Shown here piece by piece: positions 1-55,897 of a stretch of 55,897 nt of DNA. Below the pieces are notes generated by a model. It searched no databases. It was not told the origin of the DNA and saw only the letters and a list, made by a program, of their open reading frames with translations. Source of the stretch: an uncultured Eubacteriales bacterium (GTDB lineage Bacteria; Bacillota; Clostridia; Lachnospirales; Lachnospiraceae). The stretch is from positions 1 through 55,897 of the forward strand of contig OMVU01000006.1 in NCBI GenBank assembly GCA_900314565.1, written 5' to 3'. How positions within the stretch are numbered: the stretch's first letter is position 1; each line of letters begins with the position of its first letter. A program made the translations under genes and the position numbers.

Positions 1-117
1 GGTCAAATATCTTAAAACAGAGAGCTTTAAAAAAGCTCGAAGGTTTTGATACCACCTCCATAGGACGCGGATCAGCACCGCATGGGGGTGGAGGTTCATA
101 AGAGAAGGAGGAATAAA

Positions 118-2628
118 ATGGACAGAAAGCAAAGACCGGTTGGCCGTGAGAAACAGGTCGGAACCGGAAAAGCCACCATACACAAGCGTGGAGAAGGTGT
201 CGGTTCTTCCGGGCCGCAGAGCGGGAAAATAGGCAGCAAGCCCGGATTCTCGGGAGGAAAGACAGGTCCGGGAAGCTCCGGCGGAGGGCAGTCCGCCGGA
301 CCCGGCCGAAGAGCGGGCGTAACGAGAGCCGGCGGAATGGGGAAACTGCTTCCGCTCGTCGTGGTCGTCATAGTCCTTTATTTCCTCTTTGGAAATTCCG
401 GAGGCTCATCGGGCGGAAGTTCATCGGGAGGCGGATCCGGCGCTCCATCCCTCTTTGATTACTATCAGTCGGCAGGCCAGGGCAGCACGCAGTCGACCGG
501 GACAGGCGGGACCTACAATGAAGCGGCAGAGTCCAACGGTTCCGGGACAGTGGACAATGAAGTCGCCGAGGGCGCGCGGGAGAAGTATACCAGGATCATC
601 GGCGGCGGCAAGGACAAAGTGACGATCATGGTCTATATGTGCGGTACGGACCTTGAGTCCAACTACGGCATGGCGACGAGCGATCTCAACGAGATGGCGA
701 ATGCGACGATCGATCCGGACAAAGTCAATATCATCGTCTACACGGGCGGATGCGCGAGATGGAAGAATTCCGTCGTCTCCAGCAACACGAATCAGATCTA
801 CCGCGTGAAGTCAGGCGGGGTCGAGAAGCTGCAGGCTGACCTGGGAAGCGTCCCGATGACATATGCGGATACGCTCAGCTCTTTCATTACCTATACAAGG
901 AAGAATTATCCGGCCGACCGCTATGAACTGATCCTCTGGGATCACGGCGGCGGAACACTTTCCGGCTACGGCTACGATGAGAAGTTCAGGAGCAGCGGCT
1001 CCATGATGCTTTACGATATCGTGAAGGCTCTGAAGAACGGCGGTACCCAGTTCGATTTCATCGGATATGATGCCTGCCTCATGGCGAACCTTGAAAATGC
1101 AATGGCGATCGAGCCTTTCGCAGATTATCTGATCGCATCCGAGGAGACGGAGCCGGGCTATGGCTGGTACTACACGGACTGGCTGACGAAGCTCAGCAGC
1201 AACACGTCCATCGATACGCTGTCTCTCGGCAAGGTCATCTGCGATACATTTACAACGGATAACGCCAGAAAGACCAGAGGCGACTCAACGACACTCTCTG
1301 TCATTGACCTTGCGGAAGCGCACGGGACGGTCCCGCAGGCGCTGTCTGCATTTTCCAAATCCCTGAACGAGATGATCAAGGGAGGCAATTACCAGACGGT
1401 CGCCAATGCGCGCCAGAAATCTCTGGAGTTTGCTTCGTCCGAGCGCATTGACCAGATCGACCTTATTGACTTCTGCGATAAGCTTGGAACGAAGGAGAGC
1501 AAGGCTCTTGCGGAAGTGCTCCGCGGAATCGTCAAATATAATATGACCTGCAAGAGCTACTACAATGCGTACGGTGTATCCGTGTACTTCCCGTACAGGA
1601 AGACATCTTATGTGAGTACGATCCTGAAGACCCTGAACGCGATCAAATTCGATGAGGACTATACCGAGTCCTGCAGGAACTTCGCAAGCCTTCTCGCCGG
1701 AGGTCAGATTTCGAGCGGCGGTTCCTCTTCACCGGCTTATTCACTGCTCGGCGGCGGTTACGGAAGCTCCACGGGCGCCGGTTCTTCCGGTACATCCTAC
1801 GGCGGTGCGGATGCAAATTATGAGATGATCGGACAGCTCTTAAGCGCCTTCCTGGGTGCCAGGGGAATTGCCCCCGGCAAGGAAGTCAACGGGCTTACCG
1901 AGGAGAATTCGGACTGGCTCAACACAGAACTGATCAAAGAAAATCAGCAGTACTATTCGGATAATTCCATCGTTGCGTCCGAGCTTGTCTGGACCGTGAA
2001 GAACGGGACGAACGTCCTGAAGCTCAGCAACGAGCAGTGGAATCTGATCGAGTCTGTCGAGCTCAATGTGTTCGTCGACGACGGAGGGGGATATCTCAAT
2101 CTCGGACTTGATAACGTGATGGATTTTGACGAGGATTTTGACCTTGTCGGCAGCTGGGACGGCACCTGGATGACACTCAACGGGCAGGTGGTCCCGTACT
2201 ACATGCTGAGCGCCTATGCGGATGAGTCGAACTACAATATCATCGGCAAGATCCCGGCGATACTGAACGGTGACCAGCACTGCTATCTGATCGTCACATT
2301 CTCGAATCTTGCGCCGCAGGGCACCGTTGTCGGCATCAGCACAGTACAGAACACGGATTCCGTCGAGGCGATCATGGGCAAGATCACGGATATTGCAGAT
2401 CCGGAGCTTGTGGATTCGACGATTGAATTTGTGTGCGATTACTATCACTATGACGGGACCTTTGAGGACGGATACAGGGTCGGCGATCCGATCACGATCA
2501 CAGAGGGAATGGAGTTCAAGATCGAGAACCTGGAGCTTGATACCGGGGACGGCAATACATTCATCGCATCCTACTGCCTGACGGATGTATACGACAACAG
2601 CTACTGGACACCTGTGATCCCGCAGTGA
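118..2628 (+). CDS. Membrane-anchored clostripain-family (C11) cysteine peptidase
   Basis: Predicted secreted or surface-anchored cysteine protease of clan CD, which in this family cleaves after basic residues. The start at 118 is chosen because GAAGGAGG lies just upstream; an in-frame ATG at 82 lacks a good site. The 836-residue product has a basic, Gly/Ser-rich N-terminus of about 75 residues, then one hydrophobic segment (about 76-93), so it is probably a type II anchored protein with its catalytic part outside the cell. A second Gly/Ser/Thr-rich linker follows. The C11 domain starts at KVTIMVYMCGTDLES and holds the catalytic pair His276 (in DHGGG) and Cys320 (in YDACLM). A further Gly/Ser linker (about residues 535-565) leads to a C-terminal region I do not recognise. 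A strong terminator follows. The family call is firm; the substrate is unknown. Confidence 0.9.
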   Translation: MDRKQRPVGREKQVGTGKATIHKRGEGVGSSGPQSGKIGSKPGFSGGKTGPGSSGGGQSAGPGRRAGVTRAGGMGKLLPLVVVVIVLYFLFGNSGGSSGGSSSGGGSGAPSLFDYYQSAGQGSTQSTGTGGTYNEAAESNGSGTVDNEVAEGAREKYTRIIGGGKDKVTIMVYMCGTDLESNYGMATSDLNEMANATIDPDKVNIIVYTGGCARWKNSVVSSNTNQIYRVKSGGVEKLQADLGSVPMTYADTLSSFITYTRKNYPADRYELILWDHGGGTLSGYGYDEKFRSSGSMMLYDIVKALKNGGTQFDFIGYDACLMANLENAMAIEPFADYLIASEETEPGYGWYYTDWLTKLSSNTSIDTLSLGKVICDTFTTDNARKTRGDSTTLSVIDLAEAHGTVPQALSAFSKSLNEMIKGGNYQTVANARQKSLEFASSERIDQIDLIDFCDKLGTKESKALAEVLRGIVKYNMTCKSYYNAYGVSVYFPYRKTSYVSTILKTLNAIKFDEDYTESCRNFASLLAGGQISSGGSSSPAYSLLGGGYGSSTGAGSSGTSYGGADANYEMIGQLLSAFLGARGIAPGKEVNGLTEENSDWLNTELIKENQQYYSDNSIVASELVWTVKNGTNVLKLSNEQWNLIESVELNVFVDDGGGYLNLGLDNVMDFDEDFDLVGSWDGTWMTLNGQVVPYYMLSAYADESNYNIIGKIPAILNGDQHCYLIVTFSNLAPQGTVVGISTVQNTDSVEAIMGKITDIADPELVDSTIEFVCDYYHYDGTFEDGYRVGDPITITEGMEFKIENLELDTGDGNTFIASYCLTDVYDNSYWTPVIPQ

Positions 2629-2711
2629 TCAAGGAAAGCGGACACTCGCAAAGCGGGTATCCGTTCCAAAACGGATTCATGTTTTGCACGAAAAATCCAT
2701 ACTGAACTTCG

Positions 2712-2747
2712 TACAGGATTCCGGTATTCCCGGAATCCTGTATTTTT
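2712..2747 (+). terminator. Rho-independent terminator of the clostripain-like gene
   Basis: A 13-bp perfect stem (2712-2724 with 2730-2742, beginning TACAGGATTCCGG) and a 5-nt loop are followed by a run of T. It lies 84 nt after the stop codon and separates the protease from the Tad genes. Confidence 0.9.
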
Positions 2748-2810
2748 GTTATAGTGATCGCATCAGATCTGAAGAGACTATTCATCTTGGTATTTTGTAA
2801 AAGACGCTGA

Positions 2811-2847
2811 CCCGATTCCCGCGCATTCGTCTCGCAAGTGAGACGAA
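2811..2847 (+). repeat. Dispersed repeat family B, copy 1
   Basis: The 14-nt sequence CCCGATTCCCGCGC (2811-2824) is followed at once by a hairpin (TTCGTCTC 2826-2833 with GAGACGAA 2840-2847). The same 14-mer followed by a hairpin of different sequence lies upstream of rpoC (43831-43865). Both copies sit within about 100 nt upstream of a start codon. Confidence 0.55.
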
Positions 2848-2908
2848 AAGAGGCTGCACGCTGCGTGCGCGGACCGTCGGCTGACTGTGCTCTTCGGAGG
2901 TGATGCAG

Positions 2909-3460
2909 ATGACAGAACTTACGGTAAAGTGCGCGCTGCTCCTTCTTCTTTCAGGAGCGGCGCTTTTTTTTGACTTAAGGACCGGGAAAATCCCGAATAT
3001 CCTGATCCTTTTCGGACTTCTTGCGGCGTGTGTCCTGCGGACAGCTGTCTTTGGCGCGGAGGGAGTTCTTTCTTTTCTCGCGGGAGCCGGGTTTCCGTTC
3101 CTCATCCTTTTTCTGCTCTTTCACCTGGGAATGATGGGAGCCGGGGATATCAAACTCCTCATGGCGGCGGGGGGACTGCTCGGATGGCCCGGAAGCCTGC
3201 GGTTCTTTGTGCTCTCGATTCTTTTTGGAACACTCGTTTCCGCAATTGTTTTTGCCGGACGCGTGCGTTTTTCCGACCGGTTCAGATATTTCAGGGCCTA
3301 TGTCAGGAAGGCTCTTCTGACCGGAGAGGTGTCCCGATACAGGATGGAAGGAGAGCGGCCTGAAAATATTCATTTCGCGCTCCCGGTCTTCCTGGCGGCT
3401 GTCGCGGAAACTGCGCTCGAACTTACGGCGCTTTACGGGCTCGTCGGCATGATGGGATGA
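2909..3460 (+). CDS. Prepilin peptidase, TadV/CpaA type (A24 family)
   Basis: Membrane aspartyl peptidase expected to cut the leader from Flp/Tad-type prepilins. The 183-residue protein is almost all transmembrane. It has the two family Asp motifs: FFDLRTGKIPN near the N-terminus and the GxGD-type MGAGDIKLLMA in the middle. It lacks the extra N-terminal methylase domain of large PilD enzymes, as is usual for TadV. ATG 2909 is preferred over GTG 2900 or ATG 2903 because GGAGG (2896-2900) then has an 8-nt spacing. It is followed by a family A repeat and the TadZ-like gene. The other Tad genes lie 10 kb away (13933-17524), and no pilin gene is visible in the window. Confidence 0.85.
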   Translation: MTELTVKCALLLLLSGAALFFDLRTGKIPNILILFGLLAACVLRTAVFGAEGVLSFLAGAGFPFLILFLLFHLGMMGAGDIKLLMAAGGLLGWPGSLRFFVLSILFGTLVSAIVFAGRVRFSDRFRYFRAYVRKALLTGEVSRYRMEGERPENIHFALPVFLAAVAETALELTALYGLVGMMG

Positions 3461-3475
3461 GCGATTGAATGAGGT

Positions 3476-3550
3476 GATCGCAGCCGCGCAATGAGGAAGG
3501 TGCTCCGCACGCACCCTTCGCGGCACAGAAGGAACGCCGCGGCGTTCCTG
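3476..3550 (+). repeat. Dispersed structured repeat family A, copy 1
   Basis: About 75 nt beginning GATCGCAGCCGCGC. It can fold as an outer GCCGCG/CGCGGC stem around a GGTGC..GCAC hairpin, then a second hairpin GGAACGCC/GGCGTTCC. It fills the gap between the prepilin peptidase and the TadZ-like gene. Related copies are at 34261-34335, 53603-53645 (degenerate) and 55803-55877 (inverted). The second-hairpin stem differs between copies by paired changes (GGAACGC here, AAGAACGC in copies 2 and 4), which points to conserved structure. Confidence 0.8.
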
Positions 3551-3567
3551 ATATGGAGGAGACGGTT

Positions 3568-4581
3568 ATGCGAAGAAAAATCATGGTCCTTTTTGATCCG
3601 GAGACGGAATATGCGGTTCGGTTCATGGAATATATCAGCCGGAAGGGCAGCATCCCTCTGGAGATACACGTATTTACGGATTTTGACCGTGTAAAGGCGT
3701 ATATTATGGGAGGGAGGGCAGAAATCCTTCTCGTCTCAGAGCGGGTGATGAGTGACGAAATATCCGGATGGCCGGTAGAGCGGATCATCATTTTGTCGGA
3801 GAAGGCAGTGCGGGATCCGGGTGAGCGCTATCCGCATATTTATAAGTACCAGTCTTCGAACGACGTCGTGCGGGAAGTCATGGCCTGCTACGGATCTGCC
3901 GCCGGACGGGAGAGAGCGCGGACGGAGGATGAGATCGTGAAACCTGTCCTTCGAATCCTTGGCGTGTATTCCCCTGCTCCGTCTGTGCCTGCATCGGCCT
4001 TTGCGCTTGCGCTTGGACAGGTCCTTGCCCGAAGCAGCCCGGTCCTCTATATGAATTTTGAAGGTTTTTCGGGCCTCTCAGGACTCTTCCACGAGAACTT
4101 TGAGGAAAATGTTTCTGATATTCTCTATTCCATGCGTCAGGGCGAGAAGGATATCGCCCCGAAAATCACTGCGGCGGTCAGACGGGTCGGGGAGCTTGAT
4201 GTTATTCCGCCCTGTCTGTCAGGGCAGGAACTGATCGGGATCAGTTTCAGGGAGTGGGAGAAGCTCTTTGAAGTACTCAGGCAGGAGACCGCATATGAGT
4301 ATCTGGTGCTGGATCTCGGGGACGGGCTGGGGCATCTGCGTGATTTCCTTGAGAGCAGCGACAGGATCTACATGCCGGCTCCGGAGAGCATTCCGGAGAA
4401 GGTCCGGACGGATGCCTTTGAGTCCTGGATCGACCAGTGCGGGATCCCTCAGGTTCGGGATAAGATCAGAAGGCTCAGGTTCAGTTCGGAGGATCTTCCG
4501 AAAGACCGGGACCGCTATGCGGAGCAGCTCGTCTGGACCGGGCTGGGCAGGATCGCGGCGGGGATAGCCGACGAGGTCTGA
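3568..4581 (+). CDS. TadZ/CpaE-like pilus-localisation protein with degenerate P-loop
   Basis: A 337-residue protein with a receiver-like N-terminal domain (about 1-110, beginning RRKIMVLFDPETEYAVRF) and a MinD/ParA-like C-terminal domain. This is the layout of CpaE/TadZ, which places the Tad secretion apparatus. The P-loop region (about 132-144, GVYSPAPSVPASA) lacks the Walker A lysine, while EYLVLDLGDGL resembles Walker B. It is therefore probably a non-hydrolysing member, as some TadZ proteins are. The start at 3568 is set by GGAGGAG with a 6-nt spacing; an ATG at 3553 overlaps that site. The call rests on domain pattern plus the prepilin peptidase upstream, and is less certain than that neighbour. 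Confidence 0.7.
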   Translation: MRRKIMVLFDPETEYAVRFMEYISRKGSIPLEIHVFTDFDRVKAYIMGGRAEILLVSERVMSDEISGWPVERIIILSEKAVRDPGERYPHIYKYQSSNDVVREVMACYGSAAGRERARTEDEIVKPVLRILGVYSPAPSVPASAFALALGQVLARSSPVLYMNFEGFSGLSGLFHENFEENVSDILYSMRQGEKDIAPKITAAVRRVGELDVIPPCLSGQELIGISFREWEKLFEVLRQETAYEYLVLDLGDGLGHLRDFLESSDRIYMPAPESIPEKVRTDAFESWIDQCGIPQVRDKIRRLRFSSEDLPKDRDRYAEQLVWTGLGRIAAGIADEV

Positions 4582-4654
4582 TCCCGCGCGGGACTCGGAA
4601 TGGTTTGTGAATTATAACTAACTCATTGTCCCTGATTATAAACATCCCATCTTC

Positions 4655-4683
4655 TTGACAATAAATACGCTGAAATCTATAAT
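4655..4683 (+). promoter_or_regulatory. Consensus sigma-A promoter of the rnf operon
   Basis: TTGACA (4655-4660), a 17-nt spacer and TATAAT (4678-4683) match consensus exactly. It lies in the AT-rich 324-bp gap between the TadZ-like gene and rnfC and gives a leader of about 215 nt. Confidence 0.9.
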
Positions 4684-4776
4684 TTTAATTATCAGATTTG
4701 ATAGATTAAGTCCTGTAATTTCGTGAAAATTGCATAATGAAATATCGAACTTTCAATATCGTTTGAATGTTGAACA

Positions 4777-4829
4777 GGGTGACGGAAAAACGGGCAGAGC
4801 CGGATGAATTCCTGTTTTTTCTGTCATCC
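4777..4829 (+). other. Long hairpin in the rnf leader
   Basis: Nucleotides 4777-4794 (GGGTGACGGAAAAACGGG) can pair with 4811-4829 (ending CTGTCATCC), with one bulge and a few G-T pairs, around a loop of about 16 nt. There is no T run after the 3' arm, so it does not look like a plain terminator. No known riboswitch family is recognised. Apart from the promoter, nothing else is seen in 4582-4905. Confidence 0.5.
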
Positions 4830-4905
4830 GAAAGTAATATTCAAAAGCGGGGACTAATCATCTGATAAGAACGTGACTTGAGTCTATAACTGGAAAGGAA
4901 GAAGC

Positions 4906-6258
4906 ATGGGAAAATATTCATTCAGAGGAGGCGTTCATCCGAGGGGCTATAAAGAGCTCTCGGCGAAGAAGCCTTTCGAAGTCTTTCTCCCCAAGGGAGA
5001 TCTTGTGTTTCCCCTTAGTCAGCATCTCGGCAAACCTGCGGTACCGGTCGTTAAGAAAAATGATACCGTCAAGGTAGGCCAGCTGATCGCGAAGGCGGAT
5101 GGATTCATTTCCTCGAATATCCATTCGTCGGTCTCGGGGAAGGTAAAGATCATTGAACCCCGCTTGAATAACGCAGGCGTCCTCATTGAATCGATCGTCA
5201 TCGCCAATGACGGCGAATATACGCCTGCGGAAGGCGTCGGTGAGTTCAGTGATTACACGGCAATGACAGGCAAGGAAATCATTGACAAAGTCAAGGAAGC
5301 CGGTATCGTCGGTCTCGGCGGAGCGGGTTTCCCGACCTATGTCAAGCTCATGCCGAAGAATCCGGAGGAGATCCGGTGGATCGTAGCGAACGGTGCCGAG
5401 TGCGAGCCGGGCATCACCTGCGATGACAGGCTGATGGTCGAGCATCCGGACTGGGTCGTCAACGGTCTGAAGGTCGTCCTGCAGATCTTTCCGACTGCGA
5501 AGGCGGTCATCGCGATCGAGGAAAACAAGCCCGACGCGATCAATGCCATCAGGAAGGAGATCTCCGGAGATGACAGATTCTCTGTTCTCGTCCTCAAGGT
5601 AAAGTACCCGCAGGGAGGTGAGCGGAATCTTGTACACGCTGTGTCGGGACAGTATATGGAGTCCGGCGCGCTTCCCGCAAGTCTCGGCGTGATCGTGGAT
5701 AACACCGCGACACTTGCGGCGATCTACAAGGCAGTATGTCTGAATACCCCGCTCTATGAGCGCGGCCTTACTGTCACCGGCAGCGGAGCTGCCAATCCGG
5801 CCAATTATATTGTGAAGTTCGGTACGCTCGTGTCCGAGATCCTCACCTTTGAGGACGATATCCGCTTAGGGTCAAAGAAAGTGATCCTCGGCGGCCCCAT
5901 GATGGGCGTTGCGATCCCGAGCCTCGATATTCCGCTCGAAAAGCGGAACAACGCGCTGACCTGTCTTCTCGAAGATGATGTCGAGACGGCGCAGAAGCAG
6001 ATGACGAACTGCATTCGCTGCGGCAAGTGCATCCGTGTCTGTCCGCTCGGTCTCTATCCGCAGATGATGGCGGAGGCCGTTGAACGGAACAATCTGCAGA
6101 GATTTATCGATGTACACGGTCTGGACTGCATTCAGTGCGGAACGTGTAATTATGCATGTCCGGCAAAACGTCCGCTAACACAGCTGTTCAAGCAGGCCAA
6201 GCCGGCTGCAATGGCACTCAACAGACTGAATCAGGCGAAGAAGGAGGGCGGAAAATAA
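4906..6258 (+). CDS. rnfC: Rnf complex subunit C (electron-input, NADH-side subunit)
   Basis: Peripheral subunit of the membrane Rnf complex, which couples reduced-ferredoxin oxidation and NAD+ reduction to Na+ or H+ export. RnfC is the NAD(H)/FMN side. At 450 residues it has normal family length for Gram-positives. Visible are the Gly-rich nucleotide/flavin motif GLGGAGFPTYVK (about 136-147), GAECEPGITCDDR, and two C-terminal 4Fe-4S sets: C369-C372-C375-C379 and C408-C411-C414-C418. The start follows AAAGGAAG. Its TAA overlaps the next ATG by one base, so it is translationally coupled to the D-G fusion. Confidence 0.96.
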   Translation: MGKYSFRGGVHPRGYKELSAKKPFEVFLPKGDLVFPLSQHLGKPAVPVVKKNDTVKVGQLIAKADGFISSNIHSSVSGKVKIIEPRLNNAGVLIESIVIANDGEYTPAEGVGEFSDYTAMTGKEIIDKVKEAGIVGLGGAGFPTYVKLMPKNPEEIRWIVANGAECEPGITCDDRLMVEHPDWVVNGLKVVLQIFPTAKAVIAIEENKPDAINAIRKEISGDDRFSVLVLKVKYPQGGERNLVHAVSGQYMESGALPASLGVIVDNTATLAAIYKAVCLNTPLYERGLTVTGSGAANPANYIVKFGTLVSEILTFEDDIRLGSKKVILGGPMMGVAIPSLDIPLEKRNNALTCLLEDDVETAQKQMTNCIRCGKCIRVCPLGLYPQMMAEAVERNNLQRFIDVHGLDCIQCGTCNYACPAKRPLTQLFKQAKPAAMALNRLNQAKKEGGK

Positions 6259-7859
6259 TGAACGAGAACAAAAGCCCGATCCTCAATGTATCCTCCTCTC
6301 CGCATTTCAGAAGTCCTCTGACGACATTCGGCGTCATGGGCAACGTCATGATCGGCATGGTCCCCATGACAGTTTTTGCCGCATGGCATTTCGGCCTCTA
6401 CTCGATGCTGGTGGTGGCACTCAGCATTGCGGCGGCGTGCGGAACGGAATTTATTTTCAATTTTATCACAAAACGGCCGAACTCCCTGAAAGACGGATCC
6501 GCGATCGTCACCGGCTGGCTTCTCGCGCTCTGTCTGCCGCCTTCGAGCCCGGTCTATCTTCCGATCCTCGGAAGTATTTTCGCCATCCTCGTGGCGAAGT
6601 GCTTCTTCGGCGGTCTCGGACAGAACTTTATGAATCCGGCTCTTGCAGGACGTGCGTTCCTTCTGATCTCCTTCGGAAAGGCCATGACGGACTACAGCTA
6701 TGACACGGTCACCGGAGCAACGCCTCTGGCGGCGCTGGGCAACGGGGATTATTACAGCCTTTCGGATATGTTCTTCGGTTTTGCGAAGGGTCATATCGGT
6801 GTCAGCGTGATCTGCGTCCTGATCGGCGGGATCTGGCTCATCGCATCTGACACGATCAGCTGGGAGATCCCCGTCGCAAGTATCGTGAGCTTCTTGATTT
6901 TCATACTTGCCCTCGGCGGACGCGGGTTCGATATTCAGTATCTCGCCGCGCATCTTGTCGGCGGCGGTTTCCTGCTCGGCGCATTCTTCATGGCGACAGA
7001 TCCGGTCACGTCACCGATGACATGGACGGGCCAGCTCCTCTTCGGTGTGGTCTACGGGTTCCTTTCGGCCATCTTCCGTGTAAAGGGGAGCATGGCGGAC
7101 AGCACGACGTTCGCGATCATTCTCGCGAACCTGTTCACACCGCTCATCGACCGCATTCCGGTCCCGCAGCCGTTCGGCATCGGAAAACCGGGTGCGAGCG
7201 TCATTCCTTCTCTTGAAGAGCTTTCGGCTCCGAAGAAGAAATCCATTATTCCGGCTGCGGCAATCGTCCTCACGGTCATCACACTGGTCGCGGGCGGTGC
7301 GTTGGCGGGAGTCAACATGATGACGGCTACGCAGATCGCGGAAAATGAAAAGCAGGCCAAGCTCGCCGCCTACGCGGAAGTCCTTCCGGCTGCGACCAAG
7401 TTCGACTTTGACGAGAGTCTGAATGCCAAGGTCGCGGAATTTGCGGAAACGGGCTACGGGGACGGAGCTTTCGGGCGTGTCTATATCAGGGAAGTCGCGG
7501 TCGGTACCGATGATTCGGGCAATATCGTCGGCTATGCGATCAGCGTCACTTCCATGGAAGGCTATGACGGTGAAATTACGATGTCGGTCGGCTTCCTGGC
7601 GGACGGCACGGTCACCGGCCTTGCATTTACCAAGATCTCTGAGACCGCCGGCATGGGTATGAAGGCTGTGGAGCCGGCCTTCAGAGACCAGTTCAAGGAC
7701 AAGAATGTCGAGTCCTTCAAGCTCAATAAGGCAGGCGGTTCCACAACGGATGAGGAGATCGACTCGATCTCCGGCGCTTCCGTCACATCCGGAGCAGTTG
7801 TCAATTCTGTAAACGCGGCGCTTGATTTCTTCCGGAATCAGGTCACTGCGGCAGAGTGA
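6258..7859 (+). CDS. rnfD: Rnf complex RnfD-RnfG fusion protein
   Basis: A single 533-residue reading frame covering two Rnf subunits that are usually separate genes. Residues 1 to about 315 are RnfD: multi-pass membrane protein with the covalent-FMN motif D149-TVTGAT, Thr155 being the expected flavin-bearing residue. After a short linker (about 315-330) comes RnfG: one membrane helix (about 335-355) and a periplasm-side-type FMN-binding domain, with the motif SGASVTS at 505-511. In RnfG proteins the residue bearing FMN is usually Thr; here position 508 is Ser, with Thr510 two residues later. ATG 6258 overlaps the rnfC stop and follows AAGGAGGGCGG. An apparent fusion from a base-call error seems unlikely because the linker is clean and lacks a second start with its own site, but it was not tested. 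Confidence 0.9.
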   Translation: MNENKSPILNVSSSPHFRSPLTTFGVMGNVMIGMVPMTVFAAWHFGLYSMLVVALSIAAACGTEFIFNFITKRPNSLKDGSAIVTGWLLALCLPPSSPVYLPILGSIFAILVAKCFFGGLGQNFMNPALAGRAFLLISFGKAMTDYSYDTVTGATPLAALGNGDYYSLSDMFFGFAKGHIGVSVICVLIGGIWLIASDTISWEIPVASIVSFLIFILALGGRGFDIQYLAAHLVGGGFLLGAFFMATDPVTSPMTWTGQLLFGVVYGFLSAIFRVKGSMADSTTFAIILANLFTPLIDRIPVPQPFGIGKPGASVIPSLEELSAPKKKSIIPAAAIVLTVITLVAGGALAGVNMMTATQIAENEKQAKLAAYAEVLPAATKFDFDESLNAKVAEFAETGYGDGAFGRVYIREVAVGTDDSGNIVGYAISVTSMEGYDGEITMSVGFLADGTVTGLAFTKISETAGMGMKAVEPAFRDQFKDKNVESFKLNKAGGSTTDEEIDSISGASVTSGAVVNSVNAALDFFRNQVTAAE

Positions 7860-7873
7860 AGGGGGGATGAGAC

Positions 7874-8566
7874 GTGAATAAAAATCTTGAACGTATTTAT
7901 AACGGCATCATAAAGGAAAATCCCGTCTTTATCATGATGCTCGGCATGTGCCCGGCGCTCGCCGTCAGCACGTCCGTTACCAATGCCCTCGGTATGGGAG
8001 CCTGCACGATCGCGGTTCTCGTAATCTCCAATATTGTAATCTCGCTGGTGCGAAAGATTATCCCAGATGAGGTCCGTCTGCCGGCGTTCATCGTCATCGT
8101 CGCGTCGTTCGTCACGGTCGTCGAGCTCATCATGAAGGCATATTTCGTCGAACTCAACGCATCTCTGGGTGTCTATATCCCTCTGATCGTTGTCAACTGT
8201 ATCATTCTCGGACGCGCGGAAGCCTATGCCTCCAAGAATCCGCCGCTCCTGTCCGCCATGGACGGAATCGGCATGGGCCTTGGCTTCACGTTCGGTCTTG
8301 TGTGCATTGCATTTTTCCGTGAGCTTTTCGGGAACGGAACGCTCTGCGGCGTGCAGATCATGCCGGAGAGTTTTCAGCCGGTCGCGCTTCTCATCAAGGC
8401 GCCGGGCGCTTTCCTCGTCCTTGGATTTATTGTCATGGTCATGAACGCGCTGCACATCAAGACAGAGGCCAACAGGAGGGTCGAGAGCGCAGGCTGCGAG
8501 GCAGGCTGTGCGGCCTGCGGCGTTTCCGACAAAGAGAACTGTGAGAAGAAGGAGGCAAAAGCATGA
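7874..8566 (+). CDS. rnfE: Rnf complex subunit E with Cys-rich C-terminal tail
   Basis: Integral membrane subunit of the Rnf complex, homologous to NqrD. With RnfA it forms the membrane core that carries an iron-sulfur centre. The N-terminus (NLERIYNGIIKENPVFIMML) and MCPALAVSTS are typical. GTG start at 7874, preceded by AGGGGGG. The last 25 or so residues are hydrophilic and hold C208, C212, C215 and C223 (CxxxCxxC plus one), beyond the usual membrane core. The 3' end overlaps rnfA by 4 nt (ATGA). Confidence 0.95.
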   Translation: MNKNLERIYNGIIKENPVFIMMLGMCPALAVSTSVTNALGMGACTIAVLVISNIVISLVRKIIPDEVRLPAFIVIVASFVTVVELIMKAYFVELNASLGVYIPLIVVNCIILGRAEAYASKNPPLLSAMDGIGMGLGFTFGLVCIAFFRELFGNGTLCGVQIMPESFQPVALLIKAPGAFLVLGFIVMVMNALHIKTEANRRVESAGCEAGCAACGVSDKENCEKKEAKA

Positions 8567-9147
8567 GCGGAGAAACATCCCTTATAATGATCATCATCGG
8601 TGCTGCGCTCATCAACAACGTCGTTCTGAGCCAGTTCCTCGGTATCTGCTCCTTCCTCGGCGTGTCCAGCCAGATCAAGAATTCGGCCGGACTGGGCGGA
8701 GCGGTCATCTTCGTCATCACGATTGCATCTGCGGTGGCGAATCTTCTGTACACTTTTATTCTGAGTCCGCTCGGACTTGATTATCTGCAGACGATCGTCT
8801 TTATCATCGTCATTGCAGCGCTTGTTCAGATCGTCGAGATGTTCCTGAAGAAGACGATGCCTGCCCTCTACAAGGCGCTCGGTATCTATCTTCCGCTGAT
8901 CACGACGAACTGCGCGGTTCTCGGCGTGGCCCTGAACAACGTAACGGGCGGCTATAACTTCATTCAGAGTGTTGTGGCCGGTTTTGGAACAGGCGTCGGC
9001 TATACGATCGCGATCGTGCTGCTGGCCGGCATCCGTGAGCAGATCGAGGACAATGACATCCCGGCTCCGATCAAGGGAGCTCCGATCGTCCTTTTTGCCG
9101 CGACGCTCATGGGAATGGCATTTTACGGATTCAGCACACTGGGCTAA
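8563..9147 (+). CDS. rnfA: Rnf complex subunit A
   Basis: Integral membrane subunit paralogous to RnfE and to NqrE, 194 residues, about six helices. The motif NNVVLSQFLGICSFLGVS holds the conserved Cys used with RnfE to bind an intramembrane 2Fe-2S cluster in this family, and TTNCAVLG carries the second conserved Cys. Overlaps rnfE by ATGA and is followed after 12 nt by rnfB. Confidence 0.96.
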   Translation: MSGETSLIMIIIGAALINNVVLSQFLGICSFLGVSSQIKNSAGLGGAVIFVITIASAVANLLYTFILSPLGLDYLQTIVFIIVIAALVQIVEMFLKKTMPALYKALGIYLPLITTNCAVLGVALNNVTGGYNFIQSVVAGFGTGVGYTIAIVLLAGIREQIEDNDIPAPIKGAPIVLFAATLMGMAFYGFSTLG

Positions 9148-9159
9148 GGAGGCAGGAAT

Positions 9160-9999
9160 ATGAGTAGCGGTGCATTACTGGTAATTACAATTATCCTGCT
9201 CGGCCTTGTGGCACTCTGTGTCGGAGTCATGCTGGTCTTTGCGGGAAACAAGTTCGCGGTCGCGGTCGATCCGAAGGAATCGGCGGTCCGCGAGTGCCTG
9301 CCCGGCAACAACTGCGGCGCCTGCGGCTATCCGGGATGCGATGGTCTGGCTGCTGCAATCGCGAAGGGAGAGGCACCGGTCAATAAGTGTCCGGTCGGCG
9401 GTGCGCCGGTCGCGACGAAAATTTCAGAAATCATGGGCGTTTCCGCGGAAGAGAGTGTCCGTCAGGTCGCTTTCGTGCGGTGCTCCGGGACCTGCGACAA
9501 GGCTGTCAATAACAGCAATTACGTCGGGATCCGGTCCTGCTCTGCGGCAGCGGCGATCCCCGGCAAGGGCGAAAAGCTCTGCCAGGACGGATGTCTCGGC
9601 TTCGGCGAGTGCGTTGCGCAGTGCGATTTTGACGCGATCCACATCGTGGACGGGATCGCGTATGTCGACCGCACGAAGTGCGTCGGCTGCGGTAAGTGCG
9701 CGAAGGCATGTCCGCAGCACCTGATCGAGATCATTCCGGATACAGCAGTCTATGCTGTCGCGTGCGCGAGCCGGGACAAGGGCAAGGCTGTCAAAGCGCA
9801 GTGCGCTGCCGGATGTATCGGATGCCGCGGCTGCGTGATCCGCTGTAAGAACGGGGCGATGACGTTCGCCAACAACCTGGCGCATATCGATTATTCGCAG
9901 TGCACGGGCTGCGGCGACTGCACCGTCAAGTGCCCGGCCAATGTCATCGTCAACAGGCTTGAGCCTCTGGATCAGGCGGCGGAGAAGCCGGCATCGTAA
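9160..9999 (+). CDS. rnfB: Rnf complex subunit B, multi-cluster ferredoxin-type subunit
   Basis: Ferredoxin-side electron entry subunit. A single N-terminal helix (about 3-28) anchors the protein. A Fes domain follows with C46-x5-C52-x2-C55-x4-C60, then further Cys groups, then three ferredoxin-like sets: C174-C177-C180-C184, C215/C219-C222-C225-C229 and C248-C251-C254-C258. At 279 residues it is longer than the proteobacterial RnfB, as is usual in clostridia. GGAGG precedes the ATG. Last Rnf gene; the next gene starts 5 nt after its stop. Confidence 0.96.
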   Translation: MSSGALLVITIILLGLVALCVGVMLVFAGNKFAVAVDPKESAVRECLPGNNCGACGYPGCDGLAAAIAKGEAPVNKCPVGGAPVATKISEIMGVSAEESVRQVAFVRCSGTCDKAVNNSNYVGIRSCSAAAAIPGKGEKLCQDGCLGFGECVAQCDFDAIHIVDGIAYVDRTKCVGCGKCAKACPQHLIEIIPDTAVYAVACASRDKGKAVKAQCAAGCIGCRGCVIRCKNGAMTFANNLAHIDYSQCTGCGDCTVKCPANVIVNRLEPLDQAAEKPAS

Positions 10000-10004
10000 G
10001 GATT

Positions 10005-10562
10005 ATGGAACATAAACTGATAAGAATCGACCGGGAGCTCGTATACAGGGGCAGTGTGCTCGATATCTACAAAGATACCATGGAGCTCCCGAACGGAAAG
10101 AAGGAATACTGGGATTTTGTGGATCACAGAAAGGGCGGGGCGTGCATTGTCCCGGTCCTCCCGGACGGAAGGATCCTCATGGTCCGCCAGTACAGACCCG
10201 TCATAGAACGGGAGACGCTGGAGCTGCCGGCCGGCGCGCGGGATTCCGTGGATGAAGACACGAAGGTGACCGCCGCGCGGGAACTTCTGGAGGAGACCGG
10301 CATGACATCCGGGAAGCTTACGCTTCTGACAAAGATCCGTCCTGCGGTGGCCTGGTGCAGCGAGTTCACGGATATCTATCTGGCGGAGGACCTCACCCGG
10401 GAAGGGGAGCAGGATCTTGATGACGCGGAGGAGATCGGACTCGAGCCGTGGGATCTTTCTGAACTCTGCCGCAGAATCTATGCCGGCGAGCTGCAGGACG
10501 CAAAGACTGTGGCCGGGATCCTGGCCTACAGCAATCTGCGGATGCTGAGAGAGCACGGGTGA
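10005..10562 (+). CDS. Nudix hydrolase, ADP-ribose pyrophosphatase type
   Basis: Cytosolic hydrolase of nucleoside diphosphates linked to another group; the 185-residue length, the LELPAG motif and the layout match NudF-type ADP-ribose pyrophosphatases. The Nudix box runs from GARDSVDE to REL-LEE-TG. It has one extra residue between the first Gly and the first Glu relative to the usual Gx5E. It starts 5 nt after rnfB with only a short AAGGA site, so it is probably co-transcribed with rnf. A link to NAD turnover next to an NAD-reducing complex is possible but inferred. The substrate is not certain. Confidence 0.85.
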   Translation: MEHKLIRIDRELVYRGSVLDIYKDTMELPNGKKEYWDFVDHRKGGACIVPVLPDGRILMVRQYRPVIERETLELPAGARDSVDEDTKVTAARELLEETGMTSGKLTLLTKIRPAVAWCSEFTDIYLAEDLTREGEQDLDDAEEIGLEPWDLSELCRRIYAGELQDAKTVAGILAYSNLRMLREHG

Positions 10563-10641
10563 GTGTGCCTTACGGGAAAGATTTTTCCCGGTGTCTCCCT
10601 GTCAGCCGGATCGGTATGATGGGAAAATGAACAGATGAAGA

Positions 10642-10690
10642 AAAGAGCGCTTCGGCGCCGGATCGATTCCGGTCGCCGAAGCGCTCTTTG
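10642..10690. terminator. Bidirectional terminator between the rnf/Nudix operon and galE
   Basis: A 16-bp perfect stem (10642-10657 with 10674-10689, AAAGAGCGCTTCGGCG) around a 16-nt loop. A-rich on one side and T-rich on the other, so it can end both the + strand operon and the convergent galE. Confidence 0.92.
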
Positions 10691-10757
10691 TGTATTATAT
10701 CTCTCACGCAAAATCCCCTGACACTCGTCTTCCGGTGAATGCACTGAGGGAAACGAA

Positions 10758-11774
10758 TTATTCGTTATATCCGTTAGGATTTTTGCTCTGCCAGTTCCAT
10801 GCGTCCCTGCACATGTCCTCGATATTGTATTCGGCTGTCCAGCCAAGGACTTCCCTTGCCTTTGCCGGATCGGAGTAGCACTGCGCGACATCGCCCGGTC
10901 TGCGCGGGTCGATGACGTACGGAAGATCTCTCCCGCAGGCTGCGGAGAACGCTTTGATGATATCGAGCACGCTGTATCCGTTGCCGGTACCGAGGTTAAA
11001 GATCTGAACACCCGGGAGTGTCTCCATGCCTTCGATGGCTTTCACATGACCCTTTGCGAGGTCAACTACGTGGATGTAATCACGGATGCCGGTCCCGTCC
11101 GGTGTGTCGTAGTCATTGCCGAATACGTGGATGCACTCGCGCTTGCCGGAAGCTACCTGCGCGACGTACGGGAGAAGGTTGTTCGGGATGCCCTTGGGAT
11201 CTTCGCCGATGAGGCCGCTCGCGTGTGCGCCGATCGGGTTGAAATAGCGGAGCAGCATGACCTGCCACTCGTTGTCGCTCCTCCAGATATCCGTGAGGAT
11301 CCTCTCCTGCATGGATTTCGTTGCGCCGTACGGATTTGTGGTCTCGCCGAGCGGGCATTCCTCGGTGATCGGGACGAAAGCCGGATCGCCGTAGACTGTA
11401 GCGGAAGAAGAGAAAACGATCTTCTTTACGCCGTGCTTCCGCATGACATCACACAGGACCAGTGTGGATTCGATGTTGTTGTGATAATATTCGATCGGCT
11501 TCTGCGTGGACTCGCCGACTGCTTTGTAACCGGCGAAGTGGATGGCCGCATCGATGTCTTCTTTATCGAAAAGCGCATTCAGCGCTTCGCGGTCGCAGAT
11601 ATCCAGCTCGTAAAATGCAGGGCGCTTACCCGTAATTGTCTCGATCCGATCGACGACCAGCGCTTTCGAGTTGTAGAGGTTATCCGCGATGACGACGTCG
11701 TAGCCGGAGTTAAGAAGCTCCACGCATGTATGACTTCCGATAAAACCTGTTCCGCCTGTGACTAAAATCTTCAT
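10758..11774 (-). CDS. galE: UDP-glucose 4-epimerase
   Basis: Interconverts UDP-glucose and UDP-galactose with bound NAD, supplying galactose for catabolism and surface polysaccharide. The 338-residue protein starts MKILVTGGTGFIGSH, the Rossmann dinucleotide motif, and has the short-chain dehydrogenase YxxxK motif in NPYGATKSMQ. It aligns with GalE to the C-terminal WQSKNPNGY. The start at 11774 is set by AAGGAG on the minus strand; a longer in-frame extension to 12020 would overlap the divergent regulator and lacks support. It is the only minus-strand gene here and is divergent from the AraC-type gene. Confidence 0.95.
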   Translation of the reverse strand: MKILVTGGTGFIGSHTCVELLNSGYDVVIADNLYNSKALVVDRIETITGKRPAFYELDICDREALNALFDKEDIDAAIHFAGYKAVGESTQKPIEYYHNNIESTLVLCDVMRKHGVKKIVFSSSATVYGDPAFVPITEECPLGETTNPYGATKSMQERILTDIWRSDNEWQVMLLRYFNPIGAHASGLIGEDPKGIPNNLLPYVAQVASGKRECIHVFGNDYDTPDGTGIRDYIHVVDLAKGHVKAIEGMETLPGVQIFNLGTGNGYSVLDIIKAFSAACGRDLPYVIDPRRPGDVAQCYSDPAKAREVLGWTAEYNIEDMCRDAWNWQSKNPNGYNE

Positions 11775-11866
11775 ATGTCTGACTCCTTTTTCTTTGTCTG
11801 TCGGATCTTTGATCATCTGATAATAGAATGCCTCAAATTCTGCCGTTCCACAATAGTTTTTCGATT

Positions 11867-11913
11867 TTGCAGGATGTAATTTTGTTGCAGGATGAGTTTT
11901 CTGAACGTACAAT
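11867..11913 (+). promoter_or_regulatory. Promoter of the AraC-type gene with direct repeats
   Basis: TTGCAG (11885-11890), a 17-nt spacer and TACAAT (11908-11913) form a sigma-A promoter. TTGCAGGATG occurs twice (11867-11876 and 11885-11894), 18 bp apart; the second copy covers the -35. Such direct repeats could be an AraC-type operator controlling this gene and galE; that part is inference. Confidence 0.6.
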
Positions 11914-11994
11914 AAAGGAGAGGGACCGGACATGCCTGCCGGTCCTGTCTTCCGGTATGGAACAGGCGGTTTCGTAAAAGAGATGGGGGATGGC

Positions 11995-12900
11995 ATGGAG
12001 ACTTTCAAGGTCAGCAACAAGGTCAGAGAAAAATCAATGATGGCTCTGTCGGTCTATAATGTCGGAAGGCAGCAGTGTACGCCGGGGTATAAATGGGGTC
12101 CCGGGGTCAGGGACCATTTTCTGATTCACTTTATCACGGGCGGAAAAGGCACATTTACCTTCGGAGACAGGGAATACTCTCTTTCGGCAGGAGATGTGTT
12201 CATCGTCTTTCCCGGTATGGAGATCAGCTATCAGGCAGATCAGGAGGACCCGTGGAGTTACGAATGGGTTGGCTTTAACGGGAGCGATGCGAGAGCACTT
12301 CTGAATGCCTCGGATTTTGCGCCGGACAGGCTGGTGATGGAGAAGATCGCCTACGGGGACCGGCTGCACCGCTCTCTGTGTGCGGTCTACGATTCCTATG
12401 GAAGTGAATTTTACAATACAGTCGCGATGACCGGGCATTTGTACGGCCTGCTCGCGCTGCTGGCGGAGAAAGCGGAGTTCGTTGATCCGGTGCGGGACCG
12501 GGATGCAGAGATCGTACGAAGGGCGATCGCATTTATTGACTCACGGTATTCTTACACGATCTCGATCGAGGATGTGGCGCATTTCGTGGGCGTGAGCAGA
12601 AGCACTCTTTTTCGGATGTTCATCCGCTATCTGGAGATCTCACCGAAAGAATATCTGGAGCGATACAGGATCCGCAAGGCGTCTGCTCTTCTGCGGACGA
12701 CGGATCTGACGGTCGGCTCGATCGCGACGTCGGTGGGTTATGATAACGGCCTTTATTTTTCAAAGGCATTCCGGAGAATGACGGGACAATCGCCTACCGA
12801 ATGCCGGATGGAGGCTCGTGAGACGGGAATCGAAGGCGCAGAACGGGAGCAGGGCACGGGAGCAGCTGCCGCGGGAACAGATAAAGAATCAGAAGCGTAG
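11995..12900 (+). CDS. AraC-family transcriptional regulator
   Basis: A 301-residue regulator with an N-terminal cupin-like sensor domain (about 25-135) and two C-terminal helix-turn-helix motifs (about 185-285), including SIEDVAHFVGVSRSTLFRMF and SVGYDNGLYFSKAFRRMTG. Such regulators often sense sugars; proximity to galE suggests a sugar or polysaccharide role, which is inference. An upstream ATG at 11932 is rejected: the promoter at 11885-11913 would start RNA around 11920, which removes the site needed by that ATG, while GGGGGA precedes 11995. A charged, Ala-rich tail follows the DNA-binding domain. Confidence 0.85.
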   Translation: METFKVSNKVREKSMMALSVYNVGRQQCTPGYKWGPGVRDHFLIHFITGGKGTFTFGDREYSLSAGDVFIVFPGMEISYQADQEDPWSYEWVGFNGSDARALLNASDFAPDRLVMEKIAYGDRLHRSLCAVYDSYGSEFYNTVAMTGHLYGLLALLAEKAEFVDPVRDRDAEIVRRAIAFIDSRYSYTISIEDVAHFVGVSRSTLFRMFIRYLEISPKEYLERYRIRKASALLRTTDLTVGSIATSVGYDNGLYFSKAFRRMTGQSPTECRMEARETGIEGAEREQGTGAAAAGTDKESEA

Positions 12901-12961
12901 CAGGATGCGAAAGTACCTGCTGCAGGGACAAAATAACGAATCGGGAGTGGAGGGAACGTAA

Positions 12962-13624
12962 ATGGAAAAACCAAGGCTTACAATGGATGGAGTAAAGCAG
13001 CTTCTGGATACACGGTTCATCAATGTGTTCGATCTGCAATACGAGCCGGGGAAGCATTATTACAATGCCACAAGGAATAAAGCCGGAGATCTCACGGCGC
13101 TCAAGTCTGACAGTGAATTTCAGGCGATGGCTCCGGATGCAGTGTCGTGCTTTGTGATCGTGAAGGTCAGGGGGGAAGAACCGAAGCTTCTTCTTTCCTA
13201 CGAGTTCAGATATCCTGCGGGACAGTTCCTTCTGAGCCCGCCCGCGGGTCTGATCGACCCGGAAGACAGGGAATCTGAAGTCCCTGCTCTTCTCACGGCG
13301 AAGAGAGAGATCTTTGAGGAGACCGGTCTTCCTGTCGGGGAGACAGACAGGATCTGGCTTGTAAATCCGCTCCTTTTCAGCTCGCCCGGGATGACAGATG
13401 AGAGCAATGCGCTGGCCTGTGCGGTCATCTCAATGGACTGCTTTGATGGCCTGGATCGGTCGGGAGCAGTCGGGACAGAGCTTTTTAGCGGTTATGAGCT
13501 TTATACGGAGGAGGATGCACGGAGGATCCTTCGTGAGGGGCGCGATGACAACGGAAATTTCTATTCCGTCTATACATGGTGTGCGCTGATGTATTTTGTG
13601 TCCGGTCTGTGGAAGGAGCAGTAA
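12962..13624 (+). CDS. Nudix hydrolase
   Basis: A 220-residue Nudix-fold protein; the box lies around PPAGLIDPED through AKREIFEETG, with intervening residues longer than the standard spacing. The general Nudix catalytic REx2EE element (REIFEE) is intact, so it is probably active. The closest class by overall pattern is ADP-ribose or nucleotide-sugar pyrophosphatase, but the substrate cannot be told from sequence. GGAG precedes the ATG. It lies 61 nt after the AraC-type gene and may be co-transcribed with it. Confidence 0.8.
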   Translation: MEKPRLTMDGVKQLLDTRFINVFDLQYEPGKHYYNATRNKAGDLTALKSDSEFQAMAPDAVSCFVIVKVRGEEPKLLLSYEFRYPAGQFLLSPPAGLIDPEDRESEVPALLTAKREIFEETGLPVGETDRIWLVNPLLFSSPGMTDESNALACAVISMDCFDGLDRSGAVGTELFSGYELYTEEDARRILREGRDDNGNFYSVYTWCALMYFVSGLWKEQ

Positions 13625-13633
13625 TTCATTCTT

Positions 13634-13654
13634 TCTGTACAAAATGTGTACAGA
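13634..13654. other. Palindrome after the second Nudix gene
   Basis: TCTGTACA (13634-13641), a 5-nt spacer and TGTACAGA (13647-13654) make a perfect 8-bp inverted repeat, followed by a T-rich stretch. It could be a weak terminator or an operator for the Tad genes downstream. The 308-bp gap 13625-13932 also holds a TATAAT (13760-13765) without a convincing -35, a strong hairpin (GACAGCAG 13766-13773 with CTGCTGTC 13786-13793), and the family C repeat. Confidence 0.45.
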
Positions 13655-13890
13655 TATATTTTGTTGCCGGCCTTATGAAAGAGGTACCGTAAATTCGCAC
13701 GAATAATCCACGATCACTTTGTGAAAAGGTGAGCATGGCATAAATCCAAAATGGGTCTTTATAATGACAGCAGACGCGGGTGCGCCTGCTGTCTTTGCGT
13801 CTTATGATCCTTACCCTGCATCCACAGACAGAGATAAGTATCGTTTTACGTATTCAAATCAGATCTTATTTGTACACCGGTCCGAGGCCA

Positions 13891-13925
13891 TTAGTCAGAC
13901 ATCAAAACTTCGTTTTGGGAGGAGG
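13891..13925 (+). repeat. Dispersed repeat family C, copy 1 (carries the cpaF Shine-Dalgarno)
   Basis: A 35-nt sequence from TTAGTCA to GGGAGGAGG with the hairpin CAAAAC-ttc-GTTTTG (13903-13917) directly before the Shine-Dalgarno. It matches 48071-48105, upstream of rpsL, at 31 of 35 positions; the match also includes an upstream TCCGA. Two unrelated genes thus share a leader element that includes the ribosome binding site. Confidence 0.75.
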
Positions 13926-13932
13926 AAATCTT

Positions 13933-15132
13933 TTGTACGACGAATTATTCCGGTCGCTCCGCGCAGAGCTCATGACATCTCCAAAGCTCACAGTCGATCC
14001 TTCCGATGAGGAGATCAGAAGCGCCATAACAGGCATTGTCACTGCCGCACACAGGGAGAACTATATGCCGATCGCAGAAAGGACCCGTATTTCCAGGGAG
14101 CTTTTCTATTCAGTCAGACGGCTGGATATCCTGCAGGATCTCGTGGATGATCCGGAGGTCGTCGAGATCATGGTCAACGGGCCGGACCGGATCTTTGTGG
14201 AGAAGGCCGGTGTCCTGCAGCGGCTTCCCCGGGGATTTTCCTCCCCGGAGAAGCTGGATGACGTCATTCAGCAGATCGTTGGACGCTGCAACCGTGTAAT
14301 TAATGAGCGCAGCCCTATTGTGGACGCCCGTCTTACTGACGGGAGCCGCGTCAATGCCGTCATTTCACCGGCGGCGCTGAACGGCCCGATCCTCACGATC
14401 CGGCGCTTTCCGAAGGAACCGATCACCATGGATAAGCTGGTCCGTCTCGGAAGCATTACGGAGGAGGCAGCGTGCTTTCTGGAGGATCTGATCCGGGCGG
14501 GCTACTCCAGCGTGATCAGCGGGGGGACAAGCGCAGGCAAAACGACTTTTCTGAATGCGCTTTCGAACTATATTCCGAAAAATGAAAGGATCATCACCAT
14601 CGAGGACAACGCAGAGCTGCAGCTGCAGGGAATCGACAATCTCGTGCGCCTTGAGGCAAAAATGTCGAATATGGAGGGCAATACCGAGATCACGATCAGG
14701 GATCTCATCCGCTCCAGTCTCAGAATGCGGCCGGACCGGATCATCGTCGGGGAGGTGCGCGGAGGCGAGGCGGCTGACATGCTGCAGGCCTTCAATACAG
14801 GTCACGAGGGCAGCTCCTGCAGCATTCACGCAAACTCCTGCTATGACGCGATCTCGAGGCTCGAGACGATGGTCATCATGGCGCTCCCGATTCCGATTGC
14901 CGCGATTCGGAGGCAGATCGCCTCCGGCGTCGATCTTTTAATACATCTTTCCCGACTTCGGGACGGCAGGCGCAGGGTGCTTGAGATCGCCGAGGTGGAC
15001 GGGATGGGGCGTGATGAGGTAGAGATCCACAGCCTGTTCAAGTGGGATGACAGGGAGGAAGAACTCAAAAAGACCGGTGAGCTTGTGAATACTCTGAGAC
15101 TCGAGAGGCTGAGAAAAATCAGAGGAAGTTAA
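13933..15132 (+). CDS. CpaF/TadA-type pilus assembly ATPase
   Basis: Hexameric secretion ATPase that powers Tad pilus assembly or retraction at the inner face of the membrane. The 399-residue protein has the family N-terminal domain, Walker A GGTSAGKT (197-204), Walker B around RPDRIIVGEVRGGEA, and the His-box GHEGSSCSIHAN. The start is TTG 13933, set by a strong GGGAGGAGG 7 nt upstream; no ATG fits as well, and the longer open frame to 13780 runs through the leader repeat. A downstream ATG at 13972 has no site. First of the cpaF-tadB-tadC group. Confidence 0.9.
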   Translation: MYDELFRSLRAELMTSPKLTVDPSDEEIRSAITGIVTAAHRENYMPIAERTRISRELFYSVRRLDILQDLVDDPEVVEIMVNGPDRIFVEKAGVLQRLPRGFSSPEKLDDVIQQIVGRCNRVINERSPIVDARLTDGSRVNAVISPAALNGPILTIRRFPKEPITMDKLVRLGSITEEAACFLEDLIRAGYSSVISGGTSAGKTTFLNALSNYIPKNERIITIEDNAELQLQGIDNLVRLEAKMSNMEGNTEITIRDLIRSSLRMRPDRIIVGEVRGGEAADMLQAFNTGHEGSSCSIHANSCYDAISRLETMVIMALPIPIAAIRRQIASGVDLLIHLSRLRDGRRRVLEIAEVDGMGRDEVEIHSLFKWDDREEELKKTGELVNTLRLERLRKIRGS

Positions 15133-15283
15133 TGAATGTGAATATGCTGAAGCGTTCCAGGCTCCGAAAGATCAGAGTAAGCCGATAAATGTGAACTCAC
15201 CGAGGGCCGTGATGCTTCGTGAAGACGGCATAGAGCGATGTCTGGAAAATCATCCCATTGAAACGAATCCGGAGGAATAGGGT

Positions 15284-16186
15284 ATGCAGAAGATCACAGG
15301 GAAAGGGCAAAAGCCGCAGATACTGTTCGGGAAAAGTGTAATCGGACGCGGCAAGAGGAGATACCGTGGAAAAGACACAGAGGAATCGGAAAGCCGGCAG
15401 AAGACGCATGTCCGGCCGCGAACAGAAAATGTGCTGGGAGCGGACTGTCCCGACTACCGCACATGCCCGCCGGATGTGAGGACTAGGATCGTCTGCGCTC
15501 TCGAGTCGCTTCTCCTCGTCGCGGTCATCGACTATCTCTTTTATAAGCGGTTCCTTGTGCTCCTTCTGCTGCTTCCCGCCGGGTTCCTCCTCTATCGGGT
15601 GCGTATCCGGGATCTCGGACAGGCGCGGAGAAAAAAGCTGGAGAGAGATTTTCGTGAGGCGATCAGCTTTATCGCGATCTCGCTGAGAGCGGGATACTCT
15701 GTGGAAAATGCCTTCCTTGAGGCCGAGCGCAATCTTGCCGACGTCATCGGGACGGATGCGGATATGACTCGGGAGATACACCGAATCAATGCCAGGATCC
15801 GGATCTCGGTCCCCGCGGAGGAAGTGCTGCGTGATTTTGCAGTCCGTTCCGGGTCCGAGGAGATCGGAAATTTCGCTTCCGTCTTCTACGCTGCAAGAAA
15901 GCTGGGCGGAAACATGGCTGAGGTGACAATGGAGACGGCTGAGAGGATCGGAGAGCGCATGGACGTGGAGCGGGAAATCGAAACGAGCGTAGCTGCAAAA
16001 AAATATGAGCAGAGGATCATGAGCATTATGCCGGGAGTGATCCTGCTCTACATGCAGCTGACGTCACCGGGATTTTTGGATATTCTCTATACCACTGCAT
16101 TTGGAGCGTTCGTCATGACGGCCTGTCTTTTTGTCTATGCCGTTTCTCTCTTCTGGGGCAGACAGATCGTTGACATCCGCGTGTGA
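15284..16186 (+). CDS. tadB: Tad secretion system inner-membrane protein TadB
   Basis: One of the two GspF-like platform proteins of Tad systems. The 300-residue product has a basic, hydrophilic N-terminus (about 1-65), two helices (about 75-110), a T2SSF domain (about 120-260; LERDFREAISFIAISLRAGYSVENAF is its typical start) and two C-terminal helices. GGAGG precedes the ATG. Order and spacing behind cpaF and ahead of tadC match Tad loci. A 150-nt gap separates it from cpaF, in which I see no gene beyond a dubious 18-codon frame overlapping the cpaF stop. Confidence 0.85.
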   Translation: MQKITGKGQKPQILFGKSVIGRGKRRYRGKDTEESESRQKTHVRPRTENVLGADCPDYRTCPPDVRTRIVCALESLLLVAVIDYLFYKRFLVLLLLLPAGFLLYRVRIRDLGQARRKKLERDFREAISFIAISLRAGYSVENAFLEAERNLADVIGTDADMTREIHRINARIRISVPAEEVLRDFAVRSGSEEIGNFASVFYAARKLGGNMAEVTMETAERIGERMDVEREIETSVAAKKYEQRIMSIMPGVILLYMQLTSPGFLDILYTTAFGAFVMTACLFVYAVSLFWGRQIVDIRV

Positions 16187-16198
16187 GGAGGACTTTTC

Positions 16199-17524
16199 AT
16201 GGGTATATTTTTTGTCTACGCGGCTGTCCTTGCCGCATTTGGAATTCTGTTTTTCCTGGTCAGAGGCTTTTTCGGGAAAGCAGCCGCCTTCCTGAACCGA
16301 AAGATCTTCTCTTCGCTCGGACTTCCGGACCGGGTCCTGCGTACGGCGCTCATTGCGCTTTTCATTTCCAATATCCTTGCGGCGGCAGCCAGTTTTCTGT
16401 ATTATGAAAAGGATACCGTCCTTCGTGGCTTTATCCGCCGGGAGGGGTACGGCGGGATCAGTTTTACGGAGAATCTCGTTGCCCGTTTTGGGGAGGAAGA
16501 GGAGAAGATCAAAGTCGAGGTGGATCCCAGGGCTTACACGGAGGCGGAGATCGAGGAAATGTTCGCCCGTGCCGCGAAAGCGCTCCCGGAAGCCTGTCTG
16601 GGAGATATGCCGGCAGACCATGTCGATGACGACGTGCGCTTTCCGACTGCACTTTCCGGGCTTCCTTTTTCGGTGACCTGGTTTACCGATCGGCCGGATG
16701 TGATCGACTGGGACGGGACTCTTCTCGATACGGCGGATCCGAAAGGGACGCCGGTCACACTGACCGCTGCCATCGCCTTCGGGGAGGATATCCGGGAAGA
16801 GGAGCTGCGGATCTGCGTCTATCCGCGGAATCTTACGGATTCTGAGTCGCGCAGGAAGCAGATCCTCGAAGCGATCGCCTCTGAGAACAGTCCTGAAAAT
16901 GAGAACCTCATTCTTCCGGATGCCATTGACGGGAAGAGCGCGGTCTGGGAGAGGGCCGGCGGAGACAGAGGTCTGTCGCTGCTCCTTACGGGCTTCATTC
17001 TGTCGATCCTCCTTATTTTTTCCGGGATCCGGAACCGGGAAGCGGACGCAGAGAAGAAAAAAGAGGAATTGCTTCTGGACTACCCGCATATCGTGAGCAA
17101 ACTCGTGCTTCTGCTCTGTGCGGGTCTCAGCATGCGAAGTGCCTTTCTCTTGATGGCGTCCGATTATAAGGACAGTCTGAAGAACGGCGGACGGCGGCGG
17201 GAAGGGTTCGAGGAGATCCTCCGCCTGTGCACCGATATGGAAAAGGGGCTTTCCGAGACAGAGGCTTATGAAAATATGGGGCGCAGGGCCTGCGAGATAA
17301 GATACCGGACATTTGCAGCCCTCCTTGTTCAGAACATGCGGAGGGGGAGCCGGGAACTGATCGATCTCCTGTCCGGGGAGGCGGAGGAGGCTTTCGAGGA
17401 GAGAAAACGGAAGGCCAGGATCCTGGGGGAGAAGGCGGGAACAAAGCTGATCTTTCCCACAATGCTGATGCTTCTTGTCGTGATCGCGGTCATTATGACG
17501 CCCGCTTTCGTCTCTTTCCTGTGA
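16199..17524 (+). CDS. tadC: TadC-like platform protein with inserted Ig-like domain
   Basis: Second GspF-like platform protein. At 441 residues it is well above the roughly 300 usual for TadC. Two N-terminal helices (about 4-22 and 45-66) are followed by a soluble insert of about 190 residues. Part of it (about 140-212) has the pattern of atrophied bacterial Ig-like domains: a short Leu/Pro-led strand, V-T-W with D-x-I, then a VTLTA strand and a closing CVYP. After another helix (about 262-280) comes the T2SSF domain (about 285-440) with LVLLLCAGLSMRSAF. GGAGG precedes the ATG, 12 nt after tadB. The topology suggests that the insert lies outside the membrane. No terminator is obvious downstream. 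Confidence 0.8.
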   Translation: MGIFFVYAAVLAAFGILFFLVRGFFGKAAAFLNRKIFSSLGLPDRVLRTALIALFISNILAAAASFLYYEKDTVLRGFIRREGYGGISFTENLVARFGEEEEKIKVEVDPRAYTEAEIEEMFARAAKALPEACLGDMPADHVDDDVRFPTALSGLPFSVTWFTDRPDVIDWDGTLLDTADPKGTPVTLTAAIAFGEDIREEELRICVYPRNLTDSESRRKQILEAIASENSPENENLILPDAIDGKSAVWERAGGDRGLSLLLTGFILSILLIFSGIRNREADAEKKKEELLLDYPHIVSKLVLLLCAGLSMRSAFLLMASDYKDSLKNGGRRREGFEEILRLCTDMEKGLSETEAYENMGRRACEIRYRTFAALLVQNMRRGSRELIDLLSGEAEEAFEERKRKARILGEKAGTKLIFPTMLMLLVVIAVIMTPAFVSFL

Positions 17525-17660
17525 TCTGCAGCGCCACAAACAGATAACATTTTATTTGTCAAGAATAATCTTATAGAAAGTACAGACAACCTTTCAATCC
17601 CTTTTTGTATAATTTTACCTCTTGAAATCCATACCTTCATAGAGTATCATTTTTATGCAC

Positions 17661-17706
17661 CACAAGATATAGTGTCTTTTTTGGGGAAAGGCACACAATC
17701 TGGTGT
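17661..17706 (+). promoter_or_regulatory. Tandem NrdR boxes upstream of nrdD
   Basis: CACAAGATATAGTGT (17661-17675) and CACACAATCTGGTGT (17692-17706) resemble NrdR boxes. Their centres are 31 bp apart, about three helical turns, which is the known arrangement for this repressor of ribonucleotide reductase genes. They lie downstream of a TATAAT at about 17604 and 110-160 nt upstream of the nrdD start. The gap 17525-17819 shows nothing else. Confidence 0.7.
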
Positions 17707-17819
17707 CAAAAAGATACACCGGAATCATAGTAATTGTAAGACAATTCAGACTATGTGAAGGGCGTGAATCGGACAGCCTGAGGCAATGTCCGGCAGCATG
17801 CGGAGGAGTGGAATTAATT

Positions 17820-19991
17820 ATGAAGATTATTAAGAGAAGCGGTAAGGAAATGATTTTCGACGGTCGCAAGATCACTGCCGCGATAGAGAGAGCGAATAAG
17901 GAAGTCTCTGAAAAGATGAGGCTGAGCAACAGCCAGATCAAGGACATTGAGCGCGAAGTCGAAGATAACTGCAAGAGTCTTACCCGCGCAGCCAATGTCG
18001 AGGAGATCCAGGACATGGTCGAGAACGGCATCATGGGTGCCGGACGCTACGAGGTGGCGAGAAAGTATATCACCTATCGCTATAAGCATGCGCTTGTACG
18101 CCAGGCCAATACGACGGATGACCAGATCCTCAGCCTGATCGAGTGCAGCAATGAGGAAGTGAAGCAGGAGAACTCCAACAAGAATCCGACTGTCAACAGT
18201 GTACAGCGCGATTATATGGCCGGAGAAGTCAGCCGCGACCTGACGAGAAGATTCCTTCTTCCGGACGAAGTAGTCCGTGCGCATGAGGAGGGCATTATCC
18301 ACTTCCATGACTCCGACTATTTTGCACAGCACATGCATAACTGCTGCCTGGTCAATCTCGAGGATATGCTCCAGAACGGCACGGTCATCTCCGAGACGAT
18401 GATCGAGAAGCCGCACAGCTTCGCGACGGCCTGCAACATTGCGACACAGGCCATTGCACAGATCGCCAGTTCCCAGTACGGCGGACAGAGCATCACGCTG
18501 TCCCATCTGGTTCCTTTCGTAGAAGTCAGCCGTCAGAGATTCCGCAAGGAAGTCCGCGAGGAGTTCGCCGAGTCTCATATGGAGGCGACAGAAGAGCAGA
18601 TCAACAGCATCGCCGAGATGCGCGTCCGCAAGGAAGTCAACCGCGGCGTTCAGGTGATCCAGTATCAGGTCATCACGCTCATGACGACCAACGGACAGGC
18701 TCCGTTCATCACAGTGTATATGTATCTGGATGAGGTGCCGGAAGGACAGCTGAGAGATGACCTCGCGATGGTCATCGAGGAAATGCTGAGACAGCGCATT
18801 CAGGGCGTCAAGAATGAGAAGGGTGTCTGGATCACACCGGCATTCCCGAAGCTCATCTATGTTCTGGATGAGGACAACATCTACGAAGATTCGAAATATT
18901 ACTATCTGACACGTCTCGCTGCAAAGTGCACGGCCAAGAGAATGGTCCCGGATTATATCTCCGCGAAGAAGATGAGAGAGTATAAGAACGGTGACGTCTA
19001 TCCGTGCATGGGCTGCAGATCCTTCCTCACACCGGACAAGGAAGGCCTGGGAGAGAACGGAGAGCACAAGTATTACGGCCGCTTCAATCAGGGCGTCGTG
19101 ACGCTGAACCTTGTCGACGTCGCCTGCTCATCCGGAAAGGATGAGGAGACTTTCTGGAAGCTTATGGAAGAACGGACGGAGCTCTGCTACAGAGCGCTGA
19201 TGTGCCGTCATAAGAGACTGCTCGGGACGCCGTCGGATGTTGCTCCGATCCTCTGGCAGTACGGCGCCCTGTCCAGGCTCAAGAAGGGGGAGAAGATCGA
19301 TAAGCTCCTCTTCAACAACTATTCAACGATCTCTCTCGGCTACGCAGGCCTGTGCGAGTGCACGAAGTATATGAAGGGCGTATCCCACACAGATCCGGCG
19401 GGCAAGGATTTTGCACTGAAGGTCATGCAGTTCATGAATGACAAGTGCGCGAAGTGGAGAGCTGAGACGAATATTTCCTTCAGCCTCTATGGAACACCGC
19501 TCGAGTCCACGACCTATAAGTTCGCGAAGTGCCTGCAGAAGCGCTTCGGTCAGATCCCGGAGGTCACAGACCGGAATTATATTACGAACAGCTATCATGT
19601 TCATGTCACAGAGGAGATCGACGCCTTCACGAAGCTGAAATTCGAATCCGAGTTCCAGGAGCTGTCTCCGGGCGGAGCGATCAGCTATGTCGAAGTCCCG
19701 AATATGTCGAACAATATCGACGCGGTCCTGGCAGTCATTGAGTACATTTATGACAACATCATGTACGCGGAGCTCAACACCAAGAGCGACTACTGCCAGA
19801 AGTGCGGATACGACGGAGAGATCATGATCGTCACTGACAAGGACGACAAGCTGGTCTGGGAGTGCCCGAACTGCGGGAACCGCGATCAGAACACGATGAA
19901 CGTCGCCAGAAGGACCTGCGGATACATCGGAACGCAGTACTGGAATCAGGGACGGACACAGGAGATCAAGGAGAGAGTTCTCCATCTTTGA
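17820..19991 (+). CDS. nrdD: Anaerobic ribonucleoside-triphosphate reductase
   Basis: Class III glycyl-radical enzyme making dNTPs without oxygen. The 723-residue protein has an N-terminal ATP-cone (about 1-95, KIIKRSGKEMIFDGRKI), the catalytic barrel, the four-Cys zinc site near the C-terminus (YCQKCGYDG ... ECPNCGN), and the radical site RRTCGYIG with Gly701, 23 residues from the end. The start at 17820 follows GGAGGAG; a longer frame from 17703 has no site and overlaps the NrdR boxes. Its activase NrdG is encoded 7.6 kb downstream rather than adjacent. A terminator follows. Confidence 0.97.
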   Translation: MKIIKRSGKEMIFDGRKITAAIERANKEVSEKMRLSNSQIKDIEREVEDNCKSLTRAANVEEIQDMVENGIMGAGRYEVARKYITYRYKHALVRQANTTDDQILSLIECSNEEVKQENSNKNPTVNSVQRDYMAGEVSRDLTRRFLLPDEVVRAHEEGIIHFHDSDYFAQHMHNCCLVNLEDMLQNGTVISETMIEKPHSFATACNIATQAIAQIASSQYGGQSITLSHLVPFVEVSRQRFRKEVREEFAESHMEATEEQINSIAEMRVRKEVNRGVQVIQYQVITLMTTNGQAPFITVYMYLDEVPEGQLRDDLAMVIEEMLRQRIQGVKNEKGVWITPAFPKLIYVLDEDNIYEDSKYYYLTRLAAKCTAKRMVPDYISAKKMREYKNGDVYPCMGCRSFLTPDKEGLGENGEHKYYGRFNQGVVTLNLVDVACSSGKDEETFWKLMEERTELCYRALMCRHKRLLGTPSDVAPILWQYGALSRLKKGEKIDKLLFNNYSTISLGYAGLCECTKYMKGVSHTDPAGKDFALKVMQFMNDKCAKWRAETNISFSLYGTPLESTTYKFAKCLQKRFGQIPEVTDRNYITNSYHVHVTEEIDAFTKLKFESEFQELSPGGAISYVEVPNMSNNIDAVLAVIEYIYDNIMYAELNTKSDYCQKCGYDGEIMIVTDKDDKLVWECPNCGNRDQNTMNVARRTCGYIGTQYWNQGRTQEIKERVLHL

Positions 19992-20010
19992 TAAATTAAT
20001 AATAATTTAC

Positions 20011-20050
20011 AATCTGGCCGCTTTCTTTGAGAATGCGGTCAGATTTTTTC
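20011..20050 (+). terminator. Terminator of nrdD
   Basis: AATCTGGCCGC (20011-20021) pairs with GCGGTCAGATT (20035-20045) with one G-T, followed by TTTTTTC. Confidence 0.9.
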
Positions 20051-20330
20051 TTTTTAAGGCCGGCCGGATCGTACTCGCCGGAGGTCGGTTCCGTCCTGTA
20101 CTGTACCTTAATGGGACGTGTGTGCTATAATTACAGCTAATCTTCATTGATTCTTCCTGAAGATCCGGAAAATCTCTGATAAGAAATGGAAAACGTTTGG
20201 AATGGAGCCGGGAAGGATAGGAAAGCGGAAAATGTCGAGCGCTGATCCGTCGGGAGATGACGGACACGGGGCAGCAAATTAAAGTGTCTGTTATATTTTT
20301 TTACACGCACAGTATAAGTGGAGAACTTTT
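20051..20330 (+). other. Intergenic leader of the SNF2 gene
   Basis: A TATAAT (about 20131) has no strong -35 partner, and a second AT-rich stretch precedes the gene at about 20285-20315. No known RNA, repeat or gene is recognised; transcription of the SNF2 gene probably starts here. Confidence 0.35.
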
Positions 20331-23300
20331 ATGGGGAAAAAGCACGGGGATTGGACCGGTTCATCAGATTTGAATAAAGGCGCAGGAGTTTCCGGGCAGA
20401 AAGATCCTGCTGCGGAGATGCTCCCGGCGCTCTGCGGACTGCAGGAAAAAGAGATCGCAGGCCGCAGAAATGATGAGGGAGGGACATTGTTCGTTCCTTC
20501 CGACTACCACTATTTTAACTATGAAAATTTTCTGTATGATCTGAGAAGTACGGCGTCGGTCAGAAGGAAAGCGCAGGAGTATATCAGGCGTGAAAATCCG
20601 GAGATCAGGGTCTCTCTGAGGTACAATGAAGGCTGGGGATCCGAGGAGCTGACCGGCACAGCGGTCCTGACAGGCGAATCGAAAAGTTTTTATTCCGACT
20701 GGGAAGTGCGTATTTTGTTCGGTCGGGAACACATTTTAACATCTACATGTACTGAGTGGGGCTGCCGCAATGCACGGTATTACGGAAGGGATGAACCGGC
20801 CTGTGAACATCAGATGGCTGCGGTCTGCCTTTTGCAGGAGTATCTGAAAAAGTATAATCCGGGGGATGCCACAAATCTGTCCGGTCTTCATTTTCTTTCT
20901 GAGATCACCGGAGCGAAGAAAGAGCCGGATCAGAATATTGTACCTTCCCTTTCAATCATACCCTATCTCACGCTCGATGAGAGCGGACTTTCTGCCTGCT
21001 TTCGCACAGGAGCCGGCAAGTATTATAAAATTAAGGATCTGAACGAGTTTGCGGAAGCGATGAGACAGGGCGGGCAGATGCGTTTCGGCACAAAGACCGA
21101 GCTCACGCTTGGCAGGGAGTATCTGCTTCCGGAATCTGAAAAGTGGAATTCTTTTATCGATAATTTCCTTCAGGATGAAAAGGTACAGATCAGTCAGTTC
21201 GAATCCAGGATAAAGAATGCACGGTACTATAATTCCGAGATATCCCGCACGAAGGATATGATCGTCCTTGAAGGGCAGACACTCGATAAGTTTTTTGACG
21301 CGGCGCTCGGGGAGGCGCTCGAGTTCACGGACAGGACAGGGGGCGGGAAAAAGAAGAGCGCAGTCAAATTCGGTGTCCGCGATCTTTCCATAACGCTTCG
21401 GATGGAACTGAACAGGGGAAGAAGCGGTGTTATCGAGGGAATCCTCCTGACAGGAGATGTGCCGGAAATGATCAAAGGAATCGGACATGCCTATTACATC
21501 TCGGAGGGAGCCCTGAACCGGGTGCCTGATGACAGGTATACCCTTCTGCGCCCGATCCTCGAGGCAGAGCACGGAGGATATATACGGATCATGATCGGGC
21601 GTTCCTATCTTTCCGATTTTTACAGGCGGGCGCTGCCCGAACTTAAGAATACCGTAAAAATCGAGTCTTCGCCCGAAGTAGAAGCGGAAATCGGGACCAT
21701 TCTTGCCCCGGAGCCGGAGTTCATCACATATTTTGATGTGGATTCCGGAAGTATAATCGGGCGCTGCGATGTCTTCTATGATTCAATAAGATTTCTGCTG
21801 ACGGATCATCTTGCCGGGAACGGGAATGAGACTTTCCGGAATTTTGAGGAGGAGCATGGGATGCTCGACCTTCTCAGGCGGTATCTGACAAATTACGATC
21901 CGCAGTACCGCATTCTTTTCGCGCCGAAGGAAAGTGACCTTGTCTTTGATCTGCTTGACCGGGGAATTCCAGAGATCATGAAGCGGAGCGAGGTGCGGAT
22001 GACAGAACGGTTCCGCGCTCTTCGGATCCGCAAAAGGACCCGGTTCGATATTGGCCTCAGCGTCTCGGACGGTCTGCTTGATCTGACGGTCAGGTCAACG
22101 GACCTTTCGCCTGACGAGCTCCTCGATATACTCTACAGTTATCGAAAGAAAAAGAAATATATAACACTTAAGAACGGCGATTTCTTTAAGCTGGATGAAA
22201 ATGAATCCGTCGCGGATCTCTCGGAAATGCTTGCAGCTGTGAATATTCCCCTGAAGGAATTTGTCGCCGGAAAAATGCACATTCCCGCCTACCGGGCGCT
22301 CTATCTCGATAAGATGATGGAGGAGTCCCAGGATCTTTATGCCGCGAGGGACAGCCGGTTCAAAGCCCTGATCAAGGAATTCAAGACGATCGAGGAAGCG
22401 GATTTTGAGGTCCCTGCGACCCTCAGGGGGACACTGAGAAGGTATCAGGTGACCGGCTACCGATGGCTTCGGACTCTGGATGCCCACCATTTTGGAGGGA
22501 TTCTGGCTGACGATATGGGCCTCGGCAAAACACTGCAGGTCATCACAGTGCTTCTCGCCGTCAGGAATGAGAATCCGGAGGAGAGGCGTCCGTCTCTCAT
22601 TGTCTCGCCTGCCTCTCTGGTCTACAATTGGAAGGAAGAGATCCGGACATTTGCGGACAGTCTGAAGGCCGTAACGGTCACGGGGACCCGAAAGGAGCGG
22701 AAGGAAATCATTGAGAATCGGGAGGATGCGGATGTTCTGATCACATCATATGACCTTCTGAAACGGGATATCTCAATGTATGAGGGCGCGCAGTTCCGAT
22801 TCCTCGTCGCGGATGAAGCCCAATATATCAAGAATCACAATACCGCAGCGGCGAAGTCCCTGAAGCTTATCCGCGCGGATACGCGCTATGCCCTGACAGG
22901 AACGCCGATCGAGAACCGGCTCACGGAGCTTTGGAGTATTTTCGATTTCCTGATGCCGGGGCTCCTGTACTCCTTTGAAGAATTCCGATCGGGGATCGAG
23001 ACGCCGATCGTGAAGTCCGGAGATGAGGAGGCGCGCGGGAGGCTTCGCAGAATGGTGACGTCCTTCATTTTGCGCAGGAAGAAGAATGAAGTCCTGAAAG
23101 ACCTGCCGGAGAAGCTTGAGGAGCTGCGGTACGCACATATGGAAAGTAAGCAGCAGAAGCTCTACGACGGGCAGGTCGTCCGCATGCGGAAAAAGCTGCA
23201 GACCGCAGATGAGTCTGATTTCCGGAAAGGGAAAATCGAGATCCTCGCGGAACTCACCCATATCCGGCAGATCTGCTGTGATCCGTCCCTTTTGTTCGAG

Positions 23301-23825
23301 GACTATGACGGGCAGTCAGCGAAGAAGGAGCTCTGTCTGGAACTCATTGACTCCCTGATCGACGGGGAGCACAGGGCGCTCATTTTTTCCCAGTTCACAA
23401 CGATGCTCGGGAAACTGGAGGAGGAGCTCAAAAAGAAGGGAATCGAATATTATAAGATCACAGGAGCTACGCCCAAGGAGCGGAGGATCGAGCTCGTTCG
23501 CAAGTTTAATGCCGGGACGGTCCCGCTGTTCCTGATCTCTCTGAAGGCGGGCGGTACGGGTCTCAATCTGACCGGCGCGGATGTGGTCATTCACTACGAT
23601 CCGTGGTGGAACCTCGCTGTCCAGGATCAGGCAACGGACAGAGCTCATCGGATCGGACAGACGAAGGTCGTCAATGTCTATAAGCTGATCGTCAAGGGGA
23701 CGATCGAGGAGAAAATAGTAGAGATGCAGGAGAGCAAGCGGCAGCTGGCCGATGATATCCTGCAGGCGGACGGTGTGTCGTCCGCGGCTTTCAGCAGAGA
23801 GGAGCTCCTGGAACTCCTTACCTGA
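20331..23825 (+). CDS. SNF2-family DNA-dependent ATPase/helicase with SWIM-like zinc finger
   Basis: A 1164-residue bacterial SNF2 protein, a DNA translocase family of unknown cellular role. In the N-terminal part C140, C145, C158 and H160 (ACEH) form a SWIM-like zinc motif with wider spacing than the textbook CxC. The middle (about 200-660) matches the helicase-associated region of bacterial SNF2 proteins only by length and position. The motor has Walker A DDMGLGKT (K733), DEAQ (828-831), TGTPIENR, and the C-terminal SNF2 motifs SLKAGGTGLNLTGAD and DRAHRIGQ. All motor motifs look intact. GGAGA precedes the ATG. The MATE gene starts 17 nt later and is likely co-transcribed; no methylase, nuclease or other defence partner adjoins it. 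Confidence 0.92.
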   Translation: MGKKHGDWTGSSDLNKGAGVSGQKDPAAEMLPALCGLQEKEIAGRRNDEGGTLFVPSDYHYFNYENFLYDLRSTASVRRKAQEYIRRENPEIRVSLRYNEGWGSEELTGTAVLTGESKSFYSDWEVRILFGREHILTSTCTEWGCRNARYYGRDEPACEHQMAAVCLLQEYLKKYNPGDATNLSGLHFLSEITGAKKEPDQNIVPSLSIIPYLTLDESGLSACFRTGAGKYYKIKDLNEFAEAMRQGGQMRFGTKTELTLGREYLLPESEKWNSFIDNFLQDEKVQISQFESRIKNARYYNSEISRTKDMIVLEGQTLDKFFDAALGEALEFTDRTGGGKKKSAVKFGVRDLSITLRMELNRGRSGVIEGILLTGDVPEMIKGIGHAYYISEGALNRVPDDRYTLLRPILEAEHGGYIRIMIGRSYLSDFYRRALPELKNTVKIESSPEVEAEIGTILAPEPEFITYFDVDSGSIIGRCDVFYDSIRFLLTDHLAGNGNETFRNFEEEHGMLDLLRRYLTNYDPQYRILFAPKESDLVFDLLDRGIPEIMKRSEVRMTERFRALRIRKRTRFDIGLSVSDGLLDLTVRSTDLSPDELLDILYSYRKKKKYITLKNGDFFKLDENESVADLSEMLAAVNIPLKEFVAGKMHIPAYRALYLDKMMEESQDLYAARDSRFKALIKEFKTIEEADFEVPATLRGTLRRYQVTGYRWLRTLDAHHFGGILADDMGLGKTLQVITVLLAVRNENPEERRPSLIVSPASLVYNWKEEIRTFADSLKAVTVTGTRKERKEIIENREDADVLITSYDLLKRDISMYEGAQFRFLVADEAQYIKNHNTAAAKSLKLIRADTRYALTGTPIENRLTELWSIFDFLMPGLLYSFEEFRSGIETPIVKSGDEEARGRLRRMVTSFILRRKKNEVLKDLPEKLEELRYAHMESKQQKLYDGQVVRMRKKLQTADESDFRKGKIEILAELTHIRQICCDPSLLFEDYDGQSAKKELCLELIDSLIDGEHRALIFSQFTTMLGKLEEELKKKGIEYYKITGATPKERRIELVRKFNAGTVPLFLISLKAGGTGLNLTGADVVIHYDPWWNLAVQDQATDRAHRIGQTKVVNVYKLIVKGTIEEKIVEMQESKRQLADDILQADGVSSAAFSREELLELLT

Positions 23826-23842
23826 TTTGGAGGTTGTTTGTC

Positions 23843-25411
23843 ATGCGTTTTGAGAGTACTGCAGAGAAAAATAACCAAACAGCCCGACAAGACGGGGAGA
23901 CAGAAATACTGAAAGAGACCGGGATGCCGGAGGAACCTGAGAAGGCGGAAATGCCGGAGGAGACAGAGATAAGGAAGAAGGCGGAAATGCCGAAGGAGAC
24001 GGAGATAAGGAAGAAGGCGGAGATGCCGGAGGAGACGAAGAGAACGGAGAACGCGGAACTTCGGAAGAAGTCGACCGTCCGGGATATGACAGAGGGGTCG
24101 ATTGCCGGGCATCTGACTGCATTCGCGCTCCCTCTTCTCTTCGGAAATGTCTTCCAGATGCTGTACAATACGGTGGATTCGATCGTCGTCGGTAATTTCG
24201 TCGGAAAAGAGGCGCTGGCTGCGATCAGCTCGACGACCATGATCGTCAACATCATGATCTTTTTCTTTAACGGATTCTCTATCGGCGGCGGTGTTGTGAT
24301 CAGCCAGTATTTCGGAGCCCGGAAACTGAAGGAACTTCACCGGACCGTGGAGACTGTGATCGCGGTCACGATCCTTTTCGGATTCTTCTTTACGCTAGCA
24401 GGGTTCGTGCTCGTCCCGGCCATGCTGAAACTCATGCAGACGCCGGAGGATGTGTTCCCACAGGCCAAAGTATATCTGGAGATCTATTTCGGAGGGGCGC
24501 TGGGTCTCCTTCTCTATAATATGGGGAGCGGTATCCTGAGAGCAGTGGGGGATACAAAGAGACCGCTGTACTTCCTGATCTTTACGAGCCTTCTGAACAC
24601 CGTACTTGACCTCTTCTTCGTCATTGTGATGAAAACGGGAATTGCCGGGGCGGCCTATGCGACGATCATTTCGCAGTTCCTTTCGGCCTTCCTTGTCCTC
24701 CTGCTTCTTTTGAGAACGGAGGATATCTACAAGCTGACCCTCACGGATCTTAAGATCGATCTGCCGATCCTTAAGATGATTTTCGCGATTGGTCTGCCGA
24801 CAGGGATTCAGTCCGTGATCACATCCGTATCCAACGTGTTCGTGCAGTCCTATATCAACGGATTCGGCTCCGGGTGCATGGCCGGATGGGGGGCTTATAA
24901 CAAGCTGGATTCTTTCATTTTCCTGCCGATCAATTCGCTCAGCCAGGCAGCTACGACCTTTGTCAGCCAGAATATCGGGGCGGAAAAACTCGAGCGGGCC
25001 AATAAGGGAGCGGCAAGGTCGATCCAGATGGCGGTCGGAGTGACGGCGGTCATCGCGACGATCCTGATCGTACTCGCGCCGCAGGCGACAGCGCTTTTCA
25101 CGAACGATGAGGAGGTCATCTATTACGGCGTGCTCTTTCTGCGCATGAACACGTACTTCCTGATGTTCAACGCGGTCAACCACGTTCTGGCCGGAGCGCT
25201 CAGGGGAAGAGGAGAATCCAGGGTACCGATGTTCTGCATGCTTCTGTGTTTTGTTCTGATCCGGCAGATTTATCTGTTCATCGGCAGCAGGATCGCCTAT
25301 ACACCCCATGTCGTCGGTTTCGGTTATCCGGTGGGCTGGATGACGTGCTGCGTCCTTGAACTTACCTATTTTATCAGATTCAGGAACAGGCACGGTGCAG
25401 GTCAGATCTGA
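23843..25411 (+). CDS. MATE-family multidrug/organic cation exporter with repetitive N-terminus
   Basis: A 522-residue cation-coupled antiporter with about 12 membrane helices; GSIAGHLTAFALPLLFGNVF and FNAVNHVLAGALRGRGESR are typical of the family. The first 85 or so residues are an unusual highly charged cytosolic extension made partly of a 12-residue repeat (KAEMPEETEIRK and variants), encoded by 36-bp tandem repeats. The core after it is of normal length. ATG 23843 is chosen over TTG 23834 since GGAGG (23829-23833) then has a 9-nt spacing. Substrate unknown. Confidence 0.88.
   Translation: MRFESTAEKNNQTARQDGETEILKETGMPEEPEKAEMPEETEIRKKAEMPKETEIRKKAEMPEETKRTENAELRKKSTVRDMTEGSIAGHLTAFALPLLFGNVFQMLYNTVDSIVVGNFVGKEALAAISSTTMIVNIMIFFFNGFSIGGGVVISQYFGARKLKELHRTVETVIAVTILFGFFFTLAGFVLVPAMLKLMQTPEDVFPQAKVYLEIYFGGALGLLLYNMGSGILRAVGDTKRPLYFLIFTSLLNTVLDLFFVIVMKTGIAGAAYATIISQFLSAFLVLLLLLRTEDIYKLTLTDLKIDLPILKMIFAIGLPTGIQSVITSVSNVFVQSYINGFGSGCMAGWGAYNKLDSFIFLPINSLSQAATTFVSQNIGAEKLERANKGAARSIQMAVGVTAVIATILIVLAPQATALFTNDEEVIYYGVLFLRMNTYFLMFNAVNHVLAGALRGRGESRVPMFCMLLCFVLIRQIYLFIGSRIAYTPHVVGFGYPVGWMTCCVLELTYFIRFRNRHGAGQI
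23942..24049 (+). repeat. Three 36-bp in-frame tandem repeats in the MATE gene
   Basis: Units at 23942-23977, 23978-24013 and 24014-24049. The first two differ at only a few positions; the third diverges at its end. A partial degenerate unit precedes them (about 23908-23941). Each unit keeps frame and encodes KAEMP(E/K)ET followed by charged residues, giving Glu/Lys-rich helical repeats. Confidence 0.9.
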
Positions 25412-25496
25412 AGAATTCGCATATTCTGAGAATTTTTCTGCAAAATTTACGGATTAACGTATCCGGAGCGAAAGAAGGGCACAAGAACTTGATGTG

Positions 25497-25505
25497 TGAT
25501 ATAAT
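25497..25505 (+). promoter_or_regulatory. Extended -10 element in the L,D-transpeptidase upstream region
   Basis: TG-A-TATAAT, an extended -10 without a clear -35. It lies in the 457-bp gap 25412-25868, which otherwise holds a second promoter (25633-25661) and no gene or recognised RNA. Confidence 0.45.
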
Positions 25506-25632
25506 GAAAAACACAATATGTGGATGAGGGTTCGCGCATTTGCACGAACAATTGTCAAATGGTCAAAATCCATCATAATCGATGAAAATTGGTCTTCTTT
25601 TTGTACATAAGCTTGAAAATGATTCGAGACCG

Positions 25633-25661
25633 TTGTCTTTTTATTTTGTTTGAAGTACAAT
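25633..25661 (+). promoter_or_regulatory. Likely sigma-A promoter of the L,D-transpeptidase gene
   Basis: TTGTCT (25633-25638), a 17-nt spacer and TACAAT (25656-25661). Gives a leader of about 200 nt with no recognised element. Confidence 0.65.
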
Positions 25662-25868
25662 GGTCACGGTTTCACAGTGAGAGACCCGCCAAATAAGTGC
25701 GGTTTTCCGAACGCTTTCTGATGAACAGATGAAAGCAGTAATGCATGTGAAACGACTGCGACATAAAAAATTTCGTTTACCAAACGGTGCCTGTATGCAA
25801 TGAGCATGGAGCGCAGGCGGAATGCGAATGGCACTGCAAAGATAGACTTCAGTTTGTGGGAGGTAATA

Positions 25869-27416
25869 ATGGATATCGCTCTTCGTGACAGAGCAGGCTC
25901 TTCAGGGCATAAGAGGAGCCGTTCATCGGGAAGGAACCGGAGAACGGCTGCAAGGCGTGGAAGAGTATCCGTTCCGCTGTATGTAAAACTTCTTATAGTA
26001 TTGGCAGTTCTTTTAGTTTCTCTTGGGGCTGCGTTCCTGATCGTGGCGGGGACCTACAAAGACCGCTTTATTGAAGGGACAATCATCAATGGAATCAATG
26101 CGGGCGGCAAGACGGCCGCTGAGGTCGAATCAGAGATCCGTGAGAGAGTCGAGAATTTTTCGCTCACACTGACTTTCCGCGGAGGTCGGCAGGAGACTGT
26201 TTCCGGGGATGAGTTCGGATACGCATATGCCCCCTCCGGCGGCGTGCAGGATCTGGTCGATCATCAGGACAGACTGGGATGGCTTTCCGGAAAGATGGGG
26301 AAAGTCCACACGTTCACCGTCAGTGAGGCGACCACCTACAGCCCGGAGATGCTGGACGCGCGGATCAGTTCCCTTCCGGAACTGCAGATCGGCAGTCAGA
26401 TGGCGCCGACGAACGCTTATCTTCAGGTCGAGAACAACTCTTTTGCAATCGTCGGGGAGACGCAGGGATCGATGATCCGTTACGATGTCGTCCTTGCGTC
26501 AATCGAGGAGGCAATTACGAGCGGCGTGCAGAGTGTGGACATTTCCACAAATGTCAATGCCTACGAACAGCCGGTCGTCTATGCGGACAATCCCAATCTG
26601 ATCGCGATGAGAGACGAGCTGAATGCGTTCCTGCAGACGAGCATCACTCATACGCTGAAGAACGGAACGAAGACGCTGGATGCCTCGACCCTGATCGGCT
26701 GGATCAGCCGCGATGAGAACGGCGGATACTACCTCGATGACACTGTTATAAGGAACAATGTCAATGCCTATGTAGCACAGATGGCGGCGGAAGTGGACAA
26801 AGTGAAGAACACGGTCTCCTTCCAGTCCACACTGAGCGGCATCGTCGAGATCGGAAGCGCGCAGGGCAATGGTGCACAGATCACCACGAACGGTGTTCAG
26901 ATCGATCAGGCCGCGGAGGCTGAACAGCTTTATAATGAGGTCGTGAATCATACAAGCACCGAGCGCCCGCCGATCTATTCCATGGACGTAAGCCTTACCC
27001 CCGCCGATCTCGGTATCGGGAATACATACGTCGAACTCGATCTCGCGAATCAGCATCTCTTCTATTATAATAATGGCCAGCTGGTCGTGGAGAGTGAGAT
27101 CGTGACAGGGTCTGAGAACAGCACTCCGACACCGCGGGGGATTTACTATCTGCAGAATAAAGAGACCTATGTTACGATGCTGGGTCCGCTCCTTCCGGAC
27201 GGTGTCACGAGATCATACTACACGCTTGTCAAGTACTGGCTGCCCTATGATCTTGATAACGGAATCGGCATGCATGACGCTACATGGAGAACGACGTTCG
27301 GCGGAGATATTTATATGGAAAATGGTTCACATGGCTGTGTAAATCTCCCGGAGACGATCGCGGAGGTGCTCTTCGAACAGATGAGTGTCGGAACTCCGGT
27401 CGTTGTATTCGGATAA
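25869..27416 (+). CDS. L,D-transpeptidase (YkuD fold) with membrane anchor
   Basis: Peptidoglycan cross-linking enzyme acting outside the membrane. The 515-residue protein has a basic N-terminus, one helix (about 38-62), a middle region of about 300 residues resembling the peptidoglycan-binding modules found in such enzymes (repeated GTIINGINAGGKTAAEVE-like and GNTYVELDL segments), and a C-terminal YkuD domain. The catalytic motif SHGCVNLP has His488 and Cys490, with the upstream conserved His in GMHDATW. The start at 25869 is set by GGGAGG 5-6 nt upstream; an in-frame ATG at 25800 lacks a site. Ends with a strong terminator. Confers beta-lactam-insensitive cross-links in some relatives; not demonstrated here. 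Confidence 0.9.
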   Translation: MDIALRDRAGSSGHKRSRSSGRNRRTAARRGRVSVPLYVKLLIVLAVLLVSLGAAFLIVAGTYKDRFIEGTIINGINAGGKTAAEVESEIRERVENFSLTLTFRGGRQETVSGDEFGYAYAPSGGVQDLVDHQDRLGWLSGKMGKVHTFTVSEATTYSPEMLDARISSLPELQIGSQMAPTNAYLQVENNSFAIVGETQGSMIRYDVVLASIEEAITSGVQSVDISTNVNAYEQPVVYADNPNLIAMRDELNAFLQTSITHTLKNGTKTLDASTLIGWISRDENGGYYLDDTVIRNNVNAYVAQMAAEVDKVKNTVSFQSTLSGIVEIGSAQGNGAQITTNGVQIDQAAEAEQLYNEVVNHTSTERPPIYSMDVSLTPADLGIGNTYVELDLANQHLFYYNNGQLVVESEIVTGSENSTPTPRGIYYLQNKETYVTMLGPLLPDGVTRSYYTLVKYWLPYDLDNGIGMHDATWRTTFGGDIYMENGSHGCVNLPETIAEVLFEQMSVGTPVVVFG

Positions 27417-27458
27417 AAAAACAGGAACCGTTTGACGGACTTTCAAATTTGTAAGAAG

Positions 27459-27514
27459 AACCGCTGTATATGACTGTGGACGTGAAGGAGCCGGTCATAT
27501 ACAGCGGTTTTTTT
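27459..27514 (+). terminator. Terminator of the L,D-transpeptidase gene
   Basis: A 16-bp perfect stem (27459-27474 with 27494-27509, starting AACCGCTGTATATGAC) followed by seven T. It separates the gene from nrdG. Confidence 0.93.
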
Positions 27515-27604
27515 ATAACTGTATCCTTTGTGCGTTCGTTCTGCTATAATAAGGAGACAGAAAGAAAAAGGTATGAGAGCCGCAGCTTTGGAGGGGGAGA
27601 CACT

Positions 27605-28135
27605 ATGAATTATGGAGAACTGAAAAAGACAGATATAGCGAACGGGATCGGCGTCCGTGTCACACTGTTCGTGAGCGGCTGTACGCATCACTGTCCCGGG
27701 TGCTTTCAGCCGGAGACATGGGATTTTGCTTACGGGCAGAAATATACCTGGGAAACAGAGATGGAGATTATTGAAGCCCTGAAGCCGGGATACGTGAAGG
27801 GGCTTACCCTGCTCGGCGGAGAGCCGTTCGAACCGGCCAATCAGAGGGAGCTGGTCTATCTGCTCCGAAGGATCAACAATGAGATGCCGAAAAAAACGAT
27901 CTGGTGCTATACGGGGTATACGCTGGAAACGGATCTTCTGAAGGAGAGCAGGGCGAGATGTGCGGTGACGGACGAGATGCTCTCGAGGATCGATGTCCTG
28001 GTCGACGGAGAGTTCGTGCAGGCAAAAAAGGATATCACTCTCCGTTTCCGCGGGTCGTCCAATCAGCGGATCATTGATCTGAAGGCCACGCTTGCGGAAG
28101 GCCGCACCGTTCTCTATAAGTTTCCGGATGAATAA
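27605..28135 (+). CDS. nrdG: Anaerobic ribonucleotide reductase activating protein
   Basis: Radical-SAM activase that puts the glycyl radical on NrdD. The 176-residue protein has C26-x3-C30-x2-C33 in FVSGCTHHCPGCFQ, the SAM/4Fe-4S motif, and the LLGGEPF motif of small activases. ATG 27605 follows GGAGGGGGAGAC; an in-frame extension to 27470 runs through the preceding terminator and is rejected. Not adjacent to nrdD (17820-19991), and no NrdR boxes were seen in front of it. Confidence 0.95.
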   Translation: MNYGELKKTDIANGIGVRVTLFVSGCTHHCPGCFQPETWDFAYGQKYTWETEMEIIEALKPGYVKGLTLLGGEPFEPANQRELVYLLRRINNEMPKKTIWCYTGYTLETDLLKESRARCAVTDEMLSRIDVLVDGEFVQAKKDITLRFRGSSNQRIIDLKATLAEGRTVLYKFPDE

Positions 28136-28214
28136 CTATGACGGTCAGGCTGTGTGATGACAATCCTTTTATTGTTCAATCGGACGAAAGACGACAGAAA
28201 GAAAAAGTTGTGTA

Positions 28215-28243
28215 TTGCACAGCGGAAGGTATTCTATTATTAT
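28215..28243 (+). promoter_or_regulatory. Likely promoter of the LTA-synthase-like gene
   Basis: TTGCAC (28215-28220), 17 nt, TATTAT (28238-28243). The remaining gap 28136-28459 has several short inverted repeats but no gene or recognised RNA. Confidence 0.6.
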
Positions 28244-28459
28244 ATTGAAGTGGTTCATCGGGATCAGGATGCACAGTCCGTTACCGTGCGCTTACGATCG
28301 GGCACCGGCTGATATGCAGCTTTATGCACAGTGAGCCGTGTGAAAGTAAGAAATCCCGGAGACCTCTCATTGAATAATTGCTGCAGTGGTGTGCTATGCA
28401 CACTTTGTTTTGATGTTTTGACTTTTTAGGGCGGTTGGTCGGACCGTTCAGAGGTAAGA

Positions 28460-30196
28460 ATGGGTTTCAGTAGATTTAAAGCACATGGTCGCGGAAGAAG
28501 AGACCGATATGAGTCCTGGGAGGACTTTGATGAGGTAAGACCTTCTCTGCTTCATAAAATTATACGCATCGTACTGATCATTATCGCTCTGATCCTGGTC
28601 CTTGCCGCTGTTTTCACGATCCTTGCCGAGCGATGGGCATTCAGTTACTGGAGAACTCTGCAGATCGATGAGATCATTTATCATCTTACGGCACCGCTCG
28701 AAGGGACCGGCGGAAATGTCATCAACGCATTCATCGCACAGTGCATCGTACCGACGGCTGCGATCATGCTCCTTATCACGGTCCTGACGATCTACGCCCA
28801 GAGATACCGCTGGTATAATATCTTCCTTCTGGTGGAGTATCTGGTTGCGATCCTGGTTATTGTGGTCGGCGTCCGAAGCGCGTGGATGAGACTGGATATC
28901 GGAACGTATCTCAAAAATCAGAATGCTGATTCTGACTTCATCGAGACAAAGTATGTGGATCCCGATGACGTGGAGATCACTTTCCCCGAGCAGAAGAGGA
29001 ACCTGGTCTACATTTTCCTGGAATCGATGGAGATGACCTATTCCGACAGGGAGAGCGGAGGCGGCTTCTCTGAAAATGTGATTCCGGAGCTCACGGAGCT
29101 CGGTCTGGAAAATGAATGCTTTGCCGGATCAAAGAATGAACTGAACGGAGGCTATGTCGTCCCCGGCGCGACCTTTACGATGGGCGGTCTTTTTGCCCAG
29201 ACGAGCGGTCTTCCGCTTCAGGTAGGTCTCAAAGCGACGATTTTTGACGGTCACGGCTCCATGAATGAGATGGGGACCCAGGATCATTTCTTCCCTTCCA
29301 TCACGACGATCGGGGATATCCTGGAGGATCAGGGGTATAATCAGGTGTTCTTCCTCGGATCGGATGCGGCTTTCGCAGGAAGGGATCTTTATTTTAAAGA
29401 GCATGGGGATTATAAGATCAAGGATCTGATCTACGCGGAGAAAAAGGGCTGGATCAGAAATTCCGATCTTGACAATACATGGGGCATGTTCGACTGGAGA
29501 CTGTTCGACCACGCGAAGGATGAATTGCTCAGTCTTGCAGAGAAGGACGAACCGTTCAACCTGACACTGCTGACAGTCGATACGCATTTCGAGGATGGCT
29601 TCCCGTGCGAGTACTGCGGCCGTGAGTTCGGCAAGAACCAATACGCAAATGTCATGGCCTGCTCTTCACGTCAGGTGACAGAATTTGTAGAGTGGATCAT
29701 GGAACAGGATTTCTATGAGAATACCACGATCGTGCTCTGCGGCGATCACACGACGATGGACTCCGATTTCTGCGATGACGTAGACCACGATTATAATCGG
29801 AGAGTATATACGGCCTATATCAATTCCGCGGTGTCGCCTGAGAGTGCGAACGCCTACAGAACGTATACAACGCTGGATAATTTCCCGACGACACTCGCTG
29901 CCATGGGCGTGCAGATCGAGGGGGACCGTCTCGGCCTCGGTGTGAATCTCTTTTCGCTGGAGCCTACACTGTTTGAGGTCTATGGGCAGAAGCTCATGGC
30001 AGAGCTCAACAAGAAATCTGAATTCATGGAACAGATCTCTGAGTTCGACCCCACAACTGAAGAATATAAAGCTTATCTGGAGCGGCATGGGGTGGATACG
30101 ACGTCCCTGACGAACTCTTCGGAGAGCAGGACAGAGAGTGAAAAGAAAAAAGTCGAGCCCGCTGATCCGATCGTTGAACGCGAGATAACTTACTAG
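28460..30196 (+). CDS. LTA synthase/phosphoglycerol transferase-like membrane protein
   Basis: Alkaline-phosphatase-fold enzyme of the LtaS/MdoB group, which transfers phosphoglycerol onto lipid or sugar acceptors outside the membrane. The 578-residue protein has helices at about 33-58, 95-113 and 122-142, fewer than the five of classic LtaS. The catalytic domain has metal-ligand Glu188 (FLESME), a likely nucleophile Thr240 in PGATFTMGG, and D429-H430 in GDHTTMD. The GGLFAQTSGLPL pattern is closer to MdoB/OpgB-type enzymes than to LtaS. Start after AGAGGT. A terminator follows. Substrate unresolved. Confidence 0.85.
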   Translation: MGFSRFKAHGRGRRDRYESWEDFDEVRPSLLHKIIRIVLIIIALILVLAAVFTILAERWAFSYWRTLQIDEIIYHLTAPLEGTGGNVINAFIAQCIVPTAAIMLLITVLTIYAQRYRWYNIFLLVEYLVAILVIVVGVRSAWMRLDIGTYLKNQNADSDFIETKYVDPDDVEITFPEQKRNLVYIFLESMEMTYSDRESGGGFSENVIPELTELGLENECFAGSKNELNGGYVVPGATFTMGGLFAQTSGLPLQVGLKATIFDGHGSMNEMGTQDHFFPSITTIGDILEDQGYNQVFFLGSDAAFAGRDLYFKEHGDYKIKDLIYAEKKGWIRNSDLDNTWGMFDWRLFDHAKDELLSLAEKDEPFNLTLLTVDTHFEDGFPCEYCGREFGKNQYANVMACSSRQVTEFVEWIMEQDFYENTTIVLCGDHTTMDSDFCDDVDHDYNRRVYTAYINSAVSPESANAYRTYTTLDNFPTTLAAMGVQIEGDRLGLGVNLFSLEPTLFEVYGQKLMAELNKKSEFMEQISEFDPTTEEYKAYLERHGVDTTSLTNSSESRTESEKKKVEPADPIVEREITY

Positions 30197-30205
30197 AAGG
30201 CTGGC

Positions 30206-30267
30206 CTGCCCGGAGAAAGGCATCCTGAAAATGAAGAAATCGGGTGCAGCTCCGGGCAGTTTTTTTA
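30206..30267 (+). terminator. Terminator after the LTA-synthase-like gene
   Basis: CTGCCCGGAG (30206-30215) pairs with CTCCGGGCAG (30250-30259), then eight T. The 34-nt loop has little further pairing. Confidence 0.88.
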
Positions 30268-30434
30268 CATTAGGATAATTGTCCGGCATCCGGTGCACGT
30301 GCATTACAGAGAAGAGCGATAGATGACGGCCCTCAGGGGAGAGAATCGGACAGATTGTGCTCCTGAGGAGCGGAACCGGTCCTGTGAAAGAATGATCCTG
30401 TCAGGGTCACCGGGAATATGGGAGGAGAAGAGGT

Positions 30435-32354
30435 ATGGAAAAGAAAAAGCTTTCGCGAAAGGAAATGAAGGGTGCCGCAAAAAAAGTCCTGAAAAAGCAT
30501 TATTGGGTCCTGGTAGTCCTCTGCCTGATCCTCGCTTTCTTTAATGTGGAGTTTGCTTCTTCGCTGGACGTCATTGAAAGTACGTCGGATACGGAGGAAC
30601 TGGAACAGCTCCTCTCCGATGATGGGGTGGCAGAAGATCTGGATCAGAGGTACGGTGTGAGTGATGGGACCAGCTTTTATGATTTTATCTACTCAGCAGT
30701 GAAGAAAGGTCTGCCGGAAACGATCCAGGCCATTCAGCAGAAAGAACAGGAGCTTCGGGACAGCAGTGACAAAAGATCCGCGTTCGGCACGACGAACGGT
30801 GTCTTTGCAGGTTTGGTGGACAATTTTTCCACAGGCCATATCTGGGTCGTTCTCCTCACGGCGATCACCAGTTTTTCCGGGGATGGTGAAATCAGTCTGT
30901 TTCTTATGGCGCTCGGCTTCATACTGGCGACCACGTTCTTCCTGTTCTGGATTGAAAATATAATGATCGTTGTAGAACGGCGCTTCTTTCTCGAGGCCAG
31001 GACCTACGACAAGCTGGTCCTTGGAAGGTTCAACTATATCATCCGTCTGCGGTGCTGGTGGAAAGTCGTAAAGACCATGGGTCTCTGCTTCATTTACAAG
31101 ACACTCTGGCGCCTGACGATCATAGGCGGGGTCATTAAGGAATACTCGTATCGGATGGTTCCTTATATCGTTGCCGAGAATCCGGATATGAAACCCAATG
31201 AAGTGATCACGCTTTCCAGAAAAATGATGGACGGACATAAGTGGGAGTGCTTTGTCCTCGACTTGTCTTTTCTCGGATGGTCGATCCTTGGATTTATTAC
31301 ATACCATGTTCTTGACATTTTCTTCGTAAATCCGTATATGGTCGCGACAAATTCGGAGTATTATGCCGCCTACCGCGATGAGGCGAAAAAGCTCGGAATT
31401 AAAAATGCGGACAAGCTGAACGACAGATATCTCTATGAAAAAGCCGGGGACAGTGCGATCAGACAGGTCTATCCCGATGTGATCGAGGAGCTCGATAAAG
31501 AAATGCCGAGACCTGCCCCGCTGAAAGGGATACCGGGAATTCTCGCGAGCTGGTTCGGGATCATCTTAAGACTTACACCGGAGGAAAAGGAGTTCGAGGA
31601 GGCAGAGCTTCATGAGCAGAAGTATCGCAGCCTTGCAGAGGAGGTCCGCGGGGAGGTGTATCCGGCCCGCCTGTTCCCTGTCCCGGTAAAGAAGAGACGC
31701 AAGACCGGCAGCAATGTCAGCTACAACAGGCATTATACGATCTCGTCGCTGGTCGCGATGTACTTCATTTTCGCTATGGTCGGCTGGATCTGGGAAGTAA
31801 CGCTGCATTTTATCACCCATCATGAATTCGCGAACAGGGGAACGCTCCACGGGCCGTGGCTCCCGATCTACGGGACGGGCGCACTGATCGTTCTGATCGT
31901 TCTCTACAGAGCACGCAGCAAGCCGTGGCTTCTTACGATCCTGACCGTCGTTCTCTGCGGCGTGCTGGAGTATTTCAGCGGATGGTACTGCGAAGTGTTC
32001 AAGGGCAGGAGCTACTGGAATTACCAGGGATATTTCCTGAACCTGCACGGAAGGATCTGCGCGGAAGGGCTTCTGGTATTTGCGCTGGCGGGTGTTGCGG
32101 TGACCTATGCTCTGGGACCGTATCTTGATGACCTGATCAGGAAGATCCCGCTCAAGGTCATCGTGCCGATCCTTACGGTACTGGTCCTGTGCTTCATCGG
32201 AGACCAGATCTATACAAGCTTTTATCCGAATCTGAACACGGGCGAGACGGGCAACAATGCAGATCGTGACAAGGATTCGTCCGGGGCGCCGGCGGCTGCA
32301 GCAGCATTTGCCGAGACAGCCGGAGCGCCGATCTTCATGGATGTCGGTCTTTGA
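30435..32354 (+). CDS. DUF975 / CmpB-like (putative ABC transporter type IV) fusion membrane protein
   Basis: A 639-residue membrane protein joining two families of unknown function. The N-terminal half (about 1-330) has the DUF975 pattern: a basic start (RKEMKGAAKKVLKKHYW), several helices and a cytosolic segment (SRKMMDGHKWECFVLDLSFLGW). A charged linker (about 335-430) leads to a C-terminal CmpB-like domain (about 435-605) with GWIWEV and NRGTLHGPWLPIYGTGAL. An Ala-rich tail follows. GGAGGAG precedes the ATG. Either half alone is common in clostridia; the joined form is less so. No ATPase gene is nearby, so a transporter role is not shown. Confidence 0.75.
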   Translation: MEKKKLSRKEMKGAAKKVLKKHYWVLVVLCLILAFFNVEFASSLDVIESTSDTEELEQLLSDDGVAEDLDQRYGVSDGTSFYDFIYSAVKKGLPETIQAIQQKEQELRDSSDKRSAFGTTNGVFAGLVDNFSTGHIWVVLLTAITSFSGDGEISLFLMALGFILATTFFLFWIENIMIVVERRFFLEARTYDKLVLGRFNYIIRLRCWWKVVKTMGLCFIYKTLWRLTIIGGVIKEYSYRMVPYIVAENPDMKPNEVITLSRKMMDGHKWECFVLDLSFLGWSILGFITYHVLDIFFVNPYMVATNSEYYAAYRDEAKKLGIKNADKLNDRYLYEKAGDSAIRQVYPDVIEELDKEMPRPAPLKGIPGILASWFGIILRLTPEEKEFEEAELHEQKYRSLAEEVRGEVYPARLFPVPVKKRRKTGSNVSYNRHYTISSLVAMYFIFAMVGWIWEVTLHFITHHEFANRGTLHGPWLPIYGTGALIVLIVLYRARSKPWLLTILTVVLCGVLEYFSGWYCEVFKGRSYWNYQGYFLNLHGRICAEGLLVFALAGVAVTYALGPYLDDLIRKIPLKVIVPILTVLVLCFIGDQIYTSFYPNLNTGETGNNADRDKDSSGAPAAAAAFAETAGAPIFMDVGL

Positions 32355-32483
32355 TCTCCGGTGCGGAATTCCCGTGATTTGTGCAGCGGGATAAATACGT
32401 AAGGTGAAGCTTCTCTTTCGTACGGGAAACAAAGTAAGTGTCAGAGATCAAAGGCTCAGCAGCAGTTTTTCGGGAGGTATGGT

Positions 32484-33764
32484 GTGAAAAATTTTAAGAA
32501 GATGATGGAGAATAATTGGGCTGCCTATACGCTGGCGACGTGTTCGGCTGTCCTGCTCTTCGTTTTTTTGTCGAATTTCAGCTCGTTTATGAACATCGTC
32601 TACTCGATCGAAGGGCTGCTTTTCCCGATCATTATCGGCGCAGTCCTGGCGTATCTCCTGAATCCGGTCGTCATCTTTTTTGAGGAGCGTGCCCTGAAAA
32701 AAGTAAAGAAGGACAGTCTCAGGTATAACATCTCTGTCATTTTTGCGGTCCTGGTCTTTGTGGCGCTCCTGGTGCTGTTTTTCCTGGCGCTCATTCCGTC
32801 ACTGGCTGAGAGCATTTCCAGTCTGGCCGCCAATATGGGATCGTACGTCGGCTCTTCGCAGGAACTGCTCGCGGAGCTGGATCAGCTGGCAGCGAAGTTC
32901 AGGATCGATATTACAGAGATCACGGATTCGATCAGTGATGCATTGAACAGTGTCATGGGCAATGTCCCCGCCCTGCTCAACCGGATCCTGTCGGCCTCCG
33001 TAAATATGGGGAGTGCGCTTTTTAACATCGGGATCGGATTCATTCTGGCGGTCTACTTCCTGATGGGAAAGAGCGGGATCCTCAGGGCAATTGAAAAGCT
33101 TCGACGCGCTGCCCTGACAGAGGAGACATATGAGCGGCACAGCACGTTCCTGGCGAGATGTCACAGGATCCTGATCCGTTATATCGGCTGTAATATTTTT
33201 GATGCGATGATCATCGGTACGATCAACGCGGTCTTTATGCTCCTGACGGGGATGGAGTATATCGCTCTGATTTCACTTGTTGTCGGCGTGACGAATCTGC
33301 TTCCGACCTTCGGACCGATCATCGGCGGAGCGATCGGCGCGTTCATCCTTGTCCTGATCGATCCGATGCACGCTCTCATCTTCATTGTATTTACGTTGGT
33401 CCTGCAGACTTTCGACGGCTACATCCTGAAGCCGAAGCTCTTCGGCGAGTCGCTCGGGGTGTCCGCAGTCGTTATCCTGATCACGATCATTCTCGGCGGC
33501 AAGATCTTTGGTGTGATCGGCATCCTTCTTGCCATTCCGTTCGCAGCCATTATGACGTTCCTCTATGATGAGGTGTTCCTGCCCTTCCTTGAGCGGAAGA
33601 AGAATCTGAGGGAGGAGAAGGCCCTCGGGAGTCCGGAGGACGGAGATATATCGCACGGGGGCGAAACGGAAACACATAAGAAGGAGAAAGAAGTGCCCGG
33701 CGCCGGGGCAGCTGACGTCCCGGATGCGGCGCAGAATCTGTCTGAAACGGAAAGACATCCCTGA
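32484..33764 (+). CDS. AI-2E family permease
   Basis: A 426-residue membrane protein of the AI-2E/YtvI/PerM family with about eight helices; the conserved core includes NLLPTFGPIIGGAIGAF and the following FDGYILKPKLFGESLGVSAV. The family covers autoinducer-2 exporters and Na+/H+ antiporters, so the substrate is unknown. GTG start at 32484, 6 nt after GGGAGG; an overlapping ATG at 32479 ends at once. The hydrophilic C-terminal tail (about 365-426) is Glu/Lys-rich and not conserved. A weak terminator hairpin follows. Confidence 0.88.
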   Translation: MKNFKKMMENNWAAYTLATCSAVLLFVFLSNFSSFMNIVYSIEGLLFPIIIGAVLAYLLNPVVIFFEERALKKVKKDSLRYNISVIFAVLVFVALLVLFFLALIPSLAESISSLAANMGSYVGSSQELLAELDQLAAKFRIDITEITDSISDALNSVMGNVPALLNRILSASVNMGSALFNIGIGFILAVYFLMGKSGILRAIEKLRRAALTEETYERHSTFLARCHRILIRYIGCNIFDAMIIGTINAVFMLLTGMEYIALISLVVGVTNLLPTFGPIIGGAIGAFILVLIDPMHALIFIVFTLVLQTFDGYILKPKLFGESLGVSAVVILITIILGGKIFGVIGILLAIPFAAIMTFLYDEVFLPFLERKKNLREEKALGSPEDGDISHGGETETHKKEKEVPGAGAADVPDAAQNLSETERHP

Positions 33765-33797
33765 AACAGGGGCCTGAAGAATACGGGGACATTACTG

Positions 33798-33833
33798 AAA
33801 CTTCCCCCGGGAGTCTGTGGTGGGGAGTTTTAG
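33798..33833 (+). terminator. Likely terminator after the AI-2E permease gene
   Basis: AAACTTCCCC (from 33798) pairs with GGGGAGTTT (33822-33830) with one bulge, followed by a short TTTT. Confidence 0.6.
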
Positions 33834-33859
33834 TACATAATTTATCCGATATCTGGTGG

Positions 33860-33888
33860 TTGACAAACTACGTCAAATTAGATATGTT
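33860..33888 (+). promoter_or_regulatory. Sigma-A promoter of the lysine riboswitch-dapA unit
   Basis: TTGACA (33860-33865), a 17-nt spacer and TATGTT (33883-33888). Transcription would start about 8-10 nt before the riboswitch P1 stem. Confidence 0.85.
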
Positions 33889-33903
33889 ATGTAAAGATAC
33901 AGA

Positions 33904-34063
33904 GATAGAGGTTGCGGGGGACAAGAGTAGGCACACCGACGCATCAGGAAGCGGAAGACGTGTGAGAAAAGGGGACTCCGCCGAAGGGTCCGGGACCTGA
34001 GACCGGATTCCTGGGCATGCGGCCAAGAACCGTATGACTGTCATCGAGAGGTGGGGCGCTATC
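33904..34063 (+). promoter_or_regulatory. Lysine riboswitch (L box) aptamer
   Basis: Conserved L-box blocks appear in order: GATAGAGGTTGCG at the 5' side, ACAAGAGTAG, AAAAGGGGACTCCGCCGAAGG, CTGGGCATGCGGCC, ATGACTGTCATCGAGAGG and GGGGCGCTATC. P1 closes by GATAG (33904-33908) with CTATC (34059-34063). In this class lysine binding stabilises the aptamer and favours the terminator that follows, so dapA is turned off when lysine is plentiful. The gene downstream, dapA, makes the first step specific to lysine and diaminopimelate, which fits. Confidence 0.95.
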
Positions 34064-34082
34064 CGGGATTATCTGCTTATTC

Positions 34083-34114
34083 AGCGTCGCTCCCGTACAG
34101 GGCGGCGTTTTTTT
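34083..34114 (+). terminator. Riboswitch-controlled terminator
   Basis: CGTCGC-T-CCC pairs with GGG-C-GGCG (one mismatch, one G-T), followed by TTTTTTT at 34108-34114. It lies 20 nt after the aptamer and is the expected expression platform. Confidence 0.88.
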
Positions 34115-34258
34115 ATCTCAGTGGGGAAGACCCCCGCTTCTACAAGCGGCGGGTAAAACAATATCCTGCCAGTCTCAGTGGCGGGTTTCAATCCCCCGCT
34201 GAGATAAAAGCCTCAGCTACACAATGCTCCACTGGGGCATTGTTACGCATGCTTAGGC
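34111..34258 (+). repeat. Nested inverted-repeat block, possible IS200/IS605-type end or structured RNA
   Basis: Left arm 34111-34126 (TTTTATCTCAGTGGGG) pairs with 34194-34209 (15 of 16 Watson-Crick plus one G-T). Inside are the hairpin CCGCTT-ctac-AAGCGG (134-149 of this hundred, flanked by CCC/GGG) and a second partner for the same right arm at 34173-34185. Then comes a 9-bp hairpin (34222-34230 with 34234-34242) enclosed by GCCTCAGC/GCTTAGGC (34210-34217, 34251-34258). No transposase or TnpB frame is present. The layout resembles the hairpin-rich ends of IS200/IS605-like elements, from memory of such ends and not from a search. A stand-alone structured RNA is the alternative. It lies between the riboswitch terminator and dapA. 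Confidence 0.55.
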
Positions 34259-34260
34259 AC

Positions 34261-34335
34261 GGCGGATCGCAGCCGCGCAAAGAGGAAGGTGCTTCGCACC
34301 ATGCGCGGCGCGGCAAGAACGCTGAGGCGTTCTTG
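34261..34335 (+). repeat. Dispersed structured repeat family A, copy 2
   Basis: Contains GGATCGCAGCCGCGC, the GGTGC-ttc-GCACC hairpin enclosed by GCCGCGC/GCGCGGC, then CAAGAACGC/GCGTTCTTG. It ends 40 nt before the dapA start and abuts the inverted-repeat block, so the dapA leader beyond the riboswitch consists almost wholly of repeats. Confidence 0.85.
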
Positions 34336-34375
34336 AATGCAGACTATAAAAAACAGTTTTAGAGGAGAAAACAAA

Positions 34376-35260
34376 ATGGCAATTTTTAAGGGTGCAGGTG
34401 TAGCTATTGCAACGCCGTTCTATGCAGACGGCTCAGTGAATTACGATGAATTTGCAAAGCTTATTGACTTCCAGATCGAAAACGGAACGGACGCGATCAT
34501 CGTCTGCGGAACGACGGGCGAGTCGGCAACGCTGTCTGAGGAAGAGCATGTTGATGTGATCCGCTACTGCGTTCGGAAGGTCGCGGGAAGAGTTCCGGTC
34601 ATTGCCGGAACCGGATCCAACAGCACCGATACTGCGATCATGCTCTCGAAGGCCGCGGAGGAGGCCGGAGCAGATGCGGTCCTCGTCGTGACTCCCTACT
34701 ATAATAAAGCGACGCAGAAGGGCCTGATCCGCCATTACAAGATGGTCGCGGAATCCATTACGCTTCCGGTCATCATGTACAACGTACCGAGCCGCACCGG
34801 CTGCAATATCCTGCCGAAGACAGCGGTCACTCTCTGCAGAGAAGTTCCGAACATCGTCGGAATCAAGGATGCGACCGGGAATATCAGCCAGACGATCGAG
34901 ATGATGGCGATGGCGGACGGCTGTATCGAACTGTACTCCGGCAATGACGATCAGATCCTCCCGATCCTTGCCTGCGGCGGCCTGGGCGTTATTTCGGTCC
35001 TCTCCAACGTTGCACCGAGGCAGACACATGACATCTGCGCGAAGTTCTTTGAAGGGGACGTCGAGGGAGCGAGGAAGCTGCAGTATGCCGCGATCCCGCT
35101 CTGCAATGCACTCTTCTGCGAGGTCAATCCGATCCCGGTCAAGAAAGCGCTCGAGTATATCGGAATTGAGTCAGGTCCTCTCCGCCTTCCGCTTACGGAA
35201 ATAGAGCCTGAACATGCAGAGATGCTCAAAGAGGCGATGAAGGAGTTTGGCCTCATCTGA
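34376..35260 (+). CDS. dapA: 4-hydroxy-tetrahydrodipicolinate synthase
   Basis: Condenses pyruvate with aspartate semialdehyde, the first step of the diaminopimelate/lysine branch, in the cytosol. The 294-residue TIM-barrel protein has CGTTGESATLSEEEH, YNVPSRTGCN with catalytic Tyr135, and the Schiff-base Lys164 in GIKDATGN. ATG 34376 follows GAGGAG by 8 nt; an in-frame ATG at 34337 lies inside the repeat and is rejected. Controlled by the lysine riboswitch 310-470 nt upstream. No other lysine-pathway gene follows; the next gene is a DUF308 membrane protein. Confidence 0.97.
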   Translation: MAIFKGAGVAIATPFYADGSVNYDEFAKLIDFQIENGTDAIIVCGTTGESATLSEEEHVDVIRYCVRKVAGRVPVIAGTGSNSTDTAIMLSKAAEEAGADAVLVVTPYYNKATQKGLIRHYKMVAESITLPVIMYNVPSRTGCNILPKTAVTLCREVPNIVGIKDATGNISQTIEMMAMADGCIELYSGNDDQILPILACGGLGVISVLSNVAPRQTHDICAKFFEGDVEGARKLQYAAIPLCNALFCEVNPIPVKKALEYIGIESGPLRLPLTEIEPEHAEMLKEAMKEFGLI

Positions 35261-35281
35261 GGAAAGGTGGTATAGGTACGT

Positions 35282-35821
35282 ATGAAGGATAATCTTTTTC
35301 AGAATTCGATCAAGGCAATTGGAATGAATGCGCTTGTTTCTTCCATTGCACTGATCCTCATAGGTGTCATTTTCGTGATCTCCCCGGTATCATCCATGGC
35401 CACGATATCGCGTGCAATCGGGATCATCCTCATGATCGCGGGGATCATGGAGATCGTGGTCGCGATCCGTTCGACCGGGAGACCAATCAGTCTGCTGACC
35501 GTAGGAAGTCTTCTTCTTGCCCTGGCCGGCCTGTGGATATTCCGGAATCCTTCGATCATCCTGACCAGCATTAATCTTGTGTTCGGTGTGATCGTTGTAG
35601 TGAGTGCTCTTTCCAGTCTCGGACAGGCCGCTCAGATGCGCAGATCCGGCTGGGACGGGAGTCTTGCGATGGTCCTCTCGATTGCGGGCATCATTTTGGG
35701 TGTGCTGATCATTCTGAATCCGTTCTCCACGATCAAGACGCTTGCGCGGATCATCGGGATCGTGATGATTTATCAGGGAATTGTGAAGCTTCGCGTAGCC
35801 TCCATGATGAGAAAAGCATGA
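35282..35821 (+). CDS. DUF308/HdeD-like membrane protein
   Basis: A 179-residue protein with about six short helices arranged as repeated pairs, the pattern of the DUF308/HdeD family (MATISRAIGIILMIAGIMEIV is typical). HdeD has been tied to acid stress in enterobacteria; function in clostridia is unknown. It starts 21 nt after dapA and shares its terminator, so it falls under the same lysine riboswitch. Why a DUF308 protein should be lysine-controlled is not clear. Confidence 0.75.
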   Translation: MKDNLFQNSIKAIGMNALVSSIALILIGVIFVISPVSSMATISRAIGIILMIAGIMEIVVAIRSTGRPISLLTVGSLLLALAGLWIFRNPSIILTSINLVFGVIVVVSALSSLGQAAQMRRSGWDGSLAMVLSIAGIILGVLIILNPFSTIKTLARIIGIVMIYQGIVKLRVASMMRKA

Positions 35822-35844
35822 GGAAAACAGCATAGTATAAAGAA

Positions 35845-35905
35845 GCTCCCGCAAAGCGGCAGGGTGAGAAGGAAGACCTGCGGCTCTGCGGGAGCCTTTC
35901 ATTTT
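35845..35905 (+). terminator. Terminator of the dapA operon
   Basis: GCTCCCGCA (35845-35853) pairs with TGCGGGAGC (35887-35895), with a further GCAGG/CCTGC stem inside, then CTTTCATTTT. It separates the dapA unit from the rpmG promoter. Confidence 0.85.
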
Positions 35906-35977
35906 ATAATGGCATACAGAATGCTGTGTCAGGGAAAAAACAGCCTGCAGAGTTCTGGATCAGAAAAGAAAATGTCC

Positions 35978-36006
35978 TTGACGGAGTATTATGAGTGTGA
36001 TAAATT
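35978..36006 (+). promoter_or_regulatory. Promoter of rpmG-secE-nusG-rplK-rplA
   Basis: TTGACG (35978-35983), a 17-nt spacer and TAAATT (36001-36006). The leader of about 90 nt contains two T runs (about 36032-36040 and 36049-36054) and a small GCTCCC/GGGAAGC hairpin, which might attenuate. Confidence 0.75.
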
Positions 36007-36102
36007 AAATGAGCGACAAGTAACAGGTCCTTTTTTTTTGCTCCCGTTTTTTAAGGGAAGCAAGCTGGAAGGCCGCAAGATTATCATTGGAGGTGAAAAA
36101 CC

Positions 36103-36252
36103 GTGCGTACAAGGATAACTTTAGCGTGCACAGAATGCAAGCAGCGCAACTACAACACGAAGAAGGATAAGAAAGAACATCCGGAAAGACTCGAGACGAA
36201 GAAGTACTGCAAGTTCTGCCGCAAGCACACGATCCACAAAGAGACAAAATAA
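36103..36252 (+). CDS. rpmG: 50S ribosomal protein L33
   Basis: A 49-residue protein of the zinc-binding L33 type, with CTEC and CKFC pairs. GTG start at 36103, 8 nt after GGAGGT. It begins the usual Firmicutes order L33-SecE-NusG. The basic sequence ([20 protein letters not shown]) is typical. Confidence 0.95.
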
Positions 36253-36273
36253 TTCGTAAGGACAGGTGATTGT

Positions 36274-36501
36274 ATGGCAGATAAAGATAAAAAGGCTTCT
36301 GCTAAAAACAAGAAAGAGGCACAGAAAGTCAGCTTTTTCCAGGGCGTAAAGAGAGAATGGGGAAAGATCATCTGGCCGACCAGAGAAGATCTGACCAGAC
36401 AGACAGCGCTGGTCGTTATCATTTCGGTCCTGATGGGCGTGATCATCACGGTCGTTGACAGCGGGGCCCTTCAGGTCATCAACTGGCTTATGTCTATCTG
36501 A
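36274..36501 (+). CDS. secE: Preprotein translocase subunit SecE
   Basis: A 75-residue single-helix subunit of the SecYEG channel. A basic N-terminus is followed by VKREWGKIIWPTREDL, the conserved amphipathic helix, and one transmembrane helix (about 44-63). Short form, normal for Firmicutes. Confidence 0.94.
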   Translation: MADKDKKASAKNKKEAQKVSFFQGVKREWGKIIWPTREDLTRQTALVVIISVLMGVIITVVDSGALQVINWLMSI

Positions 36502-36536
36502 GAAGCGGGATATTGATTTTTGGGTGTGAGGTAAAG

Positions 36537-37076
36537 ATGTCAGAAGCGAACTGGTATGTAGTGCATACGTATTCGGGATATGAGAATAAGGTAAAAGCAA
36601 ATATCGAAAAGACTATCGAGAACCGGCATCTTGAAAATGAAATTCTTGAGGTCCGCGTTCCGATGCAGAATGTCCAGGAGACGAAGAACGGCGTCACAAA
36701 GCAGACCCAGAAGAAGATGTTCCCCGGATATGTTCTTATTAATATGATCATGAATGACGACACCTGGTATGTCGTCAGAAACACCCGCGGTGTCACCGGA
36801 TTTGTGGGACCGGGAAGCAAGCCCGTTCCGCTTACACCGGATGAGATGAGACCGCTCGGAATCGGCAGCGGCAAGGTCGAAAGCGCTCCTAAGCAGAAGT
36901 ATCTTGTTGATTTTGAGAAGGACGACATGGTCGTCGTCGTTGCCGGCGCCTGGAAAGATACGGAAGGTCTTGTCACGGACATCAACGCCCAGAGACAGAC
37001 CGTTACGATCAATGTTGATCTTTTCGGACGCGAGACACCGGTCGAGATCAGCTTCGCCGATGTCAAGAAAAAGTAA
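36537..37076 (+). CDS. nusG: Transcription elongation/antitermination factor NusG
   Basis: A 179-residue protein with the NGN domain (WYVVHTYSGYENKVK; FPGYVLINMIM) and a C-terminal KOW domain (DMVVVVAGAWKDTEG). It modulates RNA polymerase pausing. ATG 36537 follows GAGGTAAAG; an upstream in-frame TTG at 36513 is not needed. Confidence 0.96.
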   Translation: MSEANWYVVHTYSGYENKVKANIEKTIENRHLENEILEVRVPMQNVQETKNGVTKQTQKKMFPGYVLINMIMNDDTWYVVRNTRGVTGFVGPGSKPVPLTPDEMRPLGIGSGKVESAPKQKYLVDFEKDDMVVVVAGAWKDTEGLVTDINAQRQTVTINVDLFGRETPVEISFADVKKK

Positions 37077-37159
37077 GATTCCCTTTAGCAGCCAAACTGC
37101 TCGAAGGCGTGGAAGGATCATAAGGATCCGACGTTTACCACATAAGGAGGAAACAGATT

Positions 37160-37588
37160 ATGGCAAAGAAAATTACAGGCTATATCAAGCTTCAGATCAA
37201 GGCTGGCAAGGCAACACCTGCTCCGCCGGTAGGTCCGGCTCTCGGCCAGCACGGCGTAAATATCATGGACTTTACGAAGCAGTTCAATGCCCGTACAGCT
37301 TCCATGGGCGACTACATCATCCCGGTCGTCATCACAGTATACGCTGACAGAAGCTTTACATTTATCACAAAGACTCCGCCGGCAGCAGTCCTCATTAAGA
37401 AGGCTCTGAATATTCCGTCCGGTTCCGGCGAACCGAATAAGAAGAAAGTCGGAACACTTACACAGGCCCAGGTCAGAGAGATCGCTGAGAAGAAGATGCC
37501 GGATCTCAATGCGGCATCCGTCGAAGCAGCGATGAGCATTATCGCAGGAACCGCGAGAAGCATGGGCGTTACGGTAGCTGAAGACTGA
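37160..37588 (+). CDS. rplK: 50S ribosomal protein L11
   Basis: A 142-residue protein that binds the GTPase centre of 23S r[23 protein letters not shown] and the C-terminal [11 protein letters not shown] are diagnostic. GGAGG precedes the ATG. Part of the L11-L1 pair. Confidence 0.97.
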
Positions 37589-37640
37589 AAAAGAGTGGAA
37601 GGGCAGAAAAACCCGATCGTACCACAAGGAGGAATAAATT

Positions 37641-38330
37641 ATGAAACACGGCAAGAAATATGCTGAGGCACTGAAGCTTTATGATAAGCTGAACCTTTAT
37701 GATATGCAGGATGCTGTCGCCGTTGTAAAGAAGACAGCCACTGCAAAGTTTGACGAGACAATCGAAGCGCATATCCGTACAGGCTGCGACGGACGTCATG
37801 CAGATCAGCAGGTCCGCGGCGCTGTCGTTCTTCCGCACGGAACAGGCAAGAGCGTTCGTGTTCTCGTATTCGCAAAGAGCGCGAAGGCAGACGAAGCTAA
37901 GGAAGCCGGCGCTGATTATGTCGGCGAGATGGAGCTGGTACAGAAGATCCAGAAAGAGAACTGGTTCGACTTTGATGTCGTCGTTGCGACACCGGATATG
38001 ATGGGCGTTGTCGGCCGTCTGGGCCGTATCCTCGGACCGAAGGGTCTCATGCCGAACCCGAAGGCCGGCACAGTCACGATGGATGTGGCCAGAGCGGTCA
38101 AGGAAATCAAAGCCGGTAAGATCGAGTACCGTCTCGACAAGAGCAACATTATTCACTGCCCGATCGGCAAGGCTTCCTTCACGGAAGAGCAGCTTTCCGA
38201 GAACCTGAAGACTCTGCTCGACCAGCTCATCAAGGTCCGTCCGGCTGCAGTCAAGGGTCAGTATCTCCGTTCCATCACGCTCGCTTCCACGATGGGCCCG
38301 GGCGTCAAGGTCAATCCGACAAAGATCTGA
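37641..38330 (+). CDS. rplA: 50S ribosomal protein L1
   Basis: A 229-residue protein of the L1 stalk. [21 protein letters not shown] is the family signature. L1 represses its own operon in many bacteria by binding mRNA; no clear copy of its site was identified here. No terminator is obvious before the next promoter. Confidence 0.97.
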
Positions 38331-38382
38331 TCAGGCAGCGGAAAGCACAATTGAAGCACGGCGGTAAACTGTAAGATTTTCC

Positions 38383-38412
38383 TTGACGGATACTTACGGA
38401 CCGTGTTAGTAT
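38383..38412 (+). promoter_or_regulatory. Promoter of the rplJL operon
   Basis: TTGACG (38383-38388), an 18-nt spacer and TAGTAT (38407-38412). It starts transcription just before the L10 leader. Confidence 0.75.
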
Positions 38413-38422
38413 AACAAAGCAT

Positions 38423-38542
38423 CAAGCCGAAGACAGCAGGTGTCCCGCGAGGGACGTAAGCGCAGCGCCTGCCGAGGAATTGATTGATTTCAAACGAGAT
38501 CTTTATGTCCCCGTGTCTTTGGATGCGGGGATTTTTTCTTTT
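38423..38542 (+). promoter_or_regulatory. Ribosomal protein L10 leader with attenuator
   Basis: GCCGAAGACAGCAGG and CCTGCCGAGGAAT, with the CCCGCGAGGG hairpin between them, match the Firmicutes L10 leader. A hairpin with CCCCG (38509-38513) and CGGGG (38526-38530), then ATTTTTTCTTTT, follows as a terminator. Free L10(L12)4 binding such leaders represses rplJL. Confidence 0.9.
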
Positions 38543-38584
38543 GCATGATGCACGAAATATTCGAAGAAGGAGGAACTTAAGGAC

Positions 38585-39088
38585 ATGGCAAAGGTAGAAC
38601 TGAAACAGCCGATCGTCAACGAAATCGCCGAGACGATCAATGGCGCTCAGTCAGCACTTCTTGTTCAGTACCTTGGACTTACGGTCGAGCAGGACACTGC
38701 TCTTCGTAAGGAGCTTCGTGAAGCGGGTGTTATCTATAAGGTTTACAAGAACACTCTGATGAAGCGTGCATTTGAGGGCACTGACTATGCACAGCTGGAC
38801 AGCCATCTTGAAGGACCGAACGCGATTGCAGTAGGCAAGACAGACGCGGTCGAGCCGGCAAGAATTCTGGCTAAGTACACAAAGCAGTATAAGAAATTCA
38901 ACATGGTCGGCGGCGTAGTAGAAGGCAAGTACTATGACGGCGCAGCTCTGGAAGAACTGGCTAAGGTTCCGTCAAGAGAAGTACTTCTTGGCAGACTCTT
39001 TGGCAGCATGCAGGCTCCGGTCGCAAACTTCGCACGCGTTATCAAGCAGATCGCGGAGAAGGACGGAGAAGCTCCGGCAGCAGAATAA
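38585..39088 (+). CDS. rplJ: 50S ribosomal protein L10
   Basis: A 167-residue stalk-base protein that anchors L7/L12 dimers. The N-terminal domain (KQPIVNEIAETINGAQSALLVQYLGL) and the Arg/Lys-rich YKVYKNTLMKRA are typical. GGAGGA precedes the ATG; controlled by the L10 leader upstream. Confidence 0.97.
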   Translation: MAKVELKQPIVNEIAETINGAQSALLVQYLGLTVEQDTALRKELREAGVIYKVYKNTLMKRAFEGTDYAQLDSHLEGPNAIAVGKTDAVEPARILAKYTKQYKKFNMVGGVVEGKYYDGAALEELAKVPSREVLLGRLFGSMQAPVANFARVIKQIAEKDGEAPAAE

Positions 39089-39090
39089 AG

Positions 39091-39144
39091 GACCGGAAAA
39101 AACTGCGGTACAGATTGCCGCATAACCTTATTTACGCTCCGGTC
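39091..39144 (+). other. rplJ-rplL intergenic hairpin
   Basis: GACCGGA (39091-39097) pairs with TCCGGTC (39138-39144), with an inner TGCGG/CCGCA stem. With no T run it is not a terminator; it could be an mRNA processing or stability element that helps adjust the L12:L10 ratio (inference). Confidence 0.5.
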
Positions 39145-39230
39145 GATCTGCACGGCGGCCAGAATGTGCAGAGCACATGGCAGTACGGGCAGCGGAGCAG
39201 TTTACAGAATAATTATGGAGGAAAATTACA

Positions 39231-39605
39231 ATGGCTAAATTAACCACTCAGGAATTCATTGATGCGATCAAAGAGCTTTCCATTATGGAACTGAATGACC
39301 TTGTAAAGGCTTGCGAGGCTGAATTCGGCGTTTCCGCAGCAGCTGGCGTTGTTATCGCAGGTCCGGCAGCAGAGGCAGCTGAAGAGGAAGAGAAGACAGA
39401 GTTCGACGTTGAGCTTACAGAGATCGGCGCATCCAAGGTCAAGGTCATCAAGGTCGTCCGTGCTGCTACAGGTCTCGGCCTGAAGGAAGCTAAGGACCTC
39501 GTTGACTCCGCTCCGAAGGTCATCAAAGAGGCGATCAGCAAGGAAGAGGCTGAGGGTCTTAAGAAAGAGCTTGAGGAAGCAGGCGCTAAGGTTACTCTTA
39601 AGTAA
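39231..39605 (+). CDS. rplL: 50S ribosomal protein L7/L12
   Basis: A 124-residue stalk protein present in several copies per ribosome, which recruits translational GTPases. It has an N-terminal dimerisation domain, an Ala-rich hinge (about 35-52) and the C-terminal factor-binding domain with [10 protein letters not shown] and [23 protein letters not shown] precedes the ATG. Confidence 0.97.
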
Positions 39606-39625
39606 TAAAAAGCATAAAGGCAAAG

Positions 39626-39652
39626 AGAGCAGGCTTAGGCCTGCTCTTTTCA
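39626..39652 (+). terminator. Terminator after rplL
   Basis: AGAGCAGGC (39626-39634) pairs with GCCTGCTCT (39639-39647), then TTTTC. Read-through into rpoB is possible, but rpoB also has its own promoter. Confidence 0.85.
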
Positions 39653-39720
39653 TTCTCGAATCGCTGAAAAATGCATGCCGTTAGCTCCGACGGAGTTAAG
39701 AAAAAAACGAAAACTTTCTT

Positions 39721-39749
39721 TTGACAACTGGACTTTCGTGTGTTAATCT
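39721..39749 (+). promoter_or_regulatory. Promoter of rpoBC
   Basis: TTGACA (39721-39726), a 17-nt spacer and TAATCT (39744-39749), giving a leader of about 115 nt. The leader holds a hairpin-forming stretch at about 39787-39813. Confidence 0.85.
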
Positions 39750-39870
39750 AGAGAATGCACTATTGTCGAGGAGTGTCTTTTATTTTGTGTGCCCGAAAAT
39801 CGATTCGGACACGCTTGATAAGGTCGCCTATTTACAATAAATATTTAGAAATAACGGGGTGAAACGTCGA

Positions 39871-42800
39871 ATGGAGAAAAACAGAATTCGTCCAATTAAG
39901 TCCGGCAGATCGGTTCGAATGAGCTACCAGCGACGGAAAGAAGTTCTGGAGATGCCCAACCTGATCGAGGTCCAGAAGGCGTCTTATGAATGGTTCGTCA
40001 ACAAGGGACTCAGAGAGATATTCGATGACATCTCGCCGATCGAAGACTTCAGCGATAAGCTGAGCCTCGAATTCGTAGATTATGAGCTTTGCAGAGATAA
40101 GGTCAAGTACCCGATCGAGGAGTGCAAGGAACGTGACGCGAATTATGCGGCCCCGCTGAACGTGACGGTCCGTCTGCTGAACAAGGAAAACGGCGAAATC
40201 AAGGAACATGAGATTTTCATGGGCGATCTTCCGCTTATGACGGCAACCGGCACGTTCATTATCAACGGCGCCGAGCGTGTTATCGTCAGTCAGCTCGTGC
40301 GTTCCCCCGGCATTTATTACGGAATCACGCATGACAAGATCGGCAAGAGACTGTTCTCCTGCACCGTTATTCCGAACCGCGGCGCATGGCTCGAGTACGA
40401 GACGGACTCGAACGACATTTTCTATGTCCGTGTCGACCGTACCAGAAAAGTCCCGATCACACAGCTGATCAGAGCGCTGGGTGTCGGAACAGACCAGGAA
40501 ATCATTGAGCTGTTCGGCGATGAGCCGAAACTCATGGCTTCTTTCTCGAAAGATACGGCGACGAACTATCAGGAAGGCCTTCTTGAACTGTACAAGAAGA
40601 TCCGTCCGGGTGAACCGCTGGCAGTGGATTCGGCCGAGAGCCTGATCCACGGCATGTTCTTCGATCCGAGAAGATATGACCTGGCCAAGGTCGGCCGCTA
40701 TAAGTTCAATAAGAAGCTCATGCTCCGCAACCGTATCGCAGGCCATGTCCTGGCCGAGGATGTTGTGGATGAGAGGACCGGCGAGGTGATCGCCGAAAAG
40801 GGAACGAAAGTCTCCCGTGAACTGGCTGATTCGATCCAGGATGCGGCGGTTCCCTATGTCTATATCCAGGTGGAAGGCATTGACCGGAAAATCAAGGTCC
40901 TTTCTTCCATGATGGTCAACATCGACAGCTGGGTGGAAATGAGTGCTGAGGAGAAGAAAGAGGCAGGGATCACGGAGCTCGTCTATTATCCTGTTCTCAG
41001 CGAGATCCTCGAAGAGGCAGGAGATGACGACGATGCTTTAAGCCTTGCGCTCAGAAGAAGAGTGCATGAACTTATTCCGAAGCATATTACCAGGGAGGAT
41101 ATTTTTGCCTCCATCAACTATAACATGCATCTCGAGTACGGGATCGGCAATAAGGATGACATCGATCATCTGGGCAACCGCCGGATCCGTGCGGTCGGCG
41201 AGCTGCTCCAGAACCAGTACCGTATCGGTCTCTCCCGTCTTGAGAGAGTGGTCCGTGAGAGAATGACGACGCAGGACGCCGAGTCTGTGAGCCCGCAGTC
41301 CCTGATCAACATCAAGCCGGTGACGGCAGCTGTCAAGGAATTCTTCGGATCCTCCCAGCTGTCCCAGTTCATGGATCAGAATAATCCTCTGTCCGAACTG
41401 ACGCACAAGAGACGTCTCTCCGCGCTGGGTCCGGGCGGTCTGTCCCGTGACCGCGCAGGTTTCGAGGTCCGCGACGTCCATTACTCCCATTATGGACGTA
41501 TGTGCCCGATCGAGACGCCTGAAGGTCCGAACATCGGTCTGATCAACTCGCTGGCATGCTATGCACGCATCAATGAATATGGATTTGTTGAGGCTCCCTA
41601 CAGAAGGATCGACAAATCAGATCCGCTCAATCCGCGCGTAACGAACGACGTCGATTATATGACGGCGGATGAGGAAGATAATTACCACGTTGCGCAGGCG
41701 AACGAGCCGCTCGATGAGGAAGGTCATTTCAAAAGAAAGAACGTCTCCGGCCGTTACCGCGAAGCGACGCAGGCCTACGACCGCACGATGTTCGACTATA
41801 TGGACGTCTCTCCGAAGATGGTCTTCTCCGTCGCTACGTCTCTCGTCCCGTTCCTGCAGAACGACGACGCGAACCGCGCCCTCATGGGCTCCAACATGCA
41901 GCGCCAGGCTGTCCCGCTTCTCACAACGGAAGCACCGGCAGTCGGTACAGGTATGGAGGAGAAGGCGGCTGTCGACTCCGGACTCTGCGTCCTTGCGAAG
42001 CGTGCAGGTACCATCACATTCGTGAGCTCGACGGATATCGGGATGACGTATGACGACGGCACGAGGGAGAACTATCATCTGATCAAGTTCTCGAGAAGCA
42101 ATCAGAGCAACTGCTATAACCAGAAGCCGATCGTCAAAAAGGGTGAGCGCGTTGAAGCCGGTCAGGTCATTGCGGACGGTCCGTCCACGAGCAACGGCGA
42201 GCTTGCGCTCGGCAAGAACCCGCTGATCGGATTTATGACATGGGAAGGCTACAATTACGAGGATGCCGTCCTTCTGTCGGAGCGCCTTGTGCAGGATGAC
42301 GTCTACACCTCGATCCATATCGAGGAGTACGAGGCGGAATCCCGCGATACAAAGCTCGGACCGGAGGAGATCACGCGCGATGTCCCGGGTGTTGGAGATG
42401 AGGCTCTGAAAGACCTGGATGACCGCGGCATTATCCGGATCGGCGCTGAGGTCCGTGCCGGCGATATCCTCGTCGGAAAAGTCACGCCGAAGGGCGAGAC
42501 GGAACTCACTGCGGAGGAGAGACTTCTTCGCGCGATCTTCGGTGAGAAGGAGCGTGAAGTCAGAGATACATCCCTCAAGGTACCGCACGGTGAGTACGGT
42601 ATCGTTGTGGACGCAAAGGTCTTCACACGTCAGGAGGGAGACGAGCTGCCTCCGGGCGTCAACCAGTCCGTAAGAATTTATATTGCACAGAAGAGAAAGA
42701 TCTCTGTCGGCGACAAGATGGCCGGCCGTCATGGAAACAAGGGTGTCGTATCCCGCGTACTTCCTGTCGAGGATATGCCGTTCCTGCCGAACGGACGACC

Positions 42801-43782
42801 GCTGGATATCGTTCTGAATCCTCTGGGCGTTCCGTCCCGTATGAATATCGGACAGGTCCTTGAGATCCATCTGAGCCTTGCCGCGAAAGCGCTCGGCTTC
42901 AATATCGCGACACCGGTCTTCGACGGCGCGAACGAGAAGGATATCGCAGATACCCTTGAGATGGCCAACGACTATGTCAACACTTCCTGGGAAGAGTTCA
43001 GGGAGAAGTATGAAGATACGACAGATCCTGAAGTCATGAAGTATCTGGGAGACCATCTGGAGCACAGAGAACTCTGGAAGGGCGTACCGCTTCGTGCTGA
43101 CGGTAAGGTCCAGCTTCGCGACGGCCGTACAGGTGAATATTTTGATTCGCCGGTAACGATTGGTCACATGCATTATCTGAAGCTTCACCACCTGGTCGAC
43201 GACAAGATCCATGCCCGTTCGACCGGTCCGTACTCTCTGGTCACGCAGCAGCCACTGGGCGGCAAGGCTCAGTTCGGCGGCCAGCGTTTCGGAGAAATGG
43301 AAGTCTGGGCCCTCGAGGCCTATGGCGCTTCCTATACACTGCAGGAGATCCTGACCATGAAGTCTGATGACGTTGTCGGCCGTGTCAAGACGTACGAGGC
43401 GATCATCAAGGGAGATAATATCCCGAGCCCGGGCATTCCGGAGTCCTTCAAGGTTCTTCTGAAAGAGCTTCAGTCACTCGGTCTCGACGTCCGTGTGCTT
43501 GACGAGAACCGCGAGGAGGTAACGCTTCGCGAGACGATCGAGTACGGCGAGACAGATCTTCGCAAGGTCATTGAGGGAGATTCGAGAAATCACAGGCGTG
43601 AGGACAGTGAAGAGTTCAAGCGTCATGGCTTCACACAGCAGCATTTTGATGAGGAAACAGAGGAGCTCGTCGATGAGGATGATACTGACGATGAGCTGAT
43701 CGATGCTGACGTATACGAGGGAATGGACGAGTCCTACATGGATGACGACGCATTCCTCGATATGGATGGGGATGACGAATAA
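39871..43782 (+). CDS. rpoB: RNA polymerase beta subunit
   Basis: A 1303-residue catalytic core subunit. The rifampicin pocket reads [18 protein letters not shown] followed by LSALGP; the positions most often changed in resistant strains carry the wild-type residues. GGNLQ-region equivalents and the C-terminal [19 protein letters not shown] are present. ATG 39871 follows GGGGTG by 9 nt. The acidic C-terminal tail (about 1262-1303) is rich in Asp/Glu, which is common in clostridial proteins. Operon with rpoC, 101 nt gap. Confidence 0.98.
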
Positions 43783-43830
43783 TTCTTTGCAGTGGAATTC
43801 GGATATAGTGAGGTCTGCCTTTGCGCAGAC

Positions 43831-43878
43831 CCCGATTCCCGCGCTTTGACTCGCTTTTGCGAGTCTTCAAATGGGAGG
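43831..43878 (+). repeat. Dispersed repeat family B, copy 2 (carries the rpoC Shine-Dalgarno)
   Basis: CCCGATTCCCGCGC (43831-43844) is followed by the perfect hairpin GACTCGC-tttt-GCGAGTC (43848-43865) and then GGGAGG, the rpoC ribosome binding site. A second hairpin, GGTCTGC/GCAGACC (43812-43831), lies directly upstream. Copy 1 is at 2811-2847. Confidence 0.6.
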
Positions 43879-43883
43879 CATAT

Positions 43884-46800
43884 ATGGCAGAATTTAACAA
43901 TAAGCAGGAAGAGTACAAGCCGGTGACTTTTGATGCGATCCGTATCGGTCTGGCTTCTCCGGATAAGATCCGCGAATGGTCCCATGGAGAGGTCAAAAAG
44001 CCGGAGACCATTAATTACCGTACTCTCAAGCCGGAAAAGGATGGCCTTTTCTGCGAGCGCATTTTCGGACCTTCCAAGGACTGGGAATGCCACTGCGGCA
44101 AGTATAAGAAGATCCGCTACAAAGGGGTCGTCTGCGACCGCTGCGGCGTCGAGGTCACAAAGTCCTCCGTCCGCCGTGAACGTATGGGGCATATCGAGCT
44201 CGCCGCGCCTGTTTCACATATCTGGTATTTTAAGGGCATTCCGTCCCGTATGGGACTGATCCTCGATCTCTCTCCGAGAACACTCGAGAAAGTCCTTTAT
44301 TTTGCAAATTATATCGTCATCGATCCCGCTGATGCCGCTCCGAATCTGGTCAAAAAGCAGATCCTCTCGGAGAAGGAGTACCAGGATGCGCGTGAAGCGT
44401 ATGGCTGGAATTTCCGTGTAGGCATGGGCGCTGAGGCGATCCAGGAATTCCTCCGGGAGATCGATCTCGAGCAGGAATCCGCTGACTTAAAGAAGGAACT
44501 GAAGGAGTCGACCGGCCAGAAGCGTGCCCGTATCATCAAGCGTCTGGACGCTGTCGAGGCTTTCCGTGAGTCAGGCAACCGTCCGGAGTGGATGATCATG
44601 AACACGATCCCGGTCATTCCGCCGGATCTTCGCCCGATGGTCCAGCTGGACGGCGGCCGTTTCGCGACGTCTGACCTGAACGACCTCTACAGAAGAATCA
44701 TCAACCGTAACAACCGCCTGAGGAGGCTTCTCGAGCTCGGCGCTCCGGAGATCATCGTGCGAAATGAAAAGCGCATGCTCCAGGAAGCCGTCGACGCTCT
44801 GATCGACAACGGCCGCCGCGGAAGACCGGTCACCGGACCGGGCAACCGTGCGCTGAAGTCGCTCTCCGACATGCTGAAAGGAAAGTCCGGACGTTTCCGT
44901 CAGAATCTTCTCGGAAAGCGTGTCGACTATTCGGGACGTTCCGTTATCGTCGTAGGTCCGGAGCTGAAGATCTATCAGTGCGGCCTTCCCAAGGAGATGG
45001 CGATCGAGCTCTTCAAGCCGTTCGTCATGAAGGAGCTTGTCAGCCGCGGAACGGCGCACAATATTAAGAGCGCCAAGAAGATGGTCGAGCGCCTTGAGGG
45101 CGAAGTGTGGGATGTCCTCGAGGACATCATCACGGAGCATCCGGTCATGCTGAACCGTGCTCCTACGCTGCACAGACTCGGTATCCAGGCTTTTGAGCCG
45201 ATCCTTGTAGAAGGAAAGGCGATCAAGCTTCATCCGCTCGTCTGTACGGCTTTCAATGCCGACTTCGACGGCGACCAGATGGCGGTCCATCTTCCGCTCA
45301 CCGTTGAGGCGCAGGCGGAGTGCCGTTTCCTCATGCTTTCACCGAACAACCTGCTCAAGCCGTCCGACGGCGGGCCGGTCGCGGTTCCGTCTCAGGATAT
45401 GGTCCTCGGTATTTATTACCTGACCCAGGAGCGTCCGGGCGTGAAGGGCGAGGGAATGCATTTTGCAAGTCTGAATGAAGCGATCCTTGCCTATGAAAAC
45501 AAGTACATTACGCTGCAGTCCAGGATCACGGTCCGTATGAAGAAGACGCTCGAGAACGGCGAGACGATCAGCGGCAATGTTTCCAGTACACTGGGACGTT
45601 TCCTGTTCAACGAGATCATCCCGCAGGATCTCGGATTCGTCGACCGCGAGGATCCGGAAAATGCGCTCAAGCTGGAAGTTGATTTCCTGACCGGCAAGAA
45701 GCAGCTGAAGGCGATCCTCACGAAGACGATCAATATCCACGGCGCGACAGTGACGGCAGAAGTGCTCGACGCGGTCAAGGCGATGGGGTATAAGTATTCG
45801 ACGATCGCAGCCATGACGGTTTCCATTTCCGACATGACAGTTCCGCCGGAGAAGCCGAAGCTCATCGAGGAAGCGCAGAACACCGTCGACAAGATCGCGC
45901 GGAACTACCGCAGAGGATTCCTCACCGAGGAGGAGCGCTATAAGGAAGTCGTCGAGACCTGGAAACAGACAGACCAGATCCTTACCACGAAGCTGCTGCA
46001 GGGACTTGATAAGTACAATAACATCTTCATGATGGCGGATTCCGGAGCCCGTGGTTCCGATAAGCAGATCAAGCAGCTGGCCGGTATGCGAGGCCTGATG
46101 GCTGATACGACCGGACATACGATCGAACTTCCGATCAAGTCCAATTTCCGTGAAGGACTGGACGTTCTGGAGTACTTCATGTCCGCGCACGGCGCCCGCA
46201 AGGGTCTGTCCGACACGGCGCTTCGTACAGCTGACTCGGGATACCTGACACGAAGACTCGTCGATGTCTCCCAGGAGCTGATCATCCGTGAGATGGACTG
46301 TTCCGTAGACCGTGACGAGATTCCGGGTATGTGGGTATCTGCATTTACGGATGGAAAGGAAGTCATCGAGTCACTGCAGGATCGTATCACCGGAAGATTC
46401 GCGGCAGAGACGATCTATGATAAGGATGGCAACATTCTCGTCAAGCGGAACCATATGATCAACCCGCGCAGAGCGGAGAGAGTGGTGAAGTACGGCGTCG
46501 GCCCGAACGGTGAGCCGATCGAACGCGTCAAGATCCGTACGATCCTCACATGCCGCAGCAAGCTCGGAATCTGCGTCAAGTGCTACGGTGCCAACATGGC
46601 GACCGGCGAGGCGGTACAGGTCGGTGAATCCGTCGGTATCATCGCAGCCCAGTCGATCGGCGAGCCCGGCACGCAGCTTACGATGCGTACATTCCACACC
46701 GGCGGCGTTGCCGGCGGCGATATTACACAGGGTCTTCCCCGTGTCGAGGAGCTTTTTGAGGCCCGTAAGCCGAAGGGTCTTGCAATTATCTCCGAGATCC

Positions 46801-47666
46801 CCGGTGAGGTCCAGATCCTCGAAGACCAGAAGAAGAAACGCGAAGTCGTGATCACGAACCCTGACGAGGAAGTCGGAACAAAGGAAAGACAGAAGACATA
46901 CCTTATTCCTTACGGATCCAGGATCAAAGTGTCGGAAGGACAGATCATTGAGGCCGGTGAGGAAATCACGGAAGGTTCTGTCAACCCGCATGACATCATG
47001 AAGATCCGCGGTATCCGCGCCGTGCAGGATTATCTGCTGCGCGAGGTACAGCGTGTCTACCGTCTGCAGGGTGTTGAGATCAACGATAAGCACATCGAAG
47101 TCATTGTCCGCCAGATGCTGAAGAAAGTCAGGATCGAGAAGCAGGGCGATACGGAGTTCCTGCCGGGATCTCTTGTAGATGTCCTTGACTTTGAGGATCT
47201 GAATGAGAAGCTCAGCGCGGAAGGCAAAGAGCAGGCGGAAGGTGTCCGGATCGTTCTCGGTATCACAAAGGCAGCGCTGGCAACGAATTCCTTCCTGTCA
47301 GCTGCATCCTTCCAGGAGACGACGAAGGTCCTCACGGATGCCGCGATCAAGGGACGCATCGACCCGCTGATCGGCCTGAAGGAGAATGTCATTATCGGAC
47401 AGCTGATCCCGGCCGGTACCGGTCTGCGCCGTTACAGAGACGTAAAGCTCGATACGGATGCTAAGATCGAGGAGCGGAGAAAGGCTCTGGAGAGCGCAAA
47501 GGAAGCGGAGGCTGAGACCGAAGAGCCTGCGAAGGCTGAGGAGACGGATCCGTTTGCCGAAGAAGCCAACGAGGCTCTGATGACCGAAGCGGCCGGGGAG
47601 ATCCAGGAGACTGAAGAGGCTTGCGAGATCGAAGCAGCTGAGGAGACATTCCCGGAAGAGGAATGA
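43884..47666 (+). CDS. rpoC: RNA polymerase beta' subunit
   Basis: A 1260-residue catalytic subunit. It has the N-terminal zinc ribbon (CHCG ... CDRCGV), the active-site Mg motif [13 protein letters not shown], the trigger loop region ([29 protein letters not shown]) and a second zinc site ([13 protein letters not shown]). ATG 43884 follows GGGAGG by 5 nt; a longer frame to 43821 passes through the leader repeat and is rejected. The C-terminal 60 or so residues are Glu/Ala-rich. Followed by a terminator. Confidence 0.98.
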
Positions 47667-47748
47667 TCAAGACACGGACAGACGGCAGCTTATCGGAGTT
47701 TCTTATGACTCCCGATGAGACCTGTATATAATAGGAAGAACAGAAAGA

Positions 47749-47786
47749 CTGCCGCATCGGATATCCCGATGCGGCAGCCTTTCTTC
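47749..47786 (+). terminator. Terminator of rpoBC
   Basis: CTGCCGCATCGG (47749-47760) pairs with CCGATGCGGCAG (47766-47777), then CCTTTCTT. It makes the str operon an independent unit. Confidence 0.9.
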
Positions 47787-47867
47787 ATCAGAGGGCAGGA
47801 CCTTTTTTAGCAGCGGCAGTACGGTCATGCCGGTCTTTTGACTGTAAGTTTTTTGGTCCTCTCCCTC

Positions 47868-47896
47868 TTGACAGCTTAATATCTCCGTAATATAAT
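47868..47896 (+). promoter_or_regulatory. Consensus promoter of rpsL-rpsG-fusA
   Basis: TTGACA (47868-47873), a 17-nt spacer and TATAAT (47891-47896), a perfect match to consensus. The leader is about 215 nt and carries several hairpins, including CCGCAGC-tt-GCTGCGG at about 47977-47992. Confidence 0.92.
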
Positions 47897-48014
47897 CTTC
47901 TGAGCGCGCTTAAGTGACGCGTAAATTTTTGCGTGCTTTTAAGGCGCTGCATGTATTGCATTTTACAGCCGAACACGCCGCAGCTTGCTGCGGACTATGT
48001 AAAGGAGAAATATT

Positions 48015-48056
48015 TTGCCCACGGCTGCGGGTTTTGCAGGCGTGGCTGCAAAATAG
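48015..48056 (+). CDS. Candidate 13-codon leader peptide of the str operon
   Basis: TTG 48015 is preceded by AAAGGAG (48001-48007) at 7 nt and reads [13 protein letters not shown] before TAG. A hairpin with GCCCACG and CGTGGC arms lies inside the frame, and the repeat carrying the rpsL binding site starts 14 nt after the stop. It could be a leader peptide whose translation affects leader folding, or a chance frame. The first three residues equal those of S12, perhaps by chance. Confidence 0.25.
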
Positions 48057-48070
48057 TCATCCGAAACTAC

Positions 48071-48105
48071 TTAGTCACACTTCAAAACTACGTTTTGAGA
48101 GGAGG
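48071..48105 (+). repeat. Dispersed repeat family C, copy 2 (carries an rpsL Shine-Dalgarno)
   Basis: A 35-nt sequence with the hairpin CAAAAC-tac-GTTTTG (48083-48097) and then GAGAGGAGG. It matches 13891-13925 before cpaF at 31 of 35 positions; the differences avoid the stem and the GGAGG. Confidence 0.75.
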
Positions 48106-48118
48106 GAAACACAAAGGA

Positions 48119-48532
48119 ATGCCTACATTTAATCAGTTAGTCAGAAAAGGAAGAGAGACTTCTGCAAAGAAACCGAAGGCACCGGCTCTTCAGAGATCCT
48201 TCAATTCTCTGAAGAAGAAGAATGTCAAGAACTATTCTCCGCAGAAGCGTGGTGTATGCACAGCCGTCAAGACTGCTACACCGAAGAAGCCGAATTCAGC
48301 GCTTCGTAAGATCGCCAGAGTTCGTCTTTCCAATGGCGTCGAAGTTACGTCCTATATCCCTGGCGAAGGCCACAACCTTCAGGAGCATAGCGTTGTTATG
48401 ATCCGCGGCGGCCGTGTCAAGGATCTTCCGGGTACCAGATATCACATCATCCGCGGCACTCTGGATACAGCAGGCGTTGCAAACCGCAGACAGGCTCGTT
48501 CCAAGTACGGCGCAAAGAGACCGAAGAAGTAA
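48119..48532 (+). CDS. rpsL: 30S ribosomal protein S12
   Basis: A 137-residue decoding-centre protein. [22 protein letters not shown] and the Lys/Arg loop GGRVKDLPG are typical; the residues altered in streptomycin-resistant strains appear wild-type. The start is ATG 48119; GGAGG is rather far (13 nt) and AAAGGA very near, so the initiation context is unusual. A longer frame to 47933 runs through the leader and is rejected. Confidence 0.97.
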
Positions 48533-48700
48533 AGAAAAAAGAAACTGTCATCCAAGTCACATTTGTAAACGGAGTTAAAAGTACGGTATCCCATTTGTCC
48601 CGTTCGGCTGTGGGTCAGATAGAGATTACGTCCGTGCGAACACAAGTAAACTTTTGTGAGTACCTGTGATGAAATCATTATGATTTAGGAGGGAAGTAAC

Positions 48701-49171
48701 GTGCCACGTAAAGGACATACTACAAAGCGTGAGACCTTAGCGGATCCGATGTACAACAGCGTTCTTGTTACAAAGCTGATCAATCAGATCATGCTTGACG
48801 GCAAGAAGGGCGTTGCTCAGAAGATCGTCTATCATGCATTTACAAAGGTCGAGAACAAGTCCGGAAAGCCGGCAGTAGAAGCATTTGAAGAGGCTATGAA
48901 CAATATCATGCCGGTTCTGGAAGTAAAAGCAAGACGTATCGGCGGTGCTACATATCAGGTACCGATCGAGGTACGTCCGGACAGACGTCAGGCTCTTGCT
49001 CTTCGCTGGTTGACGAATTTCTCAAGAAAGCGTTCTGAGAAGACCATGGAAGACCGCCTCGCAAACGAGATCCTTGACGCGATCAATAACACAGGTGCAT
49101 CTGTAAAGCGTAAAGAAGAGATGCATAGAATGGCTGAGGCTAATAAGGCATTCAGTCATTACAGATTCTAA
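48701..49171 (+). CDS. rpsG: 30S ribosomal protein S7
   Basis: A 156-residue 16S rRNA head-assembly protein. [10 protein letters not shown] and [19 protein letters not shown] are diagnostic. GTG start at 48701, after AGGAGGGAAG. The 168-nt gap to rpsL has no clear terminator, and the three str genes are probably co-transcribed. Confidence 0.97.
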
Positions 49172-49185
49172 AGAAAGGAAATCTA

Positions 49186-51309
<2,124 letters not shown>

Positions 51310-51341
51310 TCAAATTCATAATTTGGCCGGTAAACGGCCGT

Positions 51342-51432
51342 TTATCGGCAGTTCCTTACGGAACTCCCGATAAGATATATATGCCCGTTAGGGTAGAAAG
51401 CACTTGCAAAGAATGCTGATTTGAAATATAAT
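51342..51432 (+). promoter_or_regulatory. fusA-tuf intergenic hairpin and tuf promoter
   Basis: A long hairpin (TTATCGG-C-AGTTCC/GGAACT-CC-CGATAA, 51342-51373) lacks a T run. TTGCAA (51404-51409), 17 nt and TATAAT (51427-51432) form the tuf promoter, which lets tuf be expressed more strongly than fusA. Confidence 0.8.
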
Positions 51433-51515
51433 CAACTTTAGCATTCTGGCGCAGAATTGTATTTATGCTCAACAATATAAAGATATGAGCACGTCATTAA
51501 GGAGGAAATTCAAAA

Positions 51516-52715
51516 ATGGCAAAGCAGAAGTTTGACAGAACCAAGCCGCATGTAAATATCGGAACAATCGGTCACGTCGATCATGGCAAGACAACTCTTA
51601 CAGCAGCTATTACACAGACTCTTGCTCACAGAGTTCCGTGCCCGGGCAACACATTTGTCGATTTCGCTAATATCGACAAGGCTCCGGAAGAGAGAGAGCG
51701 TGGTATCACGATCCAGACAGCTCACGTTGAGTATGAGACAGAGAAGAGACATTATGCACACGTTGACTGCCCAGGCCATGCTGACTATGTCAAGAACATG
51801 ATCACCGGTGCTGCTCAGATGGACGGCGCTATCCTCGTAGTTGCTGCAACAGACGGCGTTATGGCTCAGACAAAGGAGCACATCCTTCTGGCTCGCCAGG
51901 TCGGTGTTCCGGCTATGGTCGTTTTCATGAACAAGTGCGACATGGTTGATGACGAAGAACTTCTTGACCTTGTCGAGATGGAAATCACAGAGCAGCTCGA
52001 AGAGTATGAGTTCCAGGATTGCCCGATCATCCGTGGTTCTGCTCTTAAGGCTCTTGAGGATACAGAAAGCACATCCGAGTGGGCTGACAAGGTCATGGAG
52101 CTTATGGATGCAGTTGATGACTTCATTCCGGAACCGCTTCGTGAGACAGATAAGCCGTTCCTTATGCCGGTCGAGGACGTTTTCACGATCTCCGGACGTG
52201 GAACAGTTGCTACAGGCCGTGTAGAGCGTGGTATGCTGAAGCTGAACGACCCGGTCGAGATCCTCGGCGTTCGCGAAGGCAAGAAGACATCTGTTGCTAC
52301 AGGTATCGAGATGTTCCACAAACTGCTTGACTATGCAGAAGCCGGCGACAACATCGGTGTCCTTCTTCGTGGTATTGAGCGTACAGGTATCGAGCGTGGC
52401 CAGGTCGTTGCTAAGCCGGGCACAGTTACATGCCATACAAAGTTCACAGCTCAGGTCTACGTTCTGACAAAAGATGAAGGTGGCCGTCATACACCGTTCT
52501 TCAACAACTATCGTCCGCAGTTCTACTTCCGTACAACGGACGTAACTGGCGTTATCACTCTTCCGGAAGGAACAGAGATGTGCATGCCGGGCGACAACGT
52601 CGAGATGACGATCGAGCTGATCCATCCGATCGCTATGGAGCAGGGTCTTACTTTCGCTATCCGTGAAGGTGGCCGTACAGTCGGTTCAGGCCGTGTTGCT
52701 ACAGTTATCGACTAA
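51516..52715 (+). CDS. tuf: Elongation factor Tu
   Basis: A 399-residue tRNA-delivering GTPase. [22 protein letters not shown] and [12 protein letters not shown] are the GTPase motifs, and the C-terminal barrel VRVATVID-type end is present. AAGGAGG precedes the ATG. Codon choice here is more uniform than in neighbours, as expected for a very highly expressed gene. Strong terminator follows. Confidence 0.98.
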
Positions 52716-52757
52716 TCTCGAAGCTGCCTGAAGTTATCAGGAAATGAAAGATCAATG

Positions 52758-52795
52758 GAATCCCCGTCACATGCCGTGACGGGGATTCTTTTATT
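52758..52795 (+). terminator. Terminator of tuf
   Basis: GAATCCCCGTCAC (52758-52770), a 5-nt loop, GTGACGGGGATTC (52776-52788), then TTTTATT. Confidence 0.95.
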
Positions 52796-52938
52796 ATTCA
52801 ATCTTCAATGCACAATACTTGTGTCTCTGGATGTGAAGTACGCGCGCAAAAGGATACTCTCCTTCATCGCGAAATACTCGTGATTGTAATCATGAGATAC
52901 GCACGCAATGTGACAGAGAATCTGAGAGGGAATACATT

Positions 52939-53565
52939 ATGAAAATTGTCTGTTTCGGCGATTCCAACACATATGGATTCGATCCCAGGCTGGGAAGCTC
53001 CGGCCGCTATGCAAAAGAGGAGCGCTGGACCGGAATCCTCGATGCGCTTGACGGCTTTTCTGTGGTAAATGAGGGAATGAACGGGCGCTGCATCCCGGAC
53101 TCTGATTCCGGATTCGCGTCCCTTGCAAGTGTTCTGGATCAGAATCCGGACGCAGATGTGTTCGCGATTCTTCTGGGCACGAATGACATTTTTATGATTC
53201 CCGGTATTACGGCGGAGAGAATTGCGGACAGGATGCGGAGAGTCTTTCAAAATGTTCCGGAACTTCGGGATTTTACCCGGAAGGCGGGAAAGCACACGCT
53301 GATCGTCTCCCCGGCAAGACCCTCGGAGCATGTGGTGTTCTATGAGATGGCGGGGATCGAGTCCGGTCAGACGAAGGAAAGTACCGCTAAGATCATGGAT
53401 GAGCTGCCGAACGCTCTGAAGAGATGTGCAGAAGAGTACGGAGCCGATTTTGCAGATGCGGGTGAGTGGGATATCGCCCTGGCTTACGATGGAATCCACT
53501 TCTCGGAGGCCGGTCACAGGAGTTTTGCGGAGCATATGGCGGCTGTTCTGGGCCGGCTTCTGTGA
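52939..53565 (+). CDS. SGNH/GDSL-family hydrolase
   Basis: A 208-residue cytosolic esterase or acyl-esterase. The catalytic Ser is in FGDSNTYGFDP, the block III Asn in LLGTNDI, and Asp/His in DGIHFSEAGH. No signal peptide. AGAGGG precedes the ATG. Such enzymes act on acyl esters of small molecules or carbohydrates; the substrate is unknown. The upstream gap holds a near-palindrome CTCGTGATTGTAATCATGAG (52877-52896) that could be an operator. Confidence 0.85.
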   Translation: MKIVCFGDSNTYGFDPRLGSSGRYAKEERWTGILDALDGFSVVNEGMNGRCIPDSDSGFASLASVLDQNPDADVFAILLGTNDIFMIPGITAERIADRMRRVFQNVPELRDFTRKAGKHTLIVSPARPSEHVVFYEMAGIESGQTKESTAKIMDELPNALKRCAEEYGADFADAGEWDIALAYDGIHFSEAGHRSFAEHMAAVLGRLL

Positions 53566-53602
53566 TTTGGGTTCCCTGGTGAAAACTGAACAGTTTCATC
53601 TT

Positions 53603-53645
53603 TTGTGCTTCGCTCCCTGCGCGGCAGGAACGCGAGGTATTCCTG
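53603..53645 (+). repeat. Dispersed structured repeat family A, degenerate copy 3
   Basis: TGTGCTTCGCTCC, then TGCGCGGC, then AGGAACGCG with TATTCCT matches the 3' two-thirds of family A with several changes; the GCCGCGC 5' part is missing. It lies between the hydrolase stop and a terminator. Confidence 0.55.
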
Positions 53646-53655
53646 ATGAGTAGAG

Positions 53656-53718
53656 AAGGTCTTCGTTTTTCTTGTAATTTCGGTCGTACGGATGCAAAAT
53701 AAGAACGAAGGCCTTTTT
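53656..53718 (+). terminator. Terminator after the SGNH hydrolase gene
   Basis: AAGGTCTTCGTT (from 53656) pairs with AACGAAGGCCTT (53704-53715) with one G-T, then TTTGG. A weak promoter for the following pair may lie at 53724-53753 (TTGCCT, 18 nt, TATAGA). Confidence 0.75.
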
Positions 53719-53772
53719 GGATTTTGCCTGCATACGGTTATGCGTCTTATAGAAACGGCAGGAGGAGAGGAC

Positions 53773-54459
53773 ATGTACGAAATCTACTGTGTGGAAGATG
53801 AAGGAAACATAAGGGAACTGATCGTCTATACGCTCGGTGTCACCGGCTTTGAGGCCCGGGGACTCCATGACGGAAAAGCGCTTGACGAAGCCCTCTCCGA
53901 CCCGGAGAAGAGTCTTCCGGATCTGATCCTTCTTGACATCATGCTTCCGGGCGAAGACGGGATTTCCATTCTCCGCAGGCTGAAGGAGGATGCACGTTAT
54001 CGTTCAATCCCGATCATCATGCTGACAGCACGGGGAGCTGAGTACGATAAAGTCCAGGCTCTGGATCTCGGAGCCGACGATTATGTTACGAAGCCGTTCG
54101 GGATGATGGAGCTTGTCTCGAGAATAAAAGCTGTTCTCCGGCGTGCTTCTTCCTATTCCAAGGATGATACAGTCCGGTTCGGCAGGCTGGAAATCAGCGA
54201 GAAGAAGCGATCCGTACTGGCGGATGGTGAGCAGATCGTTCTGACGAACAAGGAATTCGAGCTGCTGAGCCTCCTTGTGCGGAGTCCTGAAATCGTCATG
54301 ACCCGGGATCAGCTTCTGGACGCGATCTGGGGGCACGATTTTTCCGGGGAGTCCAGGACTCTTGATGTGCACATTGCGACGCTTCGCCAGAAACTGGGCA
54401 GCGCAGGTGAGGTGATTGAAACGATCCGGGGAGTCGGGTATCGTTTGCGGGAGAAGTGA
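53773..54459 (+). CDS. OmpR/PhoB-family response regulator
   Basis: A 228-residue two-component regulator. The receiver domain (1-118) has the phospho-acceptor Asp55 in LILLDIMLPGEDG and the conserved Lys in TKPFGMMEL. The winged-helix DNA-binding domain (about 128-227) ends RTLDVHIATLRQKLG with GVGYRL. ATG 53773 follows GGAGGAGAGG; a longer frame from 53692 overlaps the terminator and is rejected. The kinase gene starts 1 nt after its stop, so they are a pair. PhoB/PhoP-like; the signal is unknown. Confidence 0.93.
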   Translation: MYEIYCVEDEGNIRELIVYTLGVTGFEARGLHDGKALDEALSDPEKSLPDLILLDIMLPGEDGISILRRLKEDARYRSIPIIMLTARGAEYDKVQALDLGADDYVTKPFGMMELVSRIKAVLRRASSYSKDDTVRFGRLEISEKKRSVLADGEQIVLTNKEFELLSLLVRSPEIVMTRDQLLDAIWGHDFSGESRTLDVHIATLRQKLGSAGEVIETIRGVGYRLREK

Positions 54460-54460
54460 A

Positions 54461-55888
54461 ATGCAGAGAAGAATTCAGCGCAGCATGGTCGTTCTGGTCA
54501 CAGTGGCCATGCTGGTTTCTTATTTCGGGGCAGTTCTGGTCATGTACCAGCAGATTGTCGAGATCATGGAGCAGGAGGTCGGACAGGATGCGGTCTTTAT
54601 CAGTGCAGGTGCGGACCATTACGGCGCGGGGGATCTGGAGAATATAGACAAAGCGCTGGAGGGTACAAGGGTCACGCTGATCGCCCCTTCGGGAGAGATC
54701 CTCTATGATACATACGGGGATAATATCCCTCTGGAGAATCATGCCGACCGCCCGGAGATCCGTGAGGCTTTTGAGACAGGAGAGGGAAGTGATATCCGGT
54801 ACTCCAACAGTCTCGGGACCTTAATGTTTTATGCAGCCAGGAGAACGGAAGAGGGAAATGTTCTGAGAGTTTCCAAAGCCTCCAGATCCGCGTTCTGGAT
54901 GGCGCTTCGAATCCTGCCTGTCATGCTTGGTGTCGCAGCCTTCCTCTTTGTATTCGAGTGGTTCTTATCAAAGCTGCTTTCCAGGAGACTTGTGGAACCG
55001 ATCAATGAGATCGATCTGGATGATCCGCTGAAAGAAGAAATCTACGAAGAGCTTGCACCGCTGGTAAAAAGAATTGATCATCAGAATCAGCAGAAGGACG
55101 TGGCGGAGACAATGCGCAAGGAGTTTTCGGCGAATGTCTCCCATGAGCTGAAGACGCCGCTCACGACCATTTCCGGCTATGCGGAGCTTCTGAAAGAGGG
55201 GCTGGTCCCGCAGGAAAATGTCCGGGAGGTGGCAGCCAACATTTACCAGGATGTGCAGCGCATGGTGCGTCTGATCAACGATATTATCCGCCTGTCCAGA
55301 CTCGATGAGGGTGAGATATCCGAGTCCAAGGAGGAAGTCGAGCTTCTGGATCTCACGCGGACTGTCTGCGGGCTTCTTTCCAAAGAGGCGGAGAATAATC
55401 AGGTGACGCTTACGTGTGAAGGCTCTCCGGCAGCTGTGCCCGGCATCCGGCATATTCTGGAGGAGATGATCTTCAATATTATTGAAAATGCGATCAAATA
55501 TAACAGGCCCGGCGGCTATGTACAGGTGCAGACCGGACGCTTTCCGGAAGGGACTAAAGTGATCGTCAGGGATAATGGGATCGGAATACCGGAGGAGGAG
55601 CAGGAGAGGATCTTTGAGCGCTTCTACAGAATCGACAAAAGCCGATCAAAGGCGACCGGCGGGACCGGTCTCGGGCTTTCGATCGTGAAGCACGGGGCTC
55701 TGCTGCATGATGCGGAGGTGCATGTTGAGAGTGAGGTCGGAAAAGGGACGGTGATGGAAGTTCTTTTCAAGGGGGAGGACGCTTCCTCCTCTGCTGCATC
55801 ATCAAGAACGCCTCGGCGTTCTTGCCGCGCCGCGCGAGGTGCGAAGCACCTTCCTAATTGCGCGGCTGCGATCCGCCGGAGGCTTTAA
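54461..55888 (+). CDS. Membrane sensor histidine kinase with repeat-derived C-terminus
   Basis: A 475-residue PhoR-like kinase. Helix 1 (about 8-30), an external sensor region (about 31-145), helix 2 (about 150-170), then HisKA with His228 in NVSHELKTPLTT and HATPase with NAIKYN, DNGIGIPEEEQERIFERFYR and GGTGLGLSIVKHG. Normal kinases of this type end soon after the TVMEVLF strand. Here about 28 more residues (448-475, Arg/Ala/Cys-rich) are read from an inverted family A repeat. The original stop seems to have been displaced. ATG 54461 is set by GGGAGAAG. Kinase activity should be unaffected. Confidence 0.9.
   Translation: MQRRIQRSMVVLVTVAMLVSYFGAVLVMYQQIVEIMEQEVGQDAVFISAGADHYGAGDLENIDKALEGTRVTLIAPSGEILYDTYGDNIPLENHADRPEIREAFETGEGSDIRYSNSLGTLMFYAARRTEEGNVLRVSKASRSAFWMALRILPVMLGVAAFLFVFEWFLSKLLSRRLVEPINEIDLDDPLKEEIYEELAPLVKRIDHQNQQKDVAETMRKEFSANVSHELKTPLTTISGYAELLKEGLVPQENVREVAANIYQDVQRMVRLINDIIRLSRLDEGEISESKEEVELLDLTRTVCGLLSKEAENNQVTLTCEGSPAAVPGIRHILEEMIFNIIENAIKYNRPGGYVQVQTGRFPEGTKVIVRDNGIGIPEEEQERIFERFYRIDKSRSKATGGTGLGLSIVKHGALLHDAEVHVESEVGKGTVMEVLFKGEDASSSAASSRTPRRSCRAARGAKHLPNCAAAIRRRL
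55803..55877 (-). repeat. Dispersed structured repeat family A, copy 4 (inside a gene)
   Basis: In reverse orientation, closest to copy 2: GGATCGCAGCCGCGC, GGTGC-ttc-GCACC, GCGCGGC, then CAAGAACGCC/GGCGTTCTTG. It overlaps the last codons of the histidine kinase gene. Confidence 0.88.
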
Positions 55889-55897
55889 TCTCTGACG

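Follow-up and report, generated by a model that had tools for sequence, protein, structure and literature searches.

A sensor histidine kinase gene near the end of the analysed stretch of DNA (the window, comprising the first 55,897 bases of a contig in a genome assembly of 4.2 Mb and 191 contigs) runs into a palindromic repeat before its frame closes. This raises the question whether the last codons of the gene are native, were supplied by an insertion, or reflect an assembly error, and whether the resulting protein end has any meaning of its own.

The Kinase Gene and Its Repeat-Derived 3′ End

A Pfam scan of the predicted protein revealed HisKA (PF00512, residues 218-284) and HATPase_c (PF02518, residues 332-437) domains, which, together with an adjoining regulator gene, are the hallmarks of a sensor histidine kinase. 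The label “membrane” refers to hydrophobic stretches judged by eye. As start of the response regulator gene, the ATG at 53773 was picked within the open frame 53692-54459. The native part of the kinase ends with ...GEDASSSAAS at residue 447, codon 448 begins at 55802, the stop codon occupies 55886-55888, and codons 448-475 correspond exactly to the repeat-derived part. An earlier note on this DNA had claimed that an inverted copy of a repeat family, termed A, makes up these codons, and an inverted match between 34260-34336 and 55802-55878 (77 nt, 94%) bears this out. The frame is open to 475 aa as described there, whereas the repeat extent of 55803..55877 (75 bases) has to be corrected, since the element starts at 55801 and passes the window end. 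According to the composition of the translation, the 28 added residues comprise 8 Arg, 1 Lys, and no acidic residue. All head frames of the kinase copy are open, namely, for 18, 28, and 30 codons. The features of the locus and the further element copies in the window are compiled in Table 1.

Table 1. Kinase locus and element-derived sequences in the window.
Feature	Position	Strand	Basis
Response regulator gene	53773..54459	+	Directly upstream of kinase; PF00072 and PF00486
Membrane sensor histidine kinase	54461..55888	+	ORF; 475 aa predicted; native part, residues 1-447
Element head and tail start at the kinase, head-first	55801..55897	+	Copy alignment, L001 sequence, empty site
Repeat-supplied codons 448-475 (SRTPRRSCRAARGAKHLPNCAAAIRRRL) and stop	55802..55888	+	Translation; without counterpart in the G034 empty-site ortholog
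First head hairpin	55803..55824	+	Fold; palindrome count
Second head hairpin, GC-rich, compound	55826..55870	+	Fold
Tail start: inner copy of target and element end (TTTAATCTCTGACG), guide-like	55884..55897	+	Position, copy comparison; guide role putative
Second element copy, type-3 tail (L083)	34110..34338	-	Sequence match, copy alignment
Diverged partial head copy, ~80%	3476..3552	-	Sequence match
Piece of type-2 tail, 90%	52862..52913	-	Sequence match

Empty Sites in Related Genomes

A search with the kinase over 61 genomes revealed close orthologs in two only, G034 and G005; the next matches reach at most 46% over a comparable length or are short. The G034 kinase shows 94% identity over residues 214-454 and 90% over residues 1-214, and stops right after residue 447 (...KGEDASSSAAS*) with no repeat. 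The G005 kinase (82%) ends with ...KGEDPSAS*, by eye also without the repeat. In the ortholog alignment that the earlier note had proposed as a check, G034 thus ends at residue 447 and G005 in a similar place, and a repeat-less ortholog sharing the tail was not encountered, as neither of the two has it. The joined flanks of the kinase insertion align to G034 over 179 bases with 95% identity and one A fewer in an A run of the own genome. Due to the divergence of the downstream DNA of G005, no alignment across the kinase junction was obtained for this genome. As shown by the G034 empty site, the kinase 3′ end is the site of an element insertion, and the native stop codon was displaced. The insertion near the stop and the lengthening of the predicted protein proposed earlier are thereby upheld, and the position can be given more sharply: the insertion point falls within the final sense codon, a single base ahead of TAA. 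The kinase frame of G034, the single relative with an empty kinase site, is itself split (L011, G034:C407, near 1501) by a small deletion, natural or due to assembly, which leaves the 3′ end unaffected.

For 10 more insertion sites, the joined flanks served as queries against G034 and G005. The L005 site is empty and clean in G034 (180/180 bases, 96%), and at L007, L061, and L062 the alignment spans the junction in DNA of greater divergence. Joining empty sites were thus obtained for 5 of the 11 sites tried (kinase and L005 clean, the other three diverged); the L095 site is filled in G034 too, and five other sites gave no clean empty site. No target duplication was observed at the five joining empty sites. 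To the right of their junctions, the first four bases read TTAA (kinase), TTGA, TTCA in G034 or TTAA in G005, ATGA, and TTAG. In case of L005, L007, L061, and L062, the bases after the junction are frequently not the same in empty and filled sites, the filled site always being the one closer to TTAA or ATAA. Because the empty-site bases vary, either the target rule looks looser, or the site is altered or the element end rewritten on insertion; divergence may also explain the variation, which speaks against a strict target rule.

Structure of the Element and the Assembly Gap

The element has a length of about 186 nt and consists of a hairpin head (~97 nt, common to the best copies) and a palindromic tail ending before TTAA, with L005, about 186 nt long, as the reference full-length copy. 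At the kinase, the element runs into a 25-N gap right after the window, so that the window end represents an assembly gap inside the repeat. The element resumes behind this gap (55898-55922); its last base is contig base 56015, with TTAA immediately following, and beyond its remainder comes the kinase's native downstream DNA, as in G034. The kinase/repeat junction and the new stop are both located before the gap, and the TAA ending the lengthened frame sits in the inner copy at 55884..55897. Since the two halves were joined over the N gap, the full element at this place was never read through.

The palindrome of the first hairpin (up to 6 loop bases) occurs at 45 places in the own genome, including the kinase copy, and the reversed pattern at none. 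On the kinase strand the repeat folds better than 200 of 200 shuffles (z -4.3), and strong single-strand folds were found for two element copies. The whole element lacks a terminal inverted repeat and carries hairpins near both ends; the tail module by itself has inverted ends. Solo tail ends occur in truncated and nested forms (20 regions), and in front of the tail ends L268 and L267 lie short direct repeats with GAACAGGATACAAATTTGT-like and GAATTCTGCGTCACT-like units. By eye, the type-3 tail (GATTGAAAC) appears CRISPR-like. Further direct repeats with a spacing of 18 and 36 nt (AGAAGGCGGAAATGCCGGAGGAGAC...) are situated at 23904-24073 of the window.

An Rfam search of the whole window at gathering score assigned no family to the element; the only matches were a lysine riboswitch at 33898-34069, close to the element copy at 34110-34338, and a ribosomal protein L10 leader at 38409-38546. 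A known RNA family was also considered for the repeat itself and rejected, as a permissive Rfam search around it gave one match with an E-value of 0.71, taken as chance. A terminator scan of L001 1300-2000 predicted none within the element and sites outside of it, one of them in a native downstream palindrome.

Thirteen copies in the own genome, the kinase copy among them, were chosen for breaking or jumping, and in all of them this happens at a distance of 96-98 nt from the start of the head, irrespective of the tail type. Such copies (L002-L004, L063, L065, L068, L072-L075, L077, and L096) are probably assembly joins, and copies such as L005 and L008 are continuous without a break. The constant position looks like an assembler limit or effect. 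Jumps inside copies as a biological phenomenon were dropped, given the constant distance in the 13 chosen copies.

Copy Number and Distribution

In the own genome, a 118-base query found at least 41 matches, the query included, with E-values from 1.9e-56; 40 of 269 first-look candidates were scored for this count. With a 237-base query, element matches were found in 14 of 37 genomes of the same genus (own included) and in none of the 24 genomes taken from other genera. Scanning named genomes with a sequence pattern gave at least 98 stretches, all listed titles being Lachnospiraceae or Eubacterium sp. UBA3782. Sheep or goat ileum or reindeer is given in some of these titles, and one isolate, AD3010, is among them. 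These kin place the window's genome putatively in the Lachnospiraceae. Considering the upstream flanks, 130 of 153 were scored as non-coding by a codon-usage model, so most copies seem to be intergenic; as this model missed the transporter fusion described below, it under-calls coding flanks.

Tail Types, Targets, and a Guide-Like Inner Copy

Read head-first, typed copies open with TCAAG preceded by A or T, and TTAA or ATAA comes immediately after their end; these targets come from a search pattern which itself contains the same bases. The first base is linked to the tail type: it is A in 28 of 29 type-1 copies, and T in 24 of 26 type-2 and 17 of 19 type-3 copies, figures to be read with 83 of 157 heads lacking a typed tail and with copies that are not independent. 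The same non-independence applies to the association of first base and tail type (Fisher p 5e-15, types 2 and 3 pooled). The pattern persists within one head type (25/26, 7/8, and 16/18), hence the base goes with the tail and not with the head.

The tails contain an inverted inner copy of their own end and target, which is exact in 52 of the 71 typed copies; no exact copy was found in the remaining 19, and the end and target of another type in none of the 71. Viewed from the other strand, the element is located 3′ of TTTAA (type 1) or TTTAT (types 2 and 3). Judged by base complementarity, the inner copy can pair with the target and the element end, and the base at the opposite end would mismatch the inner copy in all three types, which we regard as a lead. 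It is possible, if doubtful, that these copies represent a guide-directed single-strand family in which guide, target (TTTAA in type 1, TTTAT in types 2 and 3), and opposite terminal base change together; the target would then pair with the guide, and the element's own other end would mismatch it. Since the target contains TAA, such a family would act as a tag that seeks stop codons and appends one and the same Arg-rich peptide to TAA-ending genes. Three tail types with matched targets provide a natural test of guide-directed insertion.

Mobility of the Element

Very probably, the locus is explained best by an element of about 186 nt, without genes of its own, that inserted itself into the final codon of the kinase gene and lengthened the predicted protein by 28 residues. 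Having entered one base before TAA, it displaced the native stop, and the open frame through the head adds the 28 residues and ends on the TAA inside the element. The element would move as a single strand, served in trans by a tyrosine transposase resembling those of IS200/IS605, and the inner target-plus-end copy would be the pairing guide. The added tail would be a by-product of the insertion, translated but probably unstructured, and tolerated rather than selected. By analogy, the element would work like an IS200/IS605-type passenger.

Y1 transposase domains gave 9 hits in the own genome, several of them partial, and 66 hits in 22 of 41 genomes of the genus. A Y1 hit was present in 12 of 14 carriers of the element vs 9 of 23 non-carriers (G000-G036; kinship uncorrected), which leaves two carriers without a hit. 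A transposase with matching ends was not found among 41 loci (37 of the 66 Y1 hits and 4 TnpB), the only convincing match being L222, a nested IS, and six Y1 proteins or pieces from the own genome had no match in L001-L196. In G021:C9, a Y1 gene is cut by the contig end about 470 bases from an element copy, with other sequence in between.

The Y1 gene of L222 in G034, situated between a head and a tail, was considered as an autonomous parent and rejected, since it belongs to a separate IS within a type-2 element. This IS (G034:C341, 844-1837) is nested at the inner TTTATT copy and has its own ends (GTGTCGCAG... and ...CCTGACT); its guide-like AATAA and a target read as TTATT are similar in kind to those of the element, but not the same. 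For L198 and L230, short similarities exist between the LE hairpins of these IS loci and the tail hairpin. The idea of a TnpB guide RNA was likewise abandoned: the own genome has 4 TnpB-domain hits, and the element has no convincing match to their loci.

Fusions at Stop Codons

Due to the fact that the target includes TAA, a hit on a TAA stop codon in this orientation displaces the stop and fixes the frame of the head (SRTPRRSC...). In a gene ending with NNT-TAA or NNA-TAA, the insertion splits the last sense codon behind its second base, and reading then continues into the head as NN(A/T)-TCA-AGA-ACG. The kinase obeys this scheme, with TCT-TAA in G034 vs TCA-TCA-AGA in the own genome. A second fusion in the same frame was found in L185 (RGIG2452; G023 is identical), where it affects the S component of an ECF riboflavin transporter. 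There, the transporter enters a truncated head with the added tail SRTPRRSCRDVRGA, and its G021 ortholog ends with ...NHK* at the place of fusion (CAT-AAA-TAA). Since the L185 element has lost its tail module, only the left junction can be judged.

For a survey of coding flanks, frames of at least 70 codons entering the head were collected from 151 distinct copies with at least 300 nt of upstream DNA. Open frames enter the head in 53 cases, 17 in the frame of the kinase and 36 in other frames. In the Pfam scan, 2 of the 17 kinase-frame candidates have a domain, namely, the kinase and the transporter. A Pfam domain was found in none of the 4 frames scanned out of the 36 in other phases, so that two fusions are a lower bound. 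Gene fusions thus look rare, with at least 2 among 151 copies. Ten of the kinase-frame candidates without a domain were discarded as genes because a longer antisense open run makes them look spurious. In the frame of the kinase, other head types reach a stop after 14 codons. By eye, remnants of type-1 tail ends of about 20 nt (GAATTCTGCGTCAGAGATTAA) lie directly on TGA in L251 and L258 of the own genome, where the upstream sequence looks coding.

Alternative Explanations

An assembly artefact, by which the kinase contig was wrongly extended into the repeat while the true gene stops after residue 447, is suggested by the N gap inside the repeat at the window end and by the common break distance of the 13 copies, but appears highly improbable: the kinase's own downstream flank is present on the far side of the gap, as in G034, the start of the element is the one expected from the empty site, and the constant break length fits a fixed run from unique DNA into the repeat, which would place the junction inside the contig. 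Windows ending at such repeats nevertheless call for careful reading. If the insertion is taken as real, it may have been brought about by another enzyme than an IS200/IS605-like transposase, e.g., a recombinase of the tyrosine or serine type that exchanges a short region. This would agree with the differing bases to the right of the junction in some empty and filled sites, and with the fact that no Y1 transposase with matching ends was found among the loci searched. Missing inverted repeats at the ends, hairpins near both ends, the absence of a duplication, and an AT-rich fixed side, on the other hand, form the IS200/IS605 pattern, and the prevalence of Y1 hits in carriers (kinship uncorrected) points in the same direction; we therefore consider another enzyme unlikely, although not negligibly so.

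The added tail might also be a functional, kept extension, i.e., a basic tail binding membranes or nucleic acids, with the element domesticated at the kinase. Its strongly basic composition on a membrane kinase and the three open head frames are in favour of this, but neither close ortholog has the tail, the peptide is merely what the DNA hairpins encode, and just 2 Pfam-backed fusions were found among 151 copies, with other head types stopping after 14 codons, so that we regard such a function as very unlikely. Quite unlikely, too, is that the repeat mainly represents an RNA or DNA signal kept between genes, with the fusion being incidental, a reading compatible with mobility. It would account for the predominance of upstream flanks without coding signal and for the stable folds, against which stand the lack of an Rfam family over threshold and of a terminator inside the element in the scanned part of L001. 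With the insertion of a mobile, gene-less element as the preferred explanation, the kinase provides a case of a selfish repeat changing the predicted end of a protein, with the empty site present in a relative. A simple rule is suggested for protein ends changed by repeats, as the target includes the TAA stop and the frame is hence fixed. Among the annotated proteins of the genus, some may end in repeat-derived sequence, and proteomes can be searched for the tail peptide.

Comparison with Known Systems

Several features agree with palindrome-associated elements (PATEs) and non-autonomous IS200/IS605 elements: the element is short (~186 nt), occurs in many copies, encodes no transposase, lacks a terminal inverted repeat, has hairpins near both ends, and leaves joining empty sites without duplication. 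On the presumed target side, filled sites read TTAA or ATAA, which the search pattern includes, and the empty sites TTAA, TTGA, TTCA/TTAA, ATGA, and TTAG. Ends shared with a TnpA-coding IS200/IS605 element were not found at 37 of the 66 Y1 hits, where only the nested IS with other ends was seen. A MITE of a DDE transposon does not fit, since terminal inverted repeats in the element and target duplication at the empty sites are both absent. Frequent in-frame insertion as known from Rickettsia palindromic elements was not seen either, with 2 Pfam-backed fusions per 151 copies and 130 of 153 flanks non-coding.

REP sequences are shorter than the element and extragenic. As far as the available text of PMC2817692 describes them, REP sequences with RAYT transposases resemble the element as high-copy palindromes tied to a tyrosine transposase; in contrast, no RAYT-like gene was found beside element copies (six own Y1 queries, L001-L196). 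The PATEs of Haloquadratum are described in the accessible part of PMC3119063 with palindromes near the ends, no terminal inverted repeats, no target duplication, and no room for a transposase, and, like the element, they are nested in each other and occur in many copies. Unlike the element, for which no partner sharing its ends was found, they are archaeal and tied to IS605-type palindromes; peculiar to the element in this comparison are its copies on stop codons and the association of its 5′ base with the type of tail and the target. IS608 inserts 3′ of a fixed tetranucleotide which pairs with a guide in the transposon end, and a change of the guide changes the target; in distinction from the element, it encodes its own transposase, and its guide comprises four bases, compared to a complement of about 14 bases located about 90 bases from the end of the element (PMC5934647, available sections).

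With respect to protein ends, PMC10969869 describes the Rickettsia palindromic elements as palindromic repeats of about 150 bp which, like the element, insert into genes and contribute an in-frame peptide; nearly half of them are located in genes, whereas genic copies of the element look rare and both copies seen replace a stop codon. The stem loops of Borrelia IS605B, according to the accessible text of PMC2775950, place an IS605-type end at the 3′ ends of lipoprotein genes, 8 nt inside the coding part, but these are the flanks of an IS, whereas the element is a separate, high-copy unit with empty sites. Among open-licence papers on Lachnospiraceae and rumen repeats, MITE fusions, and stop-codon insertion, judged by titles and abstract beginnings, no description of the element was found. 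Protein ends supplied by repeats have precedents in other systems. What looks new is the family of the element, its rule for stop codons, and the way in which its two ends change in step.
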